Below, piece after piece: positions 1 to 62,653 of a stretch of 62,653 nucleotides of DNA. This DNA comes from Traorella massiliensis (GTDB lineage: Bacteria > Bacillota_I > Bacilli_A > Erysipelotrichales > Erysipelotrichaceae). Both the position numbers and the translations under genes were made by a program. The first letter of the stretch is position 1. Each line of letters begins with the position of its first letter. A model generated the notes under the pieces. It made no database searches. It saw only the letters and a program-made list of their open reading frames with translations, and had not been told where the DNA came from. The DNA lies in NCBI RefSeq assembly GCF_900104665.1, contig NZ_LT629969.1, positions 527,560 to 590,212 of the forward strand, written 5' to 3'.

Positions 1-3
1 AAT

Positions 4-39
4 AGCTCAAATAGGTGATAAAATAAGCGTATTTGAGCT
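4..39. terminator. Inverted repeat at window start, possible terminator
   Basis: The 10-base arms AGCTCAAATA (4-13) and TATTTGAGCT (30-39) are perfect inverse complements around a 16-base loop and are followed by a short T-rich stretch. This could be the terminator of a gene left of the window, or an end structure of the neighbouring insertion sequence. The upstream context is missing, so the role is open. Confidence 0.4.
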
Positions 40-104
40 TTTCTGTTCGGAAAGAGTATGATATAATAGATGTATAAATATACATCTATAGAAAGGATGA
101 TTTT

Positions 105-1748
105 ATGCATCAAAATCCTGTGGATTTACCTGAAAGAACAGTCATCATAAAAGGCAGAAGTGGCAGTTATGTGTACTTGACACAAAGGGTTAAATATTCG
201 CCAGAATTAAAACAAACCAGACCAGTAAGAGTAGCTATTGGAAAACTTAACGAAGAAGGAAAGCTGATTCCAAACAGGAACTATTTTGAAATATTTCCAT
301 ATGAACAGAATGAACCCGGAGATAAAGCAGACTTCGTTATTGCGGGACCTCATTTTGTGGCGGACAAGATAAGTGCTGGGAATGGATTAAAAGAACTGCT
401 GGAGACGATTTTCAAAGATGATTCGGACAAGATCCTGGATATAGCGACATATATGATGATGAGCGAAAATAACGTAATGCAGTATTTTGAAGACTATGGA
501 TATAATCACACATTGTTCAGTGCAGAGAACTTCGATGATAATGCGATAGGAAGACTGTTTAAAAAAATAAAAGTAAAGGATATCGATTTGTTCATCAGAT
601 CGTGGGTACATATGCATGTTGAGAAGCAAATCTATATAGCTTATGATTCGACGAATATGAACAGTGCTGCAGGAAATCTTGAATTGGCAGAATACGGACA
701 TGCGAAGGATCGTGATGAATTACCGCAAGTGAATTTATCAATAGGATATAATCAGACGGATCAGGTGCCTTTATTCTATGAATTGTTTCCGGGAAGCATC
801 ATCGACAATACGGAATGTGAAAAGATGGTGGAGAGAGCCCGGCAGTACGGATGCAGGGAAATAGGATTCATACTGGACAGGGGATATTTTTCATTACGGA
901 ATATAAGGTATTTCGAAAAGCATAATTATGACTATATACTGATGACGAAGGGGAATGCAAAGTTCATACAGGAAGCGGCAGAAGAAGCAGGAGCAGTATT
1001 AAAGAACGGATATTCAAATTATATGCAGGGATACGAACTGTACGGGATGACAGTAGAGAAGGATTTATTCAATACAGGAAAAAAAGAATATGTGCATGTA
1101 TATTATAATGGAATAGAAGCGGAAAAAGAAAAGATTACGATCAATAACAGATTCAATAAGATGGATGAGGAGTTAGAGAAGAAGAAAGAGAAAAAGATAA
1201 AGAAAGCAGAAGATGTGAAAAGCTATGAGAAATATTATCGATTGGGATTTGATGAGAATGGATACTTCATGAATTATCAAAGAAAAGATAACGAAATCAT
1301 GAAGCTGATAAATAAAGCGGGATATTTTGCGATAGTGACGTCAAAAAAGATGAGTGCAGAAGAAGCGCTGGAAACATATCGGGATAGGGATGCGGTGGAA
1401 AAGATATTCAGGATGGAAAAGACATATTTAGGGAATGATGTATTCAGAGTACATTCGGAAGAGAAACTTGAAAGCAAAGTGTTCGTATCATTCATAGCAT
1501 TGATTATCAGGAATGAGATTTATCAGTCATTAAAGGAATTGTATAAAACGAATAGAAAAGAGTACACAGTACCGAAAGTATTGAAAGATTATGAACGGCT
1601 GGGAGTAACTAAATTAGCGGATGAGAAATATCATATAAGATATCGACTGACAAATAAGCAAAAGAAGATATTAAAGGCACTGGGAGCAACAGAAGAAGAA
1701 TACAGGAAGTTTGTAAATGAACAAATGGATATGTTAGTTAATAATTAA
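105..1748 (+). CDS. IS1634/IS4-superfamily DDE transposase
   Basis: This 547-residue protein is the transposase of the surrounding insertion sequence. It should cut and rejoin DNA with an RNase H-fold DDE active site. Candidate catalytic residues are D181 (in AYDSTN), D258 (in FILDRGYFS) and a Glu near 432 in AVEKIFRMEK, where the YRxRDxxE pattern resembles the IS4-group signature. The C-terminal third has the helical, Lys-rich character usual for the family. The ribosome site GAAAGGATG precedes the ATG with good spacing. The length matches IS1634-type enzymes (about 550 residues) and I see no frameshift. The family assignment comes from motif memory, not from a search. Confidence 0.85.
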   Translation: MHQNPVDLPERTVIIKGRSGSYVYLTQRVKYSPELKQTRPVRVAIGKLNEEGKLIPNRNYFEIFPYEQNEPGDKADFVIAGPHFVADKISAGNGLKELLETIFKDDSDKILDIATYMMMSENNVMQYFEDYGYNHTLFSAENFDDNAIGRLFKKIKVKDIDLFIRSWVHMHVEKQIYIAYDSTNMNSAAGNLELAEYGHAKDRDELPQVNLSIGYNQTDQVPLFYELFPGSIIDNTECEKMVERARQYGCREIGFILDRGYFSLRNIRYFEKHNYDYILMTKGNAKFIQEAAEEAGAVLKNGYSNYMQGYELYGMTVEKDLFNTGKKEYVHVYYNGIEAEKEKITINNRFNKMDEELEKKKEKKIKKAEDVKSYEKYYRLGFDENGYFMNYQRKDNEIMKLINKAGYFAIVTSKKMSAEEALETYRDRDAVEKIFRMEKTYLGNDVFRVHSEEKLESKVFVSFIALIIRNEIYQSLKELYKTNRKEYTVPKVLKDYERLGVTKLADEKYHIRYRLTNKQKKILKALGATEEEYRKFVNEQMDMLVNN

Positions 1749-1761
1749 CATATCCATTTTA
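1725..1761 (+). terminator. Terminator spanning the transposase stop codon
   Basis: The 12-base perfect arms ATGGATATGTTA (1725-1736) and TAACATATCCAT (1746-1757) surround a 9-base loop, and the second arm begins with the transposase TAA stop. A TTTTAT tail follows. It should end transposase transcription and insulate the surface-protein gene. Confidence 0.7.
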
Positions 1762-1823
1762 TATAGATGTATAATTTTTTGAGAAGTTGACGAAATAAAC
1801 TAGATTTTTTAAATCACCAATAG

Positions 1824-1900
1824 TATAATAAATATAGATAGAAATATAGTATTATTCATTTGTATTTTATTATTTCAGATGAATGATAATATCTATATTT
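1824..1900 (+). promoter_or_regulatory. -10 box and long imperfect hairpin in leader of the surface-protein gene
   Basis: A TATAAT box sits at 1824-1829. Downstream, the arms 1842-1862 and 1876-1900 form a long imperfect inverted repeat (AAATATAG/CTATATTT plus TCATTTG/CAGATGAA with a small offset). It lies wholly in the putative 5' leader of the gene starting at 1937. It is not followed by a T-run, so it looks more like an mRNA-stability or translational element, or a protein-binding site, than a terminator. I recognise no named riboswitch. Confidence 0.4.
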
Positions 1901-1936
1901 TGATTCGAAAGCATAAATCATACGCAAGGAGGAAAT

Positions 1937-4186
1937 ATGAAAAAGTTTGCTTTAGCTTTTCTTTCTCTGGTAATGGCGTTCGCATTAATGATACCAGTGA
2001 AAGCGGCTACCAATGTAGCAAAAATAGGCAATGTTGAGTATGCAACATTAGAAGATGCTGTTGATGCAGTAGAATCTACATCTTTTTCAACGCATCAAGC
2101 ACCTGAAACTCCTACAACAATTACCTTGCTTGAAGATACAAATGCAGGAATTGATATTGGAAAATCAGGAGTAGAATTAAAGAATGTTATCCTGGATTTA
2201 AATGGACATACCCTAACATTAGGGCCTGCGGTAGGTTCGACAGGAACAGAAACAAATGGGTTAAGAGTATTATCTTATAGCAAAATCGAAATTAAAAACG
2301 GTACCATTACTAGTAATGATATGTTGAATGATGCCGGTGGATATGTGAAATTCATGTTGGTTAATTATGGTACAATGATTTTGGATAATATTAAAGTTGT
2401 TCCTGGAAATAAGGTTGAGGGAACTATCAACAATCGTGGTGATTTGACATTAAAAGGTAATACTGAAGTACCAACAGCACCAGTTCCTTTTTATGGTGAT
2501 GTAAAGTTTGCTATTACGAATGATGTTTATAATGCACATTATACTAATTTTGATGCTAGATTAACAGTAGATTCTCCAAATGTAAAGGTTGGAGTTGTAC
2601 AAGTTGAAAGATATCCAACAAATAGAAATGGCAATGAAGGGGCTGTTGTCTTAGATATTTCAGCAGGAACGTTTGATAAAGTAATTGATGATGGTTACGA
2701 AATAGTCCCTGTAGAAGGAAATGTTTCCGGAGGTACTTTCTCTGTACCATTAGATGAAATATATTATGCTGATCAGGCAAATGTGACTGTAAAACTTAAC
2801 GAAGATGTTCAAAAAGATGTTGTAATTCCTGCAGGTGCAACTGTAACGTTAGATCTTAATGGACAAACATTAACAAATGTAACATCCGATACGATTACTG
2901 TGGAAAAGGGTGCAACTTTAAAAGTTATTGGAGAAGGAACTGTTGATAATAAGAGCAATGGAAGAGCTGCAGTATTCAATAATGGAAATGTTACATTAAA
3001 TGGCGGTACTTATGATCGTACATCTGAGAGTGGTGAAAGTGCTGATATCAGTGGTGGTAATAGCTGGTATACGATTTGTAATCATGGTACTATGACGATC
3101 AATAAAGGCGTAACTGTTAAAAATACTGGAAGCTTCAGTAGTATGATTGAAAATGGATATTACAGTTATAATAGTTCTAATACAAGAAATGGACATAATC
3201 CAAGTGTAAATGAGGCAAATCCTTCATTAAATATCAATGGTGGTGAATTTGTTGGGGGCCTAAATACTGTTAAGAATGATGACGGTGGTGTTCTTACAAT
3301 TAAAGATGGAAACTTCACAAATACGACTCAGGCAGCAGTTTTGAATTGGAATAAAGCTACGATTGAAGGTGGATATTTTGAAACTGATGCGGAAAACTGT
3401 ATTTTGAATGGTGCTTCTTCTATGAACTCTTCTAAAAATAATTTAGGGGAGTTAACGATTAGCGGTGGTACGTTTAATAGTAATGGAATTACTGTTTTAA
3501 ATTACTTCACATTCACAGGTGATGAATTAATTAATATAAAAGGTGGTACTTATCTTTCTGATGGTGTTGCTGATAATAGTGTAACTCAGTATTTTCCTGA
3601 AAACTCTAATTTACAGGTAAATCCTGATACTGGTGAAGTAGGTGTTTTCCATACAGTAACATTTGTTATTGATAATGAAGAAAAAGATGTGCTTGTAAAA
3701 GAAAACGGATTAGCTGAGGCTCTAGAAGCTCCAGTCAAAGAAGGTTATACATTTGTTGGATGGTTTAATGGAGATAAAGAATATGATTTCAATACTCCAG
3801 TAACAGCTGATATTACATTAACTGCTAAATATGAAGTAACAAAATATACAGTATCATTCAGTGATGGTGTAGAAAGCCAGGAAGTAGAACATGGAAAGAC
3901 AGCTGTAAAACCAGCTGATCCAAAAAAGGAAGGCTATACATTTATTGGATGGTATCTTGGAGATGAGGAATATGATTTCAGTACACCGGTAACGAGTGAT
4001 TTAGAATTGACAGCTAAATTTGAAAAGAATAATGTTCCTGTTGATCCTGAAAAGCCAGCAGATGATAATACAACTGAAACACCAAATACGAATGGTATGA
4101 GCTTTGTTGCTTGTTATGGTATGATGTTCGTGTTAAGTGGTATGATTCTGCTTGTATTAGCGAAAAAGAGAAGTTTGAACAAATAA
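1937..4186 (+). CDS. Secreted surface protein with beta-helix-like body and two InlB-type repeats
   Basis: This 749-residue protein starts with a typical signal peptide (MKKFALAFLSLVMAFALM, cleavage near VKA-A). Residues 50-560 are rich in repeated G-G-x-F/Y and N-G-T turns, the pattern of right-handed beta-helix or pectate-lyase-like adhesins. Residues about 573-635 and 636-697 are two Listeria-Bacteroides (InlB B) repeats, each with EGYTF-(V/I)GW and a closing LTAK. The C-terminus has a Pro/Thr spacer, TPNTNG, a hydrophobic segment and a KKRSLNK tail. That is sortase-signal architecture, but canonical LPXTG is absent. The start follows an excellent AAGGAGG site. The likely role is surface adhesion or interaction; the ligand is unknown. 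Confidence 0.75.
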   Translation: MKKFALAFLSLVMAFALMIPVKAATNVAKIGNVEYATLEDAVDAVESTSFSTHQAPETPTTITLLEDTNAGIDIGKSGVELKNVILDLNGHTLTLGPAVGSTGTETNGLRVLSYSKIEIKNGTITSNDMLNDAGGYVKFMLVNYGTMILDNIKVVPGNKVEGTINNRGDLTLKGNTEVPTAPVPFYGDVKFAITNDVYNAHYTNFDARLTVDSPNVKVGVVQVERYPTNRNGNEGAVVLDISAGTFDKVIDDGYEIVPVEGNVSGGTFSVPLDEIYYADQANVTVKLNEDVQKDVVIPAGATVTLDLNGQTLTNVTSDTITVEKGATLKVIGEGTVDNKSNGRAAVFNNGNVTLNGGTYDRTSESGESADISGGNSWYTICNHGTMTINKGVTVKNTGSFSSMIENGYYSYNSSNTRNGHNPSVNEANPSLNINGGEFVGGLNTVKNDDGGVLTIKDGNFTNTTQAAVLNWNKATIEGGYFETDAENCILNGASSMNSSKNNLGELTISGGTFNSNGITVLNYFTFTGDELINIKGGTYLSDGVADNSVTQYFPENSNLQVNPDTGEVGVFHTVTFVIDNEEKDVLVKENGLAEALEAPVKEGYTFVGWFNGDKEYDFNTPVTADITLTAKYEVTKYTVSFSDGVESQEVEHGKTAVKPADPKKEGYTFIGWYLGDEEYDFSTPVTSDLELTAKFEKNNVPVDPEKPADDNTTETPNTNGMSFVACYGMMFVLSGMILLVLAKKRSLNK

Positions 4187-4209
4187 AGATATAAAAAACA
4201 GTTAATAAG

Positions 4210-4282
4210 AAAAGGTGAGAAGATATTTTGAATCTTTAAAAAGTTGATTTGACTTTCTAGGTTCATATCTCACCTTTTTTCT
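4210..4282 (+). terminator. Terminator after the surface-protein gene
   Basis: The arm AAAAGGTGAGA-AG-ATAT (4210-4226) pairs with ATATCTCACCTTTT (4265-4278), leaving a 2-base bulge and a long loop, and is followed by a T-run. It lies 24 bases after the stop codon and separates the surface protein from the hydrogenase operon. Confidence 0.6.
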
Positions 4283-4316
4283 TATAATTTTAAAAGTTGA
4301 TATTTATATAAGGATG

Positions 4317-4340
4317 AATTGTGATATAATTATCATGATT
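4317..4340 (+). promoter_or_regulatory. Extended -10 promoter overlapped by an imperfect palindrome, hydrogenase operon
   Basis: TGATATAAT at 4322-4330 reads as an extended -10 box (TG-n-TATAAT). A 24-base imperfect palindrome is centred on it: arms AATTGTGATA (4317-4326) and TATCATGATT (4331-4340) agree at 8 of 10 positions. A repressor bound here would block the promoter. The half-site TTGTGA recalls Rex-type redox operators, but the right half departs from that consensus, so the regulator is not identified. Confidence 0.45.
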
Positions 4341-4360
4341 TAAAGAGAGGAAAATAGAAT

Positions 4361-5818
4361 ATGAGTTTATTTACACATGAAGCACGTCAATTTAAATTTG
4401 ATGTTCTGAGAGAAGTTGCAAGACGCTCATTCGAGGGAAAGATCAATGAAGATACGGTTGATGAGATTGCAACTTTCCTGATCCCCACTAATCATGCAGA
4501 TTTCAGATGCTGCGTGTATAAGGAAAGAGAAATTATAAGAGAAAGAACCCGTTTGGCATTAGGAAAAAAGCCAAATACAATAAGAAAAGATAACTATTCT
4601 CCTAAACAGATCGTTCATGTTTTGGAAGCTGCTTGTGACGGCTGCAGTATTCATAAGATCATGGTAACAGATAACTGTCGCAAATGTATGGCTAAAAGCT
4701 GTCAGGCTTCTTGTAAGTTTGATGCGATGAAAATGGGTAGCGACAAAGCCTATATTGATTATGATAAATGTAAATCATGCGGTGCTTGCGTAAAAGCATG
4801 TCCATTTAATGCGATCGTTCAAAGCGAGCGTCCATGTGTTCGCTCTTGTCCGGTAAATGCTATTTCGATGGATGAAAATGATTTGTGTGTCATTAATGAG
4901 GAAAACTGTATTAGCTGTGGTGCTTGTCAGGCTGGTTGCCCATTTGGAGCAATTGAAGATATTTCATTTATGACTCAGGTAACAGATGATCTTCGCCGTG
5001 GAGAAAAAGTAGTAGCTATTGTTGCGCCATCTATTCAAGGACAGATGGGACAGGCAACTTTGCCACAGATTTTAACTGCAATTTTAGAAGTAGGTTTTGC
5101 AGATGTTTATGAAGCAGCGGTAGGTGCTGATGCGGTAGCTGATTTTGAAGCTAAAGAGCTGTTGAAACATAAAGCAGAAGGTATTAAGATGACAACTTCC
5201 TGCTGTCCAGCGTTTGTAAATATGGCCCGTATTCATTTTCCAACCGTTTATGAAAAGAATGTCAGCAAAGTAGTTTCACCAATGGAGGCAATTGCCCGTC
5301 AAATTAAAAGTAAACAGGATTGCAAGATTGCCTTTATTGGCCCTTGTGTAGCGAAAAAGAATGAAGCTTTGAATGATTGGTCAGTTGTTGATTATGTCTT
5401 AACATTTGAAGAGATTGCAGCTATGATCATTGCGAAAGAGATTGCGGTAGAAAATCTTGAACCGAGCGATAAAAATATAGCTAGTATCCATGGTAAGAAT
5501 TTTGCTGTTGGTGGTGGTGTCAGCAAGGCAGTTTCTGAATCTTTAAAAGAAAATAATCTGGAAGCAGTGACGAGCAAATATGCAGATGGTGCTGCTGAAT
5601 GTAAGATGAATCTATTGCTGATGAAGCTTGGCAGATTTAATGAAGATATTTTAGAAGGCATGGCTTGTGTTGGCGGCTGTGTCAGTGGTCCTGCGACTAT
5701 AGAGTCGCCGGTAAAGGTGAAGCAGTTAATGGCAAAAGAAAATGCTGCCATTAAAGATAAGACCATTCAATCTGTTCTTGAAGAGGTTGATTTTAGTCAG
5801 GTTAATATGCATCGATAG
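4361..5818 (+). CDS. Group B monomeric [FeFe] hydrogenase
   Basis: This 485-residue iron-sulfur enzyme is predicted to interconvert protons and H2 with ferredoxin-type electrons. The N-terminal FRCCVYKERE (about 48-57) and the CxxC-rich region (95-120) match group B enzymes. Two 4Fe-4S ferredoxin motifs follow (C137-C147 and C183-C193). The H-cluster motifs are L1 TSCCP (279-283), L2 PCVAKKNE (328-335) and L3 MACVGGC (434-440), so all four cluster cysteines and the proton-relay Cys are present. The physiological role of group B enzymes is poorly defined. It is the first gene of an operon with a sensory hydrogenase and is 11 bases from the next gene. The maturases HydE, HydF and HydG are not in the window. 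Confidence 0.88.
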   Translation: MSLFTHEARQFKFDVLREVARRSFEGKINEDTVDEIATFLIPTNHADFRCCVYKEREIIRERTRLALGKKPNTIRKDNYSPKQIVHVLEAACDGCSIHKIMVTDNCRKCMAKSCQASCKFDAMKMGSDKAYIDYDKCKSCGACVKACPFNAIVQSERPCVRSCPVNAISMDENDLCVINEENCISCGACQAGCPFGAIEDISFMTQVTDDLRRGEKVVAIVAPSIQGQMGQATLPQILTAILEVGFADVYEAAVGADAVADFEAKELLKHKAEGIKMTTSCCPAFVNMARIHFPTVYEKNVSKVVSPMEAIARQIKSKQDCKIAFIGPCVAKKNEALNDWSVVDYVLTFEEIAAMIIAKEIAVENLEPSDKNIASIHGKNFAVGGGVSKAVSESLKENNLEAVTSKYADGAAECKMNLLLMKLGRFNEDILEGMACVGGCVSGPATIESPVKVKQLMAKENAAIKDKTIQSVLEEVDFSQVNMHR

Positions 5819-5829
5819 GAGGGAAAATT

Positions 5830-6072
5830 ATGCATACTATTGAAATCTGCGTTGGAAGCAGCTGCTTTGTGAAAGGAAGCAATGAACTGGTGGAGAAACT
5901 TAAGAAATATCTTGAAGATAATCATCTTGAGGATAAAGTTCAATTGAAGGGTGCTTTCTGTATGGGACAATGTGCAAAAGGACTGGGAGTTCGAGTTGAT
6001 GGCAAACTTCTAGAAGGTGTCACACTTTCCAACGCTATTGATTTAATTGAAATTGAATTAAATTCTCTATGA
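5830..6072 (+). CDS. Thioredoxin-fold [2Fe-2S] ferredoxin (NuoE/HydC-like)
   Basis: This 80-residue protein has the four-cysteine pattern of thioredoxin-like 2Fe-2S ferredoxins: ICVGSSC near the N-terminus and FCMGQC around residue 48. It should carry electrons between the hydrogenases of this operon or from them to another partner. It starts after a GGAGGG site and its TGA overlaps the next ATG (ATGA, 6069-6072), indicating translational coupling to the sensory hydrogenase. It is only the cluster domain, without the longer N-terminus of complex I NuoE. Confidence 0.8.
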   Translation: MHTIEICVGSSCFVKGSNELVEKLKKYLEDNHLEDKVQLKGAFCMGQCAKGLGVRVDGKLLEGVTLSNAIDLIEIELNSL

Positions 6073-7745
6073 AGCCTTTAATTACACTTGTTGAATATAA
6101 CTGTAAAAGTTGTTTAAAGTGTGTACGCAATTGTCCGACAAAATCAATCCGTTTTGAGAATAATCATCCTTATATTGTAGAAGAAGAATGTATTCATTGT
6201 GGAAATTGTTATTTATGCTGTCCACAGTCGGCGAAAGAAATCAGAAGTGATCTTGATCTTGTGAAAAGCTGGTTATCTGCGAAAGAAGAAGTTGTCATTT
6301 CTATTGCTCCAAGTTATCAGGTGATTTGGGATAACTATGCAAAATTAAAGCAAAATCTATATAAGCTTGGGTTTAGTGCGGTTGAAGAAACAGCTAGAGG
6401 AGCTTCTGTTGTTTCAGCACAGTATGGTGCATTGATGCATGAAAAAAAGATGAATAATATCATTGAAACCTGCTGTCCAACAGTTGTTGAGATGATTGAA
6501 AAAGAATATCCGGAACTAGTATCTTGTCTAGCACCGGTAGCTTCGCCGATGATCGTACATGGAAGAATGTTGAAAAAGAAATATCCAAATGCTAAGATTG
6601 TTTTCTTATCTCCATGTATTGCGAAGCAGCATGAAGTGATGGATGAGCGTTTTAGTGATGCAGTGGATGCAGTAATTTCAATGCCGGATATGGATGAATG
6701 GATCATGAATAGTAATGAGTCTATTTCATATGAAATGGATGAGGAGGAAAATATTGCGCGAATTTATCCTATTAGTGGTGGAATCATTAAAACGATCGAT
6801 GATTTTAATGGATATAAGAGTCTGGCTGTTGATGGTATCAGAAGATGCCGGGCTGTTTTAGAATCGATTAAGAATGGACATTTAAACGGATATTTTTTTG
6901 AATTAAATGCTTGTGAAGGTGGCTGTTTAGGTGGCCCTTATTTATTAGCTTATAAGGATAACGAATGGCTTGCACAAAGCAGAATCAGTGAATATGAGAA
7001 CGGAACTAAGATAAAAGCAGATAAGGCTGAATTTACGTCAGCACAGTTTAAAGATAAATCTGTAAAAAAACCTGTTTTCTCTGAGTATCAGATTCATGAA
7101 GTACTTTGCAGTATGGGAAAAGCTGATCGTTCGAAACGACTGGATTGTGGAGCTTGTGGATATGATACATGCCGTGCAAAAGCCATTGCTGTATTAGAGG
7201 GCAAAAGCGATCCTAAGCATTGTCTGCCATATGCTTTGGAAAATGCGCAATCAGTTTCTAATCTTGTCATTCAGCATTCGCCAAATGGTATTATCGTGCT
7301 TGATTCTGACAATAAGATCAAAGAAATCAATCCAAGTGCCGTTCGGCTTTTAGGTATTCAAAATTATAGTGTTAAGGGCTTTGAAATAGAAGCAATTTTA
7401 CCTAGTGAGCAGCTGATGGATATTCTTCATCGAAAGGTTCAGGATGTTTCTTATATGGTGGAAGAAATTCATGGTGGTGAAAAGGTTTGCAATATTGCCG
7501 CACTGCCTTTAGGTGATGAACAGTCATATGTACTGATTCTGATGGATCTGACCAATCAGCGTGAGCAGGAAAAGAAAATGAAGAAGTTGCGTAAGGAAAC
7601 AATAGAATCTACACAAAAGGTCATTGATAAACAAATGCGTGTTGTTCAAGAAATCGCATCCTTATTAGGTGAGACGACAGCTGAGACGAAAGTCGTGCTG
7701 ACAAAGCTTAATAAGGCAATTGATGGAGATGATCTGAATGGATAA
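6069..7745 (+). CDS. Sensory [FeFe] hydrogenase with PAS domain (HydS-like)
   Basis: The 558 residues comprise two 4Fe-4S ferredoxin motifs (12-22 and 41-51), a hydrogenase H-cluster domain (about 70-310), an extra iron-sulfur module (DCGACGYDTC, 359-368), a PAS domain (about 397-510) and a C-terminal helical, probably coiled-coil tail. H-cluster motifs are ETCCP (133-137), SPCIAKQHE (181-189) and ACEGGC (281-286). This is the layout of group C putative H2 sensors. It has no kinase or cyclase domain, so the output is most likely the phosphatase encoded immediately after, whose ATG overlaps this gene's end by 8 bases. Function is inferred from the family; no sensing has been shown here. Confidence 0.85.
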   Translation: MKPLITLVEYNCKSCLKCVRNCPTKSIRFENNHPYIVEEECIHCGNCYLCCPQSAKEIRSDLDLVKSWLSAKEEVVISIAPSYQVIWDNYAKLKQNLYKLGFSAVEETARGASVVSAQYGALMHEKKMNNIIETCCPTVVEMIEKEYPELVSCLAPVASPMIVHGRMLKKKYPNAKIVFLSPCIAKQHEVMDERFSDAVDAVISMPDMDEWIMNSNESISYEMDEEENIARIYPISGGIIKTIDDFNGYKSLAVDGIRRCRAVLESIKNGHLNGYFFELNACEGGCLGGPYLLAYKDNEWLAQSRISEYENGTKIKADKAEFTSAQFKDKSVKKPVFSEYQIHEVLCSMGKADRSKRLDCGACGYDTCRAKAIAVLEGKSDPKHCLPYALENAQSVSNLVIQHSPNGIIVLDSDNKIKEINPSAVRLLGIQNYSVKGFEIEAILPSEQLMDILHRKVQDVSYMVEEIHGGEKVCNIAALPLGDEQSYVLILMDLTNQREQEKKMKKLRKETIESTQKVIDKQMRVVQEIASLLGETTAETKVVLTKLNKAIDGDDLNG

Positions 7746-8919
7746 GGTACATGTTGAAACCTATTATGCTTCTTTAAATAAAAAGAATGAAGAGTTATGT
7801 GGAGATAAAGTTAAGATCTTACGTAATGAAAAAAGCTGCATCGTTGTTTTAAGCGATGGTCTAGGAAGTGGTGTAAAAGCCAATGTGCTAGCAACACTAA
7901 CGAGTGAAATTATTGCGACAATGTTGAATGAAGGTGCAGAATTAAGTGATGCCATTGAAACGATCATCAATACATTGCCAGTATGCAGTGAGCGTAAGGT
8001 TGCTTACTCAACCTTTACGGTTTGTCAGGTTTTTTATGACGGACGTGTATTTATGGCAGAATATGATGGTCCGGAAGCTATCGTTTTAAGAAATGGCAGG
8101 GAGTTAAAACTTGAAAAAGAAATACTTTATCAGCAGGATAAAAAAGTAAAAACTTGCAGTTTTACATGTGAACCTAATGACCGTATCATTTTTTTCTCCG
8201 ATGGTATTGTTCATGCGGGGATTGGAAGCATTTTAAATTTAGGATGGGATCATAAAGAAATCGTACAACATATTGAAACAATGCATCGTTCAGCAGATAC
8301 AGCTCGTAAAACATGTATGAATTTGCTTTTAGCTGTAAATGATCTTTATCAAGGATTGCCTGGAGATGATTCAACGGTCGCTGTTGTTAAGATGCTGCCA
8401 CCTAAACAAAGCATCGTAGTAGTAGGGCCACCAGCTAGCAAAGAAGATGACAATGATGTCGTAATGAAGCTGATGAAGGCTACTGGAAAGAAGATTGTTT
8501 GTGGTGGTAGTACTTCACAGATGGTTGCACGTGTTTTAAATGAAGAAATTCGTATGCCGGATGCATTGGATTTTCTTGGAGATATTCCGCCTATTGCTTT
8601 TATTGATGGCATTGATCTTGTGACTGAAGGTGCTATTACTTTAAAAAAAGTATTAGAGTATTTAAGGGAATGTAACGCTTCTAGAGAATATCTTAATAAC
8701 TTTATGGATGGTGAAAAAGGAGATGGTGCATTTCTTCTTACTCATATGCTGATTTGTGATTGTTCTGCTATCCATTTTATCCAAGGAAAAGCTGACAATA
8801 TTGCTCATGCTTCGATTAACTATTCACCGATTTCATTAGGTAAAAAGATAAGAACGGTAGAAAAAATTGGTGATGAACTGAAGAAATTAGGAAAAATTGT
8901 TACATACGAGCAAATATAA
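7738..8919 (+). CDS. SpoIIE/PP2C-type serine phosphatase of the hydrogenase operon
   Basis: This 393-residue protein has an N-terminal PP2C-like domain (about 1-220) with the metal-binding motifs LSDGLGSG, FFSDGIVHAG and GDDSTVAVV. These match SpoIIE/RsbU-type phosphatases that dephosphorylate Ser/Thr proteins. The C-terminal 170 residues (from SIVVVGPPASK) form an additional conserved-looking domain that I cannot name. Overlap with the sensory hydrogenase gene points to a two-protein H2-signalling pair in which H-cluster/PAS state controls phosphatase activity. No anti-sigma or anti-anti-sigma partner is nearby, so its substrate is unknown. Confidence 0.8.
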   Translation: MDKVHVETYYASLNKKNEELCGDKVKILRNEKSCIVVLSDGLGSGVKANVLATLTSEIIATMLNEGAELSDAIETIINTLPVCSERKVAYSTFTVCQVFYDGRVFMAEYDGPEAIVLRNGRELKLEKEILYQQDKKVKTCSFTCEPNDRIIFFSDGIVHAGIGSILNLGWDHKEIVQHIETMHRSADTARKTCMNLLLAVNDLYQGLPGDDSTVAVVKMLPPKQSIVVVGPPASKEDDNDVVMKLMKATGKKIVCGGSTSQMVARVLNEEIRMPDALDFLGDIPPIAFIDGIDLVTEGAITLKKVLEYLRECNASREYLNNFMDGEKGDGAFLLTHMLICDCSAIHFIQGKADNIAHASINYSPISLGKKIRTVEKIGDELKKLGKIVTYEQI

Positions 8920-8940
8920 GCAAAACATGACAAAATCTTT

Positions 8941-8966
8941 CATCTCTATTTTTTAAAATAGAGATG
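8941..8966. repeat. Perfect 12-base hairpin between phosphatase gene and unknown ORF
   Basis: CATCTCTATTTT (8941-8952) and AAAATAGAGATG (8955-8966) are perfect inverse complements with a 2-base gap. There is no T-run after it on the plus strand, and its right arm almost touches the start of the next gene (8976). It may limit read-through or ribosome access rather than act as a classical terminator. Confidence 0.45.
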
Positions 8967-8975
8967 GGTGATTGA

Positions 8976-9350
8976 ATGAGTTATACATGTATCGCCTGTA
9001 GTGAAACCACTATGGGCATTTTTTTAGGAAAAGAAAAAGCTTTATTTTTACTTTTTGAAATGAGTGAAGAACAAAGAGATGTTTTCTTATATTCTTTTGT
9101 GAGTTATGAAATGATTTCTAAGTGTCTTCATTTTTATACAAAGGAATATTTAGAAATATTTGAAAATAAAATATATTATAAAAATCATTGGCTTGCTTTT
9201 TATAAACATAAGATAGAAACAGATGATATTTATACAAATATTTTATTTGATTATATGAAAAGAGTGCATCGTATCTGGTGCTGTATGGATGAGAGCGGTA
9301 AAGTGGTATGGATAAAGACTTGTAAAGTCATAGAAAATTGTGTAAAATAA
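8976..9350 (+). CDS. Hypothetical protein, 124 residues
   Basis: I do not recognise this protein. It is small, without signal peptide or membrane segment, rich in Phe, Tyr and His, and carries six cysteines, including the N-terminal pair CIAC and the doublet WCCMDES near residue 106. The Cys content and the position 57 bases after the hydrogenase operon hint at a redox or metal role, but that is a guess. The start has only a weak ribosome site (GGTGATTG) overlapping the preceding hairpin, so expression may be low or controlled by that hairpin. It reads in the same direction as the operon and as the yneF-like gene behind it. Confidence 0.5.
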   Translation: MSYTCIACSETTMGIFLGKEKALFLLFEMSEEQRDVFLYSFVSYEMISKCLHFYTKEYLEIFENKIYYKNHWLAFYKHKIETDDIYTNILFDYMKRVHRIWCCMDESGKVVWIKTCKVIENCVK

Positions 9351-9371
9351 GATAGGTAACGGAGGTGTATT

Positions 9372-9590
9372 ATGGGAGATATTTGGACATCTATTCTGTA
9401 TACATTGATTGGTTTGGTTATTGGTGGAGGTTTAGGATTCTATTTCACCAGAAGATATTTTATCAAACAGCTAAAAGAACATCCTCCAATCAATGAAAAA
9501 ATGATTCGTGCAATGTTCTTGCAGATGGGAAGAAAACCATCAGAAGCACAGATTCGTCAGATCATGAAATCAATGGAACAAGCAAGATAA
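9372..9590 (+). CDS. YneF-family (UPF0154) small membrane protein
   Basis: This 72-residue protein has an N-terminal membrane helix (ILYTLIGLVIGGGLGFYF), a short basic stretch (RRYFIKQ) and a cytosolic helix with PPINEKMIRAMFLQMGRKPS, the hallmark of the UPF0154/YneF family found across Bacillota. The function is unknown. It has its own GGAGGTG ribosome site and is followed directly by a terminator. Confidence 0.85.
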   Translation: MGDIWTSILYTLIGLVIGGGLGFYFTRRYFIKQLKEHPPINEKMIRAMFLQMGRKPSEAQIRQIMKSMEQAR

Positions 9591-9612
9591 AGACCGAAAG
9601 GTCTTTTTTCTT
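9591..9612 (+). terminator. Terminator of the yneF-like gene
   Basis: AGACC-GAAA-GGTCT (9591-9604) with a stable tetraloop is followed by TTTTTTC. It begins immediately after the stop codon. Confidence 0.8.
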
Positions 9613-9620
9613 AATATATA

Positions 9621-9653
9621 AAATCCCATCTGTTTAGATTTCAGATGGGATTT
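9621..9653 (-). terminator. Terminator of the flavodoxin gene
   Basis: The 12-base arms AAATCCCATCTG (9621-9632) and CAGATGGGATTT (9642-9653) form a strong hairpin just beyond the stop of the minus-strand flavodoxin gene. On that strand it is followed by a T-rich tail. With the preceding hairpin it insulates two convergent genes. Confidence 0.7.
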
Positions 9654-9656
9654 AGA

Positions 9657-10166
9657 TTAGATTTTATTAACTATTAAAGAAATCCATTCTTTTGCATGAT
9701 TACGATCATCATCATTAGGATGATCAAGAGCTTCATCAAAATTTTCAATACTAACTTTTAATCTTGCATCATCTGGATGTTCTCTCATCATTTGAACATA
9801 TCTGTCTTTTACCTGTAAGGGCATTTTTCCTTGACAGAAAAAATATCCTAATATTTGATTTGAATCATCAATGTGCTCTTTTACTCTCGAAAACAAAGTC
9901 TGATAATATTTCTCGTCTTTTCCATAACCAGCTGTTCCAAAATAGGCAATTTTTTTATTTTTTAACTTTTGAATAGAATCAAGGATCTTGCTATCTGCAT
10001 TTCCTTTATCTGTCCATGAACCAATAATATAAAGATCAGCTTCAATCGTTTCTTGTTTAGGTGAACCGAAATAGACGATATCTTTATCTTTTAGCTGTTC
10101 ATAAATTGCCTTGGCAATTATCTCGGTATTTTTTGTCTTACTGACATAAATGATAGCTATTTTCAT
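9657..10166 (-). CDS. Flavodoxin-family protein
   Basis: This 169-residue protein has the flavodoxin FMN-phosphate loop at its N-terminus (YVSKTKNTE) and later flavin-contact strands (YIIGSWTDKG and IAYFGTAGYG). It should be a small FMN electron carrier or an FMN-dependent reductase subunit. The C-terminal part (PLQVKDRYVQMMREHPDD) is typical of a subfamily that includes BilS, a partner of bilirubin reductase. No BilR-like gene is present here, so I do not assign that role. It lies 13 bases after plsY on the same strand and is probably co-transcribed. Confidence 0.75.
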   Translation of the reverse strand: MKIAIIYVSKTKNTEIIAKAIYEQLKDKDIVYFGSPKQETIEADLYIIGSWTDKGNADSKILDSIQKLKNKKIAYFGTAGYGKDEKYYQTLFSRVKEHIDDSNQILGYFFCQGKMPLQVKDRYVQMMREHPDDARLKVSIENFDEALDHPNDDDRNHAKEWISLIVNKI

Positions 10167-10179
10167 ATTGAACTCCTTT

Positions 10180-10779
10180 TTAAAGCCATTTAACTTTATT
10201 TTCTGTATGATTTCTGATTCTTTGAATATTCGGAATATGACGATAAATAATGAGAATATCTAATAAGACACTGGCAGTAAGTACCAAGGCAGAAGCCTGA
10301 ATGATAAGCAGCGAAATCGTGCTGGCAACTGCTGCAACCATGCTAGACAGAGAAACCATTTTAGAAATAAACAAAGTAATAAGGAAGGCAGCTAAAGGTA
10401 ATACAAAGCATAGCCAGTTGTGAGTTGTGAAAATTGCAATGGCTAGTAGAAAACCAAACATGCTGGCAGCCGCTTTTCCACCCTTAAAATGAGCAAATAT
10501 CGGAAAGCAATGTCCTACGCATACTGCAAGTCCGCACCATATAGAAGCATTTTGGGAATAAATTGATACGATACCAACAGGGATAAAAGCTTTTAATGCA
10601 TCTAATATAATCACGCTGATGCCGGCTTTTTTACCTAAGACTCTTCCGGCATTGGTTCCTCCTAAATTGCCTGACCCAAACTGGCGTATATCGGTGTGAT
10701 AGAAAACCTTTCCGATTACTAAGGCAAAGGGAATGGATCCCAATAAATATCCAAATAAAACTGATAAGAAGTAAATCAT
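10180..10779 (-). CDS. plsY: Glycerol-3-phosphate acyltransferase PlsY
   Basis: This 199-residue integral membrane protein has the PlsY motifs GSGNLGGTNAGRVLGKKAG (about 37-55) and HCFPIFAHFKGGKAAA (about 89-104). It transfers an acyl group from acyl-phosphate to glycerol-3-phosphate in the first step of phospholipid synthesis. Length and five-helix hydrophobicity are normal. It diverges from parE, as in many Bacillota, with a roughly 100-base shared promoter region. The ribosome site AAAAGGGGTG precedes the ATG. Confidence 0.95.
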   Translation of the reverse strand: MIYFLSVLFGYLLGSIPFALVIGKVFYHTDIRQFGSGNLGGTNAGRVLGKKAGISVIILDALKAFIPVGIVSIYSQNASIWCGLAVCVGHCFPIFAHFKGGKAAASMFGFLLAIAIFTTHNWLCFVLPLAAFLITLFISKMVSLSSMVAAVASTISLLIIQASALVLTASVLLDILIIYRHIPNIQRIRNHTENKVKWL

Positions 10780-10816
10780 TGCATCACCCCTTTTCTATTG
10801 TATCATTTTTCATTAA

Positions 10817-15264
<4,448 letters not shown>

Positions 15265-15266
<2 letters not shown>

Positions 15267-15293
15267 ACTGCTCATCGAGCAGTTTTTTCTTTT
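15265..15293 (+). terminator. Terminator of parE-parC
   Basis: AACTGCTC-ATC-GAGCAGTT (15266-15284) is followed by six T residues and a T-rich tail, and begins at the parC stop codon. Confidence 0.85.
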
Positions 15294-15346
15294 CTCATGG
15301 AAATATAGAGTGAAATGGTTTATAATTAAAATAAGGAAGTGATAGT

Positions 15347-15589
15347 ATGAACAAACGTGTCATAGCAGGATGTGTACTTATCTCAGCTGCAGCTATTGGC
15401 TGCATTTGGGTAATAAAAGAATATAAAGAGATGAAAATGATGAAAAACGATCTGGAGAATCATCCTTTATATCGTGCTGAAAAACAGGCTGTGCGTTTAA
15501 AAAATAGAAAAGATGTGAAAACAGTAAAGGTATCTGAAAATGCATCGTTAAAAAGCAAGCTTTTAGCATGCTATGAAATTTTGAGGTAA
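15347..15589 (+). CDS. Small single-pass membrane protein, unknown function
   Basis: This 80-residue protein has one N-terminal membrane helix (VIAGCVLISAAAIGCIWVI) and a basic, helical cytosolic tail. No family is recognised. It has a GGAAGTG ribosome site and ends 4 bases before the downstream permease gene, so the two are very likely one transcript. It could be an accessory subunit of that permease, but only proximity supports this. Confidence 0.6.
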   Translation: MNKRVIAGCVLISAAAIGCIWVIKEYKEMKMMKNDLENHPLYRAEKQAVRLKNRKDVKTVKVSENASLKSKLLACYEILR

Positions 15590-15593
15590 CTCT

Positions 15594-16757
15594 ATGAATT
15601 TCTTAAAAAATCATGAAACAAGACGTATTTTATTTATTATAACATTTACAGTTTTATTGACAGCTGCTGTTTTTCATATGGATGTGATCATGAATACGGT
15701 TGATGTGATCCTTTCTATTACATATCCATTTATCGTTGGAGGTATCATTGCCTTTATTCTTAATGTCGTACTGCGTCAGCTAGAATTAAAACTGTTTAAA
15801 AATGTATCTTTCCAAACAAAAAAAGGCCGTTCATTCAAACGTCCGATATGTTTAGTACTTACCATTATTATTGTTCTTTTTGTGTTGTTTGTGGTAGCCT
15901 TTTTATTAGTTCCCCGCTTTGTAGAGGCGATTATTGCGATCGTGGAACAACTAAGTATCTTCATACCACAGGCACAGCAGTTTTTTGAAAAACTGCTTGC
16001 AGATAATGAGGATGCTGTTCGTTTTATTGAATCACTTAATATAGATTATGAGGCCATGTTTAGACAGGTGACAAATTTTCTTAGCCGCTCTGCAAGTGAT
16101 CTGATTTCAAATGCATTCAATATAGTATCTTCATTTGCTGGAACCCTGTTCTCATTCTTTATTTCTTTTATCTTTGCGACTTATTTATTGATTCAAAAAG
16201 AAAAACTTTCTTTACAGCTAAGATTAGTGATGAAAGCGGTATTGTCTGAAAGAAGACAACAACAGGTTGAACGTGTTTTGGCATTGTCTTTTGATACATT
16301 TACTAATTTTGTAAGTGGTCAGGGATTAGAAGCAGTTGTACTGGGGACACTCGTGGGGTCTTGCTGCTGGATTTTTGGGCTGTCTTATTCTTCAGTTGTT
16401 GGTGTCATTGCTGCGCTTTGTTCATTCATACCGATGTTTGGCAGCATGATCGCACTTGTTGTCGGAACTTTGATTCAGTTAATTGTTTCACCATATCAAG
16501 CGCTGTTCTTCCTTTTTATGATGGTAATTATCCAACAGATCGATGGCAATCTGATTTATCCTCATATCATGGGAAATAGAATCGGCTTACCTCCAATGTA
16601 TGTGCTGATTGCTTTCTCTGTAGGAGGAAGTCTGATGGGATTATTTGGTATGCTGCTGTTCATCCCTATTACAAGTATTTTATATGACTTATTCCGTGAT
16701 TGGGTATATGAGCGTATTGCGAAAAAAGAAAAAGATTCAAAACAGGAAATAGTTTAA
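15594..16757 (+). CDS. AI-2E (DUF20/PerM) family membrane permease
   Basis: This 387-residue protein has about eight hydrophobic segments and the family hallmark near the C-terminus (QQIDGNLIYPHIMGNRIGLP). A large amphipathic middle (about 120-200) is typical. The family includes TqsA (AI-2 export) and Na+/Li+-H+ antiporter-like members, so the substrate cannot be read from sequence. It follows the small membrane protein by 4 bases and ends before a bidirectional terminator. Confidence 0.85.
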   Translation: MNFLKNHETRRILFIITFTVLLTAAVFHMDVIMNTVDVILSITYPFIVGGIIAFILNVVLRQLELKLFKNVSFQTKKGRSFKRPICLVLTIIIVLFVLFVVAFLLVPRFVEAIIAIVEQLSIFIPQAQQFFEKLLADNEDAVRFIESLNIDYEAMFRQVTNFLSRSASDLISNAFNIVSSFAGTLFSFFISFIFATYLLIQKEKLSLQLRLVMKAVLSERRQQQVERVLALSFDTFTNFVSGQGLEAVVLGTLVGSCCWIFGLSYSSVVGVIAALCSFIPMFGSMIALVVGTLIQLIVSPYQALFFLFMMVIIQQIDGNLIYPHIMGNRIGLPPMYVLIAFSVGGSLMGLFGMLLFIPITSILYDLFRDWVYERIAKKEKDSKQEIV

Positions 16758-16782
16758 AGAAAAATATTATTAAATGTATACA

Positions 16783-16814
16783 AAAAAGATTAGTTCAATA
16801 TGACTAATCTTTTT
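16783..16814. terminator. Bidirectional terminator
   Basis: AAAAAGATTAGT (16783-16794) and ACTAATCTTTTT (16803-16814) are perfect 12-base complements with flanking A and T runs. They can terminate both the permease transcript and the convergent DUF308/papain-like gene, whose stop overlaps the right arm. Confidence 0.85.
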
Positions 16815-18138
16815 ATTCGAACTCTTTATAAGGGTCATTATCATCATCTTCACCAATATCATAGTTATGGATACTATAGATTTCTTTGCTGACAACATTA
16901 CTGGAAGCTCGCTTAAATTCACCTTCGAGATAGTCTAAATAAGTTCCAGGTGTTATGATTCCCACCATTTTTACGATATCTACATTTTTTCCAATGATAT
17001 CATCTACAAAGCGTACACAATTGTTTCCAAAAACATAATATGTTTTAAAAGGACCGCTTTTAAATTTATAAAGGATACCTTTTGCTTCATTGTAAATTTG
17101 ATGAACATGAAGATCAATGCTAGGAGAATTTTTCTTTAAGGGATGGTGAATAAATTCGGGATCCCAAGGGATGATTGTTTCATCTAAATGATGTAACTGT
17201 TCACGAACGCTTTCTTTTTGTTCTTCACTTAATTTTAAGCCAAAGACAAAAAGTGTTTTATGACATCTTTTCAGACAAAAGCGAATGTAGGCATCCCGAT
17301 CTTTGGTTTTAAAGAGAACACCATCACCGATCATGGAAAAAAACTTCTCGCTTTTACCATCATAATTTCCATAAGAATAAAGTGTTCCATCAAACATAAA
17401 ATCAGCATGTCCTAAAGTATTAAATCCATTGTGTGAAGCGTGAATAAATATTTCAAAATCATGGCTTTGATTGATCCATCCTTCAGCTAATGGTTCATTT
17501 GGCTGATCACGGTAATAACGATTAACACGATTGAGCCACATGTTTGGAATAAAACAGTCAATGATGGCAGGTAAACAGACACGGATCTTAGGATTATTCG
17601 CATTTTTAAAAAATAAATCAGTAAGAGCATTCAGCATCATGCTTCCACCCCAGATCATAAAGTATCCAGCGATGAGATAAACAGAAGCATCCCAGTCATA
17701 AATAAATGAAATCATAAAAAAACATCCGGCTATCAGTGATATGATAGACAATGCAAGAGATTTATCTCTTGTATGCTGCTGTTTCAGAATGAAATAGTTA
17801 ATGAGATAAATCAATGAAGAAAGAAGAAGGTAAATTGCCACGATGAGTGAAAGCATATTGAGTGGCAGATTTGGGAATGATACAATAAATATACCAAGTA
17901 TGATTTCTACGATTGCTCTAAAAAAATGATCTTTTCTTTCGCTTTTCTTACGCCATCCTTTCCATATATGAAAAAAACCAATAAAGGTCAAAATAGAAGC
18001 CGTTAAATAGATGAAACGGTAATAATCATTTGGTGTAGCAGTAAGTATAAAAATACCTAATGCAAAAGTAACAACCCCGGATAGAAAGGTTGTCGCAATA
18101 TCAAATAAACGCTGAGATCCTTTACTTAATTGAACCAT
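16813..18138 (-). CDS. DUF308/HdeD-like membrane domain fused to a permuted papain-like domain
   Basis: The first 190 or so of 441 residues contain about six membrane helices in three pairs, as in HdeD/DUF308 proteins. The rest is soluble and has two conserved-looking motifs in permuted order: a His motif (FNTLGHADFMFDGTLYSYG, about 240-258) and a later Cys motif (VFGNNCVRFVDDIIG, about 380-394). His before Cys is the order of permuted NlpC/P60 or YiiX/DUF4105-type papain-fold hydrolases. I infer a membrane-tethered amidase, peptidase or acyltransferase. The tail is very acidic (DIGEDDDNDP). The membrane-domain call is firm; the enzyme call is inference from motif order. Confidence 0.6.
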   Translation of the reverse strand: MVQLSKGSQRLFDIATTFLSGVVTFALGIFILTATPNDYYRFIYLTASILTFIGFFHIWKGWRKKSERKDHFFRAIVEIILGIFIVSFPNLPLNMLSLIVAIYLLLSSLIYLINYFILKQQHTRDKSLALSIISLIAGCFFMISFIYDWDASVYLIAGYFMIWGGSMMLNALTDLFFKNANNPKIRVCLPAIIDCFIPNMWLNRVNRYYRDQPNEPLAEGWINQSHDFEIFIHASHNGFNTLGHADFMFDGTLYSYGNYDGKSEKFFSMIGDGVLFKTKDRDAYIRFCLKRCHKTLFVFGLKLSEEQKESVREQLHHLDETIIPWDPEFIHHPLKKNSPSIDLHVHQIYNEAKGILYKFKSGPFKTYYVFGNNCVRFVDDIIGKNVDIVKMVGIITPGTYLDYLEGEFKRASSNVVSKEIYSIHNYDIGEDDDNDPYKEFE

Positions 18139-18208
18139 AGGCTATATTATAGTCTATCTTTTTTAACTTGTCTATCGTTCCTTTTCATTCTAAGGGTTTT
18201 GTATAAAT

Positions 18209-18232
18209 AAAAAGCGGATTTCTCCGCTTTTT
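18209..18232 (-). terminator. Terminator of hpf
   Basis: AAAAAGCGGA (18209-18218) and TCCGCTTTTT (18223-18232) form a 10-base stem with a 4-base loop. The arm overlaps the hpf stop codon. It is symmetrical enough to work from either direction. Confidence 0.8.
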
Positions 18233-18752
18233 ATTCAACTTCAATACATCCATATCCGCCATCATGTCTAGCATAGACAACGTTGATCTCATGTGTTTCG
18301 TCATCTCGATAAATGAAGAAATCATGTCCTAACATTTCCATACGCATAATAGCTTCTTCCAGATCCATTTCCACAACAGAAATAGATTTTGTTCTTACAT
18401 AGACATCTTCCTCTTTTTCACTTTCATTTTCTAAAAATGATAAAGCAAGTTTATCTTTATGCTTTCTTTCCAGACGGGTTTTCTGTCTACGAATCTGATC
18501 TTCAAGCTTATCGATTGCCAGATCAACTGCAGCATAGAAGTCTTTATGTGTAACTTCTGCACGCAGAACAGCAAGTTTTGTTGGTATAGTAATCTCGACT
18601 TTCACATCATTAGGATGTATCTTAACTACCACATTTGCAGTCAGATTTTCATCAATGATGAGATATTTATCGAGAAATTTTAGCTTGTTCTCAACTTTTT
18701 CCTGCATCCCTTGTGTAATTGTAATATTTTTCCCATAGATTTGGACTTTCAT
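18231..18752 (-). CDS. hpf: Ribosome hibernation-promoting factor, long form
   Basis: This 173-residue protein has the N-terminal YfiA/HPF domain (MKVQIYGKNITITQGMQEKV, with a basic DQIRRQKTRLERKH helix at about 90) and the C-terminal dimerisation domain of long HPF (VVEMDLEEAIMRMEMLGHDFFIYRD). It joins 70S ribosomes into inactive 100S dimers in stationary phase. Length is normal for the long form. It is monocistronic, with a GGAGGGA ribosome site and its own terminator. Confidence 0.95.
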   Translation of the reverse strand: MKVQIYGKNITITQGMQEKVENKLKFLDKYLIIDENLTANVVVKIHPNDVKVEITIPTKLAVLRAEVTHKDFYAAVDLAIDKLEDQIRRQKTRLERKHKDKLALSFLENESEKEEDVYVRTKSISVVEMDLEEAIMRMEMLGHDFFIYRDDETHEINVVYARHDGGYGCIEVE

Positions 18753-18856
18753 TAAAATCCCTCCTTCTCTATATCTACATTATACGGGATTCTAATCAGA
18801 TAAATAGTCTATTATTTTTGTGAAATTATGGTATAATATAGATGCTAACGGGTTTA

Positions 18857-19792
18857 TTATCTAAGATATTGAGAAAAGCGATCAATAACATTCTGATAAG
18901 CAATTTTTTTAATTTCACAATCACTAAAGTGATTGTTTTTTAATGCCTGAATGAAATTTTGGGCATAAGAAGCATCTTTCATATCATTAATAATATAATC
19001 AGCATCTTCTTCACCAAAAAAATCCATAAAATCAAAACCGCATGCGAGATGATCGATACCTACAAGATTTTTAATGTAAGCGGCATGCTTAGCAAGTGCA
19101 TCTACATTGACCTTTGTCAGATCATGGTCAATAAAATAAGCACAGCTGTTCATACCAATAAGCCCGCCTTTTGCAGCTATGGCACGAATCTGTTCATCTT
19201 TTAAATTACGAGGATGATTACACAGGGTGTAGGCATTCGAATGAGTAGCGATAACGAAACCTTTGGAACAGTCTAAAATATCCCAAAAGGTCTTTTCATT
19301 CGCATGAGAAACATCAATGACCATATGCAATTGATCCATTTTTGAAATAACATTGCGACCCATTTCACTCAATCCATGGTCAGGATTGCCCTTTACCCCG
19401 CTTGCTAATGCATTTTCTTCATTCCAGCAAAGACTTGCTAAACGAATACCATGCTTATACATCCATTCAATCGCTTCACATTCGTTTTCTTTAATACCAC
19501 ACATTCCTTCAACGCTCATTAAAGCTAAAGGACGATCGCTTTTTAAGTCATTGCCAGAAAGAACTCTTTGCCATACATTCTGGTGCTCAAGTTCATTTTC
19601 TAGCGTTAAGATCATTTCCTGCATTTCTTCATACGTTTCTTTACCGCTGAAAAATGATGCCATTGCAATTGCACTGACTTCACCTTTAAGACATTTATCA
19701 CTATGTCTGGTCAATAAGACATTGTCTTTTCCAAGATGATGCTGATTTAAAACATCAGAACCAATATCCGCATGTAAATCAAAGATTCTCAT
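18857..19792 (-). CDS. Membrane dipeptidase, M19 family
   Basis: This protein of 311 residues from the chosen start is a zinc dipeptidase-like enzyme. It has the metal-ligand motif FDLHADIG at the N-terminus, the Glu of MSVEGMCG, and later IDVSHANEKTF, IATHSNAY and GCAYFIDH-type segments matching the M19 binuclear site. I prefer the ATG at 19792 because GGAG lies 6 bases upstream; an ATG at 19802-19804 has no ribosome site. Its start overlaps the end of the upstream phospholipase-like gene by 14 bases, so the pair is translationally coupled. It probably cleaves dipeptides or D-amino-acid dipeptides. Confidence 0.88.
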   Translation of the reverse strand: MRIFDLHADIGSDVLNQHHLGKDNVLLTRHSDKCLKGEVSAIAMASFFSGKETYEEMQEMILTLENELEHQNVWQRVLSGNDLKSDRPLALMSVEGMCGIKENECEAIEWMYKHGIRLASLCWNEENALASGVKGNPDHGLSEMGRNVISKMDQLHMVIDVSHANEKTFWDILDCSKGFVIATHSNAYTLCNHPRNLKDEQIRAIAAKGGLIGMNSCAYFIDHDLTKVNVDALAKHAAYIKNLVGIDHLACGFDFMDFFGEEDADYIINDMKDASYAQNFIQALKNNHFSDCEIKKIAYQNVIDRFSQYLR

Positions 19793-20741
19793 ACATATCT
19801 CCATAAATCAGATTAAAATGTTTCATTTCTTTCGGCTCACTTTCCTGTGTATCATATGAGGCATTACCAATCTGTGATAATACGAATTCTTTTTCACTAT
19901 GATGTTCAAAGATATTTAAAACATCTTTTTTTGCACGATCAAAAATCTCCATAAACGATTCATGACTGATTTTTGTTTCATCGGTTGGATGACACCAGAC
20001 TTCTTTTTTCTCATTCAAGACATCATAAGTCTTATCAATCTTATAAGGTACGACATTGCCGCTAAAAAGCCATGGTCGTCCTGCTTTCTTTTCATAAGCT
20101 TTTAATAGACGAGTCTTAACACCTTTTGGATCATAAAGCCAGTTTTGAAGGCTGTACCAGTCATCTAAAGCATCTTTTATTTCTTTGGCAGTTATTTTTT
20201 CATGGAACACAGTCTCTATGATAGGAACATAAATAGCCGCAACAGCTTGAACGCTATAAGGACTTTGTTTCGCTAATAAATAGAATTTGAAAGTTTTGAT
20301 TGTTTCGTGACGTATTTTCATCAGCATCATGGCATCCATCATGGATTCAAAGCGATGATGCATACTTGCTGATAAACCGCTGTAAGAACCTGTTTTATAA
20401 AAGATATAAGGATGGGCACGAGAGTCTAAGGCCCAATGACATAGGTGACCTGCAACATAAGAGATCATTGCTTTCTGAAGGGTTGCATCTTTTTCATTTT
20501 GAATTAAGTCAAAAGCAAGATCATAGAATTCATTTACATGACCTGCGTGAACCTTGCTTCCTAATTCACGTACAGGTGCATATTTTTTTTGAAAAAACTT
20601 ATAGAAAAAGAGAAAGTCAGGACCATTGCTTCCTATAATATATTCTCTTGGAAATTCTTTTATGATTTCTTTGAGCTTTTGATCACTGATTTCATCATAA
20701 ACGGCTTTCGCAAATAAACCGTGAGTAATAATATTTGGCAT
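19779..20741 (-). CDS. Zinc-dependent phospholipase C-like protein
   Basis: This 320-residue protein belongs by pattern to the zinc-dependent phospholipase C / S1-P1 nuclease-like fold. Visible are THGLFAKAVYDE at the N-terminus, GSNGPDFLFFYKF, a HAGHVNEF segment, GHLCHWALDSRAHPY (about 105-119) and HHRFESMMDA, which supply His/Asp metal ligands. There is no signal peptide, so it acts in the cytosol or leaves by another route. Cytosolic members of the family are uncharacterised, so the phospholipid substrate is not assured. It overlaps the M19 gene and is the first gene of that pair, with a GGAGGA ribosome site. Confidence 0.75.
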   Translation of the reverse strand: MPNIITHGLFAKAVYDEISDQKLKEIIKEFPREYIIGSNGPDFLFFYKFFQKKYAPVRELGSKVHAGHVNEFYDLAFDLIQNEKDATLQKAMISYVAGHLCHWALDSRAHPYIFYKTGSYSGLSASMHHRFESMMDAMMLMKIRHETIKTFKFYLLAKQSPYSVQAVAAIYVPIIETVFHEKITAKEIKDALDDWYSLQNWLYDPKGVKTRLLKAYEKKAGRPWLFSGNVVPYKIDKTYDVLNEKKEVWCHPTDETKISHESFMEIFDRAKKDVLNIFEHHSEKEFVLSQIGNASYDTQESEPKEMKHFNLIYGDMYENL

Positions 20742-20926
20742 AGAATCCTCCTTTTTCTCAATTATAACATAGAATTATGGTTATGACATGGAATGTCCTT
20801 TTATCATTAAAAGGGTGATTTGATGTATATGGTGTCAATATAAAAAAATGATTATGGATAGAGAAGCAAAAAAGGGTTTTTGAGAAGTGAGGGATGTGTT
20901 ATAATAAAAAGCGAAAGGAGTTTCGT

Positions 20927-22138
20927 ATGTTAAATATATTCAATCCATCAACATTACTTCAGATATTCAATGCTGTCGTAGATATCTGTTGTACATGGGT
21001 CGTCTTCTATTATGTACTAAAAATTGTACGCAATAATTCACGTACGATTCAAATATTTAAGGGAATTGTTTTTGTCATTATTATTCAGGCTATCGCAAAT
21101 TTATTTAATTTAAGAACGATGTCAGTGCTGGCAAATATGTTTGTGAATTGGGGACCATTAGCCTTGATCATTTTGTTCTCACCAGAAATCAGAAGTATTC
21201 TTGAAAAGATAGGTAAGACAAATGTGCTTTCTAGAATTTCAACGCTGACAAGCAATGAACGTGAGTATCTGGTGGATGAGCTGGTAAAGGCTGCCGGCGA
21301 GCTTTCAAAGACACAGACAGGTGCTTTGATCACATTGGAACAGGGACACTCACTAACTGACTATATTAAAACAGGAACAAAGATGAATTCGATTGTTACA
21401 AGCGAACTTTTATGTTCGATTTTTGTTCCGGGAACACCGTTGCATGATGGAGCTGTCATTATTCAAGGAGATAAGATTGCTTGTGCAAGTGCTTATTTTC
21501 CGCCAACGACTTTTGATTTTCCATCCAGTTATGGAGCCCGTCACCGAGCTGCTATCGGTATTAGTGAAATTACAGATTCCATCAGTATTGTCGTAAGTGA
21601 AGAAACCGGTAAGATATCGATTGCTGAAGGTGGAAGACTGACTGTAGTTGATGAAGAAAAATTACGTGAGTATCTGCTTCAGGCTATTTGTTTACAGGAA
21701 AATGTCGTATCTGATCAAAAAGTTTCACAGCAGAAAGATGATGAGATCGAATTTGAATATGGTCATGAAAAAAGTTCTCATAAAGGGCCACGAATTACAG
21801 CTTATCTTTTGAAGAATGCTAAGAAATATTCCAAGGTCAAAGTAGATGACAAAAAGGAAGAAAATGAAGAAAGCGATGTTAAGTCAACGTATAAGAAACA
21901 AGCAGCAAGAGCGAATAATAAACCTGGAAAAGAAGTTGCTGAAGAAATCGTTTTTGAGGCATTAGAAGAAAAGCCGAAAAGACGTGGCAGAAGAAAAAAG
22001 GAAGAGATCAAACAGGAAGAAATAAAAACTGAAGAAAAGAATGATGTACAGGATAAAACTCTTTCCGATGAAGATAAACTGGATTCTTTGATGGAGCAGA
22101 TTCAGGAAAATAGTAATAGTGAAGGAGGGAATGAGTAA
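20927..22138 (+). CDS. cdaA: Diadenylate cyclase CdaA with long charged tail
   Basis: CdaA makes cyclic di-AMP from ATP at the membrane. The N-terminus has three membrane helices (about 10-85). The DAC domain carries LHDGAV (DGA, 174-176) and GARHRAAIG (RHR, 205-207). The ATG at 20927 is chosen because AAAGGAG sits 6 bases upstream. At 403 residues it exceeds the usual roughly 275 because of a Lys/Glu-rich, low-complexity tail after about residue 262. It overlaps cdaR by one base and heads the cdaA-cdaR-glmM operon that links c-di-AMP to cell-wall synthesis and osmotic control. Confidence 0.95.
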   Translation: MLNIFNPSTLLQIFNAVVDICCTWVVFYYVLKIVRNNSRTIQIFKGIVFVIIIQAIANLFNLRTMSVLANMFVNWGPLALIILFSPEIRSILEKIGKTNVLSRISTLTSNEREYLVDELVKAAGELSKTQTGALITLEQGHSLTDYIKTGTKMNSIVTSELLCSIFVPGTPLHDGAVIIQGDKIACASAYFPPTTFDFPSSYGARHRAAIGISEITDSISIVVSEETGKISIAEGGRLTVVDEEKLREYLLQAICLQENVVSDQKVSQQKDDEIEFEYGHEKSSHKGPRITAYLLKNAKKYSKVKVDDKKEENEESDVKSTYKKQAARANNKPGKEVAEEIVFEALEEKPKRRGRRKKEEIKQEEIKTEEKNDVQDKTLSDEDKLDSLMEQIQENSNSEGGNE

Positions 22139-23514
22139 TGGCTAAGCCAAAGAAACAAAAAACATCGAATATTGATGAAAAGAAAGTGGAACTGGCAAAG
22201 ACCATTGCCTCTCAAAGTGAAAAGATTACACGTTCTTATATGAATTTTGGTAATTTCTTTGTGAAAGCTTTCCGCTGGTTTTCAAATTGGTTTGACAGAT
22301 TATTATTTAATCGTCGTTTTTCAAAGGAAATTGCTTTGCTTTTGGCAGTATTATTGTATGTATCAGTGAATTCATCTTACAGCATTTCCAGTGTTACGTC
22401 TTCAATGTCAAATAGTAAGGAATTTCAGGATATTCCATTGAGCGTAGAAGTCAATGATTCAGTGTATGAAGTCAGTGGTTTACCGGAAACGGTCGATGTG
22501 ATCTTAACAGGTGAAATGGCAGATATTTCATTGGCTACTGCTGATAAGCAGACCATTGTTGCAGATTTGAGCGGATTAACAGAAGGAACCCATACGGTTG
22601 AACTACAAGCTTTAGGGTTAAGCGGCAATACAAGAGCAACGATTGTTCCAAATCAGGTAACAGTGACGATTACGAAAAAGATATCAATGGAATTTACTGT
22701 TGGCTATCAGTTTATTAATACAAATAAAATGGATGACATTTATGCTTTGGGTACGCCTGAATTTGAAAATGATACTGTGATCGTACGTGCATCACAACAG
22801 ACAATCGATCAGATCTCAGTTGTTAATGCATTGATTGATGTATCGAATATTACTGGTGATTTTACGGTAGATGCGCCATTGGTGGCTTATGATCAAAATG
22901 GTAATCGTATGGAAGTGGATATCGTTCCAGAATCAATCAAAGCAACAGTAAGTGTGACAACGCCAAGTAAAGAAGTTCCGATCGTGGTGATACCAAATGG
23001 TGAAATACCGAATGATAAAGCAATAGCTTCTATTTCTTTGACCCATTCAAGTGTAACGATCAATGGTCCGCAAGATGTTTTAGATACGATTGATCAAATA
23101 GAGATTCAATTGCCTGTCTATGATCTTACTAATGAAACCAATGTTGTGACGATGCCAATCAATCTTCCTAGCGGAGTGCGTGGCAAAGATCCAAGTGTGG
23201 TGAGCATTACAGTTGTATTAGGAGATAAAACACAGACAGTTGTGAATGATATTGAAATCACTTATCGTAATCGTGGTGATTGGAAAGCAACGATCAGTGA
23301 AGATGAAAGTGCTACTGTTAGTGTGACAATTACCGGAACTCAGGAGATGATTGATAGTTTTGATGTTTCTGGTATTGAGGCATATATCGATTTTTCAGAA
23401 CTGTCAGAGGATAGCAGCGGAGTGGTTGAATTGCCTCTTCATATTGAAGGTAACAACAATATGCTGACCTTTGAAAGTGATCGTCAAAGCGTAAGATTGA
23501 ATGTTTCAAAATAG
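22138..23514 (+). CDS. cdaR: CdaA regulator, YbbR-domain protein
   Basis: This 458-residue protein has a cytosolic N-terminus of about 65 residues, one membrane helix (EIALLLAVLLYVSVNSSY, about 64-81) and an extracytoplasmic region of about four YbbR repeats. Each repeat has the pattern of a hydrophobic strand followed by P-x-x-V-x-V-x-(G/T). In related bacteria it binds CdaA and modulates diadenylate cyclase activity. Its gene sits between cdaA (TAATG junction) and glmM (9-base gap), the conserved order. Confidence 0.93.
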   Translation: MAKPKKQKTSNIDEKKVELAKTIASQSEKITRSYMNFGNFFVKAFRWFSNWFDRLLFNRRFSKEIALLLAVLLYVSVNSSYSISSVTSSMSNSKEFQDIPLSVEVNDSVYEVSGLPETVDVILTGEMADISLATADKQTIVADLSGLTEGTHTVELQALGLSGNTRATIVPNQVTVTITKKISMEFTVGYQFINTNKMDDIYALGTPEFENDTVIVRASQQTIDQISVVNALIDVSNITGDFTVDAPLVAYDQNGNRMEVDIVPESIKATVSVTTPSKEVPIVVIPNGEIPNDKAIASISLTHSSVTINGPQDVLDTIDQIEIQLPVYDLTNETNVVTMPINLPSGVRGKDPSVVSITVVLGDKTQTVVNDIEITYRNRGDWKATISEDESATVSVTITGTQEMIDSFDVSGIEAYIDFSELSEDSSGVVELPLHIEGNNNMLTFESDRQSVRLNVSK

Positions 23515-23523
23515 GAGGATACA

Positions 23524-24858
23524 ATGGGAAAATATTTTGGTACAGATGGATACAGAGGAAAAGCCAATGATACGTTGCGTTTAGATTATGCACTGAAGAT
23601 AGGACGTTATTTAGGCTATTACTATGGAAAAAATCGTCATGCAAGAATTTTGATTGGTAAAGATACTCGTCAGTCGAGCAGTATGTATGAAATGGCTTTG
23701 GCTGCAGGTGCTAGTGCCAGTGGGGCTACGGTTTATCTTTTGGGAGTTTGTCCTACACCAAGTGTTTCGTATTTGATCAGAAAAGAAAATTTCGATTGTG
23801 GTATTATGGTTAGTGCTTCTCACAATCCATATTATGATAATGGTATAAAGTTATTTAATGGTGAAGGGAAGAAAATGGACCCTGAAGTAGAAGAAGCAAT
23901 TGAGCTTTATTTTGAATCAGATGAAGAACTTCCTTATGCAACTGAAGATAAGATTGGTAAAGTTTTAAACTTTGAGGATGGTCTACAGCTTTATATTTCA
24001 TGGCTGCGGGAAATGAATCCACTGGATTTGAGTGGCATGAAGATTGCCTTAGATTTAGCAAACGGTAGTGCTACGACAACTGCTCAGGAATGTTTAAATG
24101 AAATGGGAGCAACCTTAGAGGTCATTCATAGTGAACCAAATGGAATTAATATTAATGATCACTGTGGATCAACACATCCTGAAGAGCTTCAACAGCTGAT
24201 GAAGGAAGGAAATTATGATGTAGGGTTTGCCTTTGATGGTGATGCTGATCGCTTGATTGCCGTGGATGAAGAAGGTAATTTGATCAATGGTGACTATATC
24301 TTGCATATCTGTGGTAAATATATGCTTGCGAAAGGAAAGTTGAAAGATAATGCAGTTGTGACAACTGTGATGGCTAATCTTGGATTGTATAAGTCTTTTG
24401 AGAAAAATGGTATTTATTCTGTACAGACGGCGGTTGGCGATAAATATGTTTTTGAAAGCATGGAAGCCAATGATTACAAAATTGGTGGAGAACAGTCAGG
24501 ACATATCATTTTTAAAGATTATGAAAATACCGGTGACGGCTTGTTTACTGCATTGCAGCTGTTAGCGGTGATGATCGATGAAAAGGCTTCTTTAAAGAAG
24601 CTGGGAGAGGATTTATTCATCTATCCACAGTTACTGGTAAATTTGCGTGTGAAGGATAAAGAAGCTGTATTAAAAGATCCTGAAGTTAATCAAGTGATTG
24701 ATGAAGTCGCAAATGAATTAGGAAATGAAGGACGTATCTTAGTTCGCCCAAGTGGAACAGAACCTTTGTTAAGAGTCATGGTTGAGGCAAAGAGTGATGA
24801 GCTTTGTCATGATTATGTTTATCGAGTAATTGATTTTGTAAAGGAAAAAGGACTATAA
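23524..24858 (+). CDS. glmM: Phosphoglucosamine mutase
   Basis: This 444-residue enzyme interconverts glucosamine-6-phosphate and glucosamine-1-phosphate for UDP-GlcNAc and peptidoglycan. It starts with GKYFGTDGYRGKAND, has the phosphoserine loop MVSASHNPYYDNGIK (Ser about 100), the metal loop DGDADR (about 240) and the C-terminal phosphate loop RPSGTEPLLRVMVEA. Length is standard. GlmM can bind and inhibit CdaA in other Bacillota, which explains the operon. Confidence 0.96.
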   Translation: MGKYFGTDGYRGKANDTLRLDYALKIGRYLGYYYGKNRHARILIGKDTRQSSSMYEMALAAGASASGATVYLLGVCPTPSVSYLIRKENFDCGIMVSASHNPYYDNGIKLFNGEGKKMDPEVEEAIELYFESDEELPYATEDKIGKVLNFEDGLQLYISWLREMNPLDLSGMKIALDLANGSATTTAQECLNEMGATLEVIHSEPNGININDHCGSTHPEELQQLMKEGNYDVGFAFDGDADRLIAVDEEGNLINGDYILHICGKYMLAKGKLKDNAVVTTVMANLGLYKSFEKNGIYSVQTAVGDKYVFESMEANDYKIGGEQSGHIIFKDYENTGDGLFTALQLLAVMIDEKASLKKLGEDLFIYPQLLVNLRVKDKEAVLKDPEVNQVIDEVANELGNEGRILVRPSGTEPLLRVMVEAKSDELCHDYVYRVIDFVKEKGL

Positions 24859-24862
24859 AGAG

Positions 24863-24893
24863 AAAAGCAATGTGAAGCAACATTGCTTTTTTT
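24863..24893 (+). terminator. Terminator of cdaA-cdaR-glmM
   Basis: AAAAGCAATGT (24863-24873) and ACATTGCTTTT (24880-24890) form an 11-base stem with a T7 tail 4 bases after the glmM stop. Confidence 0.88.
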
Positions 24894-24949
24894 AATAACT
24901 TTTTCTTAAGGAATTGATGTATAATCAAAGTAGAAAGCGAGTTGATAAT

Positions 24950-26620
24950 ATGAACCAGCTTCCATGCAGTGAATATCCACGTCCACAAATGAAAAGAGAG
25001 AGTTATCTATGTTTAAATGGTGAATGGAATTTTTCGATTTATGGTGAAAAAAGAAATGAAAATGGGAAAGTGATCGTTCCTTTTTCAATAGAATCAAAAT
25101 TAGGTGGAAATCGAGAAGTTTTAAAACCAAATGAAACTTTGATGATGGAAAAAGATTTTGAGATCCCGGATGGATTTAATATTGGCAGAGTACTACTTCA
25201 TTTTGATGCGGTAGATGGGCAAAGCAAGATCTGGATCAATGATCATTTAGCAGGTGAGAGTGAATGTGGTTATTTGCCAATTGTTCTTGATATCACAAAT
25301 GTTTTAAAAGAAGTAAATCATATTTGTATGGTGATTCATGATCCTAGTGATAGTGGTGCTCAATTAAGAGGAAAACAATCTTTGCATCCAAAAGGAATTT
25401 GGTATTCTGCCCAAAGTGGTATCTGGCAGAGCGTTTGGCTAGAAAGTGTTCCTGTTGATTATATTGAATCACTTAAAATTACTCCATATTTTGATGAGAA
25501 GTATGTTGAAATTTTTGTAAAGACAAATACTTCAGGGAAGGTATGTATTTCATGTGGCAAACAAAGTATTAAAGGTGAAAGCAATGCTGCACTTCATTTG
25601 CATTTGGATGAAATGCATCCATGGACACCTGAAAACCCTTATCTTTATGATTTGGATGTTACCTTTAAAGAAGATCATGTCACTTCTTATTTTGGTATGC
25701 GTAAATTTAGTGTGATGAAAGATCATGAGGGCGTCATGCGTCTTTTTCTTAATAATAGACCCTATTTTCAAAGCGGATTACTGGATCAGGGATATAACAG
25801 TGAAGGGCTGATGAGCTGGAAAGATGATCAGATGATGATCGATGATATCCAATTAGCAAAATCAATGGGTTTTAATATGTTGCGTAAGCATATTAAGATC
25901 GAACCGTTACGTTGGTATTATCATTGTGATCGTTTAGGAATGCTTGTCTGGCAGGATATGATAAATGGAGGATCTCACTATAATCTTTTAACGATTAGTT
26001 CTCCTTTGATCACCAATATTCATTTTAAAGATTCTCATTATAGACTTTTTGGCAGAAAGGATGAACATGAACGTAAACGCTTCTTGGAACAGCTAAAAGG
26101 CATGATCGATCACTTGTATAACTGTGTCAGTATTTCAATGTGGGTCATTTTCAATGAAGGATGGGGACAGTTTGACAGTTCAAAAGCTTTGATGCTTGTT
26201 CAGAAATGGGATCCTACAAGAGTGATCGATCCTACAAGCGGCTGGCATGATCAGAAAATGGGTGATTTTAAAAGCTGGCATGTTTATTTTAAACCATATA
26301 AGTTTAAAAAGGATACACTGGGAAGATGTGTTATTTTAAGTGAATTTGGAGGCTATCAGTGGGCCATAAACGATGTGAAAAAGAGTTTTGGTTATAAGCG
26401 TATGGAAAGTCAAAAAGAGCTAGAAGAAAATCTGGTTCAGCTCTATGAAAAACAGATCATTCCAGCTAAAAGATTAGGGTTATCTGCCTGTGTTTATACT
26501 CAATTGAGTGATGTTGAAAGTGAAGTGAACGGTCTTGTCAGTTATGATCGAAAAACCATTAAAATTCAGACTGAAGTGATGAAGAAAATCAATGAAAGGC
26601 TAAAAGATGATGAAAAATAA
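24950..26620 (+). CDS. Glycoside hydrolase family 2 (beta-galactosidase/glucuronidase type)
   Basis: This protein of 556 residues from the chosen start has a jelly-roll sugar-binding domain (about 1-150: YPRPQMKRESYLCLNGEWNF and LLHFDAVDGQSKIWIND), an immunoglobulin-like domain, and a TIM barrel. Catalytic residues are visible in IFNEGWGQFD (acid/base Glu) and LSEFGGYQW (nucleophile Glu). It lacks the extra C-terminal domains of long LacZ enzymes and any signal peptide, so it should cleave short glycosides in the cytosol. A TATAAT box at 24919-24924 argues against the earlier TTG/ATG starts at 24914/24917. It overlaps the epimerase gene by 14 bases. Confidence 0.85.
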   Translation: MNQLPCSEYPRPQMKRESYLCLNGEWNFSIYGEKRNENGKVIVPFSIESKLGGNREVLKPNETLMMEKDFEIPDGFNIGRVLLHFDAVDGQSKIWINDHLAGESECGYLPIVLDITNVLKEVNHICMVIHDPSDSGAQLRGKQSLHPKGIWYSAQSGIWQSVWLESVPVDYIESLKITPYFDEKYVEIFVKTNTSGKVCISCGKQSIKGESNAALHLHLDEMHPWTPENPYLYDLDVTFKEDHVTSYFGMRKFSVMKDHEGVMRLFLNNRPYFQSGLLDQGYNSEGLMSWKDDQMMIDDIQLAKSMGFNMLRKHIKIEPLRWYYHCDRLGMLVWQDMINGGSHYNLLTISSPLITNIHFKDSHYRLFGRKDEHERKRFLEQLKGMIDHLYNCVSISMWVIFNEGWGQFDSSKALMLVQKWDPTRVIDPTSGWHDQKMGDFKSWHVYFKPYKFKKDTLGRCVILSEFGGYQWAINDVKKSFGYKRMESQKELEENLVQLYEKQIIPAKRLGLSACVYTQLSDVESEVNGLVSYDRKTIKIQTEVMKKINERLKDDEK

Positions 26621-27584
26621 TATCTGTTATTACACATTAGAAAATGAATATATTTCTGCTGTGATCATGAATATGGGAGCAACCCTTGTATCTTTTGCTG
26701 ATAAGAAAAGTGGGGTTGATATCGTATTGGGATTTGACTCTTATGAAGGTTATTTAGATCAGCAAGGCTCTTATATGGGTGCCACTGTTGGCCGTTGTGC
26801 TAATCGCATTGCAAATGGCCATTTTATCTTAAATGGGAAAGAATATCATTTAAGTAAAAATAGTGCACCCCATTCTTTACATGGAGGAATTCAGAATTTC
26901 TCATTTAAGATCTTTGATGCGAAACAAGAGGGAAATAAAGTTCTTTTAACTTATTTTTCAAAAGATCATGAAGAGGGATATCCTGGCAATTTAAAACTGG
27001 AAGTAGAATATCGTCTTGAAAATCATTCTCTTGTTTATACATTTAAAGGAATCAGTGATCAAGATACGATCATGAATATTACGAATCATTCTTATTTTAA
27101 TTTAAATGGAGAGGGTGATATACTTTCTCATGAATTGCAGATCAATACGGATCGTGTTGCATTAAATGATGAAAATTCACTAGCAACAGAAAAAATAATA
27201 AATGTGAAAGGAACAGTATTTGATTTTCAAGAATTTCATCAGATAAAAGAGTGTCTAAAAAGGGATGGTTATCATGTGGATGGCTATGATCATAATTATG
27301 TATTTGAGAATTTTGATATGAAGAAGATGGCAATGTTGAAAAATGATCATTTGCTTTTAGAAGTAACAAGTGATCTTCCGGACATGCATCTATATACTGC
27401 CAATCATTTAGATGGTACGTTAAAAGGTAAAAAGAATCAATGTTATCAGAAATATGCAGGTATTTGTTTTGAGTGTCAGTATTATCCAAATGCAATTAAT
27501 TATGAACATGTATTTCAACCTATTTTATTAGCAAATCAGCCAATGAAACATTTTATAAAATATACGTTAAAAGAGTTATCTTAA
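26607..27584 (+). CDS. Aldose 1-epimerase (galactose mutarotase)
   Basis: This 325-residue protein interconverts alpha and beta anomers of galactose or glucose. Typical motifs are GATVGRCANRIANG (about 53-66), the catalytic His in NITNHSYFNL (about 155) and the Glu in GICFECQYYPNA (about 292). It overlaps the GH2 gene, so released sugar is probably handled directly. Two adjacent ATGs (26607 and 26610) are possible starts; AAAGG lies about 7 bases before the first. Confidence 0.9.
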   Translation: MMKNNICYYTLENEYISAVIMNMGATLVSFADKKSGVDIVLGFDSYEGYLDQQGSYMGATVGRCANRIANGHFILNGKEYHLSKNSAPHSLHGGIQNFSFKIFDAKQEGNKVLLTYFSKDHEEGYPGNLKLEVEYRLENHSLVYTFKGISDQDTIMNITNHSYFNLNGEGDILSHELQINTDRVALNDENSLATEKIINVKGTVFDFQEFHQIKECLKRDGYHVDGYDHNYVFENFDMKKMAMLKNDHLLLEVTSDLPDMHLYTANHLDGTLKGKKNQCYQKYAGICFECQYYPNAINYEHVFQPILLANQPMKHFIKYTLKELS

Positions 27585-27656
27585 TTAAATAAAAGATATT
27601 CATGATATTTATGTATGATTAACCTAAACATCAGAAAGAAATTAAATTTCTAATCA

Positions 27657-27685
27657 TTGTAAACGCTTTCTTCTCGTGGTATAGT
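27657..27685 (+). promoter_or_regulatory. Promoter with overlapping cre-like catabolite site, mgl operon
   Basis: TTGTAA (27657-27662), a 17-base spacer and TATAGT (27680-27685) form a good sigma-A promoter. The -35 is inside TTGTAAACGCTTTCTT (27657-27672), which matches the Bacillota cre consensus (WTGNAARCGNWWWCAW) at all but one position. CcpA binding there should block RNA polymerase, giving glucose repression of the galactose transporter. A second TATAAT-like box is at 27695-27700. Confidence 0.7.
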
Positions 27686-27713
27686 AGGCACGGATATAAT
27701 CCAGGAGGAAAAC

Positions 27714-28712
27714 ATGAAAAAGATATTATCTTTGTTTGCATGTCTGATGATGGTTGTTGGATTAACTGCCTGTACAAATGCAGAACCAGCAGATGAAAAG
27801 AAAACCGTGAATGTCGGCGTGTCGATTTACAAGTTTGATGATAATTTTATGACGTTGTACCGTCAGGAAATTGAAAAGTATTTTAAGAGTTTGAATACGG
27901 ATGAAGTGACTTACAATGTGACCGTTCAGGACGGTAAGAATGACATGGCTGAGCAGACCAATCAGATCGACAATTTTATTGCTCAGGATTATGATGTTTT
28001 GATTATAAATCTGGTTCAGTCTACTTCAGCAGCAACAATTATTGATAAATGCGAAGCGGCTGAAACGCCTTGTATTTTTATCAATCGTGAGCCTAGTGAA
28101 GAAGATATGAAAAAATATGAAGGAATGATCAGCTATGTTGGTGCAGATGCTCGCCAGTCCGGCAAAATGCAGGGTGAACTGGTTGCAGAGCTTGATAATA
28201 AAGGGGATCTGAATGGTGATGGCCTCCTTCAATATGTGATGGTTGTTGGTGATCCGGAAAATGTAGATGCGAAATATCGTACACAGTATTCGATTGAACA
28301 GTATCAGGAAGTTAGTGGGAATAAAGTTGAAAAATTAGATGAGCAGCGTGGTGACTGGGATCAGGCTAAAGGTCAGGAAATCGTTGCGAATGCATTGACA
28401 CAGTATGGTGATAAAATCGAAGCCGTTTTCTGTAACAATGATGCGATGGCATTAGGTGCAGCACAGGCAATTACAGCAGCTGGAAGAACCGTAGGCAAGG
28501 ATATTTATCTTGTGGGTGTTGACGCACTTGCGGAAGCTGTTGACTTAGTTTCAACAGATATGATGACCGGTACTGTATTAAATGATCATATTACACAGGC
28601 GCATAAAGCTGTAGATGCAGCAGTATCCGCTGTTAATGGTGAAAAGCTATCCGCTTATTACTGGGTAGATTATGTGAAGGTAACTCCTAAGAATGCTTCA
28701 CAGTTTAAGTAG
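27714..28712 (+). CDS. mglB: Galactose/glucose ABC transporter substrate-binding lipoprotein (MglB-like)
   Basis: This 332-residue lipoprotein has a lipobox (GLTACTN, Cys about 20) and a periplasmic-binding type 1 fold typical of galactose-binding proteins (VNVGVSIYKFDDNFM, LIINLVQSTSAAT, FINREPSEEDM, FCNNDAMALGAAQAI, LVGVDALAEA). It captures the hexose outside the membrane for the MglA/MglC pump. It has an AGGAGG site and is separated from mglA by a strong hairpin that probably keeps its mRNA in excess. The GH2 and epimerase genes just upstream support galactose or a beta-galactoside product as ligand. Confidence 0.88.
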   Translation: MKKILSLFACLMMVVGLTACTNAEPADEKKTVNVGVSIYKFDDNFMTLYRQEIEKYFKSLNTDEVTYNVTVQDGKNDMAEQTNQIDNFIAQDYDVLIINLVQSTSAATIIDKCEAAETPCIFINREPSEEDMKKYEGMISYVGADARQSGKMQGELVAELDNKGDLNGDGLLQYVMVVGDPENVDAKYRTQYSIEQYQEVSGNKVEKLDEQRGDWDQAKGQEIVANALTQYGDKIEAVFCNNDAMALGAAQAITAAGRTVGKDIYLVGVDALAEAVDLVSTDMMTGTVLNDHITQAHKAVDAAVSAVNGEKLSAYYWVDYVKVTPKNASQFK

Positions 28713-28723
28713 TATCAAAAGAT

Positions 28724-28753
28724 AATTAGGTGTGCAAGAGCACACCTAATTTT
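28724..28753 (+). terminator. Intra-operon hairpin between mglB and mglA
   Basis: AATTAGGTGTGC (28724-28735), loop AAGA and GCACACCTAATT (28740-28751) make a perfect 12-base stem with only a short T4 tail. It most likely acts as a partial terminator or 3'-end stabiliser, giving more binding protein than ATPase and permease. That expression pattern is common for such operons. Confidence 0.75.
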
Positions 28754-28769
28754 GTGAAAAGGAGCCAGT

Positions 28770-30278
28770 ATGAGTGAAATTCTATTAGAAATGAAAGAAA
28801 TAAGTAAAAGCTTTCCTGGTGTTCAAGCGCTTGATCGTGTATCCCTGAAAATAAAAAAAGGCAGCGTTCATGCTTTAATGGGAGAAAATGGAGCAGGAAA
28901 ATCTACTTTGATGAAATGTCTTTTCGGTATCTATAAGATAGATAGTGGCGAAGTATTGCTTGAAAATGAACATGTAAATATTAAAGATACTCAGGAAGCA
29001 TTATCATTAGGAATCGCCATGGTTCATCAGGAACTACAATCGATACCTGAACGTAATATAGCGGAAAATATCTTTTGTGGAAGATATCCAATGAAAAAAA
29101 GGGCTTATTTGAAAATGATCGATCATAAGAAAATGATGGAAGATACAGAAAAACTTCTATCTGAGATCAATCTGAAATTATCTCCTAAAACAAGGTTAGC
29201 AGATTTATCGGTTTCTCAGCGTCAATCAATTGAAATTGCGAAAGCAATCTCATGTAGAGCCAAAATTGTGATCATGGACGAACCTACATCATCTTTAAGT
29301 GAACATGAGGTCAATGCTTTATTTGATATGATTCAGAGATTAAAAGAAAAAGGCACCTCAATTATATATATATCACATAAGATCGAAGAAATTTTAAAAA
29401 TATCTGATGAAGTAACTATCATGCGAGATGGCACTTATGTGGGCAGCTGGTCATCTTCAGAGCTAACTACTGATATGATCATTCAAAAAATGGTAGACCG
29501 AGAACTGACAAATCGTTATCCACAGCGAAAAAGTAAACCACAAGGAAATATTCTTCAGGTAGAAGATCTATCCTCAACGGATCCCAAATCTTTTCAAAAC
29601 ATTTCTTTTGAATTAAGAAAAGGAGAAATATTTGGTATTGGCGGTTTAGTGGGAGCACAACGAAGTGAACTTATGGAGGGGATCTTTGGAATGAGAGCTA
29701 TCTCAAGTGGTAAGATCATTTATAAAGATAAGGTTTTAAAAATAAAGCGTCCACGTGATGCGATTTCTAAAGGTATAGCTTTATTGAGTGAGGATCGCAG
29801 AGCTATGGGTATTTTTGGAGTTCTTTCTATTTTTGATAATGTTACAGTTGCCTCTTTAGATCATCATTTGATCTTAAAAACCATATTAAATAAAAAAAGT
29901 CTGAATGAAGTAGTTCATGAAAGTATTGAAAAGATGAGCATTAAAGCACCTTCTTCTAAATCACTCATTCAAAACCTTTCAGGAGGGAATCAGCAGAAGG
30001 TCATTATAAGCCGCTGGCTGGCAAATGGTCCTGATATTCTGATCCTAGATGAACCAACAAGAGGAATCGATGTTGGCGCTAAATATGAAATCTATACGAT
30101 TATGGAAGATTTGGTATCACAAGGGAAATCGATCATTATGATTTCAAGCGAGATGAGTGAACTGATTGGTATGAGTGATCGAATCATGGTCATGTGTGAA
30201 GGGAAAAATACCGGTTTGATCGATGCAGCTGTGGCTACACAGGAAAACATTATGACACTAGCAACAAAATATATGTAA
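28770..30278 (+). CDS. mglA: Sugar ABC transporter ATP-binding protein (MglA-like)
   Basis: This 502-residue protein has two fused ATPase domains. The first has a canonical Walker A (GENGAGKST), a signature LSVSQRQ and Walker B IVIMDEPTSSLSE. The second has the degenerate P-loop of this family (GLVGAQRSELM) but a good signature (LSGGNQQK) and Walker B (ILILDEPTRGID). It energises hexose import through MglC. It sits 12 bases before mglC and has an AAGGAG site. Confidence 0.92.
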   Translation: MSEILLEMKEISKSFPGVQALDRVSLKIKKGSVHALMGENGAGKSTLMKCLFGIYKIDSGEVLLENEHVNIKDTQEALSLGIAMVHQELQSIPERNIAENIFCGRYPMKKRAYLKMIDHKKMMEDTEKLLSEINLKLSPKTRLADLSVSQRQSIEIAKAISCRAKIVIMDEPTSSLSEHEVNALFDMIQRLKEKGTSIIYISHKIEEILKISDEVTIMRDGTYVGSWSSSELTTDMIIQKMVDRELTNRYPQRKSKPQGNILQVEDLSSTDPKSFQNISFELRKGEIFGIGGLVGAQRSELMEGIFGMRAISSGKIIYKDKVLKIKRPRDAISKGIALLSEDRRAMGIFGVLSIFDNVTVASLDHHLILKTILNKKSLNEVVHESIEKMSIKAPSSKSLIQNLSGGNQQKVIISRWLANGPDILILDEPTRGIDVGAKYEIYTIMEDLVSQGKSIIMISSEMSELIGMSDRIMVMCEGKNTGLIDAAVATQENIMTLATKYM

Positions 30279-30290
30279 GGGAGTAGAAAG

Positions 30291-31292
30291 ATGAATATTG
30301 AAAAAAAGAGAATCATCCATTTTATGAGTAATAATGCTATTACTTTGCTTTTGATCCTTTTGGTATTTTATGTTGGAATGACGCAGGCCGGATTCTTAAG
30401 CGGGCCAAATTTCAATAATATCATGACCAATGTAGTGCCTCGTTTTATTATCGCCTTGGGCGTCAGCAGCTGTCTGATTACAAAAGGAACAGATCTTTCT
30501 GCAGGAAGAATGGTGGGATTGGGTGGTGTCATTGCCTGTACCTTTCTTCAAAGAGCCGATTATGCTGATCGCTTCTTTCCAGGCTTGCAGCAATATCCAC
30601 TACTAGCAGTATTGATCCTAGTTATATTAGCGACGGCTTTCTTTGGACTGCTGAATGGCATGGTTATTTCAATTTTAAAGGTACCGCCATTTCTGGCAAC
30701 TTTAGGAATGCAGACGATCGTTTATGGGATCAACCTTGTTTATTCGGGTGCTGATCCAATTGGTGGACTTCGGAAAGATTATACCTCACTAGCGACCGGA
30801 GAACTATTCTCAATCGGCGGATTCAGCTTTAAGTATCTCTTTCTGATTGGGATCATATTAGGGATCCTTTTCTGGTTTCTCTACAATAAAACACGTTATG
30901 GAAAGTACATGTATGCCATCGGTGGCAATGAAAATGCTGCAGAAGTATCGGGTGTCAATGTTACCTTATCCAAGATTAAAATCTATACTGTTGCGGGAAT
31001 TATGTATGGTATTGCGGGTTTTTTATTAGCCGCTAAATCAGGTGGAGCTTCGGTCAATCTAGGGTTGAGCTATGAATTGGAAGCAATTGCCGCCTGTACT
31101 ATTGGTGGCGTTTCAACAACAGGAGGAGTAGGAAAAGTATCAGGAATTCTTTTAGGAGTATTAGTATTTGAACTTTTAAAGACTTCGATGCAGTTTCTTA
31201 AAATTGATACTTCCTATCAGTTTATTGTCCAAGGAGCAGTAATTATCATAGCTGTAGCTTTAGATATTAGAAAATATCTTGCAAAAAAATAA
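30291..31292 (+). CDS. mglC: Galactose/methylgalactoside ABC transporter permease (MglC-like)
   Basis: This 333-residue membrane protein has 8-10 hydrophobic segments and the BPD_transp_2 signature (EAIAACTIGGVSTTGGVGKVSG, split here as EAIAACTIGG and VSTTGGVGKVSG, about 262-283). It forms the membrane channel with MglA. It is the last gene of the operon, followed by a strong terminator. Confidence 0.92.
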   Translation: MNIEKKRIIHFMSNNAITLLLILLVFYVGMTQAGFLSGPNFNNIMTNVVPRFIIALGVSSCLITKGTDLSAGRMVGLGGVIACTFLQRADYADRFFPGLQQYPLLAVLILVILATAFFGLLNGMVISILKVPPFLATLGMQTIVYGINLVYSGADPIGGLRKDYTSLATGELFSIGGFSFKYLFLIGIILGILFWFLYNKTRYGKYMYAIGGNENAAEVSGVNVTLSKIKIYTVAGIMYGIAGFLLAAKSGGASVNLGLSYELEAIAACTIGGVSTTGGVGKVSGILLGVLVFELLKTSMQFLKIDTSYQFIVQGAVIIIAVALDIRKYLAKK

Positions 31293-31329
31293 AATTATAT
31301 TTCAGATCATTATCAATTTGAATTTTCAA

Positions 31330-31360
31330 AAAATAGCGGAATAATATACCGCTATTTTCA
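31330..31360 (+). terminator. Terminator of the mgl operon
   Basis: AAAATAGCGG (31330-31339) and CCGCTATTTT (31349-31358) form a perfect 10-base stem 37 bases after the mglC stop. The A/T flanks make it potentially bidirectional. Confidence 0.75.
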
Positions 31361-31462
31361 ACATTACTTTCTGTGATCAAAATTAAACTAAGACATTTTC
31401 TATTCAGTATATGTTATTATCTTATCAGTAGTTTATGATGATAACACTTATAAATGAAGCTG

Positions 31463-32027
31463 TTATATTCCAAGCACGTTATCCCTGATCAAATCTTTCA
31501 GATAGTTTAATTCTTCTGGTTTGATGGCTTCATTCTGTTCATATGTGAACAAAGAGTCATCCATAGAACGGATGGTTATATAGAAGAAAGTATCTTGATA
31601 TTCAAAAGTTAAGATATAAGTAGGTTTATAGATGCTCTCATTATTTAGTCTAGCATAGTTATACTGTTTTACTTTGATAGGAATATCTTCTACTTTTATT
31701 TCAAATTCATGTTTTAAATATTCATTTTTTGGCGATGAAAATGTCTTGTCACCTTTTGTCATTTCAAATTCACAAAAATAATAATCTGTAACTAAAACTA
31801 CTTCATGAACTGATTCTTTTTTATGAAATAAAGATTTGTCTATTATTTCTCCTGTTGAAGTTGTTTTTATAGAATCAGGAAAAGAAGTATGATACATATC
31901 ATTGATTTGATCTATTGTCAGACCTGAAGGCTGTTTTTTTTGTTCCTGTAAAGAAAACTGTATAAAATATAATAAGTAAGATAAAGACAATAAATTCTAA
32001 AATATATTTTTTATTCACATTTCCCAT
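31463..32027 (-). pseudogene. Membrane-anchored unknown protein, frameshifted in an 8-base homopolymer
   Basis: An ATG at 32027 with an AGAGGTAAG ribosome site opens a frame encoding a membrane anchor (MGNVNKKYILEFIVFILLII). After about 31 codons it reaches a run of eight A residues on the coding strand (plus-strand T8, 31934-31941). Removing one A continues exactly into the long frame ending at 31463, giving a 187-residue protein; otherwise the long frame has only a TTG start inside the anchor. The soluble part has no family I recognise (YYFCEFEMTKGDKTF, FEYQDTFFYITIRSMDD). It could be a real null allele, a phase-variable gene or a sequencing error. It heads towards a cluster of small membrane proteins. 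Confidence 0.6.
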
Positions 32028-32041
32028 TGTTCTTACCTCTG

Positions 32042-32164
32042 CTAGACAATCTTTCTTTGAATCCTTACCTCTTTCAGTATGTTTTTACTTTCCTTATAAT
32101 GGCTGTTGGCCGTTATAATCAATTTAATAATCTCTTTCATAAAATTTTCCCTTTTCATAAACAT
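32042..32164 (-). CDS. Small ORF, 40 residues, uncertain
   Basis: A short minus-strand frame encodes a basic peptide (MFMKRENFMKEIIKLIITAN then a Lys-rich tail). An internal ATG eight codons later has a better ribosome site (AAAGGG). It ends 15 bases before the start of the frameshifted membrane protein. It may be a leader or small regulatory peptide, or simply spurious; only position and a possible ribosome site support it. Confidence 0.25.
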   Translation of the reverse strand: MFMKRENFMKEIIKLIITANSHYKESKNILKEVRIQRKIV

Positions 32165-32231
32165 TACTCTATCTTCTCTTTCAGCAATTTATAATATTCT
32201 CAAATATGTATAATATAACACTCACTCTTTG

Positions 32232-32462
32232 TTATTCGTTTAATTTATATTTGTAACCATTCTTCATTGCATCTATTAGTTCTTTTGGCATGTATGAAAT
32301 AGCTTTTTGTTCTTTATATGATAATGATTCATACCATTTTAACCATTCCTGGGTTTCTTCAGAAAAAATCTGATTATTTGAATTTTCAATGTAAAAGCTA
32401 ATTCCAAAAATTAAGGTTAGTATACAGATGGGCAAGGTGATGATGAACAATCTTTTTTTCAT
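32232..32462 (-). CDS. Small membrane-anchored protein, unknown
   Basis: This 76-residue protein has an N-terminal membrane helix (LFIITLPICILTLIFGISFYI) and an outer tail of about 50 residues with a Trp/Tyr-rich helix (EWLKWYESLSYKEQKAISYM). No family is recognised. The gene begins 31 bases after the XRE regulator gene on the same strand, with a GGAATG ribosome site, and belongs to a minus-strand cluster of regulator plus small membrane proteins. Confidence 0.55.
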   Translation of the reverse strand: MKKRLFIITLPICILTLIFGISFYIENSNNQIFSEETQEWLKWYESLSYKEQKAISYMPKELIDAMKNGYKYKLNE

Positions 32463-32493
32463 AATTTACATTCCTTTTGTTCTTTTTATTTAA

Positions 32494-33072
32494 TTAATCT
32501 ATTTTCATGCTTTTCTTTAGTTGAATATAAGACAAATAAACATACAGCAAGATCAACAAAACATTAACAGCTAATGTTGAAAGAAACAGATAGAACATCT
32601 GAGTGAGTAAAAGTCCCTGATAATTTGAAGTAGTATCTGTTCCAAAAATAAGTGTGCAAACAATTCCTTTTGGGAAAAATATTCCTTCGCTGATCTGCCA
32701 CGAAAGGCTTGTTGAGAAATAACCATATGAAATATCCAAAAAAAGAATCAGAGAAATCATGAGACATATCAAAACGATTTTTTTCTTTTTTGTAATTTTG
32801 AAGATTTCTTCTTTCTGCATATAAAGAATTGTCAAGATAGAAGGGTCTATATCCTGTACGACAGTTTCCTCTCCGACGATCAAATCCTTTACACTGATTC
32901 CTAATTCTAAAGACAGGCTTTCAAGCATGGAAACATCCGGAATATTTAAGCTTCTTTCCCATCTTGAAATCGTTTTAGGGCTGACACCAAGATGACTGGC
33001 CAGCTGTTCCTGTGTCAATCCTTTTTCAACTCGTTTTTTTCTGATGAGCAATCCTAATTTTTCCTGATTCAT
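32494..33072 (-). CDS. XRE-family regulator with C-terminal membrane segments
   Basis: This 192-residue protein has an N-terminal helix-turn-helix (GLTQEQLASHLGVSPKTISRWE, core within about 18-40). The C-terminal half has about three hydrophobic segments (IVLICLMISLILFLDISYGY, a middle segment, and MFYLFLSTLAVNVLLILLYV). Membrane-tethered XRE regulators often sense envelope stress or control neighbouring transport or immunity genes. The two or three small membrane proteins just downstream are likely targets or partners. The ligand is unknown. Confidence 0.75.
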   Translation of the reverse strand: MNQEKLGLLIRKKRVEKGLTQEQLASHLGVSPKTISRWERSLNIPDVSMLESLSLELGISVKDLIVGEETVVQDIDPSILTILYMQKEEIFKITKKKKIVLICLMISLILFLDISYGYFSTSLSWQISEGIFFPKGIVCTLIFGTDTTSNYQGLLLTQMFYLFLSTLAVNVLLILLYVYLSYIQLKKSMKID

Positions 33073-33201
33073 ATGTTTCTCCTCGCTTATATTGAAACAT
33101 AATATTTAAAAAAAATACAGGACATTTGTGTTGAATTTGTGTCCAGTTAGTTATTTTTTAATAAAAATTTTATCATTTGCTCTCAAAATTTTCTCAGAAA
33201 T

Positions 33202-33225
33202 AAAAAAAAGCCCGATTTCTCGGAC
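33202..33225 (-). terminator. Terminator of the tRNA operon
   Basis: On the minus strand GTCCGA-GAAA-TCGGGC (33225 to 33210) makes a 6-base stem with one G-T pair and a GNRA-type loop, followed by eight T residues. It lies 13 bases beyond the last tRNA. Confidence 0.75.
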
Positions 33226-33237
33226 TTATTTGACACA

Positions 33238-33311
33238 TGGAGCAGATGAGGGGAATCGAACCCCCGTATCAACCTTGGCAAGGTTGTGTTCTACCATTAA
33301 ACTACATCTGC
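33238..33311 (-). tRNA. tRNA-Gly (GCC)
   Basis: This 74-base tRNA folds as a cloverleaf: acceptor GCAGATG/CATCTGC, anticodon arm CAACC-TTGCCAA-GGTTG with anticodon GCC, and T-arm GGGGGTTCGATTCCCC. The CCA end is encoded. It is the last of three co-oriented tRNA genes. Confidence 0.93.
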
Positions 33312-33312
33312 A

Positions 33313-33388
33313 TGGCGGTCTAGATGGGACTCGAACCCACGATCTCCTCCGTGACAGGGAGGCATGTTAACCACTACACCACTAGACC
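33313..33388 (-). tRNA. tRNA-Asp (GTC)
   Basis: This 76-base cloverleaf has acceptor GGTCTAG/CTAGACC, anticodon arm CCTCC-CTGTCAC-GGAGG with anticodon GTC, T-loop TTCGAGT and an encoded CCA. It is separated from tRNA-Gly by one base. Confidence 0.93.
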
Positions 33389-33406
33389 ATTTGCATGAAT
33401 TTGAAA

Positions 33407-33497
33407 TGGCGCAGAAGGAGGGATTTGAACCCTCGCACCAGTTTCCCGGCCTATACCCTTAGCAGGGGCACCTCTTCAACCACTTGAGTACTTCTGC
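33407..33497 (-). tRNA. tRNA-Ser (GCT)
   Basis: This 91-base tRNA has the long variable arm of a class II tRNA. The acceptor is GCAGAAG/CTTCTGC, the anticodon loop CTGCTAA gives anticodon GCT, the T-loop is TTCAAAT, and CCA is encoded. It is the first tRNA of the operon. Confidence 0.92.
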
Positions 33498-33524
33498 AGT
33501 GCTTGAACTCGTTCATGCTTAAGT

Positions 33525-33553
33525 ATAATACCATAAACCATTTCATTTGACAA
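33525..33553 (-). promoter_or_regulatory. Promoter of the tRNA operon
   Basis: On the minus strand TTGTCA (33553-33548), a 17-base spacer and TATTAT (33530-33525) form a good sigma-A promoter about 28 bases before the tRNA-Ser 5' end. Confidence 0.7.
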
Positions 33554-33701
33554 GATAAAATTTAAATAAAAATAAAAATATCTAAAAAGACGAAAGAAGA
33601 TATAAAATGGTAAAAAAAGGAAAAAAATGGAATATAAAAGTTAAATATAATGATGCAGAAATCTTATTTATGTATTATAATATCTGCAGAAGGTGTATAG
33701 A

Positions 33702-34166
33702 ATGTATGTAGATTATTATAAATCGTTAATTGGACTCATCAAGATCGTATGTGATGATGAATATGTTTTAGAGTGCGAATTTGTGGATGAAATTGATGAA
33801 AAAGCATGTGAAAGTTCTTTGTCAGCAGAAGTAAAGAAACAGCTAAAAGAATATTTTATGGGAAAACGCTTAGCGTTTGATTTGCCACTAAAACTGAAAG
33901 GTACTTCTTTTCAGCTTAAAGTTTGGAATGCTTTGCTTCAGATTCCTTATGGGCAGACTTGTACTTATAAGGATATTGCACAAAAAGTAGATCATCCAAA
34001 AGCAGTAAGAGCTGTTGGTATGGCCAACAATAAAAATAAGCTTATGATCTTGATTCCCTGCCATCGTGTTATTGGTTCTAATAATAAAATGGTGGGTTAT
34101 GCCGGAGGAATTTTTAAAAAACAAGTTCTTTTAGATTATGAAAAAAGTGTATTAGAAAGTCTATAG
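33702..34166 (+). CDS. ogt: Methylated-DNA--protein-cysteine methyltransferase
   Basis: This protein of 154 residues from the chosen start repairs O6-alkylguanine by suicidal transfer to a cysteine. The active-site motif IPCHRVIGSNNK (Cys about 121) and the preceding helix YGQTCTYKDIA, plus AVGMANNKN, are intact. I use the ATG at 33702 because AGAAGGTG lies 6 bases upstream; an upstream in-frame GTG overlaps that site. It is monocistronic with a terminator behind it. Confidence 0.93.
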   Translation: MYVDYYKSLIGLIKIVCDDEYVLECEFVDEIDEKACESSLSAEVKKQLKEYFMGKRLAFDLPLKLKGTSFQLKVWNALLQIPYGQTCTYKDIAQKVDHPKAVRAVGMANNKNKLMILIPCHRVIGSNNKMVGYAGGIFKKQVLLDYEKSVLESL

Positions 34167-34189
34167 CTCCTAATTTTAGGAGCTTTTTG
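34165..34189 (+). terminator. Terminator of ogt
   Basis: AGCTCCTA (34165-34172) and TAGGAGCT (34177-34184) form an 8-base stem, followed by T5 with the last two stem bases. The stop codon overlaps the first arm. Confidence 0.8.
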
Positions 34190-34222
34190 TTCAACTATTA
34201 GTTGAATACCTCTTTTCAACTA
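34190..34222. promoter_or_regulatory. 17-base perfect palindrome plus extra half-site, candidate operator
   Basis: TTCAACTA-T-TAGTTGAA (34190-34206) is a perfect palindrome, and a third half-site TTCAACTA lies at 34215-34222. The array is just upstream of the -35 box of the XRE gene at 34291. This is classic operator architecture; autoregulation by that XRE protein is the simplest idea. Confidence 0.55.
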
Positions 34223-34230
34223 ACAGGTTA

Positions 34231-34259
34231 TTGGCAAAAAGGACTTTTGTATTTACGAT
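34231..34259 (+). promoter_or_regulatory. Promoter of the XRE repeat-protein gene
   Basis: TTGGCA (34231-34236), a 17-base spacer and TACGAT (34254-34259) fit a sigma-A promoter. The start codon is 32 bases downstream with GGGAGGAG as ribosome site. Confidence 0.6.
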
Positions 34260-34290
34260 ATAGGTGTCCAGACAAGGGAGGAGATAAAAG

Positions 34291-35454
34291 ATGAACAAGA
34301 TAGGAAAAACCATTGCTGATCTGAGAAAAGCCAATAACATGACCCAAAGCGAAGTAGCCGATATCCTGGGCGTCAGCTATCAGGCTGTCAGCAAATGGGA
34401 AAGAGATGAATCGCTTCCGGATATTGCCCTATTGCCACAGATTGCCGATCTTTACCATATTTCGATCGACCAGCTATTGCGGGGCAGCTTTGAAATGAAA
34501 GAGGAAGAGGTCGAGCAGGCCAAGGAGATCGTGGAAGAAGCGACACAGGACGAGCCTTATGAAACAGAGAAGTTTGATCCCGGGCGTTTTTCAGAAGATC
34601 TGACCAGCTATATCAACAAGGAACTGAATGATGCCTTTGCCAGTGCTTTTGAGAATCTGGCTCCCTTTATGAAGCCTAAAAAGATCCACAAGGTACTGAA
34701 CAGAAGGAAGATCAAGCTGGAATCCTTTTCCAGAAACGCCTACGAGTACTTTGATTCCGATACGATCAGCGACATGATCGATTCGATCGGGAATGTAGAT
34801 GAAAAAGTATTCGACCAGCTGCTGGAACTGCTTCCGATATGCAATAGCGAGAGCAAGGACAAGATCCTTGATCTGATCATAGAAAGCGACATGACAAGGC
34901 TGGATATCAGCGAGATGCTGCCGTTTTTAAATAAGGTTCAGATCAACCGTCTGCTTGAATCGTATCTTGAGAAAGAAGACCGTCAGAAAATACTGGAAAA
35001 CATGGAAGAGTTTCTGCCGTTTATCAATCATGAAGGGAAAAAGCTCGTGATTGACTTTCTGACAGAAGGAGAATTAAATGAATTTGATCTGGAGGAATAT
35101 CTGCCGTTTTTCAATTCGGAAGAGAAGTCACGGATCGTATCCTGGATCACATCGCAAAAGGAAGAAACCGATCTGGACGAGATCATACCTTTTTTTAATT
35201 CAGTGCAGAGAAGAGAGCTGCTGAGATGGGCGATAGAAACCATGGAGTACGATGAAATATCGGATTATGGACATTATATGGAAGAGGATATGATAGAGGA
35301 GCTTGTAGAAAGATATATCGAAGAGAAAAGAGAAGATGATTTAAGTGATTTCTATGCATTTATGAATACAGAGACAAAGAATGCGCTTATCAGATATTAT
35401 CTCAGCAGGAAGATGAATGATGAGCTGATGGAATTGCTTTCGTTTATGAAATAA
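34291..35454 (+). CDS. XRE regulator with about seven tandem helical LPFxN repeats
   Basis: This 387-residue protein has an N-terminal XRE helix-turn-helix (MTQSEVADILGVSYQAVSKW, about 18-37), then an acidic linker and an amphipathic region (about 100-165). From about residue 175 it is a chain of 26-30-residue repeats. The core is (E/D)-(hydrophobic)2-PFxN, then a charged helix and a Leu/Ile-rich helix; ELLPICNS, EMLPFLNK, EFLPFINH, EYLPFFNS, EIIPFFNS and DFYAFMNT mark successive units. Such solenoids usually bind proteins or nucleic acid. The first 900 bases are clearly richer in G+C than the neighbourhood, suggesting transfer. No family name is offered for the repeats. Confidence 0.75.
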   Translation: MNKIGKTIADLRKANNMTQSEVADILGVSYQAVSKWERDESLPDIALLPQIADLYHISIDQLLRGSFEMKEEEVEQAKEIVEEATQDEPYETEKFDPGRFSEDLTSYINKELNDAFASAFENLAPFMKPKKIHKVLNRRKIKLESFSRNAYEYFDSDTISDMIDSIGNVDEKVFDQLLELLPICNSESKDKILDLIIESDMTRLDISEMLPFLNKVQINRLLESYLEKEDRQKILENMEEFLPFINHEGKKLVIDFLTEGELNEFDLEEYLPFFNSEEKSRIVSWITSQKEETDLDEIIPFFNSVQRRELLRWAIETMEYDEISDYGHYMEEDMIEELVERYIEEKREDDLSDFYAFMNTETKNALIRYYLSRKMNDELMELLSFMK

Positions 35455-35478
35455 AAAAAGTGCAGTGCACTTTTTTAT
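35454..35478. terminator. Bidirectional terminator
   Basis: AAAAAAGTGC (35454-35463), loop AGT and GCACTTTTTT (35467-35476) serve the converging XRE repeat gene and the CmpB-like gene. Confidence 0.82.
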
Positions 35479-36284
35479 TTTTGAGAAAAATTATCATACT
35501 GTTTTCTAAAATATTCACCCAGGTCTCGCAACTGTTTTTTATTAGAAAGCTTTAAAGAAGGAAAGCTGTTTCGCAAACGTGCCTGTCTTGTACTTTCACG
35601 AAGTGATTGATAATGCTGATTGACCTGTTTTTTTAAATCATCAAGTTCAGGAGTATTTTCTAGGAAACTTTCAATTTTTTCTTTCACATTAAAGTTAAAA
35701 TCTGGAATTTGGGAAGCAAGGATCCTTTTGACTTCTTCAAGCTTGGATTCAAACATAGATAGCTGCTGTTTGAAAGAAATCAGCTGCAATGCAGATAAAA
35801 CAACATCCGTAATTAAATAAAGGAATAAAACGATAGCCAGTAATTGACGTAGAGATATCGAAAGGTTCTCTACAAAAGTAATTACCATAGGATGTAAAAA
35901 ATAGATAACAAAAATGGACAGACATCCAAAAAGAAATGAATTGCGCAGGCAGACACGTCCATTAATGTTAAATTTCCGTTGAGAATAATCCCACCACATT
36001 ACATGAAAAAGCATTTCTAATAGCCATGAAGTAAAATATTCGATGACTGAAGTGATAATGATCCCCAATAAAAATACTAATAGAGGATTCGTTTCGAGCC
36101 GTGAAATCAGCAAGATAACAAAAAGGGCACCGAATCCATAGATAGGACAAAAGGGTCCATGCATAAATCCGGAATTGACGAGTTTTTTTCTTCCAATTGA
36201 AATATAGGCAGATTCACATGCCCATCCAAGAAAGCTATATATCATCAGATATAAAAAATAATTAATTACAGTTATAGTGTCCAT
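35475..36284 (-). CDS. CmpB/PF06541-type putative ABC transporter membrane protein
   Basis: This 269-residue protein has 4-5 N-terminal membrane helices and the family motifs YSFLGWACESAY (about 16-27), SGFMHGPFCPIYGFGAL (about 39-55) and EMLFHVMWWDYSQRKFNINGRVCL. The C-terminal 100 residues are soluble and helical (DDLKKQVNQHYQSL). The family is called a putative ABC permease but usually has no ATPase partner, and none is adjacent here. The function is unknown. Confidence 0.8.
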   Translation of the reverse strand: MDTITVINYFLYLMIYSFLGWACESAYISIGRKKLVNSGFMHGPFCPIYGFGALFVILLISRLETNPLLVFLLGIIITSVIEYFTSWLLEMLFHVMWWDYSQRKFNINGRVCLRNSFLFGCLSIFVIYFLHPMVITFVENLSISLRQLLAIVLFLYLITDVVLSALQLISFKQQLSMFESKLEEVKRILASQIPDFNFNVKEKIESFLENTPELDDLKKQVNQHYQSLRESTRQARLRNSFPSLKLSNKKQLRDLGEYFRKQYDNFSQK

Positions 36285-36423
36285 GAATATTATTATGGTT
36301 GAAATGACTTAAAATAGCAATCTTTTTTTGTAAAAAGTGTTCTTAAAATCGTGTATCAATTGAATTTGTAAGCGGCTTATGTTTTAATTAACATAAATAA
36401 TGTCGATATAAAGGAGGATATGG

Positions 36424-37368
36424 ATGAACCGCAGTGCATTGTGTATCAAAATGCTTCAGATTCTAAATGCTCATGATTTTGTTACTAAAAAAGAATTAGC
36501 TGAGCGACTGGAAACCAATCCTAGAAATATTGCTGAATTTAAGAAAGAATTAGAAATTGCCGGTTATATGATTGAAACGACAAAAGGCAGATATGGTGGT
36601 TATCGATTATTAGATAAGGCCTCTTTATCTATGATCCAGCTGAGCGAGGAAGAAAAACAGGCGATGAATGATGCTTATTCATTTTTAAAGAATCATCATG
36701 ATTTTTTATCAATGGAAATGTATCGTCAGTCTTTTGAAAAGATTCAGTCATCCCTAGTGTTTAACCATCATCAAAGTGATGTGGTCTATCGAGGAAGAAA
36801 TCATTTTTTAGATAAAGAAATACAAAAGATGATCCAACTCTGTGAACAAGCTAAAAAAGATAGTTGTGCCATTTCATTTGAATATCGTTCTTTGCGCGCT
36901 AGATCATATCAAAAAGTAGAAATATGTCCTTATGAAGTTTTAAATATTCAAGGGGCTTATTATTGTCTTGGCTATTGTCCTCAAAAACATGATTTTAGAA
37001 CTTATAAATTTTCAAAGGTACGTATGCAGAATATGAAAATATTAAAGAAGCATTTTACTCGTGATCTTGATTTCAATGTGAATGCTTATCTTGGGAAAAG
37101 CGGTTTAATGAAAGATGAACCGATTGAAGCAGAGTTTTTGATTTATGGAGAAAATGCCGTTTTATATGCAGAAGCTGAAATGGGGGTTAATCCAACGATG
37201 AAATATGATTCAGACAGAGTCTTGCATGTGAAAACTCTTTTCGAAGGGAAAATGAAGGCAATGCAGTTTCTTTGTTCTTTAGGAAGCAGCTGTGTGATTT
37301 TATCTCCTTTAGGATTAAAAGAGGAAATGAAAGAAGAAATCAGGAAAATGGCGCAAAACTATTTGTAG
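36424..37368 (+). CDS. HTH/WYL-domain transcriptional regulator
   Basis: This 314-residue protein has an N-terminal winged HTH of DeoR type (FVTKKELAERLETNPRNI, about 19-36), a central linker, and a WYL-like sensor domain (about 145-230: CAISFEYRS, EICPYEVLNIQGAYYCLGYC) with a C-terminal extension. WYL domains bind nucleic acids or nucleotides, and such regulators often control DNA-repair or defence genes. A perfect AAGGAGG precedes the ATG by 6 bases. The DUF2779 gene follows after 38 bases with its own promoter. Confidence 0.82.
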   Translation: MNRSALCIKMLQILNAHDFVTKKELAERLETNPRNIAEFKKELEIAGYMIETTKGRYGGYRLLDKASLSMIQLSEEEKQAMNDAYSFLKNHHDFLSMEMYRQSFEKIQSSLVFNHHQSDVVYRGRNHFLDKEIQKMIQLCEQAKKDSCAISFEYRSLRARSYQKVEICPYEVLNIQGAYYCLGYCPQKHDFRTYKFSKVRMQNMKILKKHFTRDLDFNVNAYLGKSGLMKDEPIEAEFLIYGENAVLYAEAEMGVNPTMKYDSDRVLHVKTLFEGKMKAMQFLCSLGSSCVILSPLGLKEEMKEEIRKMAQNYL

Positions 37369-37390
37369 TAAAAGAAAACTCATGTATAAT
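37363..37390 (+). promoter_or_regulatory. Promoter of the DUF2779 gene
   Basis: TTGTAG (37363-37368), a 16-base spacer and TATAAT (37385-37390) overlap the end of the WYL gene. The start codon follows 16 bases after the -10 box, so the leader is very short. Confidence 0.55.
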
Positions 37391-37406
37391 AGAAAAAGGT
37401 GATTAT

Positions 37407-38861
37407 ATGCTTCATGAATCTGATTTAAGAAAGTTTACAAGATGTGATAAATACTTTTGGTATTCAAAACAAAACAGTTTACCTTTTTTTTCATTTGCAA
37501 CGATTCAATATGATATATTTCAATTAGCGGCTGAATATTTAGGATTAGAAAATGTATTTAGGGGAAAAAGAAATGATGATCCTTTATTAGCGCTTGAGGC
37601 ATATGAAAAAAATCAGCCTTTATTAGAAGCACGTATAGCATATCGTGATTTACGTGTTAAAATACCGTGTTTTGTGAGAAAAGATCATAAAAATATATTA
37701 TATTTGATATATTCACAATGTTATCCAAAAGTTTCTGAAGCACAGAAAGCAGCTGATTTAATTGAGGTTATGGCTAAAAATAAGATGCATGTCGATGAAA
37801 TATATTTGATTCATATCAACGCTCAATATACAAGAGATGATGAATTGAATGTTTTTGAGTGTCTGACATTGAGTGATGAGTTTTACAATGACAAAAATAA
37901 AAAATGTGGTAAAGCAAGTGAATTGATTGAACAGCAGCGCCGTGATCTGGATAAGATATTAGATGCTATCGAAACACTTCCCAACATGAGTCAGGTTCAG
38001 AAAAAACGCAGTTCAATCTGTACTTCACATTATAAATGTGAATATTTTAAGGAATGTTTTCCAGATAATCAGCATGATACATCAATTTTAAATCTGGTAC
38101 AGTCTTCAAAAAAATACGAATGTGAAGAAATGGGGATCACAGATATGGCCATGGTACATGGTGATGAGATTGAAGCTACTAGAATTCAGTATGCACAAGT
38201 TATGGCCGCTAAGAAAAGAGGTTTATTTATTGATAAAATGGCTTTAAAGACTTGGGTAGATAAAGTCAGTTATCCGATTACCTATCTTGATTTTGAATGG
38301 CAGACATTTGCTTATCCGCCTTATAAAGGAATGAAGCCATACGATGTACTTGTATTTCAATATTCGATGCATATTGAGGAAAAAGGACAAAAACTTCGTC
38401 ATGAACAATTTATCGGCGATGGTGATTGCCGAATTGCATTTATTGAAGATTTGCTTTCTAAGATTCCTAAAGAAGGAACAATTCTTGTGTTCAATGCACA
38501 GGGAGCTGAAGCTTTGCGTCTTCAACAGCTAGCGAAACAATTTAGCCAGTATGAAGAACAACTGCGTTCTGTCTGGGAGAGAATGGTCGATTTGGCATTA
38601 CCTTTTTCAAGCGGGCTGATTTATGATACCCGAATGGCGGGTGAATATAATCTAAAAAAACTGTTATCTTTATTTTCTGACTTAAGTTATGATGAACTTG
38701 AGATCAATCAGGGACTATTAGCAGTTAAGAAATATCAGGAATTAGAGGCTACCCATGCAGAAGAAGTAAAAAAGGCATTATTTGAATATTGTGGCATGGA
38801 TACTTATGCAGAATATGTGCTATTTCATTTTCTTAAAGATAAGATATCAGAAACTATGTAA
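37407..38861 (+). CDS. DUF2779 protein: Cas4-like Fe-S region plus DEDD exonuclease-like domain
   Basis: This 484-residue protein is translated from ATG 37407 (AAAAGGTG upstream; an earlier frame start at 37272 lies inside the WYL gene). The N-terminal region begins ESDLRKFTRCDKYFWYSK and later has CTSHYKCEYFKEC, the one-plus-three cysteine pattern of Cas4/AddB Fe-S nucleases. The expected D...ExK nuclease residues between them are not evident. The C-terminal domain has YLDFEWQTFAYPPY, LVFNAQGAEALRLQQL and FEYCGMDTYAEY, matching a DnaQ-like DEDD exonuclease fold. The probable role is nucleic-acid processing; the pathway is unknown. It is adjacent to a WYL regulator. Confidence 0.75.
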   Translation: MLHESDLRKFTRCDKYFWYSKQNSLPFFSFATIQYDIFQLAAEYLGLENVFRGKRNDDPLLALEAYEKNQPLLEARIAYRDLRVKIPCFVRKDHKNILYLIYSQCYPKVSEAQKAADLIEVMAKNKMHVDEIYLIHINAQYTRDDELNVFECLTLSDEFYNDKNKKCGKASELIEQQRRDLDKILDAIETLPNMSQVQKKRSSICTSHYKCEYFKECFPDNQHDTSILNLVQSSKKYECEEMGITDMAMVHGDEIEATRIQYAQVMAAKKRGLFIDKMALKTWVDKVSYPITYLDFEWQTFAYPPYKGMKPYDVLVFQYSMHIEEKGQKLRHEQFIGDGDCRIAFIEDLLSKIPKEGTILVFNAQGAEALRLQQLAKQFSQYEEQLRSVWERMVDLALPFSSGLIYDTRMAGEYNLKKLLSLFSDLSYDELEINQGLLAVKKYQELEATHAEEVKKALFEYCGMDTYAEYVLFHFLKDKISETM

Positions 38862-38887
38862 GAATGGTCAGAAACCATTCTTTTTTT
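38860..38887. terminator. Bidirectional terminator
   Basis: AAGAATGGT (38860-38868) and ACCATTCTT (38874-38882) with a T7 tail separate the DUF2779 gene from the convergent peptidoglycan-binding protein gene. Confidence 0.8.
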
Positions 38888-41003
38888 AACCGTTTAATTC
38901 ATTAAATATTTCATTGATCCTATTCCAAGTCTGCGCTCCAACGATGCCATCAGGATCAAGACCCAGCATTTTTTGAAAAGCGATGACGCTTTGCTGGGTA
39001 CGTACACCAAAAATACCATCAGCTGTAACATTAGGGATATTCTGATAATAAATAGAAATAAAATTAAGACGATTTTGAATCAGAGCAACATCATCACCCC
39101 TTGAATTTAAACGTAAAGGAGTACCAGGATATGGTGGAAATGCAGGTGAAGAAGCATCACCATTAATAATTTTATTCTGAGCTTCAAACAAAGCATTCCA
39201 TGTGTTTGGTCCAACAACTCCATCAGCATCAAGGCCAAAAAGTTCTTGAAAGCGAACAACGGCCTCGCTTGTCCGAATGCCAAAAATACCATCTTCTACT
39301 AATATAGGTATAGAAGGATATTCCATACCTACAGTATTTAATGCTTCTTGGATATTTAATACATCCTGTCCGCTTGCACCTAATCCAATAGCAATTCCCG
39401 GATATACAGGTGCCTGATTAGGAGGATTAGTAGAATTGACCATATCTGAATAAATTGAAAAGATACGATTCCATGTTGTTTCACCAACAATACCATCTAC
39501 TGTCAGTCCATAAAACTTCTGAAAGGAGCGAACAGCATTTAATGTTTGAGTCCCAAAAAAACTATCAATATTCGAAATTGGCGATATAGCGTTATTATAA
39601 GCGGCAATCGTATTAAGATAAAATTGAATCTGCTGGACATAAAGATCCCGATCTCCATATTTTAAAATGACCTGTGGCCACTCACCGCTACGTTCATTTT
39701 CAACTCGTCCAATGCTGCTCAGCTCCGCTAGTTTTCTAACAGCAACATAAATATAATTGATCTTATACCATGTACTCTTTCCAACAACTCCATCTTGTGT
39801 CAGATTGAACTGCTTTTGAAAAATACGAACAGCATTTTCTGTCATTGTTCCAAATATACCATCTACTGGATAAATAGGTGTGATGAGCGGATAATTCACA
39901 GCAATAGCATTAAGCTGCTGTTGAAGCAGATAAACATCCGGACCTTGTGAGCCTAATCTTAGAGGTGTTCCTGGATAAGATCCTTTGACATCTTCAATGC
40001 GATCCGATGAAACCAGACGTACATCATCTCCATAATAAAATTGTAGAATTTGAATAGCACTTAAGCCATCATTTGCCAAAGTCAAAGTACCCCACTGTTT
40101 CATTCCCGGACACTGTGCAATTTTGCCATCACAATATTCTGCATAAAAAGGTTCTGCATAATTTCTTTTTCTTAAAAACTGATTAAACACATCATCAACA
40201 AGTACTGAAATGCTATCAAAAATATTACGGTTTTTTACAAATGCCTGGTCAAAAGCCGTATTATTTGTAATATCAAAATCATATCCCTTTGAACGATACC
40301 ATTCTGTGTAAACACGATTCAAAGCTAATGAAACCTGGGCATGGATATTGGCTAATAGAGATTCTTTTGGCCATGTAGGGTATATCTCGGAAGAGCATAC
40401 ATTTTTGATATAATAGATAAAATCAACGGTGATATCTTCTGCTTTAGCCGTAGGCCTTCCTAAATGAACACGAATCTGACGAGGAATGACAACTCCTTTT
40501 TGAACAAACATGATTCTTTCAGGAGTTGTAAGATAATTTTCTTCATCCATTTTATAATCCTGCTCACTATTGCCACCCTGAATCCGGGTTGGTGACTGAG
40601 AAACGTTATTTCCGCCATAATTGGTCAATAGATGATGATCAGGAATGGTTTCTACTTCTGTTTCATAATTGACTAATATATCAGGAATCATATTTATATT
40701 GATCACGCTTGACTCATCAGCAAATATTTGAACACCTTGAATCAATTCGCTTAGATATCCTTCAAGAAACAATTCAACACTATAAATTTCATAAGGACGC
40801 AATGAATTATTTTCTTCTAAAGATAAATCTCTATTTTTAGTTTCAAGAGTAATCACAGGACTCTGTCCCTCAATATCTGTAATATAATACTTTTCGAATA
40901 TAATAACACCATCTTCTTCTTTAAAGATACGGACAATCACATTGCTGAGTGCCAATGCTTCTTCAGCAAGACTGGTAAAAATCTGTAATGTTCCTGTTGG
41001 CAT
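38886..41003 (-). CDS. SpoIID-like protein with four C-terminal peptidoglycan-binding modules
   Basis: The first 150 of 705 residues are a beta-rich domain (GTLQIFTSLAEEALAL). Residues about 190-345 resemble the SpoIID/LytB catalytic fold (WPKESLLANIHAQVSLALNR, YDFDITNNTAFDQAF, CDGKIAQCPGMKQWG). Four PG_binding_1 modules follow (about 365-440, 465-540, 560-630 and 635-705), each with DGIFG or a variant and DGxVGxxTW. No signal peptide or anchor is visible, so it either acts in spores or mother cells or leaves by another path. It probably cuts or remodels peptidoglycan. The lytic domain call is weaker than that of the binding modules. Confidence 0.72.
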   Translation of the reverse strand: MPTGTLQIFTSLAEEALALSNVIVRIFKEEDGVIIFEKYYITDIEGQSPVITLETKNRDLSLEENNSLRPYEIYSVELFLEGYLSELIQGVQIFADESSVININMIPDILVNYETEVETIPDHHLLTNYGGNNVSQSPTRIQGGNSEQDYKMDEENYLTTPERIMFVQKGVVIPRQIRVHLGRPTAKAEDITVDFIYYIKNVCSSEIYPTWPKESLLANIHAQVSLALNRVYTEWYRSKGYDFDITNNTAFDQAFVKNRNIFDSISVLVDDVFNQFLRKRNYAEPFYAEYCDGKIAQCPGMKQWGTLTLANDGLSAIQILQFYYGDDVRLVSSDRIEDVKGSYPGTPLRLGSQGPDVYLLQQQLNAIAVNYPLITPIYPVDGIFGTMTENAVRIFQKQFNLTQDGVVGKSTWYKINYIYVAVRKLAELSSIGRVENERSGEWPQVILKYGDRDLYVQQIQFYLNTIAAYNNAISPISNIDSFFGTQTLNAVRSFQKFYGLTVDGIVGETTWNRIFSIYSDMVNSTNPPNQAPVYPGIAIGLGASGQDVLNIQEALNTVGMEYPSIPILVEDGIFGIRTSEAVVRFQELFGLDADGVVGPNTWNALFEAQNKIINGDASSPAFPPYPGTPLRLNSRGDDVALIQNRLNFISIYYQNIPNVTADGIFGVRTQQSVIAFQKMLGLDPDGIVGAQTWNRINEIFNELNG

Positions 41004-41175
41004 AAATACCTCCTATAATAGCCTATTCTTCAAACAAAAAAAATAGTAGGCAAATGCCCAGATAAGAGAAATAAACCATCAAATAATTTTGACCATATTG
41101 ATATTTTTATGATAAAAAGATACAATGAAAACATGAAAATGTTCACACAAGGGTGTATGTAAAGGAATGATATTT

Positions 41176-41576
41176 ATGTCTGATAAAGTAGAGGAATATC
41201 TAAAGAATGCTGAAAAGATAGGACGTCAGTATGGGAATTGTAAAGAACTTCAAAAGTATATCCTTTGCTGGTTGCGAAAGCAGAGAGGAAAGGACGAACC
41301 AGACAAGAAGTAGATCATATCATTCACTGGCTATGCGGTTATAGTGAAGAGGATATCGTAAATGCTTTAGAAAATGATGTAAGTTATGGCGATTTTTTTA
41401 GAAATGCACCTGTATTAAATCCTGATAGGGCATTGATTAGCGGCAGTATTTGTGGTGTACGTGTGGAAAAGATGGAAGAAGGTCTGATGAAAGAAATCCG
41501 CTACTTAGATAAACTGGTAGATGAACTGGCAAAGGGCAAACCTATGGAAAAGATCTTGAGGAAAAAAGATGAATGA
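41176..41576 (+). pseudogene. DUF2200 family protein with apparent frameshift
   Basis: The C-terminal 104 codons match DUF2200 closely ([54 protein letters not shown]) but their frame has no proper start. A good start (ATG 41176, AAAGGAA upstream) reads in another frame. The two join if one A is added to the CAAAAG run (A4, 41252-41255), giving ...[15 protein letters not shown] and a 133-residue protein. The function of DUF2200 is unknown. The 3' end overlaps the DUF1905 gene by 8 bases, implying that it was once a coupled operon member. Confidence 0.7.
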
Positions 41577-41871
41577 TAAAATCTATGAATTTGAAGCAGT
41601 AATCGAAGCTGTTCCTGAAAAAGGTGGTGCCTATGTGCGTTTCCCATATGATATTCGTAAAGAATTTGGGAAAGGAAGAGTTAAGGTCTATGTTACTTTT
41701 GATGGTGAACCCTATCATGGCAGTATCGTAAACATGGGAGTAAAAAATGCAGATGGCTCTATCTGTTATATCATTGGAATTCGTAAAGATATTCGAAATA
41801 AAATACATAAACAGCCCAATGACAAGGTATGGGTATGTGTCAGTGAACAGGTACGAATTGATCTGGAATAA
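41569..41871 (+). CDS. DUF1905 domain protein
   Basis: This 100-residue protein matches DUF1905 ([35 protein letters not shown] and [15 protein letters not shown]). The fold is a small beta barrel. The family sometimes accompanies YdeI/OmpD-associated domains; the role is unknown. It starts inside the end of the DUF2200 gene and is 17 bases from the MmcQ-like gene. Confidence 0.82.
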
Positions 41872-41888
41872 GTAAAAGAGAAATTGAT

Positions 41889-42557
41889 ATGAGAAGGCTT
41901 GAACAGTATTTTGTAAATAAAGCGATAGATGAGGAAAAGCTTCTAAAATTTGGTTTTATGATAAAAGATGGTGCATATTGTTATGAAAAAAAGATTTGTG
42001 ATGGAGCTTTTAAGGTGATCATATACTTATCTGAAAATTTACAGTATTCTAAAGTAATCGATGTTTTAGATAATGAAGAATATGTCTTAGCTGATATTAG
42101 TGATGCTGGCGGTGATTTTGTCGGAAGGATCAAAGATGAATATGAAAAGATATTGATGGATATGGTTGATTCTTGTACAGATCCGGATGTGTTTAAAACA
42201 AAACAGGCAAAAGAAGTTATTCACTATGTGAAAGAGAAGTATGGAGATGAGTTAGAATTTCTGTGGAAGAAATTTCCGGATAATGCGATTTGGAGAAATA
42301 AAAATAATCAAAAATGGTATGGTATTTTGATGAAAGTTTCTAAAAGAAAACTAGGAATGGAGAGTGATGAAATCAGTGAAATCATTGATGTAAGAGTTCA
42401 TCAGGAAAGTATTGCCGGGCTAATTGATGATCAAAAGATATTCGCAGGCTATCATATGAACAAAAAACATTGGATTACGATCTTGCTTGATGGAAGCATA
42501 GAGATTGAAAAGATCTTGGCTTTTGTTGATGATAGTTATCGATTATCATGTAAGTGA
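41889..42557 (+). CDS. MmcQ/YjbR family protein (DUF419)
   Basis: This 222-residue protein has a C-terminal MmcQ/YjbR fold (ELEFLWKKFPDNAIWRNKNN, KWYGILMKVSKRKLG, HMNKKHWITILLDGSI, about 105-215), annotated in databases as DNA-binding-like. The N-terminal 95 residues are a second small domain (CYEKKICDGAFKVIIYL). The molecular role is not established. It is followed after 9 bases by the DJ-1-like gene in an operon-like row of small genes. Confidence 0.8.
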   Translation: MRRLEQYFVNKAIDEEKLLKFGFMIKDGAYCYEKKICDGAFKVIIYLSENLQYSKVIDVLDNEEYVLADISDAGGDFVGRIKDEYEKILMDMVDSCTDPDVFKTKQAKEVIHYVKEKYGDELEFLWKKFPDNAIWRNKNNQKWYGILMKVSKRKLGMESDEISEIIDVRVHQESIAGLIDDQKIFAGYHMNKKHWITILLDGSIEIEKILAFVDDSYRLSCK

Positions 42558-42566
42558 GGTGATGGT

Positions 42567-43202
42567 ATGAAAAAAATTGGTATCATGATATATCCTTATT
42601 TTTCTATGCAGGAAATTTCTTGTTTAACGGATGGTTTAAAGGTATATTTTGATATTGATGTAGATGTATTTGCGTCTACTCAAAACATGATTAAGACAGA
42701 GGATAATTTTCAAGTTGTTGCGAATAAGACTTTTGATGAATTTAATGATGAATACGGCTGCTTGATACTGCCAGGCATCTATGATCCCCTGCCAGCTTTG
42801 TTTGATGAGCGAAATATTTCATTTTTGCGTTCATTGAAAGGAAAAGATATTCTGATTGCGAGTATTTCATCTTCGCCGATGCTTTTAGCGAAAGCCGGGC
42901 TTTTGGATGAGGTTCATTTCACAAGTGGCATGTGGGATGAAATCGCAAGATATTTAGACTTTATTCCTTATGAAAAGATGATTCATCAGCCAATCGTGAA
43001 AGATAAAAATGTGATTACGGCTATTGGTTTCGCATATCGGGAATTTGCTTGTGAAGTGATTCGAACTTTAGGCATTGATGAGTGTAAAAATGGTTTATTT
43101 AATGGTATTACGAAGGAATATACGGAAGAAGAATTAATCTTTGAGATGGGTGAAGAGAATTTTAAAGAATTTGTGAAAGAATATATGAGTTATATTCAAT
43201 AA
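42567..43202 (+). CDS. DJ-1/PfpI family protein lacking the elbow cysteine
   Basis: This 211-residue Rossmann-like protein of the class I amidotransferase superfamily has strands IGIMIYPYFSMQEI and CLILPGIYDPLP. At the nucleophile elbow it reads IASISSSPMLLAKAGLL, where DJ-1/PfpI proteins have A-x-C-x-G; serine stands in place of cysteine. It is therefore probably not a Cys-dependent hydrolase or glyoxalase and may bind a ligand or act as a regulator. It lies 12 bases before the SIS gene. Confidence 0.75.
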   Translation: MKKIGIMIYPYFSMQEISCLTDGLKVYFDIDVDVFASTQNMIKTEDNFQVVANKTFDEFNDEYGCLILPGIYDPLPALFDERNISFLRSLKGKDILIASISSSPMLLAKAGLLDEVHFTSGMWDEIARYLDFIPYEKMIHQPIVKDKNVITAIGFAYREFACEVIRTLGIDECKNGLFNGITKEYTEEELIFEMGEENFKEFVKEYMSYIQ

Positions 43203-43214
43203 GATGGAGGAATT

Positions 43215-43952
43215 ATGAAAAAAAGATATATTGAATTTGCACAGATCATGAAAGATCAATTGGATCAAGCGCTTCAACAGGAGGAAAAGATAGAAGCGTG
43301 TGCACGTATAATTAGTGATACCGTGCGTCATGATGGACTGGTTCATGTTTTTGGCTGTGGCCATTCTCAGATGTTTGGGGAGGAACTTTGTTTCCGTACA
43401 GGTGGTTTAGTACCGATTAATGCTATTATGATACCTCAGTATAATATCTATCCAAAGGTACGTCTTTCACAAGTGATGGAAAGATGTGAAGGCGTGGCCG
43501 CCTCTGTTTTAGATACGATGCAGACTTCAACAGCCGATACAATGATCATCGTGTCTGTATCCGGACGTAATGCGGCAGGTATCGATATGGCATTGGCAGC
43601 TAAAGAAAAGGGAATGAAAGTTATCTGTGTTACTTCGCTTGGTTATTCGACTCAAGTAACCTCTCGTCATTCAAGTGGAAAATTATTGAAAGATGTCAGT
43701 GATATTGTCTTAGATATATGTGGTGTTAAAGGAGATGCAGTACTTGAAGACGAACGTGTCAGTGAGAAATTCTGTTCAACTTCTACGGTAGTGGCAATGA
43801 GTCTATTGATTGGCATCATGGGACAGGCGATTCAAAATCTGGCAGATGAAGGAATCGATCCGCCAATTTGGGTTAGCGGTAATCTTGATCGTGGTGATGC
43901 CGTTAATGCAGAATATATTAAAAAATATAAAGGAAGAGTAGATATTTTATAA
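43215..43952 (+). CDS. SIS domain protein (UPF0309 family)
   Basis: This 245-residue phosphosugar-binding protein has SIS hallmarks VHVFGCGHSQMFGEEL (about 42-57), TMIIVSVSGRNAAGIDMAL (about 114-132) and KVICVTSLGYS. The family resembles phosphoheptose or N-acetylmuramic-acid-phosphate isomerase-like proteins; the substrate cannot be read. It has a GATGGAGG ribosome site and ends 16 bases before a frameshifted unknown gene. Confidence 0.85.
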   Translation: MKKRYIEFAQIMKDQLDQALQQEEKIEACARIISDTVRHDGLVHVFGCGHSQMFGEELCFRTGGLVPINAIMIPQYNIYPKVRLSQVMERCEGVAASVLDTMQTSTADTMIIVSVSGRNAAGIDMALAAKEKGMKVICVTSLGYSTQVTSRHSSGKLLKDVSDIVLDICGVKGDAVLEDERVSEKFCSTSTVVAMSLLIGIMGQAIQNLADEGIDPPIWVSGNLDRGDAVNAEYIKKYKGRVDIL

Positions 43953-43968
43953 TTAGGGAGAAACAGTG

Positions 43969-44577
43969 ATGTATTGTCTAAGTGATGAATTGCTAGGAAA
44001 TATCAAAAAAAAATAAGTCAAGAGATTTATGAGAAAACAAAGGGTGTCGTTTCTTATGAGGAATATATTGTTTTGCCTTATTATGGAGGAAATATTATTC
44101 TACGTTTTGATTTAAAAAAAGAAAAGGTGACTCTTGATGAACTCGATCAATATGAAGCTTTGATGTATGAAATCGTAAAAGATGATTTTTTGATTGATTT
44201 TATGGGAGATGTATATAAAAAAGTGGGTCTTGATATTTCGCATCTTGATGAATATCTAATTAAATGTGCTCACTCTTATCATGAAGAAAAGATCTTATCT
44301 TCTCCTTTTTGTGAAAAAGTGAAAAAAAGATGCGGAATATTTATTAAAATGTGTTGATTTACCTAAAGAAACTAAAGTCTGGGAGATTCAATTAGAAGAA
44401 GAAATCAATCTGTTTATTCTGGGAAAAAAGAATAGTTTGGTAAAACAGGAAAGTGCTGATGGGGAGACTGTCAATATTTTTGAAGTTAAAAGTGAGGAAT
44501 GTGAAGGATTGATCAAAGCGGCATTTTATGCGAAAAGAAAAAAGCTTTCATTAGTAAAAGTTTTGCTTGAGTCATAA
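43969..44577 (+). pseudogene. Unknown protein broken by two compensating frameshifts
   Basis: Reading from ATG 43969 (GGGAG upstream) gives MYCLSDELLGNIKKK and a stop at an A9 run (44005-44013). One extra A would continue into the frame of 44073-44357. That frame fails at an A7 run (44322-44328), where loss of one A continues to the TAA at 44575. The corrected product is 202 residues, mostly helical, with VLPYYGGNIILRFDLKKEKV and CEGLIKAAFYAKRKKLSLVK, and matches no family I know. Codon usage matches the neighbours. The breaks may be true decay or homopolymer errors. Confidence 0.6.
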
Positions 44578-44597
44578 AGAAGTTATTGAGGAGAAAA

Positions 44598-45026
44598 ATG
44601 AAGCTAGGTACGACTTATATATGTGTTTCTGATATGGAAAAATCTTTAGCTTTCTATAAAGCATTACTTCAGCAGGATCCTTTTTATTGTAATGATGATC
44701 GTTGGATTACGTTTCATTGTGGTAATTCTATATCGATATACAATAAGAAATACGATGAAAAGCTAATTGAAAAAGGTGGTCATATTCATTTTAATCAGGC
44801 TTATTTAGATGACTTTTATAAGCCAGAAGAGAAAAAGATGAATAATATGGTAATATTTAATTTTGAAACAGATGATTTAAAAGAGGAATATGAAAGAATA
44901 AAAAAATTGAATATTGGCGAAGTTTCTGAAATTTTATATGTCAATGTTCATATGCCATATTATTATTTTAATCTAATAGATCCGGATGGTAACATTATTG
45001 AAATCAGTGGTCCATATGATGGATAA
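44598..45026 (+). CDS. VOC (glyoxalase/bleomycin-resistance-like) family protein
   Basis: This 142-residue protein has paired beta-alpha-beta-beta-beta modules. The first begins TTYICVSDMEKSLAFYKALL; the second ends YFNLIDPDGNIIEISGPYD, a standard VOC ending with the metal-ligand Glu. The substrate is unknown. The ATG at 44598 follows GAGGAGA; an in-frame TTG at 44586 lies upstream of that site and is unlikely to be used. Confidence 0.85.
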   Translation: MKLGTTYICVSDMEKSLAFYKALLQQDPFYCNDDRWITFHCGNSISIYNKKYDEKLIEKGGHIHFNQAYLDDFYKPEEKKMNNMVIFNFETDDLKEEYERIKKLNIGEVSEILYVNVHMPYYYFNLIDPDGNIIEISGPYDG

Positions 45027-45210
45027 TGAAAGAGTATTTCATCATATATCTGATTACAGGAAATCTTTTATTTAGTTTTATTATAGATATTTGTACATAA
45101 GTGTTTTAGGAATAAATATTGTAATTAAATGAGAAAACAAGGCGATCTTTATTTAAAGAATAATAGAAATGAATGGTTAAAAAAAGCATAAGATGTAGAG
45201 AAATAGATGA

Positions 45211-46647
<1,437 letters not shown>

Positions 46648-46659
46648 AAGATCAAATGT

Positions 46660-46687
46660 AAAGAGTGTTGCGGCACTCTTTTTGTTT
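46660..46687 (+). terminator. Terminator of the GH1 gene
   Basis: AAAGAGTG (46660-46667) and CACTCTTT (46674-46681) flank a 6-base loop and lead into a T-rich tail. Confidence 0.75.
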
Positions 46688-46718
46688 TAATATAATTATA
46701 GAAAAGGAGGATAGAAAG

Positions 46719-47195
46719 ATGGATATTTCATTTAAAACAAAAGAGGGAAGGTTTAATTATCGGGTTGGAGCCATTATGATCCATGAGCAAAAAGTGTTGA
46801 TGATGAAAGATGAAGGATCTTCATATTTTTATGTTCCAGGCGGCAGAGTCAAGATGAATGAGACAGCTGAAACGGCTGTTTTGAGAGAATTAAAAGAAGA
46901 ATTGGGAATTGATGGTGAAATCATTCGCCCTCTATGGCTGAATCAAAGTTTTTTTGAAGAAGATATTACTCATGAGCATTTTCATGAATTGTGTCTTTAT
47001 TATCTGGTGGATATTTCTAAAAATGATGGCCTGTTTACAGATAATACGTTTATTTCTAAAGATCATGAACATCTTTTCAGATTTGAATGGATCAGTTTTG
47101 ATAGAGTTAGTCAAGAATATTTATATCCGTCATTTCTAAAGGAAAAAATATTTCATTTGCCGGAGCATTTGGAAATATTATGTGAATATGAGTAG
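46719..47195 (+). CDS. Nudix hydrolase
   Basis: This protein of 158 residues from the chosen start hydrolyses a nucleoside-diphosphate-linked compound. The Nudix box is complete (GGRVKMNETAETAVLREL then KEELGI, about 43-66), fitting Gx5Ex7REUxEExGU. I use the ATG at 46719 because AAAAGGAGG lies upstream at good spacing; the upstream part of the frame overlaps the GH1 terminator. Substrate specificity is not apparent. It is 9 bases from the GrpB-family gene. Confidence 0.88.
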   Translation: MDISFKTKEGRFNYRVGAIMIHEQKVLMMKDEGSSYFYVPGGRVKMNETAETAVLRELKEELGIDGEIIRPLWLNQSFFEEDITHEHFHELCLYYLVDISKNDGLFTDNTFISKDHEHLFRFEWISFDRVSQEYLYPSFLKEKIFHLPEHLEILCEYE

Positions 47196-47204
47196 GGGGA
47201 TATT

Positions 47205-47778
47205 ATGTCAGTTTTAAGTGATGAATATATTGAAAAATGTATTGTAAGTGGTCAAAAGGAACACAATCAGAAAATTCTTTTAGTAGGGTATGATAAACAA
47301 TGGCCTATTTTATTTGAAAAAGAGAAAAAAAGAATCTCACAAATTTTAAAAGATAAAGCGTTGATGATCGAACATATTGGTTCAACTTCCGTTGCTGGTT
47401 TAAGTGCAAAGCCGATCATTGATATCCTGCTTGTCGTAGAAGATGCAGGGCAAGAAGATTATGTGGAGGCTTTATGTCAGCAGGGTTATGTTTTAAGGAT
47501 CAAAGAGCCTGATTTTGAAAATCATCATATGTTTAAAGGACCGGATACAGATATTAATTTACATGTTTTTTCAAAAGGTTCGAAAGAAATTGATAAATAT
47601 CTTATTTTTTAGAAATTATTTGCGTGCTCATCCAGAGGCAAGAATGCTTTATGAAGAAACAAAAAAGAAACTGGCACAGATGAAATGGAAATATGTGCAG
47701 AATTATGCTGATGCGAAAAGTGAAGTCGTGGCAAAAATCATGGATCAGGCTTTAGAAGAAGCAAAAAAGAATAATTAA
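47205..47778 (+). pseudogene. GrpB-family (UPF0157) nucleotidyltransferase-like protein, frameshifted
   Basis: The first frame (47205-47612) holds the GrpB core (VGYDKQWPILFEKEKKRI, IEHIGSTSVAGLSAKPIID) and stops at ...DKYLIF. The rest (RNYLRAHPEARMLYEETKKK to ALEEAKKNN) continues one base later, up to 47778. Deleting one T from the T6 run at 47605-47610 restores a 190-residue protein of normal family length. The domain has a nucleotidyltransferase fold and its function is largely unknown. Truncation removes the C-terminal helical part, but the catalytic-like core is untouched. Confidence 0.72.
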
Positions 47779-47791
47779 TGAATCAAATGAT

Positions 47792-47842
47792 TTGACAGAT
47801 CATAAGAGGGGCGTTACAATATAGACACCCTATGGGGGTGTT
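47792..47842 (+). promoter_or_regulatory. copA promoter with CsoR-type operator
   Basis: TTGACA (47792-47797), a 17-base spacer and TACAAT (47815-47820) form a near-consensus promoter. The inverted repeat ACACCC-TATGG-GGGTGT (47825-47841) starts 5 bases after the -10 box and has the G-tract dyad typical of CsoR operators. Apo-CsoR should repress here and release with Cu(I). The csoR gene is at the end of the same operon, giving autoregulation. Confidence 0.75.
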
Positions 47843-47854
47843 AGGAGGGAACGT

Positions 47855-50395
47855 ATGAAACAAGATTTTGATGTTCAGGGGATGAGCTGTGCCGCATGTT
47901 CCTCAAGGATCGAAAAAAGCGTCTCACAGCTTGATGGAGTCGAACAGGTCAGTGTTAATTTGCTGACAAATCATATGCAGGTAAATTATGATGAAAGCAA
48001 GCTGGATGATCAGAAAATTATTGATTGTGTCGTAAAAGCGGGTTATGGTGCTACTTTGCCTAACGCTTCAAATAGTGTAAAGAAATCAGAAGTGATTAAA
48101 GAAGATGAGGCTGAGGGTATGAAGAAACGTTTTATTGCTTCTTTAATCTTTATGCTTCCACTATTTTATATATCAATGGGACATATGGTGGGCTTGCCGC
48201 TTCCGTCTATTCTTTTGGGACATGAAAATGCACTTATTTTCGCATTTACACAGTTTCTGTTATGTTTACCGGTATTGATTATCAATCAGAAATATTTTAT
48301 CAATGGTTTTAAGGCACTTTTCCATCGTTCGCCAAACATGGATTCACTGATTGCCATTGGTTCAGGTGCTTCATTTGTCTATGGTATCTATGCAATCTAT
48401 ATGTTAGGTTATGGGCTTGGACATATGGATATGGCTATTGTAGAGAGATATCATATGGAACTCTACTTTGAAGGTGCAGCGATGATCTTAACGCTGATTA
48501 CCTTAGGTAAATACTTAGAAACTAAATCAAAAGGAAAGACGAGCGAAGCCATTCAAAAGCTGATGTCTCTTTCTGCGAAAGAAGCCATTCTTTTTAAAGA
48601 TGGTCAAGAAATCAGTGTGCCTATTGAAGAGGTGAAGGTTGGCGATATTATCGTACTAAAGCCTGGCATGAGCGTACCTGTAGATGGTGTTGTCATTGAG
48701 GGAAATTCTAGTTTTGATGAAAGTGCCATCACCGGTGAAAGCATGCCGGTTGCGAAAGGAAATGGGGATCGTTTGACTTGTGCAACGATCAATCTGGAAG
48801 GAACGGTGAAATTTGAAGCAACCAAGGTTGGCAGTGAGACAACATTGGCTCAAATGATCAAGCTGGTAGAAGAAGCGAGTTCATCAAAGGCACCGATTGC
48901 GAAACTTACTGATCAGATTTCAGGAATCTTCGTACCGGTAGTGATTATCATTTCTTTGATCAGTTTTATCGTATGGATGGCTGTTGGACAGACATTTGAA
49001 TTTGCATTATCGATTGCAATCAGTGTTTTAGTCATTTCCTGTCCATGTGCCTTAGGATTGGCAACACCGGTAGCGATTATGGTTGGCATGGGTAAGGGAG
49101 CTTCTAATGGTATTTTGATCAAGTCCAGTGAAGCATTGGAACATGCCCACAAGGTAAAAACGGTGCTTTTAGATAAGACAGGAACGATTACAAGCGGTCA
49201 TCCAAGCGTGAGTGATATCATTTCTTTTGATGATGATTTGTTAAGTGTCGCTGTTTCTTTGGAAAAGAGCAGTGAACACCCGCTGGCAAAAGCCATTATG
49301 GATAAAGCAAAAGAAGAAAATGTTTCAGAATTAGAGATTCATGATTTTGAAGCTGTTTTTGGTAAAGGTGTCAAAGGTGTGATCGATGGACATACTGTTT
49401 ATGGCGGTAATGCTTCCTTTATGAAAGAAAGCGGTATTGACTTAAATAAGGTGGACGATGAAATGCAAAGATTGGCCAATGAAGGCAAGACACCGCTTGT
49501 TTTTGCTAGAGATGATAAGATCTTAGGTATTATTGCTTGTCTGGATACGATCAAAGAATCCAGTGTGGAAGCTATCGCAAAGCTTCAGCAGCAAGGGATC
49601 AAGGTGGTCATGGTTACCGGTGATCATCAGAAAAGTGCTTTGGCAATTCAAAAACAGTGTGGTGTTGATGAGGTCATTGCAGAAGTGCTGCCAAGTGAAA
49701 AGGCAGATGTCGTAAAACGATATCAAAAGGAAGGCCACTTAGTTGCGATGGTCGGTGATGGCATCAATGATGCTTTAGCTTTAACGAGTGCAGATGTAGG
49801 GATTGCTATTGGAGCCGGTAGTGATATTGCCTTGGAAAGTGCTCAGATCGTATTAATGAAAGATGATCTTATGGATGTCAGCAATATGTTTAAGCTGAGC
49901 AAGGCAGCGATGCGTAATATCAAGGAAAACCTGTTCTGGGCGTTTATTTATAATGCTACGTTAATTCCGCTGGCCGCAGGTGTTTTCTTCCCATTGTTTG
50001 GCTGGAAGCTCAATCCAATGATCGGAGCAGCTGCGATGAGCTTTAGTTCGGTATCTGTAGTAACAAATGCTTTACGTTTAAGAAGATTTAAGTTTGATGC
50101 ACGGCATGAATCATCGAAAGATGAAAAAATAGTAAAAACAGAAGTGAAAATAGTGAAGGAGGAGAAAAAAATGAATCAGAAATTAGTGAAAATTGAAGGA
50201 ATGATGTGTATGAATTGTGTTCGCCATGTAGAAAAGGCATTGAAAAGTATTGATGGCGTAAGTGTAGAGGTTTCTTTAGATGAGCATCATGCAATCGTAA
50301 CGAGTCCTCAAAAAATCAGTGATGATCTTTTGAAAGCAAAGGTTGAGGAAGAGGGCTATAAGGTCGTAAGTATTGAGCCTTATGAAAGCAGATAA
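47855..50395 (+). CDS. copA: Copper-translocating P1B-type ATPase with C-terminal CopZ-like domain
   Basis: This 846-residue copper(I) exporter has an N-terminal HMA domain (GMSCAACSSRIE, metal CxxC at 12-15), the membrane metal motif SCPCALGLATP, phosphorylation site LDKTGTITSG, and hinge VAMVGDGINDALALTSADVG. After the last membrane helices comes a Lys/Glu linker and a second HMA domain (EGMMCMNCVRHVEKAL), unusual in being C-terminal. A perfect ribosome site and ATG lie inside the linker (50156-50173). It is the first gene of a copper operon with csoR and carries a CsoR-type operator upstream. Confidence 0.95.
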   Translation: MKQDFDVQGMSCAACSSRIEKSVSQLDGVEQVSVNLLTNHMQVNYDESKLDDQKIIDCVVKAGYGATLPNASNSVKKSEVIKEDEAEGMKKRFIASLIFMLPLFYISMGHMVGLPLPSILLGHENALIFAFTQFLLCLPVLIINQKYFINGFKALFHRSPNMDSLIAIGSGASFVYGIYAIYMLGYGLGHMDMAIVERYHMELYFEGAAMILTLITLGKYLETKSKGKTSEAIQKLMSLSAKEAILFKDGQEISVPIEEVKVGDIIVLKPGMSVPVDGVVIEGNSSFDESAITGESMPVAKGNGDRLTCATINLEGTVKFEATKVGSETTLAQMIKLVEEASSSKAPIAKLTDQISGIFVPVVIIISLISFIVWMAVGQTFEFALSIAISVLVISCPCALGLATPVAIMVGMGKGASNGILIKSSEALEHAHKVKTVLLDKTGTITSGHPSVSDIISFDDDLLSVAVSLEKSSEHPLAKAIMDKAKEENVSELEIHDFEAVFGKGVKGVIDGHTVYGGNASFMKESGIDLNKVDDEMQRLANEGKTPLVFARDDKILGIIACLDTIKESSVEAIAKLQQQGIKVVMVTGDHQKSALAIQKQCGVDEVIAEVLPSEKADVVKRYQKEGHLVAMVGDGINDALALTSADVGIAIGAGSDIALESAQIVLMKDDLMDVSNMFKLSKAAMRNIKENLFWAFIYNATLIPLAAGVFFPLFGWKLNPMIGAAAMSFSSVSVVTNALRLRRFKFDARHESSKDEKIVKTEVKIVKEEKKMNQKLVKIEGMMCMNCVRHVEKALKSIDGVSVEVSLDEHHAIVTSPQKISDDLLKAKVEEEGYKVVSIEPYESR
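50171..50395 (+). CDS. copZ: Candidate internally initiated CopZ copper chaperone
   Basis: Within copA, AAGGAGGAG (50156-50164) precedes an in-frame ATG at 50171 by standard spacing. Starting there gives a 74-residue HMA protein (MNQKLVKIEGMMCMNCV...), the exact size of free CopZ copper chaperones. The A7 run at 50165-50171 also means that loss of one A would end CopA with TGA overlapping this ATG (ATGA). The segment thus looks like a former separate copZ gene, or one made alongside the fusion. Internal initiation is inference from the site; no expression evidence exists. Confidence 0.5.
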   Translation: MNQKLVKIEGMMCMNCVRHVEKALKSIDGVSVEVSLDEHHAIVTSPQKISDDLLKAKVEEEGYKVVSIEPYESR

Positions 50396-50645
50396 GAAAA
50401 AAATTAACCGTCTGCTGAATACCGCCAAAGGACAGCTTAATGGTATTTCTAAAATGATTGAAGAAGACCGTTATTGTATTGATATTTCAACACAGATCAT
50501 GGCGACGCAGGCGATTTTAAGCAAGGTAAACCATGAAATTCTTCGAGCCCATATGAACCATTGTGTAAAAGAAGCTTTTGAAGAAGGAAACGGTGAAGAA
50601 AAAGTGAATGAAATCATTGACATTCTAGAAAAAATGTATAAATAA
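50382..50645 (+). CDS. csoR: CsoR/RcnR-family copper-sensing repressor
   Basis: This 87-residue all-helical repressor has the Cu(I) ligands Cys-His-Cys visible in DRYCIDISTQI, EILRAHMN and HMNHCVKEA, the CsoR pattern. DNA contacts usually involve the conserved RLNTAKGQL-like helix, seen here as NRLLNTAKGQLNGISKMI. The ATG at 50382 is preferred over a TTG at 50373. It overlaps the end of copA by 14 bases, so translation is coupled. It should repress the copA promoter through the dyad at 47825-47841. Confidence 0.9.
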   Translation: MKADKKKINRLLNTAKGQLNGISKMIEEDRYCIDISTQIMATQAILSKVNHEILRAHMNHCVKEAFEEGNGEEKVNEIIDILEKMYK

Positions 50646-50650
50646 ATTTG

Positions 50651-50679
50651 TTGACGAAGTGTTTTGGGTATGGTATCAT
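50651..50679 (+). promoter_or_regulatory. Extended -10 promoter of the riboswitch leader
   Basis: TTGACG (50651-50656), a 17-base spacer and TGG-TATCAT (50671-50679, TGn-extended -10) lie just after csoR. Transcription should begin about 50686, shortly before the riboswitch. Confidence 0.7.
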
Positions 50680-50691
50680 TTCATCTGTACA

Positions 50692-50831
50692 AAAACCCAA
50701 TATAAGGGGGAGTAGCTGATGAAGCAATTCATTATCACATTCGTCAACACGCTTCTAAAGCCGGATGTGATTATCAATGATGATAAGCAAGACCTTTATT
50801 CAACGTGTTGTGGATAAGGGTTTTTTATTTT
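50692..50831 (+). ncRNA. yybP-ykoY-type Mn2+ riboswitch with terminator switch
   Basis: The leader has both signature loops of the yybP-ykoY class: GGGGGAGTAGC (50706-50716) and AGCAAGACCTTTA (50786-50798). P1 can form between AATATAAGG (50699-50707) and CCTTTATT (50793-50800). The same ACCTTTAT (50792-50799) can instead pair with ATAAGGGT (50814-50821) to make a terminator followed by T6ATTTT. The two structures exclude each other. Mn2+ binding should hold P1 and allow read-through, making an ON switch for metal export. A 32-codon ORF inside it (50719-50817) is incidental. The downstream cation ATPase is now separated from it by an IS110 element. Confidence 0.85.
50792..50831 (+). terminator. 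Riboswitch-controlled intrinsic terminator
   Basis: ACCTTTAT (50792-50799) pairs with ATAAGGGT (50814-50821), with one G-T pair and a small inner hairpin between (CAA-CGTG-TTG), then TTTTTTATTTT. It shares its left arm with the riboswitch P1 helix and so forms only without ligand. Confidence 0.75.
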
Positions 50832-51015
50832 AGTAAGGAGCTAACTATATAAAAATCAAGAGAATTAGATGAAAAAGTTTGAAAATATAAAATTTCTAGT
50901 TTTGTATGTTAGCTGGAGCTGTTCTTTGAAAAGTGAATAGTGATTTGTACTTTTTGGGCATGATGAAAACAACCTTGATGAAGGGAATTTCTAAAATTTG
51001 TTTGAAGTTAATTAT

Positions 51016-52200
51016 TTATCTTAACAAATCAGGATTAAATGGCTGATTCGTAGTGACTAAATGATAGATAACTCTAAGCAGCTTTCTTACACAGTGTCCT
51101 TGAGCACAGCGATGTCCCTTGCCTTGAGAGATCTTAAGCTGATAGTATTCCTTGAATACAGGATTGCATCGAATAACTGTCAGTATGATCTGATACAAGG
51201 TCTTTCGAAGATACTTTGATCCTTTCTTGGCAATAGCTGTATGCTGTGCAGCAAACTGACTTGATTCGTAATGGTAAGGGGCCACCCCTGCAGCCTTTAT
51301 GATTTTTCTTGCATTAGAATAGTTGCTTATATCTCCTAATTCCGCTAAAATAGAAGTACCAGAGAAATGAGAAATTCCTGGTATGGAGAGGATAGGAGAG
51401 TTTGTCTTGAGCGAGAACTCTTCTATTTTTTTATCTATTTCAGTAATTTGCTCATGGATCAATTCTATTTGATCGACCAGATGTCTGATCTGAATAACGT
51501 CTGCTGATGAAGGAATTCCAACAGAGGATTTTGCACGATCCTTAAGCATTTCAGGGGTTAAAGAAATACGTCTTCCTCTGCCTTTGTATTCAAAGCATCG
51601 ACGAATCCTTCTTATATCAGCATTAGCGATAGCTTCAGCACTGCCAAAAGTTTTAAGCACCGCCATATATACACGGCTATATTTGGAATCAAACAGACTG
51701 TTGAATTCAGGGAATACAATATCAATACACCTTTGCAGGCGGTTTGAGTAGACATTGAGCTCTTCCTTCAGATTATGATGATGTCTGGTTAACTGTTTCT
51801 GTTCATAAAGATCGAAGCTGTTAACTTTCGTGATACGATACTGCTTTTTACGTTCTGGAGTATCCAGGACATCACAAATAGTCAAAGTGTCGAGCTTATC
51901 ATTTTTGGTAATACCACCTTGCATTTTACGGGAAAAATCAGTGGTTGTAGGATTGATAAGAGCAACGGAGAAGTTTCTATCCAGAAGAAATCTCAACAAA
52001 GCAAAATGATAGTGTCCGGTATCTTCCATACCAATTAAGATAGATTTTTTAGAGTAAGGTTTAAGATTTTGAATAAGCAGATCAAAGCCATGTTTATCAT
52101 TAGAGAAAGAAGCAGGGTGAACGATAAGTTCTCCGGTATCTTTATCCATGATACAAAAGAAGTGTTTATTCTTTCCAATGTCGATTCCAACTAATTTCAT
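51016..52200 (-). CDS. IS110-family DEDD transposase (RNA-guided recombinase type)
   Basis: This protein of 394 residues from the chosen ATG (52200, AAAGGA upstream) has the RuvC-like DEDD residues D7 (VGIDIGKNKH), E59 (GMEDTGHYH), D101 and D104 (TKNDKLDTLT). The spacing is close to that of IS110/IS621 recombinases. The C-terminal Transposase_20 domain (ILSIPGISHFSGTSILAELGD) includes YESSQFAAQH with candidate catalytic serines at 313/314. It should integrate and excise the element guided by a bridge RNA from the noncoding end. The ORF appears intact. Confidence 0.92.
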   Translation of the reverse strand: MKLVGIDIGKNKHFFCIMDKDTGELIVHPASFSNDKHGFDLLIQNLKPYSKKSILIGMEDTGHYHFALLRFLLDRNFSVALINPTTTDFSRKMQGGITKNDKLDTLTICDVLDTPERKKQYRITKVNSFDLYEQKQLTRHHHNLKEELNVYSNRLQRCIDIVFPEFNSLFDSKYSRVYMAVLKTFGSAEAIANADIRRIRRCFEYKGRGRRISLTPEMLKDRAKSSVGIPSSADVIQIRHLVDQIELIHEQITEIDKKIEEFSLKTNSPILSIPGISHFSGTSILAELGDISNYSNARKIIKAAGVAPYHYESSQFAAQHTAIAKKGSKYLRKTLYQIILTVIRCNPVFKEYYQLKISQGKGHRCAQGHCVRKLLRVIYHLVTTNQPFNPDLLR

Positions 52201-52497
52201 GATATAAAATCCTTTCTTTAAAATACGTGAAAATGGTATCCACAACACTTAAACCACAAAACCTGGTTCAAAATACGAATTCAAAGACTCATCTAACTCA
52301 TCATTATTTAGGAATAAGGTGTGGTAAGAACCTCCTTAAAGTAGTCAAGCCACAAGGAATAATACAAATCCACATTCACATTATTCAATTTTACAGATTA
52401 ACAAAACCGTAATCAACCACGGTTTAAAGGGTTGATAGAAAGGAAAAGTATACTGTAAATGACTATTAAATGAGTCATTTATAATATACCAGGAACT
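52201..52497 (-). ncRNA. Candidate bridge RNA region of the IS110 element
   Basis: This 297-base noncoding stretch lies upstream of the transposase on its strand, where IS110-type elements encode the bridge RNA. It contains hairpin-forming repeats: AAACCGT/ACGGTTT (52404-52425), a TGTGG/CCACA pair enclosing a large internal loop (about 52317-52355) and AAATGACT/AGTCATTT (52457-52480). The word CTAACT at 52293-52298 repeats the target word at 50841-50846. RNA boundaries and guide loops cannot be fixed without folding. A TATAAT at 52480-52485 on the plus strand may supply a new promoter for the ATPase. Confidence 0.4.
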
Positions 52498-55092
52498 ATG
52501 TTAACTAAAACAACAAAACAAATTGAAGAAGCGCTAGATACCAGTTCTCAAAGTGGTCTGACTAGTGCGCAGGTTTCAAAAAGGCTTGAAGAAAATGGCT
52601 ACAATGAACTTGCTGAACAGAAAAAGGAAAGTCTTTTAATTAAGTTCTTAAATCAGTTCAAGGACACACTGGTGATTATTCTGCTGATTGCTGCTGCTGT
52701 TTCAATTGCGGTAGAACCAACTGAATGGATTGACAGTGTTATTATTTTGATAGTCGTTTTGATCAATGCTATTTTAGGTGTTGTACAGGAAAGCAAGGCT
52801 GAAAAAAGCTTGGAAGCATTACAGAAGTTAAGTGCACCAACAGCAAAGGTCATTCGTAACAATCAGCCAATGGTCGTTGATGCGAAGGAGCTTGTCGTTG
52901 GTGATTTGCTGATTCTGGAGGCTGGTGACTGTGTTGGTAGTGATGCACGTATTATTGAAAGCCACAATTTACAGATAGATGAATCAGCCCTAACAGGTGA
53001 AAGTGTACCTGTTCATAAATCAGCTGATCCGCTGGAAAGTGAAGATATGCCATTAGGTGACCGTGTGAATATGGCTTATCAGTCATGTAATGTCACTTAT
53101 GGACGTGGACGTGCTATTGTTACATCAACAGGTATGCAGAATGAAGTTGGTAAGATTGCTGATATGCTGATGAACGAAAAGCAAGAACTGACACCATTGC
53201 AGGTAAAACTGAATGAAATCGGTAAAATGATTGGTGTGATGTGTATCGCTATCTGTATCATCGTATTTGCGATGGAATATTTCGGTGGTCTGGAATCGCT
53301 TTTAGAAGCATTCAAGACAAGTATTGCATTAGCAGTTGCTGCTATTCCTGAAGGACTTGCAACGATTGTTACGATCGTACTGGCATTATCTGTACAGAAG
53401 ATGGTAAAGCATCATGCAATCGTAAGAAGACTGCCAGCAGTTGAAACACTGGGAAGCACTTCAATTGTTTGCTCTGATAAGACAGGAACTTTGACTCAGA
53501 ATAAGATGACAGTTCTTGAGGTTTATAGCAAAGAAGGCTTAAAGTCTTTAGATGATGCGAATAGTGAAGATGAAATCAAAATGTTGAACTACTTCACATT
53601 GTGCAGTGATGCGCAGATCAAAGATGGAAAAGAAATTGGCGATCCAACTGAAATAGCATTAGTTGCTGCTTCTTTGAAAAAGAATTATTCTAAGGAAGAA
53701 CTTGCTAAAACATACAAACGTGGAGAAGAACTTAGCTTTGACTCTGATCGTAAGATGATGAGCGTTTTTTATGAAGTTGACGGTGAAATCATTTCAATCA
53801 CTAAGGGTGGCTGTGATGTTGTCTTAAACAAATGTGATAATGCAGATGTTGATAAGATCATGGAAGCGAATAACCTGATGGCAGACAAAGCATTACGTGT
53901 ATTAGCTGTAGCTATCCGTAAATGGGATAAGATGCCAGAAACGATTGATTTTGACACAGTTGAAAATCACTTAACTTTTGTTGGTCTGGTAGGTATGATC
54001 GATCCACCTCGTCCAGAGGCTAAAGATGCAATTGCTACTGCTAAAAAAGCAGGTGTGCGTACGATCATGATTACAGGTGACCACATCAATACTGCAAGTG
54101 CTATTGCAAAAGAACTTGGTATTCTGACTGAAGGAACAAGAGCTGTCAGTGGTACGGAGTTAAACAATATGAGTGATGAAGAGCTGATGGAGCACATTGA
54201 AGAATTCTCTGTTTATGCACGTGTAGCTCCTGAACATAAGGTAAGAATTGTCAATGCATGGCAGTCAAAAGGTCATATCGTTGCAATGACAGGTGATGGG
54301 GTTAATGATGCTCCTGCCCTGAAAGCAGCAGATATCGGTTGTGCAATGGGTATTACAGGTACAGATGTAGCAAAGAGTGCTGCAGCTATGGTATTGACAG
54401 ATGATAATTTTGCGACGATCATTACATCGATTCGTGAAGGCCGTGGTATCTTTGATAACATTCAAAAGGATGTTCAGTATCTTTTATCAAGCAATATCGG
54501 CGAAGTATTAACGATTTTCCTTGCATCTTTGATTTCAGTAGTAATACCTGCAAGCGGATTTGGTGTTCCATTGTTACCAATCCATCTATTGTGGGTAAAC
54601 TTAATTACAGACTCACTTCCTGCTTTTGCATTAGGTCTTGAACCAACAGAAGCTAATATCATGGATCGTCAGCCTCGTAAGAAAGATGAAGATTTCTTCT
54701 CACATGGCCTGATGTTCACAATTGTCTGGCAAGGTATCATGGTTGGTCTTTTAACACTTCTCTCTTATGCATATGGTGAAACTTTCAATCACGAAACAGG
54801 TATGACAATGGCATTTGTTACGTTATCTGCAGCTCAGCTTTTCCATTCTTTCAATGTGAAGAGTCATGCTAGTATTTTCTCTAAACAGATTTTCAATAAC
54901 AAATATCTTTGGGGAAGTGCATTATTAGGTGCAGCATTACAGATCATGATCATTAATGTACCTTTCTTTGCTGATATCTTTGATCTAGTACCACTTTCTC
55001 CAACATGTGCTCTAGTATCAGTAGGATTGGCATTCTCAACGATCATCATTGTAGAAATCGTTAAATTAATTAAAAGAATCACTAGTAAATAA
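52498..55092 (+). CDS. P2-type cation ATPase, probable Mn2+ (or Ca2+) exporter
   Basis: This 864-residue P-type ATPase resembles SERCA/PMCA-type pumps. It has an N-terminal cation ATPase domain (TSAQVSKRLEENGYNELAEQ), actuator motif LTGESVPVHKS, TM4 ion motif AVAAIPEGLATIV, phosphorylation site CSDKTGTLTQNKM, and hinge MTGDGVNDAPALKAADIG. Annotation by family alone would be Ca2+ transport. Control by an upstream Mn2+ riboswitch argues for Mn2+ export. The ATG at 52498 now has only the weak site CCAGGA supplied by the IS110 end. The original strong site is on the far side of the element. The coding sequence is intact. Confidence 0.9.
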   Translation: MLTKTTKQIEEALDTSSQSGLTSAQVSKRLEENGYNELAEQKKESLLIKFLNQFKDTLVIILLIAAAVSIAVEPTEWIDSVIILIVVLINAILGVVQESKAEKSLEALQKLSAPTAKVIRNNQPMVVDAKELVVGDLLILEAGDCVGSDARIIESHNLQIDESALTGESVPVHKSADPLESEDMPLGDRVNMAYQSCNVTYGRGRAIVTSTGMQNEVGKIADMLMNEKQELTPLQVKLNEIGKMIGVMCIAICIIVFAMEYFGGLESLLEAFKTSIALAVAAIPEGLATIVTIVLALSVQKMVKHHAIVRRLPAVETLGSTSIVCSDKTGTLTQNKMTVLEVYSKEGLKSLDDANSEDEIKMLNYFTLCSDAQIKDGKEIGDPTEIALVAASLKKNYSKEELAKTYKRGEELSFDSDRKMMSVFYEVDGEIISITKGGCDVVLNKCDNADVDKIMEANNLMADKALRVLAVAIRKWDKMPETIDFDTVENHLTFVGLVGMIDPPRPEAKDAIATAKKAGVRTIMITGDHINTASAIAKELGILTEGTRAVSGTELNNMSDEELMEHIEEFSVYARVAPEHKVRIVNAWQSKGHIVAMTGDGVNDAPALKAADIGCAMGITGTDVAKSAAAMVLTDDNFATIITSIREGRGIFDNIQKDVQYLLSSNIGEVLTIFLASLISVVIPASGFGVPLLPIHLLWVNLITDSLPAFALGLEPTEANIMDRQPRKKDEDFFSHGLMFTIVWQGIMVGLLTLLSYAYGETFNHETGMTMAFVTLSAAQLFHSFNVKSHASIFSKQIFNNKYLWGSALLGAALQIMIINVPFFADIFDLVPLSPTCALVSVGLAFSTIIIVEIVKLIKRITSK

Positions 55093-55096
55093 ATAC

Positions 55097-55128
55097 GATC
55101 AGCAGTTAAATAACTGCTGATCTTTTTG
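55097..55128 (+). terminator. Terminator of the cation ATPase gene
   Basis: GATCAGCAGTTA (55097-55108) and TAACTGCTGATC (55111-55122) form a perfect 12-base stem with a T5 tail. Confidence 0.85.
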
Positions 55129-55342
55129 TATAAAATAAATCATTGTGTTTTCATAAATATTATCATTCTTTTAAAAAGCAGAGCTAAAAATATCATAGAT
55201 AATTGCATATTTCAGTCATTTCTATACAAGATCATCAAAAAAGAATTTATTTTCATTAGGTAAGTCATAGCTTTTTTCTGAATAACTTATTTACTAAATG
55301 TAGAATAAGATGATATAATGCACACAAATAAAGAGGATAATC

Positions 55343-55882
55343 ATGAATACGAAAGATGCGGTCATTCAAAGTTATATGGATTTAGTAATTCAAAAAAATA
55401 CTACTGATGTAAAAGTAGCTGATATTTGTCATAATGCTAATATTTCAAGAAAGACTTTTTATAATTATTTTGCGGATAAACAGGAAATTCTCGAATGTAT
55501 ATTCTGTGAAGAAATAGAAAAAACGATGATCAATGGATTACAATATCAAGTAGATGAAAAAAAAGAAGTAATCGCTACTTATAAGAAATTTTTGAAACAT
55601 AAAGATTTTTTTATGATAGCTATGAAAAGCGAAGGGCAAAATTCACTATTTGATATTATTATTACACATTGTTCAAAGCTTTGCAGGAATTTATATGATC
55701 CCTATATTGAAGATAAGAAAAAACTTGATTATCTATCATATAAATATGCTGCAAGCAGTGCGATGCTGCTTAAAAAATGGATGCATGAAGGAATGGAAGA
55801 ATCAGCAGAGTTTCTTGCGGAGATTTATTTAAGTTCCATTCAAGATCTTTCATCATATAAACACGGTGACAATTATAAATAA
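55343..55882 (+). CDS. TetR/AcrR-family regulator
   Basis: This 179-residue protein has an N-terminal TetR helix-turn-helix (VKVADICHNANISRKTFYNYFADKQEILECI, core TFYNYF about 34-39) and a C-terminal helical ligand or dimer domain resembling TetR_C_8-type regulators (FKLHK-like KKFLKHKDFFMIAM). The ligand and targets are unknown. The nearest candidate is the alcohol dehydrogenase gene 94 bases downstream. The 250-base gap upstream holds no gene that I can see. Confidence 0.82.
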   Translation: MNTKDAVIQSYMDLVIQKNTTDVKVADICHNANISRKTFYNYFADKQEILECIFCEEIEKTMINGLQYQVDEKKEVIATYKKFLKHKDFFMIAMKSEGQNSLFDIIITHCSKLCRNLYDPYIEDKKKLDYLSYKYAASSAMLLKKWMHEGMEESAEFLAEIYLSSIQDLSSYKHGDNYK

Positions 55883-55976
55883 ATGTTACCTTTTTATTTA
55901 CTTTTTATAAAAATCGTTAATGTAAATAAAAGGCTGAAATGGTTATAATAGGATTATCAGAAAGGAGTTTTAAACA

Positions 55977-56999
55977 ATGGAAAGAATGATGAAATGTGCG
56001 ATTTATAAAAGTGCTAAAAACATTGTTGTTGAAGAAAGAGAGATTCCATCAGTAGGGAGCAAAGATGTGTTGGTAAAAAATCTTAGAGCAGGTATCTGTG
56101 GCTCTGATGTAGGAATTTATCTTCATGGCGGTGAGGGGTATGGATTACCTGCGGATTCACAGTTTGGTCATGAGATGATAGGAAGAGTTGCTGAGAAGGG
56201 CTGTGAAGTATCAGATGAAGTTCAAATAGGAGATCTCGTTTTTGTTGATCCAACGAAAAGTACTGAAAATGGAGTTGCAGGTTCAACGGCTGCAGGTGCT
56301 TTCTCTGAATATGCACTAGTAAAAAACGCTGCAATGAATGTTAACTTATATCATTTAGAAGATACTGATTTAGATAAGATGGCTATAATTGAACCATTAT
56401 GTGTAGGTACTAAGGCAGCAGTCAAGGTAGTGCCAAAGCTAGATGAGAAAGTAGTTGTGTTAGGTGCAGGAACCATCGGTCTTTGTGCAGCCGCAAGTCT
56501 TATTGCCAGAGGATTAAAGAAAGTTGTCGTTGTTGATCGTGATCAAAGACGTTTAGAAGCTGCCAAGCATCTTGGTGCAGCAACTGTGAATACAGTAAAT
56601 GTGGATTTAAAAGAAGAGCTCATTCGTTTATTGGGAGCATTTCCAGGTTATTTTCCATTGCCTGATGTAGATATGTATATTGAGGCTTCTGGTTCTTCTG
56701 CTTTATTGAAACAGTGTTTTGATTTTGCAAGAGAAAAAACTCGTTATGCTGTTGTATCTGTTTTGAAGGAAGTTTCTTTAAATGGTATGAATTTTATTGC
56801 AACAGAGCCTATGATCTATGGTTCTAGAGGATATGAACCGGAAACGATCGTTGAGGTTATCGATCATTTACAGAAGAATAAAACTTGTATAGGTGAGATC
56901 GTTACAAAGAAATATTCAATTGATGATTTTCCAAAGGCTATTGAAGATGCCGCTAGTGGAAATCAAATTAAAGTTGTGATCGATTATGAAATGAAGTAA
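55977..56999 (+). CDS. Zinc-type alcohol dehydrogenase-like protein (MDR family)
   Basis: This 340-residue medium-chain dehydrogenase has catalytic zinc ligands in AGICGSDVG (Cys about 40) and FGHEMIG (His-Glu about 64-65), and the Rossmann fingerprint VVVLGAGTIGLCAAA (about 164-178) with Asp in VVVDRDQRR, favouring NAD(H). The four-cysteine structural-zinc loop of ADHs is missing (residues 85-115 have none), as in some threonine or sorbitol dehydrogenase-like members. The substrate is unknown. The ATG has AAAGGAG 9 bases upstream. Confidence 0.85.
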   Translation: MERMMKCAIYKSAKNIVVEEREIPSVGSKDVLVKNLRAGICGSDVGIYLHGGEGYGLPADSQFGHEMIGRVAEKGCEVSDEVQIGDLVFVDPTKSTENGVAGSTAAGAFSEYALVKNAAMNVNLYHLEDTDLDKMAIIEPLCVGTKAAVKVVPKLDEKVVVLGAGTIGLCAAASLIARGLKKVVVVDRDQRRLEAAKHLGAATVNTVNVDLKEELIRLLGAFPGYFPLPDVDMYIEASGSSALLKQCFDFAREKTRYAVVSVLKEVSLNGMNFIATEPMIYGSRGYEPETIVEVIDHLQKNKTCIGEIVTKKYSIDDFPKAIEDAASGNQIKVVIDYEMK

Positions 57000-57022
57000 A
57001 CCAGTCTTTGGTTTACTTTTAA
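56994..57022 (+). terminator. Terminator of the alcohol dehydrogenase gene
   Basis: AAGTAAACC (56994-57002) and GGTTTACTT (57010-57018) flank a 7-base loop, followed by TTAATTTT. The stop codon lies in the first arm. Confidence 0.7.
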
Positions 57023-57082
57023 TTTTGAATTTCATTGTATTCAATCTGAAAGCAGTGTAAAATTGCTGTAGGAGGATACTTT

Positions 57083-58777
57083 ATGAAATTTAGTGAATAT
57101 AAATATGAAAGGCCTGATTTAGAACAGGTACAAAAACATTATGCAGATTATATTGATGAGTTGAAGGAAGCACAGGATGCAGATAAATTTATGGTTGTTT
57201 TTAATAAATTAAACCAAATGCGAAATCATATCACGAGCATGAAAACAATTGCTTCTTTAAGATATACGATCAATACGGCTGATGAGTTTTATGAAAAGGA
57301 GAATGATTATTGGGATGAATATTCGCCTTTTTATCAGCAATTAGATACACGCTTATACAAAACGATTATGGAAAGTGATCTTTTGGATGAATTGAAGAAA
57401 AGAATTCCATCAACTTTTTTTGGTATCATTTCTTGTCAGCTTAAAGCTTTTGATGATGCAATCATGGAAGATTTGCAACAAGAAAATAGGATTGCAACTC
57501 AATATGATAAATTGAAGGCTTCCGCAAAGATTGAATTTGAAGGTAAAATTTATAATTTGCCAGGTATTTCCGCATTATGTGAATCAAAAGATCGTGAACT
57601 TAGAAAAAAAGCAAGTGAAGCTAAATTCAAATTTTATGAAGAACATGAAGCTGAATTTGATCGTATCTACGATGAACTTGTCCAGGTACGTGACAGGATG
57701 GCTAAAAAATTAGGATTCAAAAATTTCACAGAACTCGGCTATCTGCGCATGACCCGTCTTGACTATGATGAAAACATGGTAGCAGATTATCGTAAAGAAG
57801 TCCTTGAAAATGTTGTTCCATTGGCTTGTGAATTGGTAAAAAGACAAAAAGAACGTCTTTGTTTAGATAAGATGGAATATTATGATCTGAATGTTGAGTT
57901 TGAAAGCGGGAATCCAACACCGAAAGGACATTGTAAAGAATTAGTAGAAAAGGCTCGTCAGATGTATCATGAACTTTCAAAGGAAACAGGAGAATTTTTT
58001 GATATGATGATCGATCGTGAGCTTTTGGATCTTGAAAGCAAACCTAATAAAGCTGGAGGGGGATATTGCAGCTATATTAGTGAATATGAATCGCCTTTTA
58101 TCTTTTCTAATTTTAATGGCACCAGTGGTGACGTTGATGTTTTAACGCATGAAGCGGGGCATGCTTTTCAAGTCTATTCTTCAAGACATCATGCCATTCC
58201 TGAATTAGAATTTCCAACATATGAATCTTGTGAAATTCATTCGATGAGCATGGAATTTATTACCTGGCCATGGAGTCATCTTTTCTTTGGTGAAGATACA
58301 GCTAAATATCACTTTTTACACTTGAGCTCAGCTGTGAAATTTTTGCCTTATGGTGTATTGGTCGATCATTTCCAGCATGAGGTTTATAATCATCCGCATA
58401 TGACACCTCAAGAAAGAAAAGCAACATGGCGAAAATTAGAGAAAATGTATCTTCCTTATAAAAATTATGAAGGCTGTGATTTTTTGGAAAGAGGGAATTA
58501 CTGGTTCCAGCAAGGGCATATCTTTTCTGATCCGTTCTATTACATTGATTATACGTTAGCTCAGGCTTGCAGTTTACAGTTTTGGAAAAGATGTCAGGAA
58601 CATGATCCGGACATGTGGAAAGATTATGTTGCTATCTGCAAGGCTGGTGGCACACAAAGCTTCTTGGAAATTGTTAGAACGGCTCATTTAACATCTCCTT
58701 TTGAAAGAGGATCTTTGAAGGAAATCGTAGATTTTGTGAAAATATATTTAGATAATGTTGATGATAAAAAATTATAA
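57083..58777 (+). CDS. M3 family oligoendopeptidase (PepF-like)
   Basis: This 564-residue zinc metallopeptidase degrades peptides in the cytosol. The HExxH site is LTHEAGHAFQVY (about 353-364) with the third ligand in YESCEIHSMSMEF (about 382-394). The N-terminal helical half (YKYERPDLEQVQKHY, YDELVQVRDRMAKKLG) matches the PepF/M3B group. Length is typical. There is no signal peptide. It is monocistronic, with AGGAGG upstream and a strong terminator behind. Confidence 0.92.
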   Translation: MKFSEYKYERPDLEQVQKHYADYIDELKEAQDADKFMVVFNKLNQMRNHITSMKTIASLRYTINTADEFYEKENDYWDEYSPFYQQLDTRLYKTIMESDLLDELKKRIPSTFFGIISCQLKAFDDAIMEDLQQENRIATQYDKLKASAKIEFEGKIYNLPGISALCESKDRELRKKASEAKFKFYEEHEAEFDRIYDELVQVRDRMAKKLGFKNFTELGYLRMTRLDYDENMVADYRKEVLENVVPLACELVKRQKERLCLDKMEYYDLNVEFESGNPTPKGHCKELVEKARQMYHELSKETGEFFDMMIDRELLDLESKPNKAGGGYCSYISEYESPFIFSNFNGTSGDVDVLTHEAGHAFQVYSSRHHAIPELEFPTYESCEIHSMSMEFITWPWSHLFFGEDTAKYHFLHLSSAVKFLPYGVLVDHFQHEVYNHPHMTPQERKATWRKLEKMYLPYKNYEGCDFLERGNYWFQQGHIFSDPFYYIDYTLAQACSLQFWKRCQEHDPDMWKDYVAICKAGGTQSFLEIVRTAHLTSPFERGSLKEIVDFVKIYLDNVDDKKL

Positions 58778-58780
58778 AAG

Positions 58781-58820
58781 AAAAGACTAAAATTCCTGGT
58801 TATGAATTTTAGTCTTTTTT
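58781..58820 (+). terminator. Terminator of the M3 peptidase gene
   Basis: AAAAGACTAAAATTC (58781-58795) and GAATTTTAGTCTTTT (58804-58818) form a perfect 15-base stem with a T-run. Confidence 0.88.
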
Positions 58821-58888
58821 TGATATCCTGTTGTGATTGTATTTTCTACGGAGATTGTTTATAATATGTTGGAATGTTGGAGGGATAT

Positions 58889-60085
58889 ATGGAATCGATT
58901 AAAGCATTTTGTGAAAGAAAACTTCTTGGCTACAGTGTTGATCAATATATTATTATGTTTGTAGTTTTTACAATTTTCTTACCGCATTACTTTTCATTGG
59001 CTGCTATGGTAGGGGTAGCTATTTATCTTATATATACAAAACAGTTAAAAAAAATTATTTTTAATACACCAAGAGGTCATTGGGCACTTATCTTTGGCGC
59101 TCTTTCAATGGCAGTATCACTTTATTATCAGAATTATCGAGGATTTATGCAGTGCGTTGGAATTGTATTTGTAGCGATCTTTATTCTGTATTACCGTAAT
59201 TATGTCGATGAACGCTTATTTACTTTTATCGTAGATACTTGCTGTTTGTTGTCATTGTGCTGTTTCGTATGGGGGTTGCTGGAATATGCTCAGATCGTTG
59301 ATCGTCTGGGTTATCCTTTTGATGAATTTATTGTGGAGGATTCTCCTGCTAATCGAATCAATTCTACTTTTTATAATGCAAATTATTATGGAATGATGAT
59401 TCAGTTTTTAGTGTTGATGTGCCTTTATAAGATTCTTCATGCAAAAACTATTCATCGGGTTGTATTTTATGTAGTGACGATTTTATGTAATCTTTTTGTT
59501 CTTTATTTGAGTGGCTGTCGGGCTGGCTGGTTAAGCTTTTTAGTAACGATACCTCTCATATTCTATATTAATAAGCATAAAAAAACTTCGCTGTTTTTAG
59601 TGCTGATGATAGTTCTTGTTGTTGTGATCGTACTTTTGAATCCGGAGATTTTTCCACGGTTTGATAACATACTTCGTTACTTTTTCAATCGTACAAAAAT
59701 ATGGTTTACAGCAATCAAGGGAATTTGTGAAACCCCATTATTTGGACGAGGACCGAGTGCTTATTATATGATTTATGAAAGTCTGAATGGGCGTAAGGCT
59801 TTTCATTCACATAGTGTGTATCTTGATCCATTGCTTTCTTTTGGTATCGTAGGAGTAGGAATGATTTGTTATTTCGCATGGCCCGTTGTAAAAGAAGTTT
59901 ATCGGTTATATGCTAAAAAAATCAATATTGAATTATTTGCATTAATCATATGTGCTATTTTAGCGGTTTTGATTCATGGTATTTTTGATTATACGGTTTT
60001 TTGGATACAGACAGGTACCGTTTTTCTGTTGATTCTTAATAGTGCCAGTATGTATAAAAAAGATACTAATGATGTTACCTTGTAA
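58889..60085 (+). CDS. O-antigen ligase/Wzy-type membrane protein
   Basis: This protein of 398 residues from the chosen start has about 11 membrane helices and the Wzy_C-like large outer loop with LYLSGCRAGWLSF (about 210-222) and GRGPSAYYMIYE...FHSHSVYLDPLLSFGIVG (about 285-320). Members polymerise or attach polysaccharide to a lipid or protein acceptor at the outer face. No glycosyltransferase genes flank it, so its polymer is unknown. The ATG at 58889 follows TGGAGGG; the ATG at 58874 lies before that site. Confidence 0.82.
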   Translation: MESIKAFCERKLLGYSVDQYIIMFVVFTIFLPHYFSLAAMVGVAIYLIYTKQLKKIIFNTPRGHWALIFGALSMAVSLYYQNYRGFMQCVGIVFVAIFILYYRNYVDERLFTFIVDTCCLLSLCCFVWGLLEYAQIVDRLGYPFDEFIVEDSPANRINSTFYNANYYGMMIQFLVLMCLYKILHAKTIHRVVFYVVTILCNLFVLYLSGCRAGWLSFLVTIPLIFYINKHKKTSLFLVLMIVLVVVIVLLNPEIFPRFDNILRYFFNRTKIWFTAIKGICETPLFGRGPSAYYMIYESLNGRKAFHSHSVYLDPLLSFGIVGVGMICYFAWPVVKEVYRLYAKKINIELFALIICAILAVLIHGIFDYTVFWIQTGTVFLLILNSASMYKKDTNDVTL

Positions 60086-60145
60086 AGCTTTACAAATTAA
60101 AGTATATACGTTAATATAAATTATATAAATGTAAAGAGGTGCAAT

Positions 60146-60892
60146 ATGAAAAAATTAATAACGGTATTAGCGCTGTGTCTACTGGCAGGATGCAGCAGCA
60201 AAGAAACGATTGAAGTAGATTATGTACATGCCAATCATAATGATGTTGCGGAAAAGGTCTTAGGGGAACCGGTTGGTAAAGATGAAACATCAGAAATTTT
60301 TGAAGGATCGGAGAATGTCGATGTGTATTATGAAGTGGTGGATGATAACCAGGTAACTCTATCGGTCTTCAATAATATGGATTATTATTATACAGGTACG
60401 GTAGATTTAGAGGCTTGTGATTTTCAGCTTTCGGTAACTGGTTTGGCTCCATATTCTTATGCTTCAAAAACAGTTGAATGTCCTAATTTTGCAGAAGACA
60501 GTGAATTTACTTTTACTGGCACATTATATGAACGAAATGATGAAAATGCCTACACTACTCCTTTTGAGATTTATTATTATGAAGATGATGAAACGATTTA
60601 TGATTATGTGTTAGATCTTTCTTTAGAGGAAATTACTGAAGATGAATTGAAAAAACTTGCTGACTATCTTTATACTGAAAATATTCTTTCTAATTATGAA
60701 GGTGAGCTATGGGCAAGAGTATATCCGAAAGCCCCTTATGATGAAGCTTATAATGCAAATACAGATGAAGCATGGAATCAGTTAGATAGCGAATCATTTG
60801 TAGGTACGATTTGGGTAGATGCTGAAAATGATATAGCGGAAATTTATGATGGAAAGACGACAGAACTGATTGAAAGAATTAATTATAGATAA
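60146..60892 (+). CDS. Lipoprotein of unknown function
   Basis: This 248-residue protein has a lipoprotein signal (MKKLITVLALCLLAGCSSKE, lipidated Cys about 16). The mature part is acidic and Tyr/Asp-rich and appears to be beta-rich with a domain around NNMDYYYTGTVDLEACDF, similar in flavour to FxLYD-type domains. No enzyme motif is seen. It has an AAAGAGGTG ribosome site and a shared terminator downstream. Confidence 0.75.
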   Translation: MKKLITVLALCLLAGCSSKETIEVDYVHANHNDVAEKVLGEPVGKDETSEIFEGSENVDVYYEVVDDNQVTLSVFNNMDYYYTGTVDLEACDFQLSVTGLAPYSYASKTVECPNFAEDSEFTFTGTLYERNDENAYTTPFEIYYYEDDETIYDYVLDLSLEEITEDELKKLADYLYTENILSNYEGELWARVYPKAPYDEAYNANTDEAWNQLDSESFVGTIWVDAENDIAEIYDGKTTELIERINYR

Positions 60893-60895
60893 GAA

Positions 60896-60925
60896 AAAAC
60901 GCTTCGATTATGAAGCGTTTTAATT
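60896..60925. terminator. Bidirectional terminator
   Basis: AAAACGCTTC (60896-60905) and GAAGCGTTTT (60912-60921) lie between the lipoprotein gene and the convergent apbE, overlapping the apbE stop. Confidence 0.85.
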
Positions 60926-62002
60926 TATGATTTTGGATTCTATATTAGGTGTTGTAAGAATATAATATCCATCTTTTTCACGATAATTTTCATTTTCAAT
61001 TTCATCGGTTTTGTCATAGATCCAGACTGCCTCAGCTTCGATGTTATTTTCTTTTAGCTTTTCTAAATAGGCAACACCTTCCTGATAAGTCATTGTGTAA
61101 AGAGTGGTAGAAAGTATATCGGCAATTCCGCTATCTTTACATAAGATAGTGACACTTTTTGCATGGCGGGCAGGATAAAGAGTATCGGGATCAATAATGT
61201 GATGCATGATATTTCCATCATGAATAAAATAACGCTGATAATCACCACTCGTTACAAAGGCTTCTTGTCCCCCAAGTTCTAACGTGATGATAGATGTTGT
61301 ACTGTTTTGTAAAGCAGGCGTCAGGATTCCAGTACGCCATAAGTCACCATTAAGCTTGTTGCCAAGGAATTCTACATTACCTCCTGCATTGACATACCCA
61401 TTAGCATATCCTTCTTCAAGAAGCATTTCAGTAACTTTTTGAGTTGCATATCCCTTTGCGACTGCTCCAACATCCAGACTGGCACAGGACTGATTCAAAT
61501 AGACAGTATTTTTTTCATCATTGATTTCTACTTTATCCCATCCTGTACATGCTTTAGCGTTTTGCAGTTCTTCTTCAGCAGGTAACACATATTCTTCACC
61601 GTTGAGAGCTTTTTCTCGAACATCGTGCCATAGGCTTAGTACAGGACCTAATGTGACATCAAACTGATAATTGCTTAGCTCACTGTATTCTTTTGAAAGA
61701 AGGAGCATATCAATGATTTCCTGAGATACTTCCACAGGCTGAATACCAGCATTATCATTGATCGTTTTGATATTAGCAACATCATAATCGTGATATTTAT
61801 CGAAAAGAGAATTGTAATATAGAAAAGCATCTGATGCTTTTTTAAAAGCAGCATCAAATTCTTCCTGACTATCTGTATATAGCTGAATAGAAATTACTGT
61901 ATCAAAGCCTGCCTGCATGGTTGAATCATTATATGCCTGTTTTTCTTTTGGAGAACATCCGATAAGCAGAAGGCTGATAAGTAGTAAACTTGTTTTTTTC
62001 AA
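60920..62002 (-). CDS. apbE: FAD:protein FMN transferase ApbE (lipoprotein)
   Basis: This 360-residue lipoprotein from the chosen start attaches FMN covalently to Thr/Ser of target flavoproteins such as RnfG/RnfD or extracellular reductases. Seen: lipobox LLIGCSPKE, FDTVISIQLY, the FAD-binding LDVGAVAKGYATQK and NAGGNVEFLG, and metal/active-site HHIIDPDTLYPA. The TTG at 62002 is preferred because AGGTG lies 7 bases upstream; the ATG at 62047 would add 15 residues before a complete signal peptide. No Rnf or Nqr target is in the window. Confidence 0.9.
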   Translation of the reverse strand: MKKTSLLLISLLLIGCSPKEKQAYNDSTMQAGFDTVISIQLYTDSQEEFDAAFKKASDAFLYYNSLFDKYHDYDVANIKTINDNAGIQPVEVSQEIIDMLLLSKEYSELSNYQFDVTLGPVLSLWHDVREKALNGEEYVLPAEEELQNAKACTGWDKVEINDEKNTVYLNQSCASLDVGAVAKGYATQKVTEMLLEEGYANGYVNAGGNVEFLGNKLNGDLWRTGILTPALQNSTTSIITLELGGQEAFVTSGDYQRYFIHDGNIMHHIIDPDTLYPARHAKSVTILCKDSGIADILSTTLYTMTYQEGVAYLEKLKENNIEAEAVWIYDKTDEIENENYREKDGYYILTTPNIESKIIN

Positions 62003-62261
62003 TTTAATCACCTGTTTTATTATACTGTGAGTATATATATAAATCAAGAAAGGATTGCTTTAGTTATGAGAAAAAACTTTTTTATATATTAGGAAATTTC
62101 ATTTTTTGATTGATAGAAAGATGATGAAAGAAAATAAAAAAAGTTAAGTGTGATTTATGTTATGATAATATATATCATTAATTTGAAATTATAGTATCAT
62201 TATTGTTATTAATATGATATAATATATGTACAAAACATCTCATTTCTGTCAAGGAGGCATC

Positions 62262-62653
62262 ATGAAAGTCTTTTCTCTTTCCAACCGTTTCTATTACCGA
62301 GAATTCCCTGATCTGAAGAACACCGTTCTTCATGATCTTGATGTCTATAACCGTGTCCTTCATAAGGCCTATAAATGTCTTTACGATCGTGCCTATAAGG
62401 GAGCCTCGTTTAAGGACAGCGAGCTTCATCAGCTTCTTAAAAAGCAGTTTCATCTCAATGACTATATCCCTCTGTCTGCTGTCCATGAAGCCAAGGCCCT
62501 GCTAAAGGCTAATGCTGCCTTGAATAAAAAACTGATCCAGAAAACAGATAAAAGAATGAATAGGATCAGAATGAAGATCAGAGAAAAGGAAACGGAACTG
62601 GAAAAGGTCATCTGTGAAAAGGAAAAGATGATCCGGAAAACGAAACTGCATGG
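62262..62653 (+). CDS. TnpB-like (IS200/IS605 OrfB-related) protein, N-terminal part, cut by window end
   Basis: An open frame of 130 codons starts at ATG 62262 after AAGGAGG and a TATAAT box at 62217-62222, and runs off the window. The N-terminus (MKVFSLSNRFYYREFPDLKN) and the motif HLNDYIPLSAVHEAKALLK, followed by a long charged coiled coil (KRMNRIRMKIREKETELEKV), resemble the N-terminal helical region of TnpB-related RNA-guided nucleases. G+C is visibly higher than in the neighbours, consistent with a mobile origin. The RuvC active site lies outside the window, so nuclease identity is unproved. Confidence 0.6.
   Translation, partial: MKVFSLSNRFYYREFPDLKNTVLHDLDVYNRVLHKAYKCLYDRAYKGASFKDSELHQLLKKQFHLNDYIPLSAVHEAKALLKANAALNKKLIQKTDKRMNRIRMKIREKETELEKVICEKEKMIRKTKLH

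Follow-up and report, generated by a model that had tools for sequence, protein, structure and literature searches.

A putative sensory [FeFe]-hydrogenase paired with a PP2C-family phosphatase in an hfsABCD-type operon of Traorella massiliensis

Introduction

It has long been asked how fermenting bacteria of the gut and rumen sense H2 and switch between making H2 and making ethanol, and the group C [FeFe]-hydrogenases (HydS) are still 'putative' sensors. The best described relevant operon is hfsABCD. In Thermoanaerobacterium saccharolyticum, ethanol, adhE and NADH-ADH activity all go up when hfsA or hfsB is deleted, whereas deletion of hfsC, hfsD or the whole operon brings no rise in ethanol (PMC5707799). 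The activity that changes is NADH-ADH and not NADH-ALDH (PMC5707799), and the same paper refers to Zheng et al. for a kinase. High ethanol is restored in T. thermosaccharolyticum by hfsD alone, with hfsABC left out (PMC11837493); hfsB/C are disrupted in evolved strains, and HfsABC has been suggested to form a functional hydrogenase (PMC13277313). When Ruminococcus albus grows together with an H2-consuming partner, its HydS/AdhE/hydrogenase cluster is repressed 111-fold, and a signal route from H2 via PAS to a phosphatase has been put forward (PMC6776011). At the residue level, the equivalents of CpI M353 and M497 are replaced in sensory [FeFe]-hydrogenases (PMC10055695, PMC8163306), and Cys299 is usually lost, being kept in 17% of sensory sequences (PMC10055695).

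Here we describe a locus of the hfsABCD and R. albus hydS type in Traorella massiliensis (Erysipelotrichaceae), in which a sensor hydrogenase, a phosphatase and a ferredoxin-linked hydrogenase share one operon. It lies in a stretch of 62,653 nucleotides (hereafter the window; RefSeq assembly GCF_900104665.1, contig NZ_LT629969.1, positions 527,560 to 590,212), which we compared with 296 Bacilli genomes, reading 40 HydS loci at wider range. H2 sensing via a phosphatase is already published as an idea; new here are comparative data in favour of a signalling core of three genes and sequence-based evidence that argues against a general sigma-factor switch. We consider it reasonably probable that the locus is a sensor–phosphatase module co-transcribed with a fermentative H2-producing enzyme, with HydS setting phosphatase activity.

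Results

A four-gene operon with probable transcript ends

Re-reading of the open reading frames bore out, to the base, the four-gene structure drawn in an earlier note on this DNA: plus-strand frames at 4361-5818, 5830-6072, 6069-7745 and 7738-8919, with intergenic gaps of 11, -4 and -8 bases. Profile searches agreed with all four of its family assignments (TIGR04105; PF01257; PF02906 with PF04060 and PF13188; PF07228), and all four genes are present at 94-98% identity in the closest named record, an uncultured Traorella MAG (locus L007). A probable extended -10 promoter precedes the first gene (4303-4330, plus strand; TGTGATATAAT), with 10/12 consensus matches and a TG before the -10, although promoter-like sites as a class were not above chance. 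The string TGTGATATAATT is also found upstream of the same first gene in L007, L104 and L073. Downstream of the phosphatase gene, a terminator scan placed two hairpins on the plus strand (8939-9017), at 8939-8968 and at 8994-9017, the latter followed by ATTTTTTT; the region has a minimum free energy of -33.6 kcal/mol (z -4.88), and the pair is likely to mark the operon end. The repeated extended -10 and the trailing hairpins are thus consistent with a single transcript for the four genes. The best candidate for a Rex operator upstream of 4361 matched 10/14 positions, the same as the typical shuffled value and so not above chance.

Several neighbouring features are recorded here. The second terminator-like hairpin sits within the 5' end of a small frame of 124 codons (8976-9350) that follows the phosphatase gene, belongs to no known family and is conserved in L073 and L104. 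Directly upstream of the operon, a 749-aa protein (1937-4186) carries Listeria-Bacteroides (Flg_new) repeats, and its start and end resemble those of a secreted, wall-attached protein. An IS1634-family transposase (105-1748) lies near the operon, and a BilS-family flavodoxin (NF045594 over cut-off) is encoded on the minus strand at 9657-10166.

The phosphatase is co-inherited with HydS

Full-length HydS occurs in 39 of the 296 genomes and this phosphatase family in 40, with 39 genomes common to both; the lone phosphatase without HydS comes from a 3.2 kb contig (genome G358) holding that gene and a group B hydrogenase gene but no HydS. Co-occurrence gave a Fisher p of 4.7e-48 among related genomes, uncorrected for ancestry, and given this kinship the spread of the pair over ten families is the safer statement. 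In all 40 loci the phosphatase is the next gene after HydS. This obligate pairing, seen in 39/39 HydS genomes, supports the earlier proposal that the phosphatase is the natural output of HydS. Mirror-tree distance correlation was only slightly better for HydS and the phosphatase (0.80) than for HydS and the group B enzyme HydB (0.74), with no clear separation.

On the other side of HydS, a gene for an 80-aa thioredoxin-like [2Fe-2S] protein (5830-6072, plus strand; PF01257, 37.0 bits against a cut-off of 24.8), whose four cysteines are invariant in 32 relatives, lies directly upstream in 36/40 loci. Because it precedes HydS so regularly and the phosphatase always follows, the core is 2Fe-2S protein, HydS and PP2C phosphatase, and we propose that the 2Fe-2S protein belongs to the sensor unit.

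HydS has the features of a group C sensor and a highly conserved tail

The window's HydS (558 aa; 6069-7745, plus strand) is a putative sensory [FeFe]-hydrogenase of group C (M2f type). It matches the H-cluster domain PF02906 at 158.8 bits and carries two 4Fe-4S motifs, the PF04060 FeS module and, after that module, a PAS domain (PF13188, residues 400-441, 27.6 bits against a cut-off of 21.8); family searches thereby sustained its earlier description as an H-cluster, an extra FeS module and PAS with no output domain. The H-cluster ligands Cys136, Cys183, Cys282 and Cys286, together with Lys186 and Glu189, are invariant in 40/40 sequences; the N-terminal 4Fe-4S cysteines (12/15/18/22 and 41/44/47/51) and those of a C-terminal CX2CX4CX16C motif (Cys360/363/368/385) are also invariant. 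At the positions of CpI M353 and M497 the window's HydS has Ser181 and Asn280, and the 40 sequences have Gly/Ser/Thr and Ser/Asn, one Leu excepted, replacements that would be expected of sensory enzymes. Ligands, FeS motifs, PAS and these replacements together place the protein in group C. Five apparent cases of selenocysteine, with TGA inside HydS (L014, L020, L022, L025 and L027), proved to be the normal C-terminal stop, as did a TAA case in L021.

At the CpI C299 position 30 of the 40 sequences have Cys, 6 have Ala and 4 have Ser. The residue there is Cys135 in the window's HydS, which could therefore also be a turnover enzyme. On such a reading, HydS and the 2Fe-2S protein would mainly be a low-rate electron-handling hydrogenase, the phenotype would reflect redox or H2 cycling, and the phosphatase would be a minor or unrelated regulator. 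The T. thermosaccharolyticum phenotype restored by hfsD alone (PMC11837493) indicates that phenotypes can reflect hydrogenase dose and not phosphatase signalling, and the suggested HfsABC hydrogenase (PMC13277313) points the same way. We nevertheless regard this account as quite unlikely: HydS and the phosphatase family are strictly inherited together, other residues stand in for M353 and M497, as they do in sensory enzymes, and the C-terminal tail of HydS is better conserved than its catalytic domain.

That helical tail (residues 516-552; 7614-7724, plus strand) contains the most conserved 30-residue stretch of the protein, with a mean entropy over the 40 sequences of 0.82; the H-domain averages 1.93 and PAS 2.35. 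It matches no Pfam family over cut-off, and an AlphaFold2 model places a long helix at residues 495-533 and a second at 537-553, with lowered confidence. Its conservation suggests that the tail is likely a docking element for the phosphatase.

A predicted PP2C phosphatase with an additional domain

The fourth gene (7738-8919, plus strand) encodes 393 aa, of which residues 1-222 form the PP2C domain (PF07228, 60.2 bits, cut-off 25). The metal-binding residues Asp23, Asp40, Asp155, Asp210 and Asp211 are invariant in 38/38 sequences, and the AlphaFold2 model has a PP2C fold over residues 1-224 (5ucg, Z 24.6, rmsd 2.6, 216 aligned); fold and metal ligands identify the product as a predicted PP2C/SpoIIE-family phosphatase. 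Residues 224-393 (8407-8916, plus strand) form a mostly confidently modelled C-terminal domain of no known family, without a Pfam match, in which Gly230, Gly256, Gly257, Pro284, Pro285, Asp293, Glu297, Gly298, Gly350, Asn354 and His357 are invariant. Profile matches to PDB sequences were confined to the phosphatase domain, and in a fold search PP2C matches filled the list, masking any for residues 224-393.

The group B hydrogenase is an exchangeable neighbour

The first gene (4361-5818, plus strand) encodes a 485-aa group B [FeFe]-hydrogenase of the HfsD/HydB type, matching TIGR04105 at 534.5 bits against a cut-off of 450; Cys281, Cys282, Cys329, Cys436 and Cys440 are kept in 26/26 relatives. 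The earlier note held the role of this group to be unsettled, a view overtaken by the demonstration that in gut bacteria group B enzymes are linked to ferredoxin and produce H2 during fermentation (PMC12578642). Of the 40 HydS loci, 8, all within the window's family, have the group B gene upstream and 19 have it downstream; NuoE-NuoF genes take its place in 5, and the other 8 showed neither neighbour. Some of the 296 genomes carry a group B gene and no HydS. The enzyme is thus an optional, exchangeable neighbour or client of the signalling core. Such variation in position and presence makes it likelier to be a co-regulated target than a signal source, so that of the two roles first suggested for it the former gains and the latter loses ground, and it is not an inseparable member of the module.

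Candidate targets of the phosphatase

SpoIIE and RsbU suggest one substrate, a STAS anti-anti-sigma protein opposed by an RsbW/SpoIIAB-like kinase. The earlier statement that no anti-sigma partner is present is true of the window, where profile coordinates show no STAS or HATPase_c_2 match, but not of the source genome, which has SpoIIAA/SpoIIAB-type genes (C9:1.08 Mb) and a further SpoIIAB-like protein. That protein belongs to a second hydrogenase operon on contig C6, which holds two of the genome's four PF02906 proteins. This operon (locus L113, C6:139000-158000, ORFs 8041-15945) forms a further sensor set of different build, in the order NuoE, DRTGG-like, SpoIIAB-like HATPase, HydS, small protein, PHP, HATPase, NuoF, HydA; its HydS (398 aa) is group D-like, without PAS or tail. 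A histidine-kinase-like ATPase similarly stands beside a group D enzyme upstream of the bifurcating hydrogenase in T. mathranii (PMC8163306).

Partner switching could thus perhaps draw on the SpoIIAB-like protein of the C6 operon, which is of hydABC type, or on SpoIIAA itself, the genome having one STAS protein. The C6-type ATPase is also enriched in phosphatase genomes (15/40 compared with 38/256 others; p 0.0014, uncorrected for ancestry). Against this, it is absent from 25/40 phosphatase genomes and so fails as a universal opposing kinase; of 27 phosphatase-bearing genomes, 20 have no STAS protein and 17 no HATPase_c_2 match over cut-off, no such gene lies within the operon, and a conserved STAS substrate with its RsbW/SpoIIAB kinase was not found. 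These absences make a SpoIIE/RsbU partner switch unlikely as the shared function, though it could have been added in some species, and as the explanation of this locus we rate it highly improbable. Nor did other kinases qualify as universal partners, Hanks kinases occurring in only 24/27 and HPr kinase in only 12/27 phosphatase genomes; every kinase or substrate family tested was missing from some phosphatase-bearing genomes.

The neighbourhood of the sensor module points elsewhere. Rex recurs in 12/40 sensor loci and AdhE in 11/40. A subfamily of APH-fold kinases has 15 clear members in the 296 genomes; in 9/9 genomes that also have the sensor module the kinase gene stands immediately upstream of that module, and in 6/6 that lack HydS it follows AdhE at a distance of 12-32 bp, counted between profile matches. 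This recurrence marks out alcohol metabolism as a candidate target: phosphate would be added to AdhE, or to a protein that acts on AdhE, in some lineages by the APH-fold kinase, and an H2-controlled phosphatase would remove it. The selective change in NADH-ADH in T. saccharolyticum, which suggests post-transcriptional control (PMC5707799), fits as well. Many APH-family kinases, however, use small-molecule substrates, and neither the window's genome nor most phosphatase genomes have this subfamily; we judge this account unlikely. Its more specific form, in which HydS would bind the phosphatase via the C-terminal helix, AdhE or a close regulator would be dephosphorylated under H2 control, and no sigma-factor switch would take part, is a long shot. 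This possibly AdhE-linked kinase, encoded after adhE where there is no HydS and elsewhere in front of the HydS module, is seen in loci L162-L167, L088 and L092. A model built from relatives found no AdhE in the rest of the window, and an 864-aa frame at 52498 is a P-type ATPase.

Discussion

From the gene structure, obligate pairing, conserved H-cluster ligands, intact phosphatase metal residues and conserved tail, we infer how a module in which HydS sets phosphatase activity could work. HydS would bind H2 at its H-cluster, or read electron balance with the 2Fe-2S protein as partner, and its state would pass through the CX2CX4CX16C FeS module and PAS to the conserved C-terminal helix. The helix would contact the phosphatase and set its activity, and the phosphatase would dephosphorylate a protein controlling fermentative electron disposal, such as the hydrogenases, AdhE or their regulation. 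As for the sign of control, the rise in ethanol in hfsA and hfsB mutants, set against its absence in hfsC, hfsD and whole-operon mutants, fits a sensor restraining its output; HydS and the 2Fe-2S protein may do the same here, if T. saccharolyticum is a guide. The strict pairing, the HydS tail, the extra phosphatase domain and the lack of a general STAS partner lead to specific biochemical tests on the three-protein core.

Among known systems, SpoIIE, RsbU and RsbP share the PP2C fold and metal-binding Asp residues with the window's phosphatase, whereas here the regulatory PAS is on a separate protein, there is an extra C-terminal domain and no STAS substrate is conserved. Thermotoga maritima HydS, also group C, shares the N-terminal FeS clusters, H-domain, C-terminal FeS cluster, PAS and M353/M497 replacements (PMC10055695), but has Ala at the Cys299 position where the window's HydS has Cys, and the text describing it mentions no phosphatase partner. 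Closer is the R. albus cluster, which likewise sets a group C PAS hydrogenase and a putative Ser/Thr phosphatase beside a ferredoxin hydrogenase, with H2 feedback proposed (PMC6776011); it comprises eight genes, including AdhE and other regulators, and its hydrogenase is assigned to group A1, whereas the window's operon has no AdhE. Closest in composition is hfsABCD of T. saccharolyticum, also four genes, with the PAS-hydrogenase HfsB, the serine-phosphatase-like HfsC and the ferredoxin-linked HfsD (PMC5707799, PMC11837493), and with HfsA taken, from gene order and not from its sequence, to be the 2Fe-2S protein. The group B gene is first in the window's operon but last in hfsABCD, an order that also exists in other Bacilli loci.
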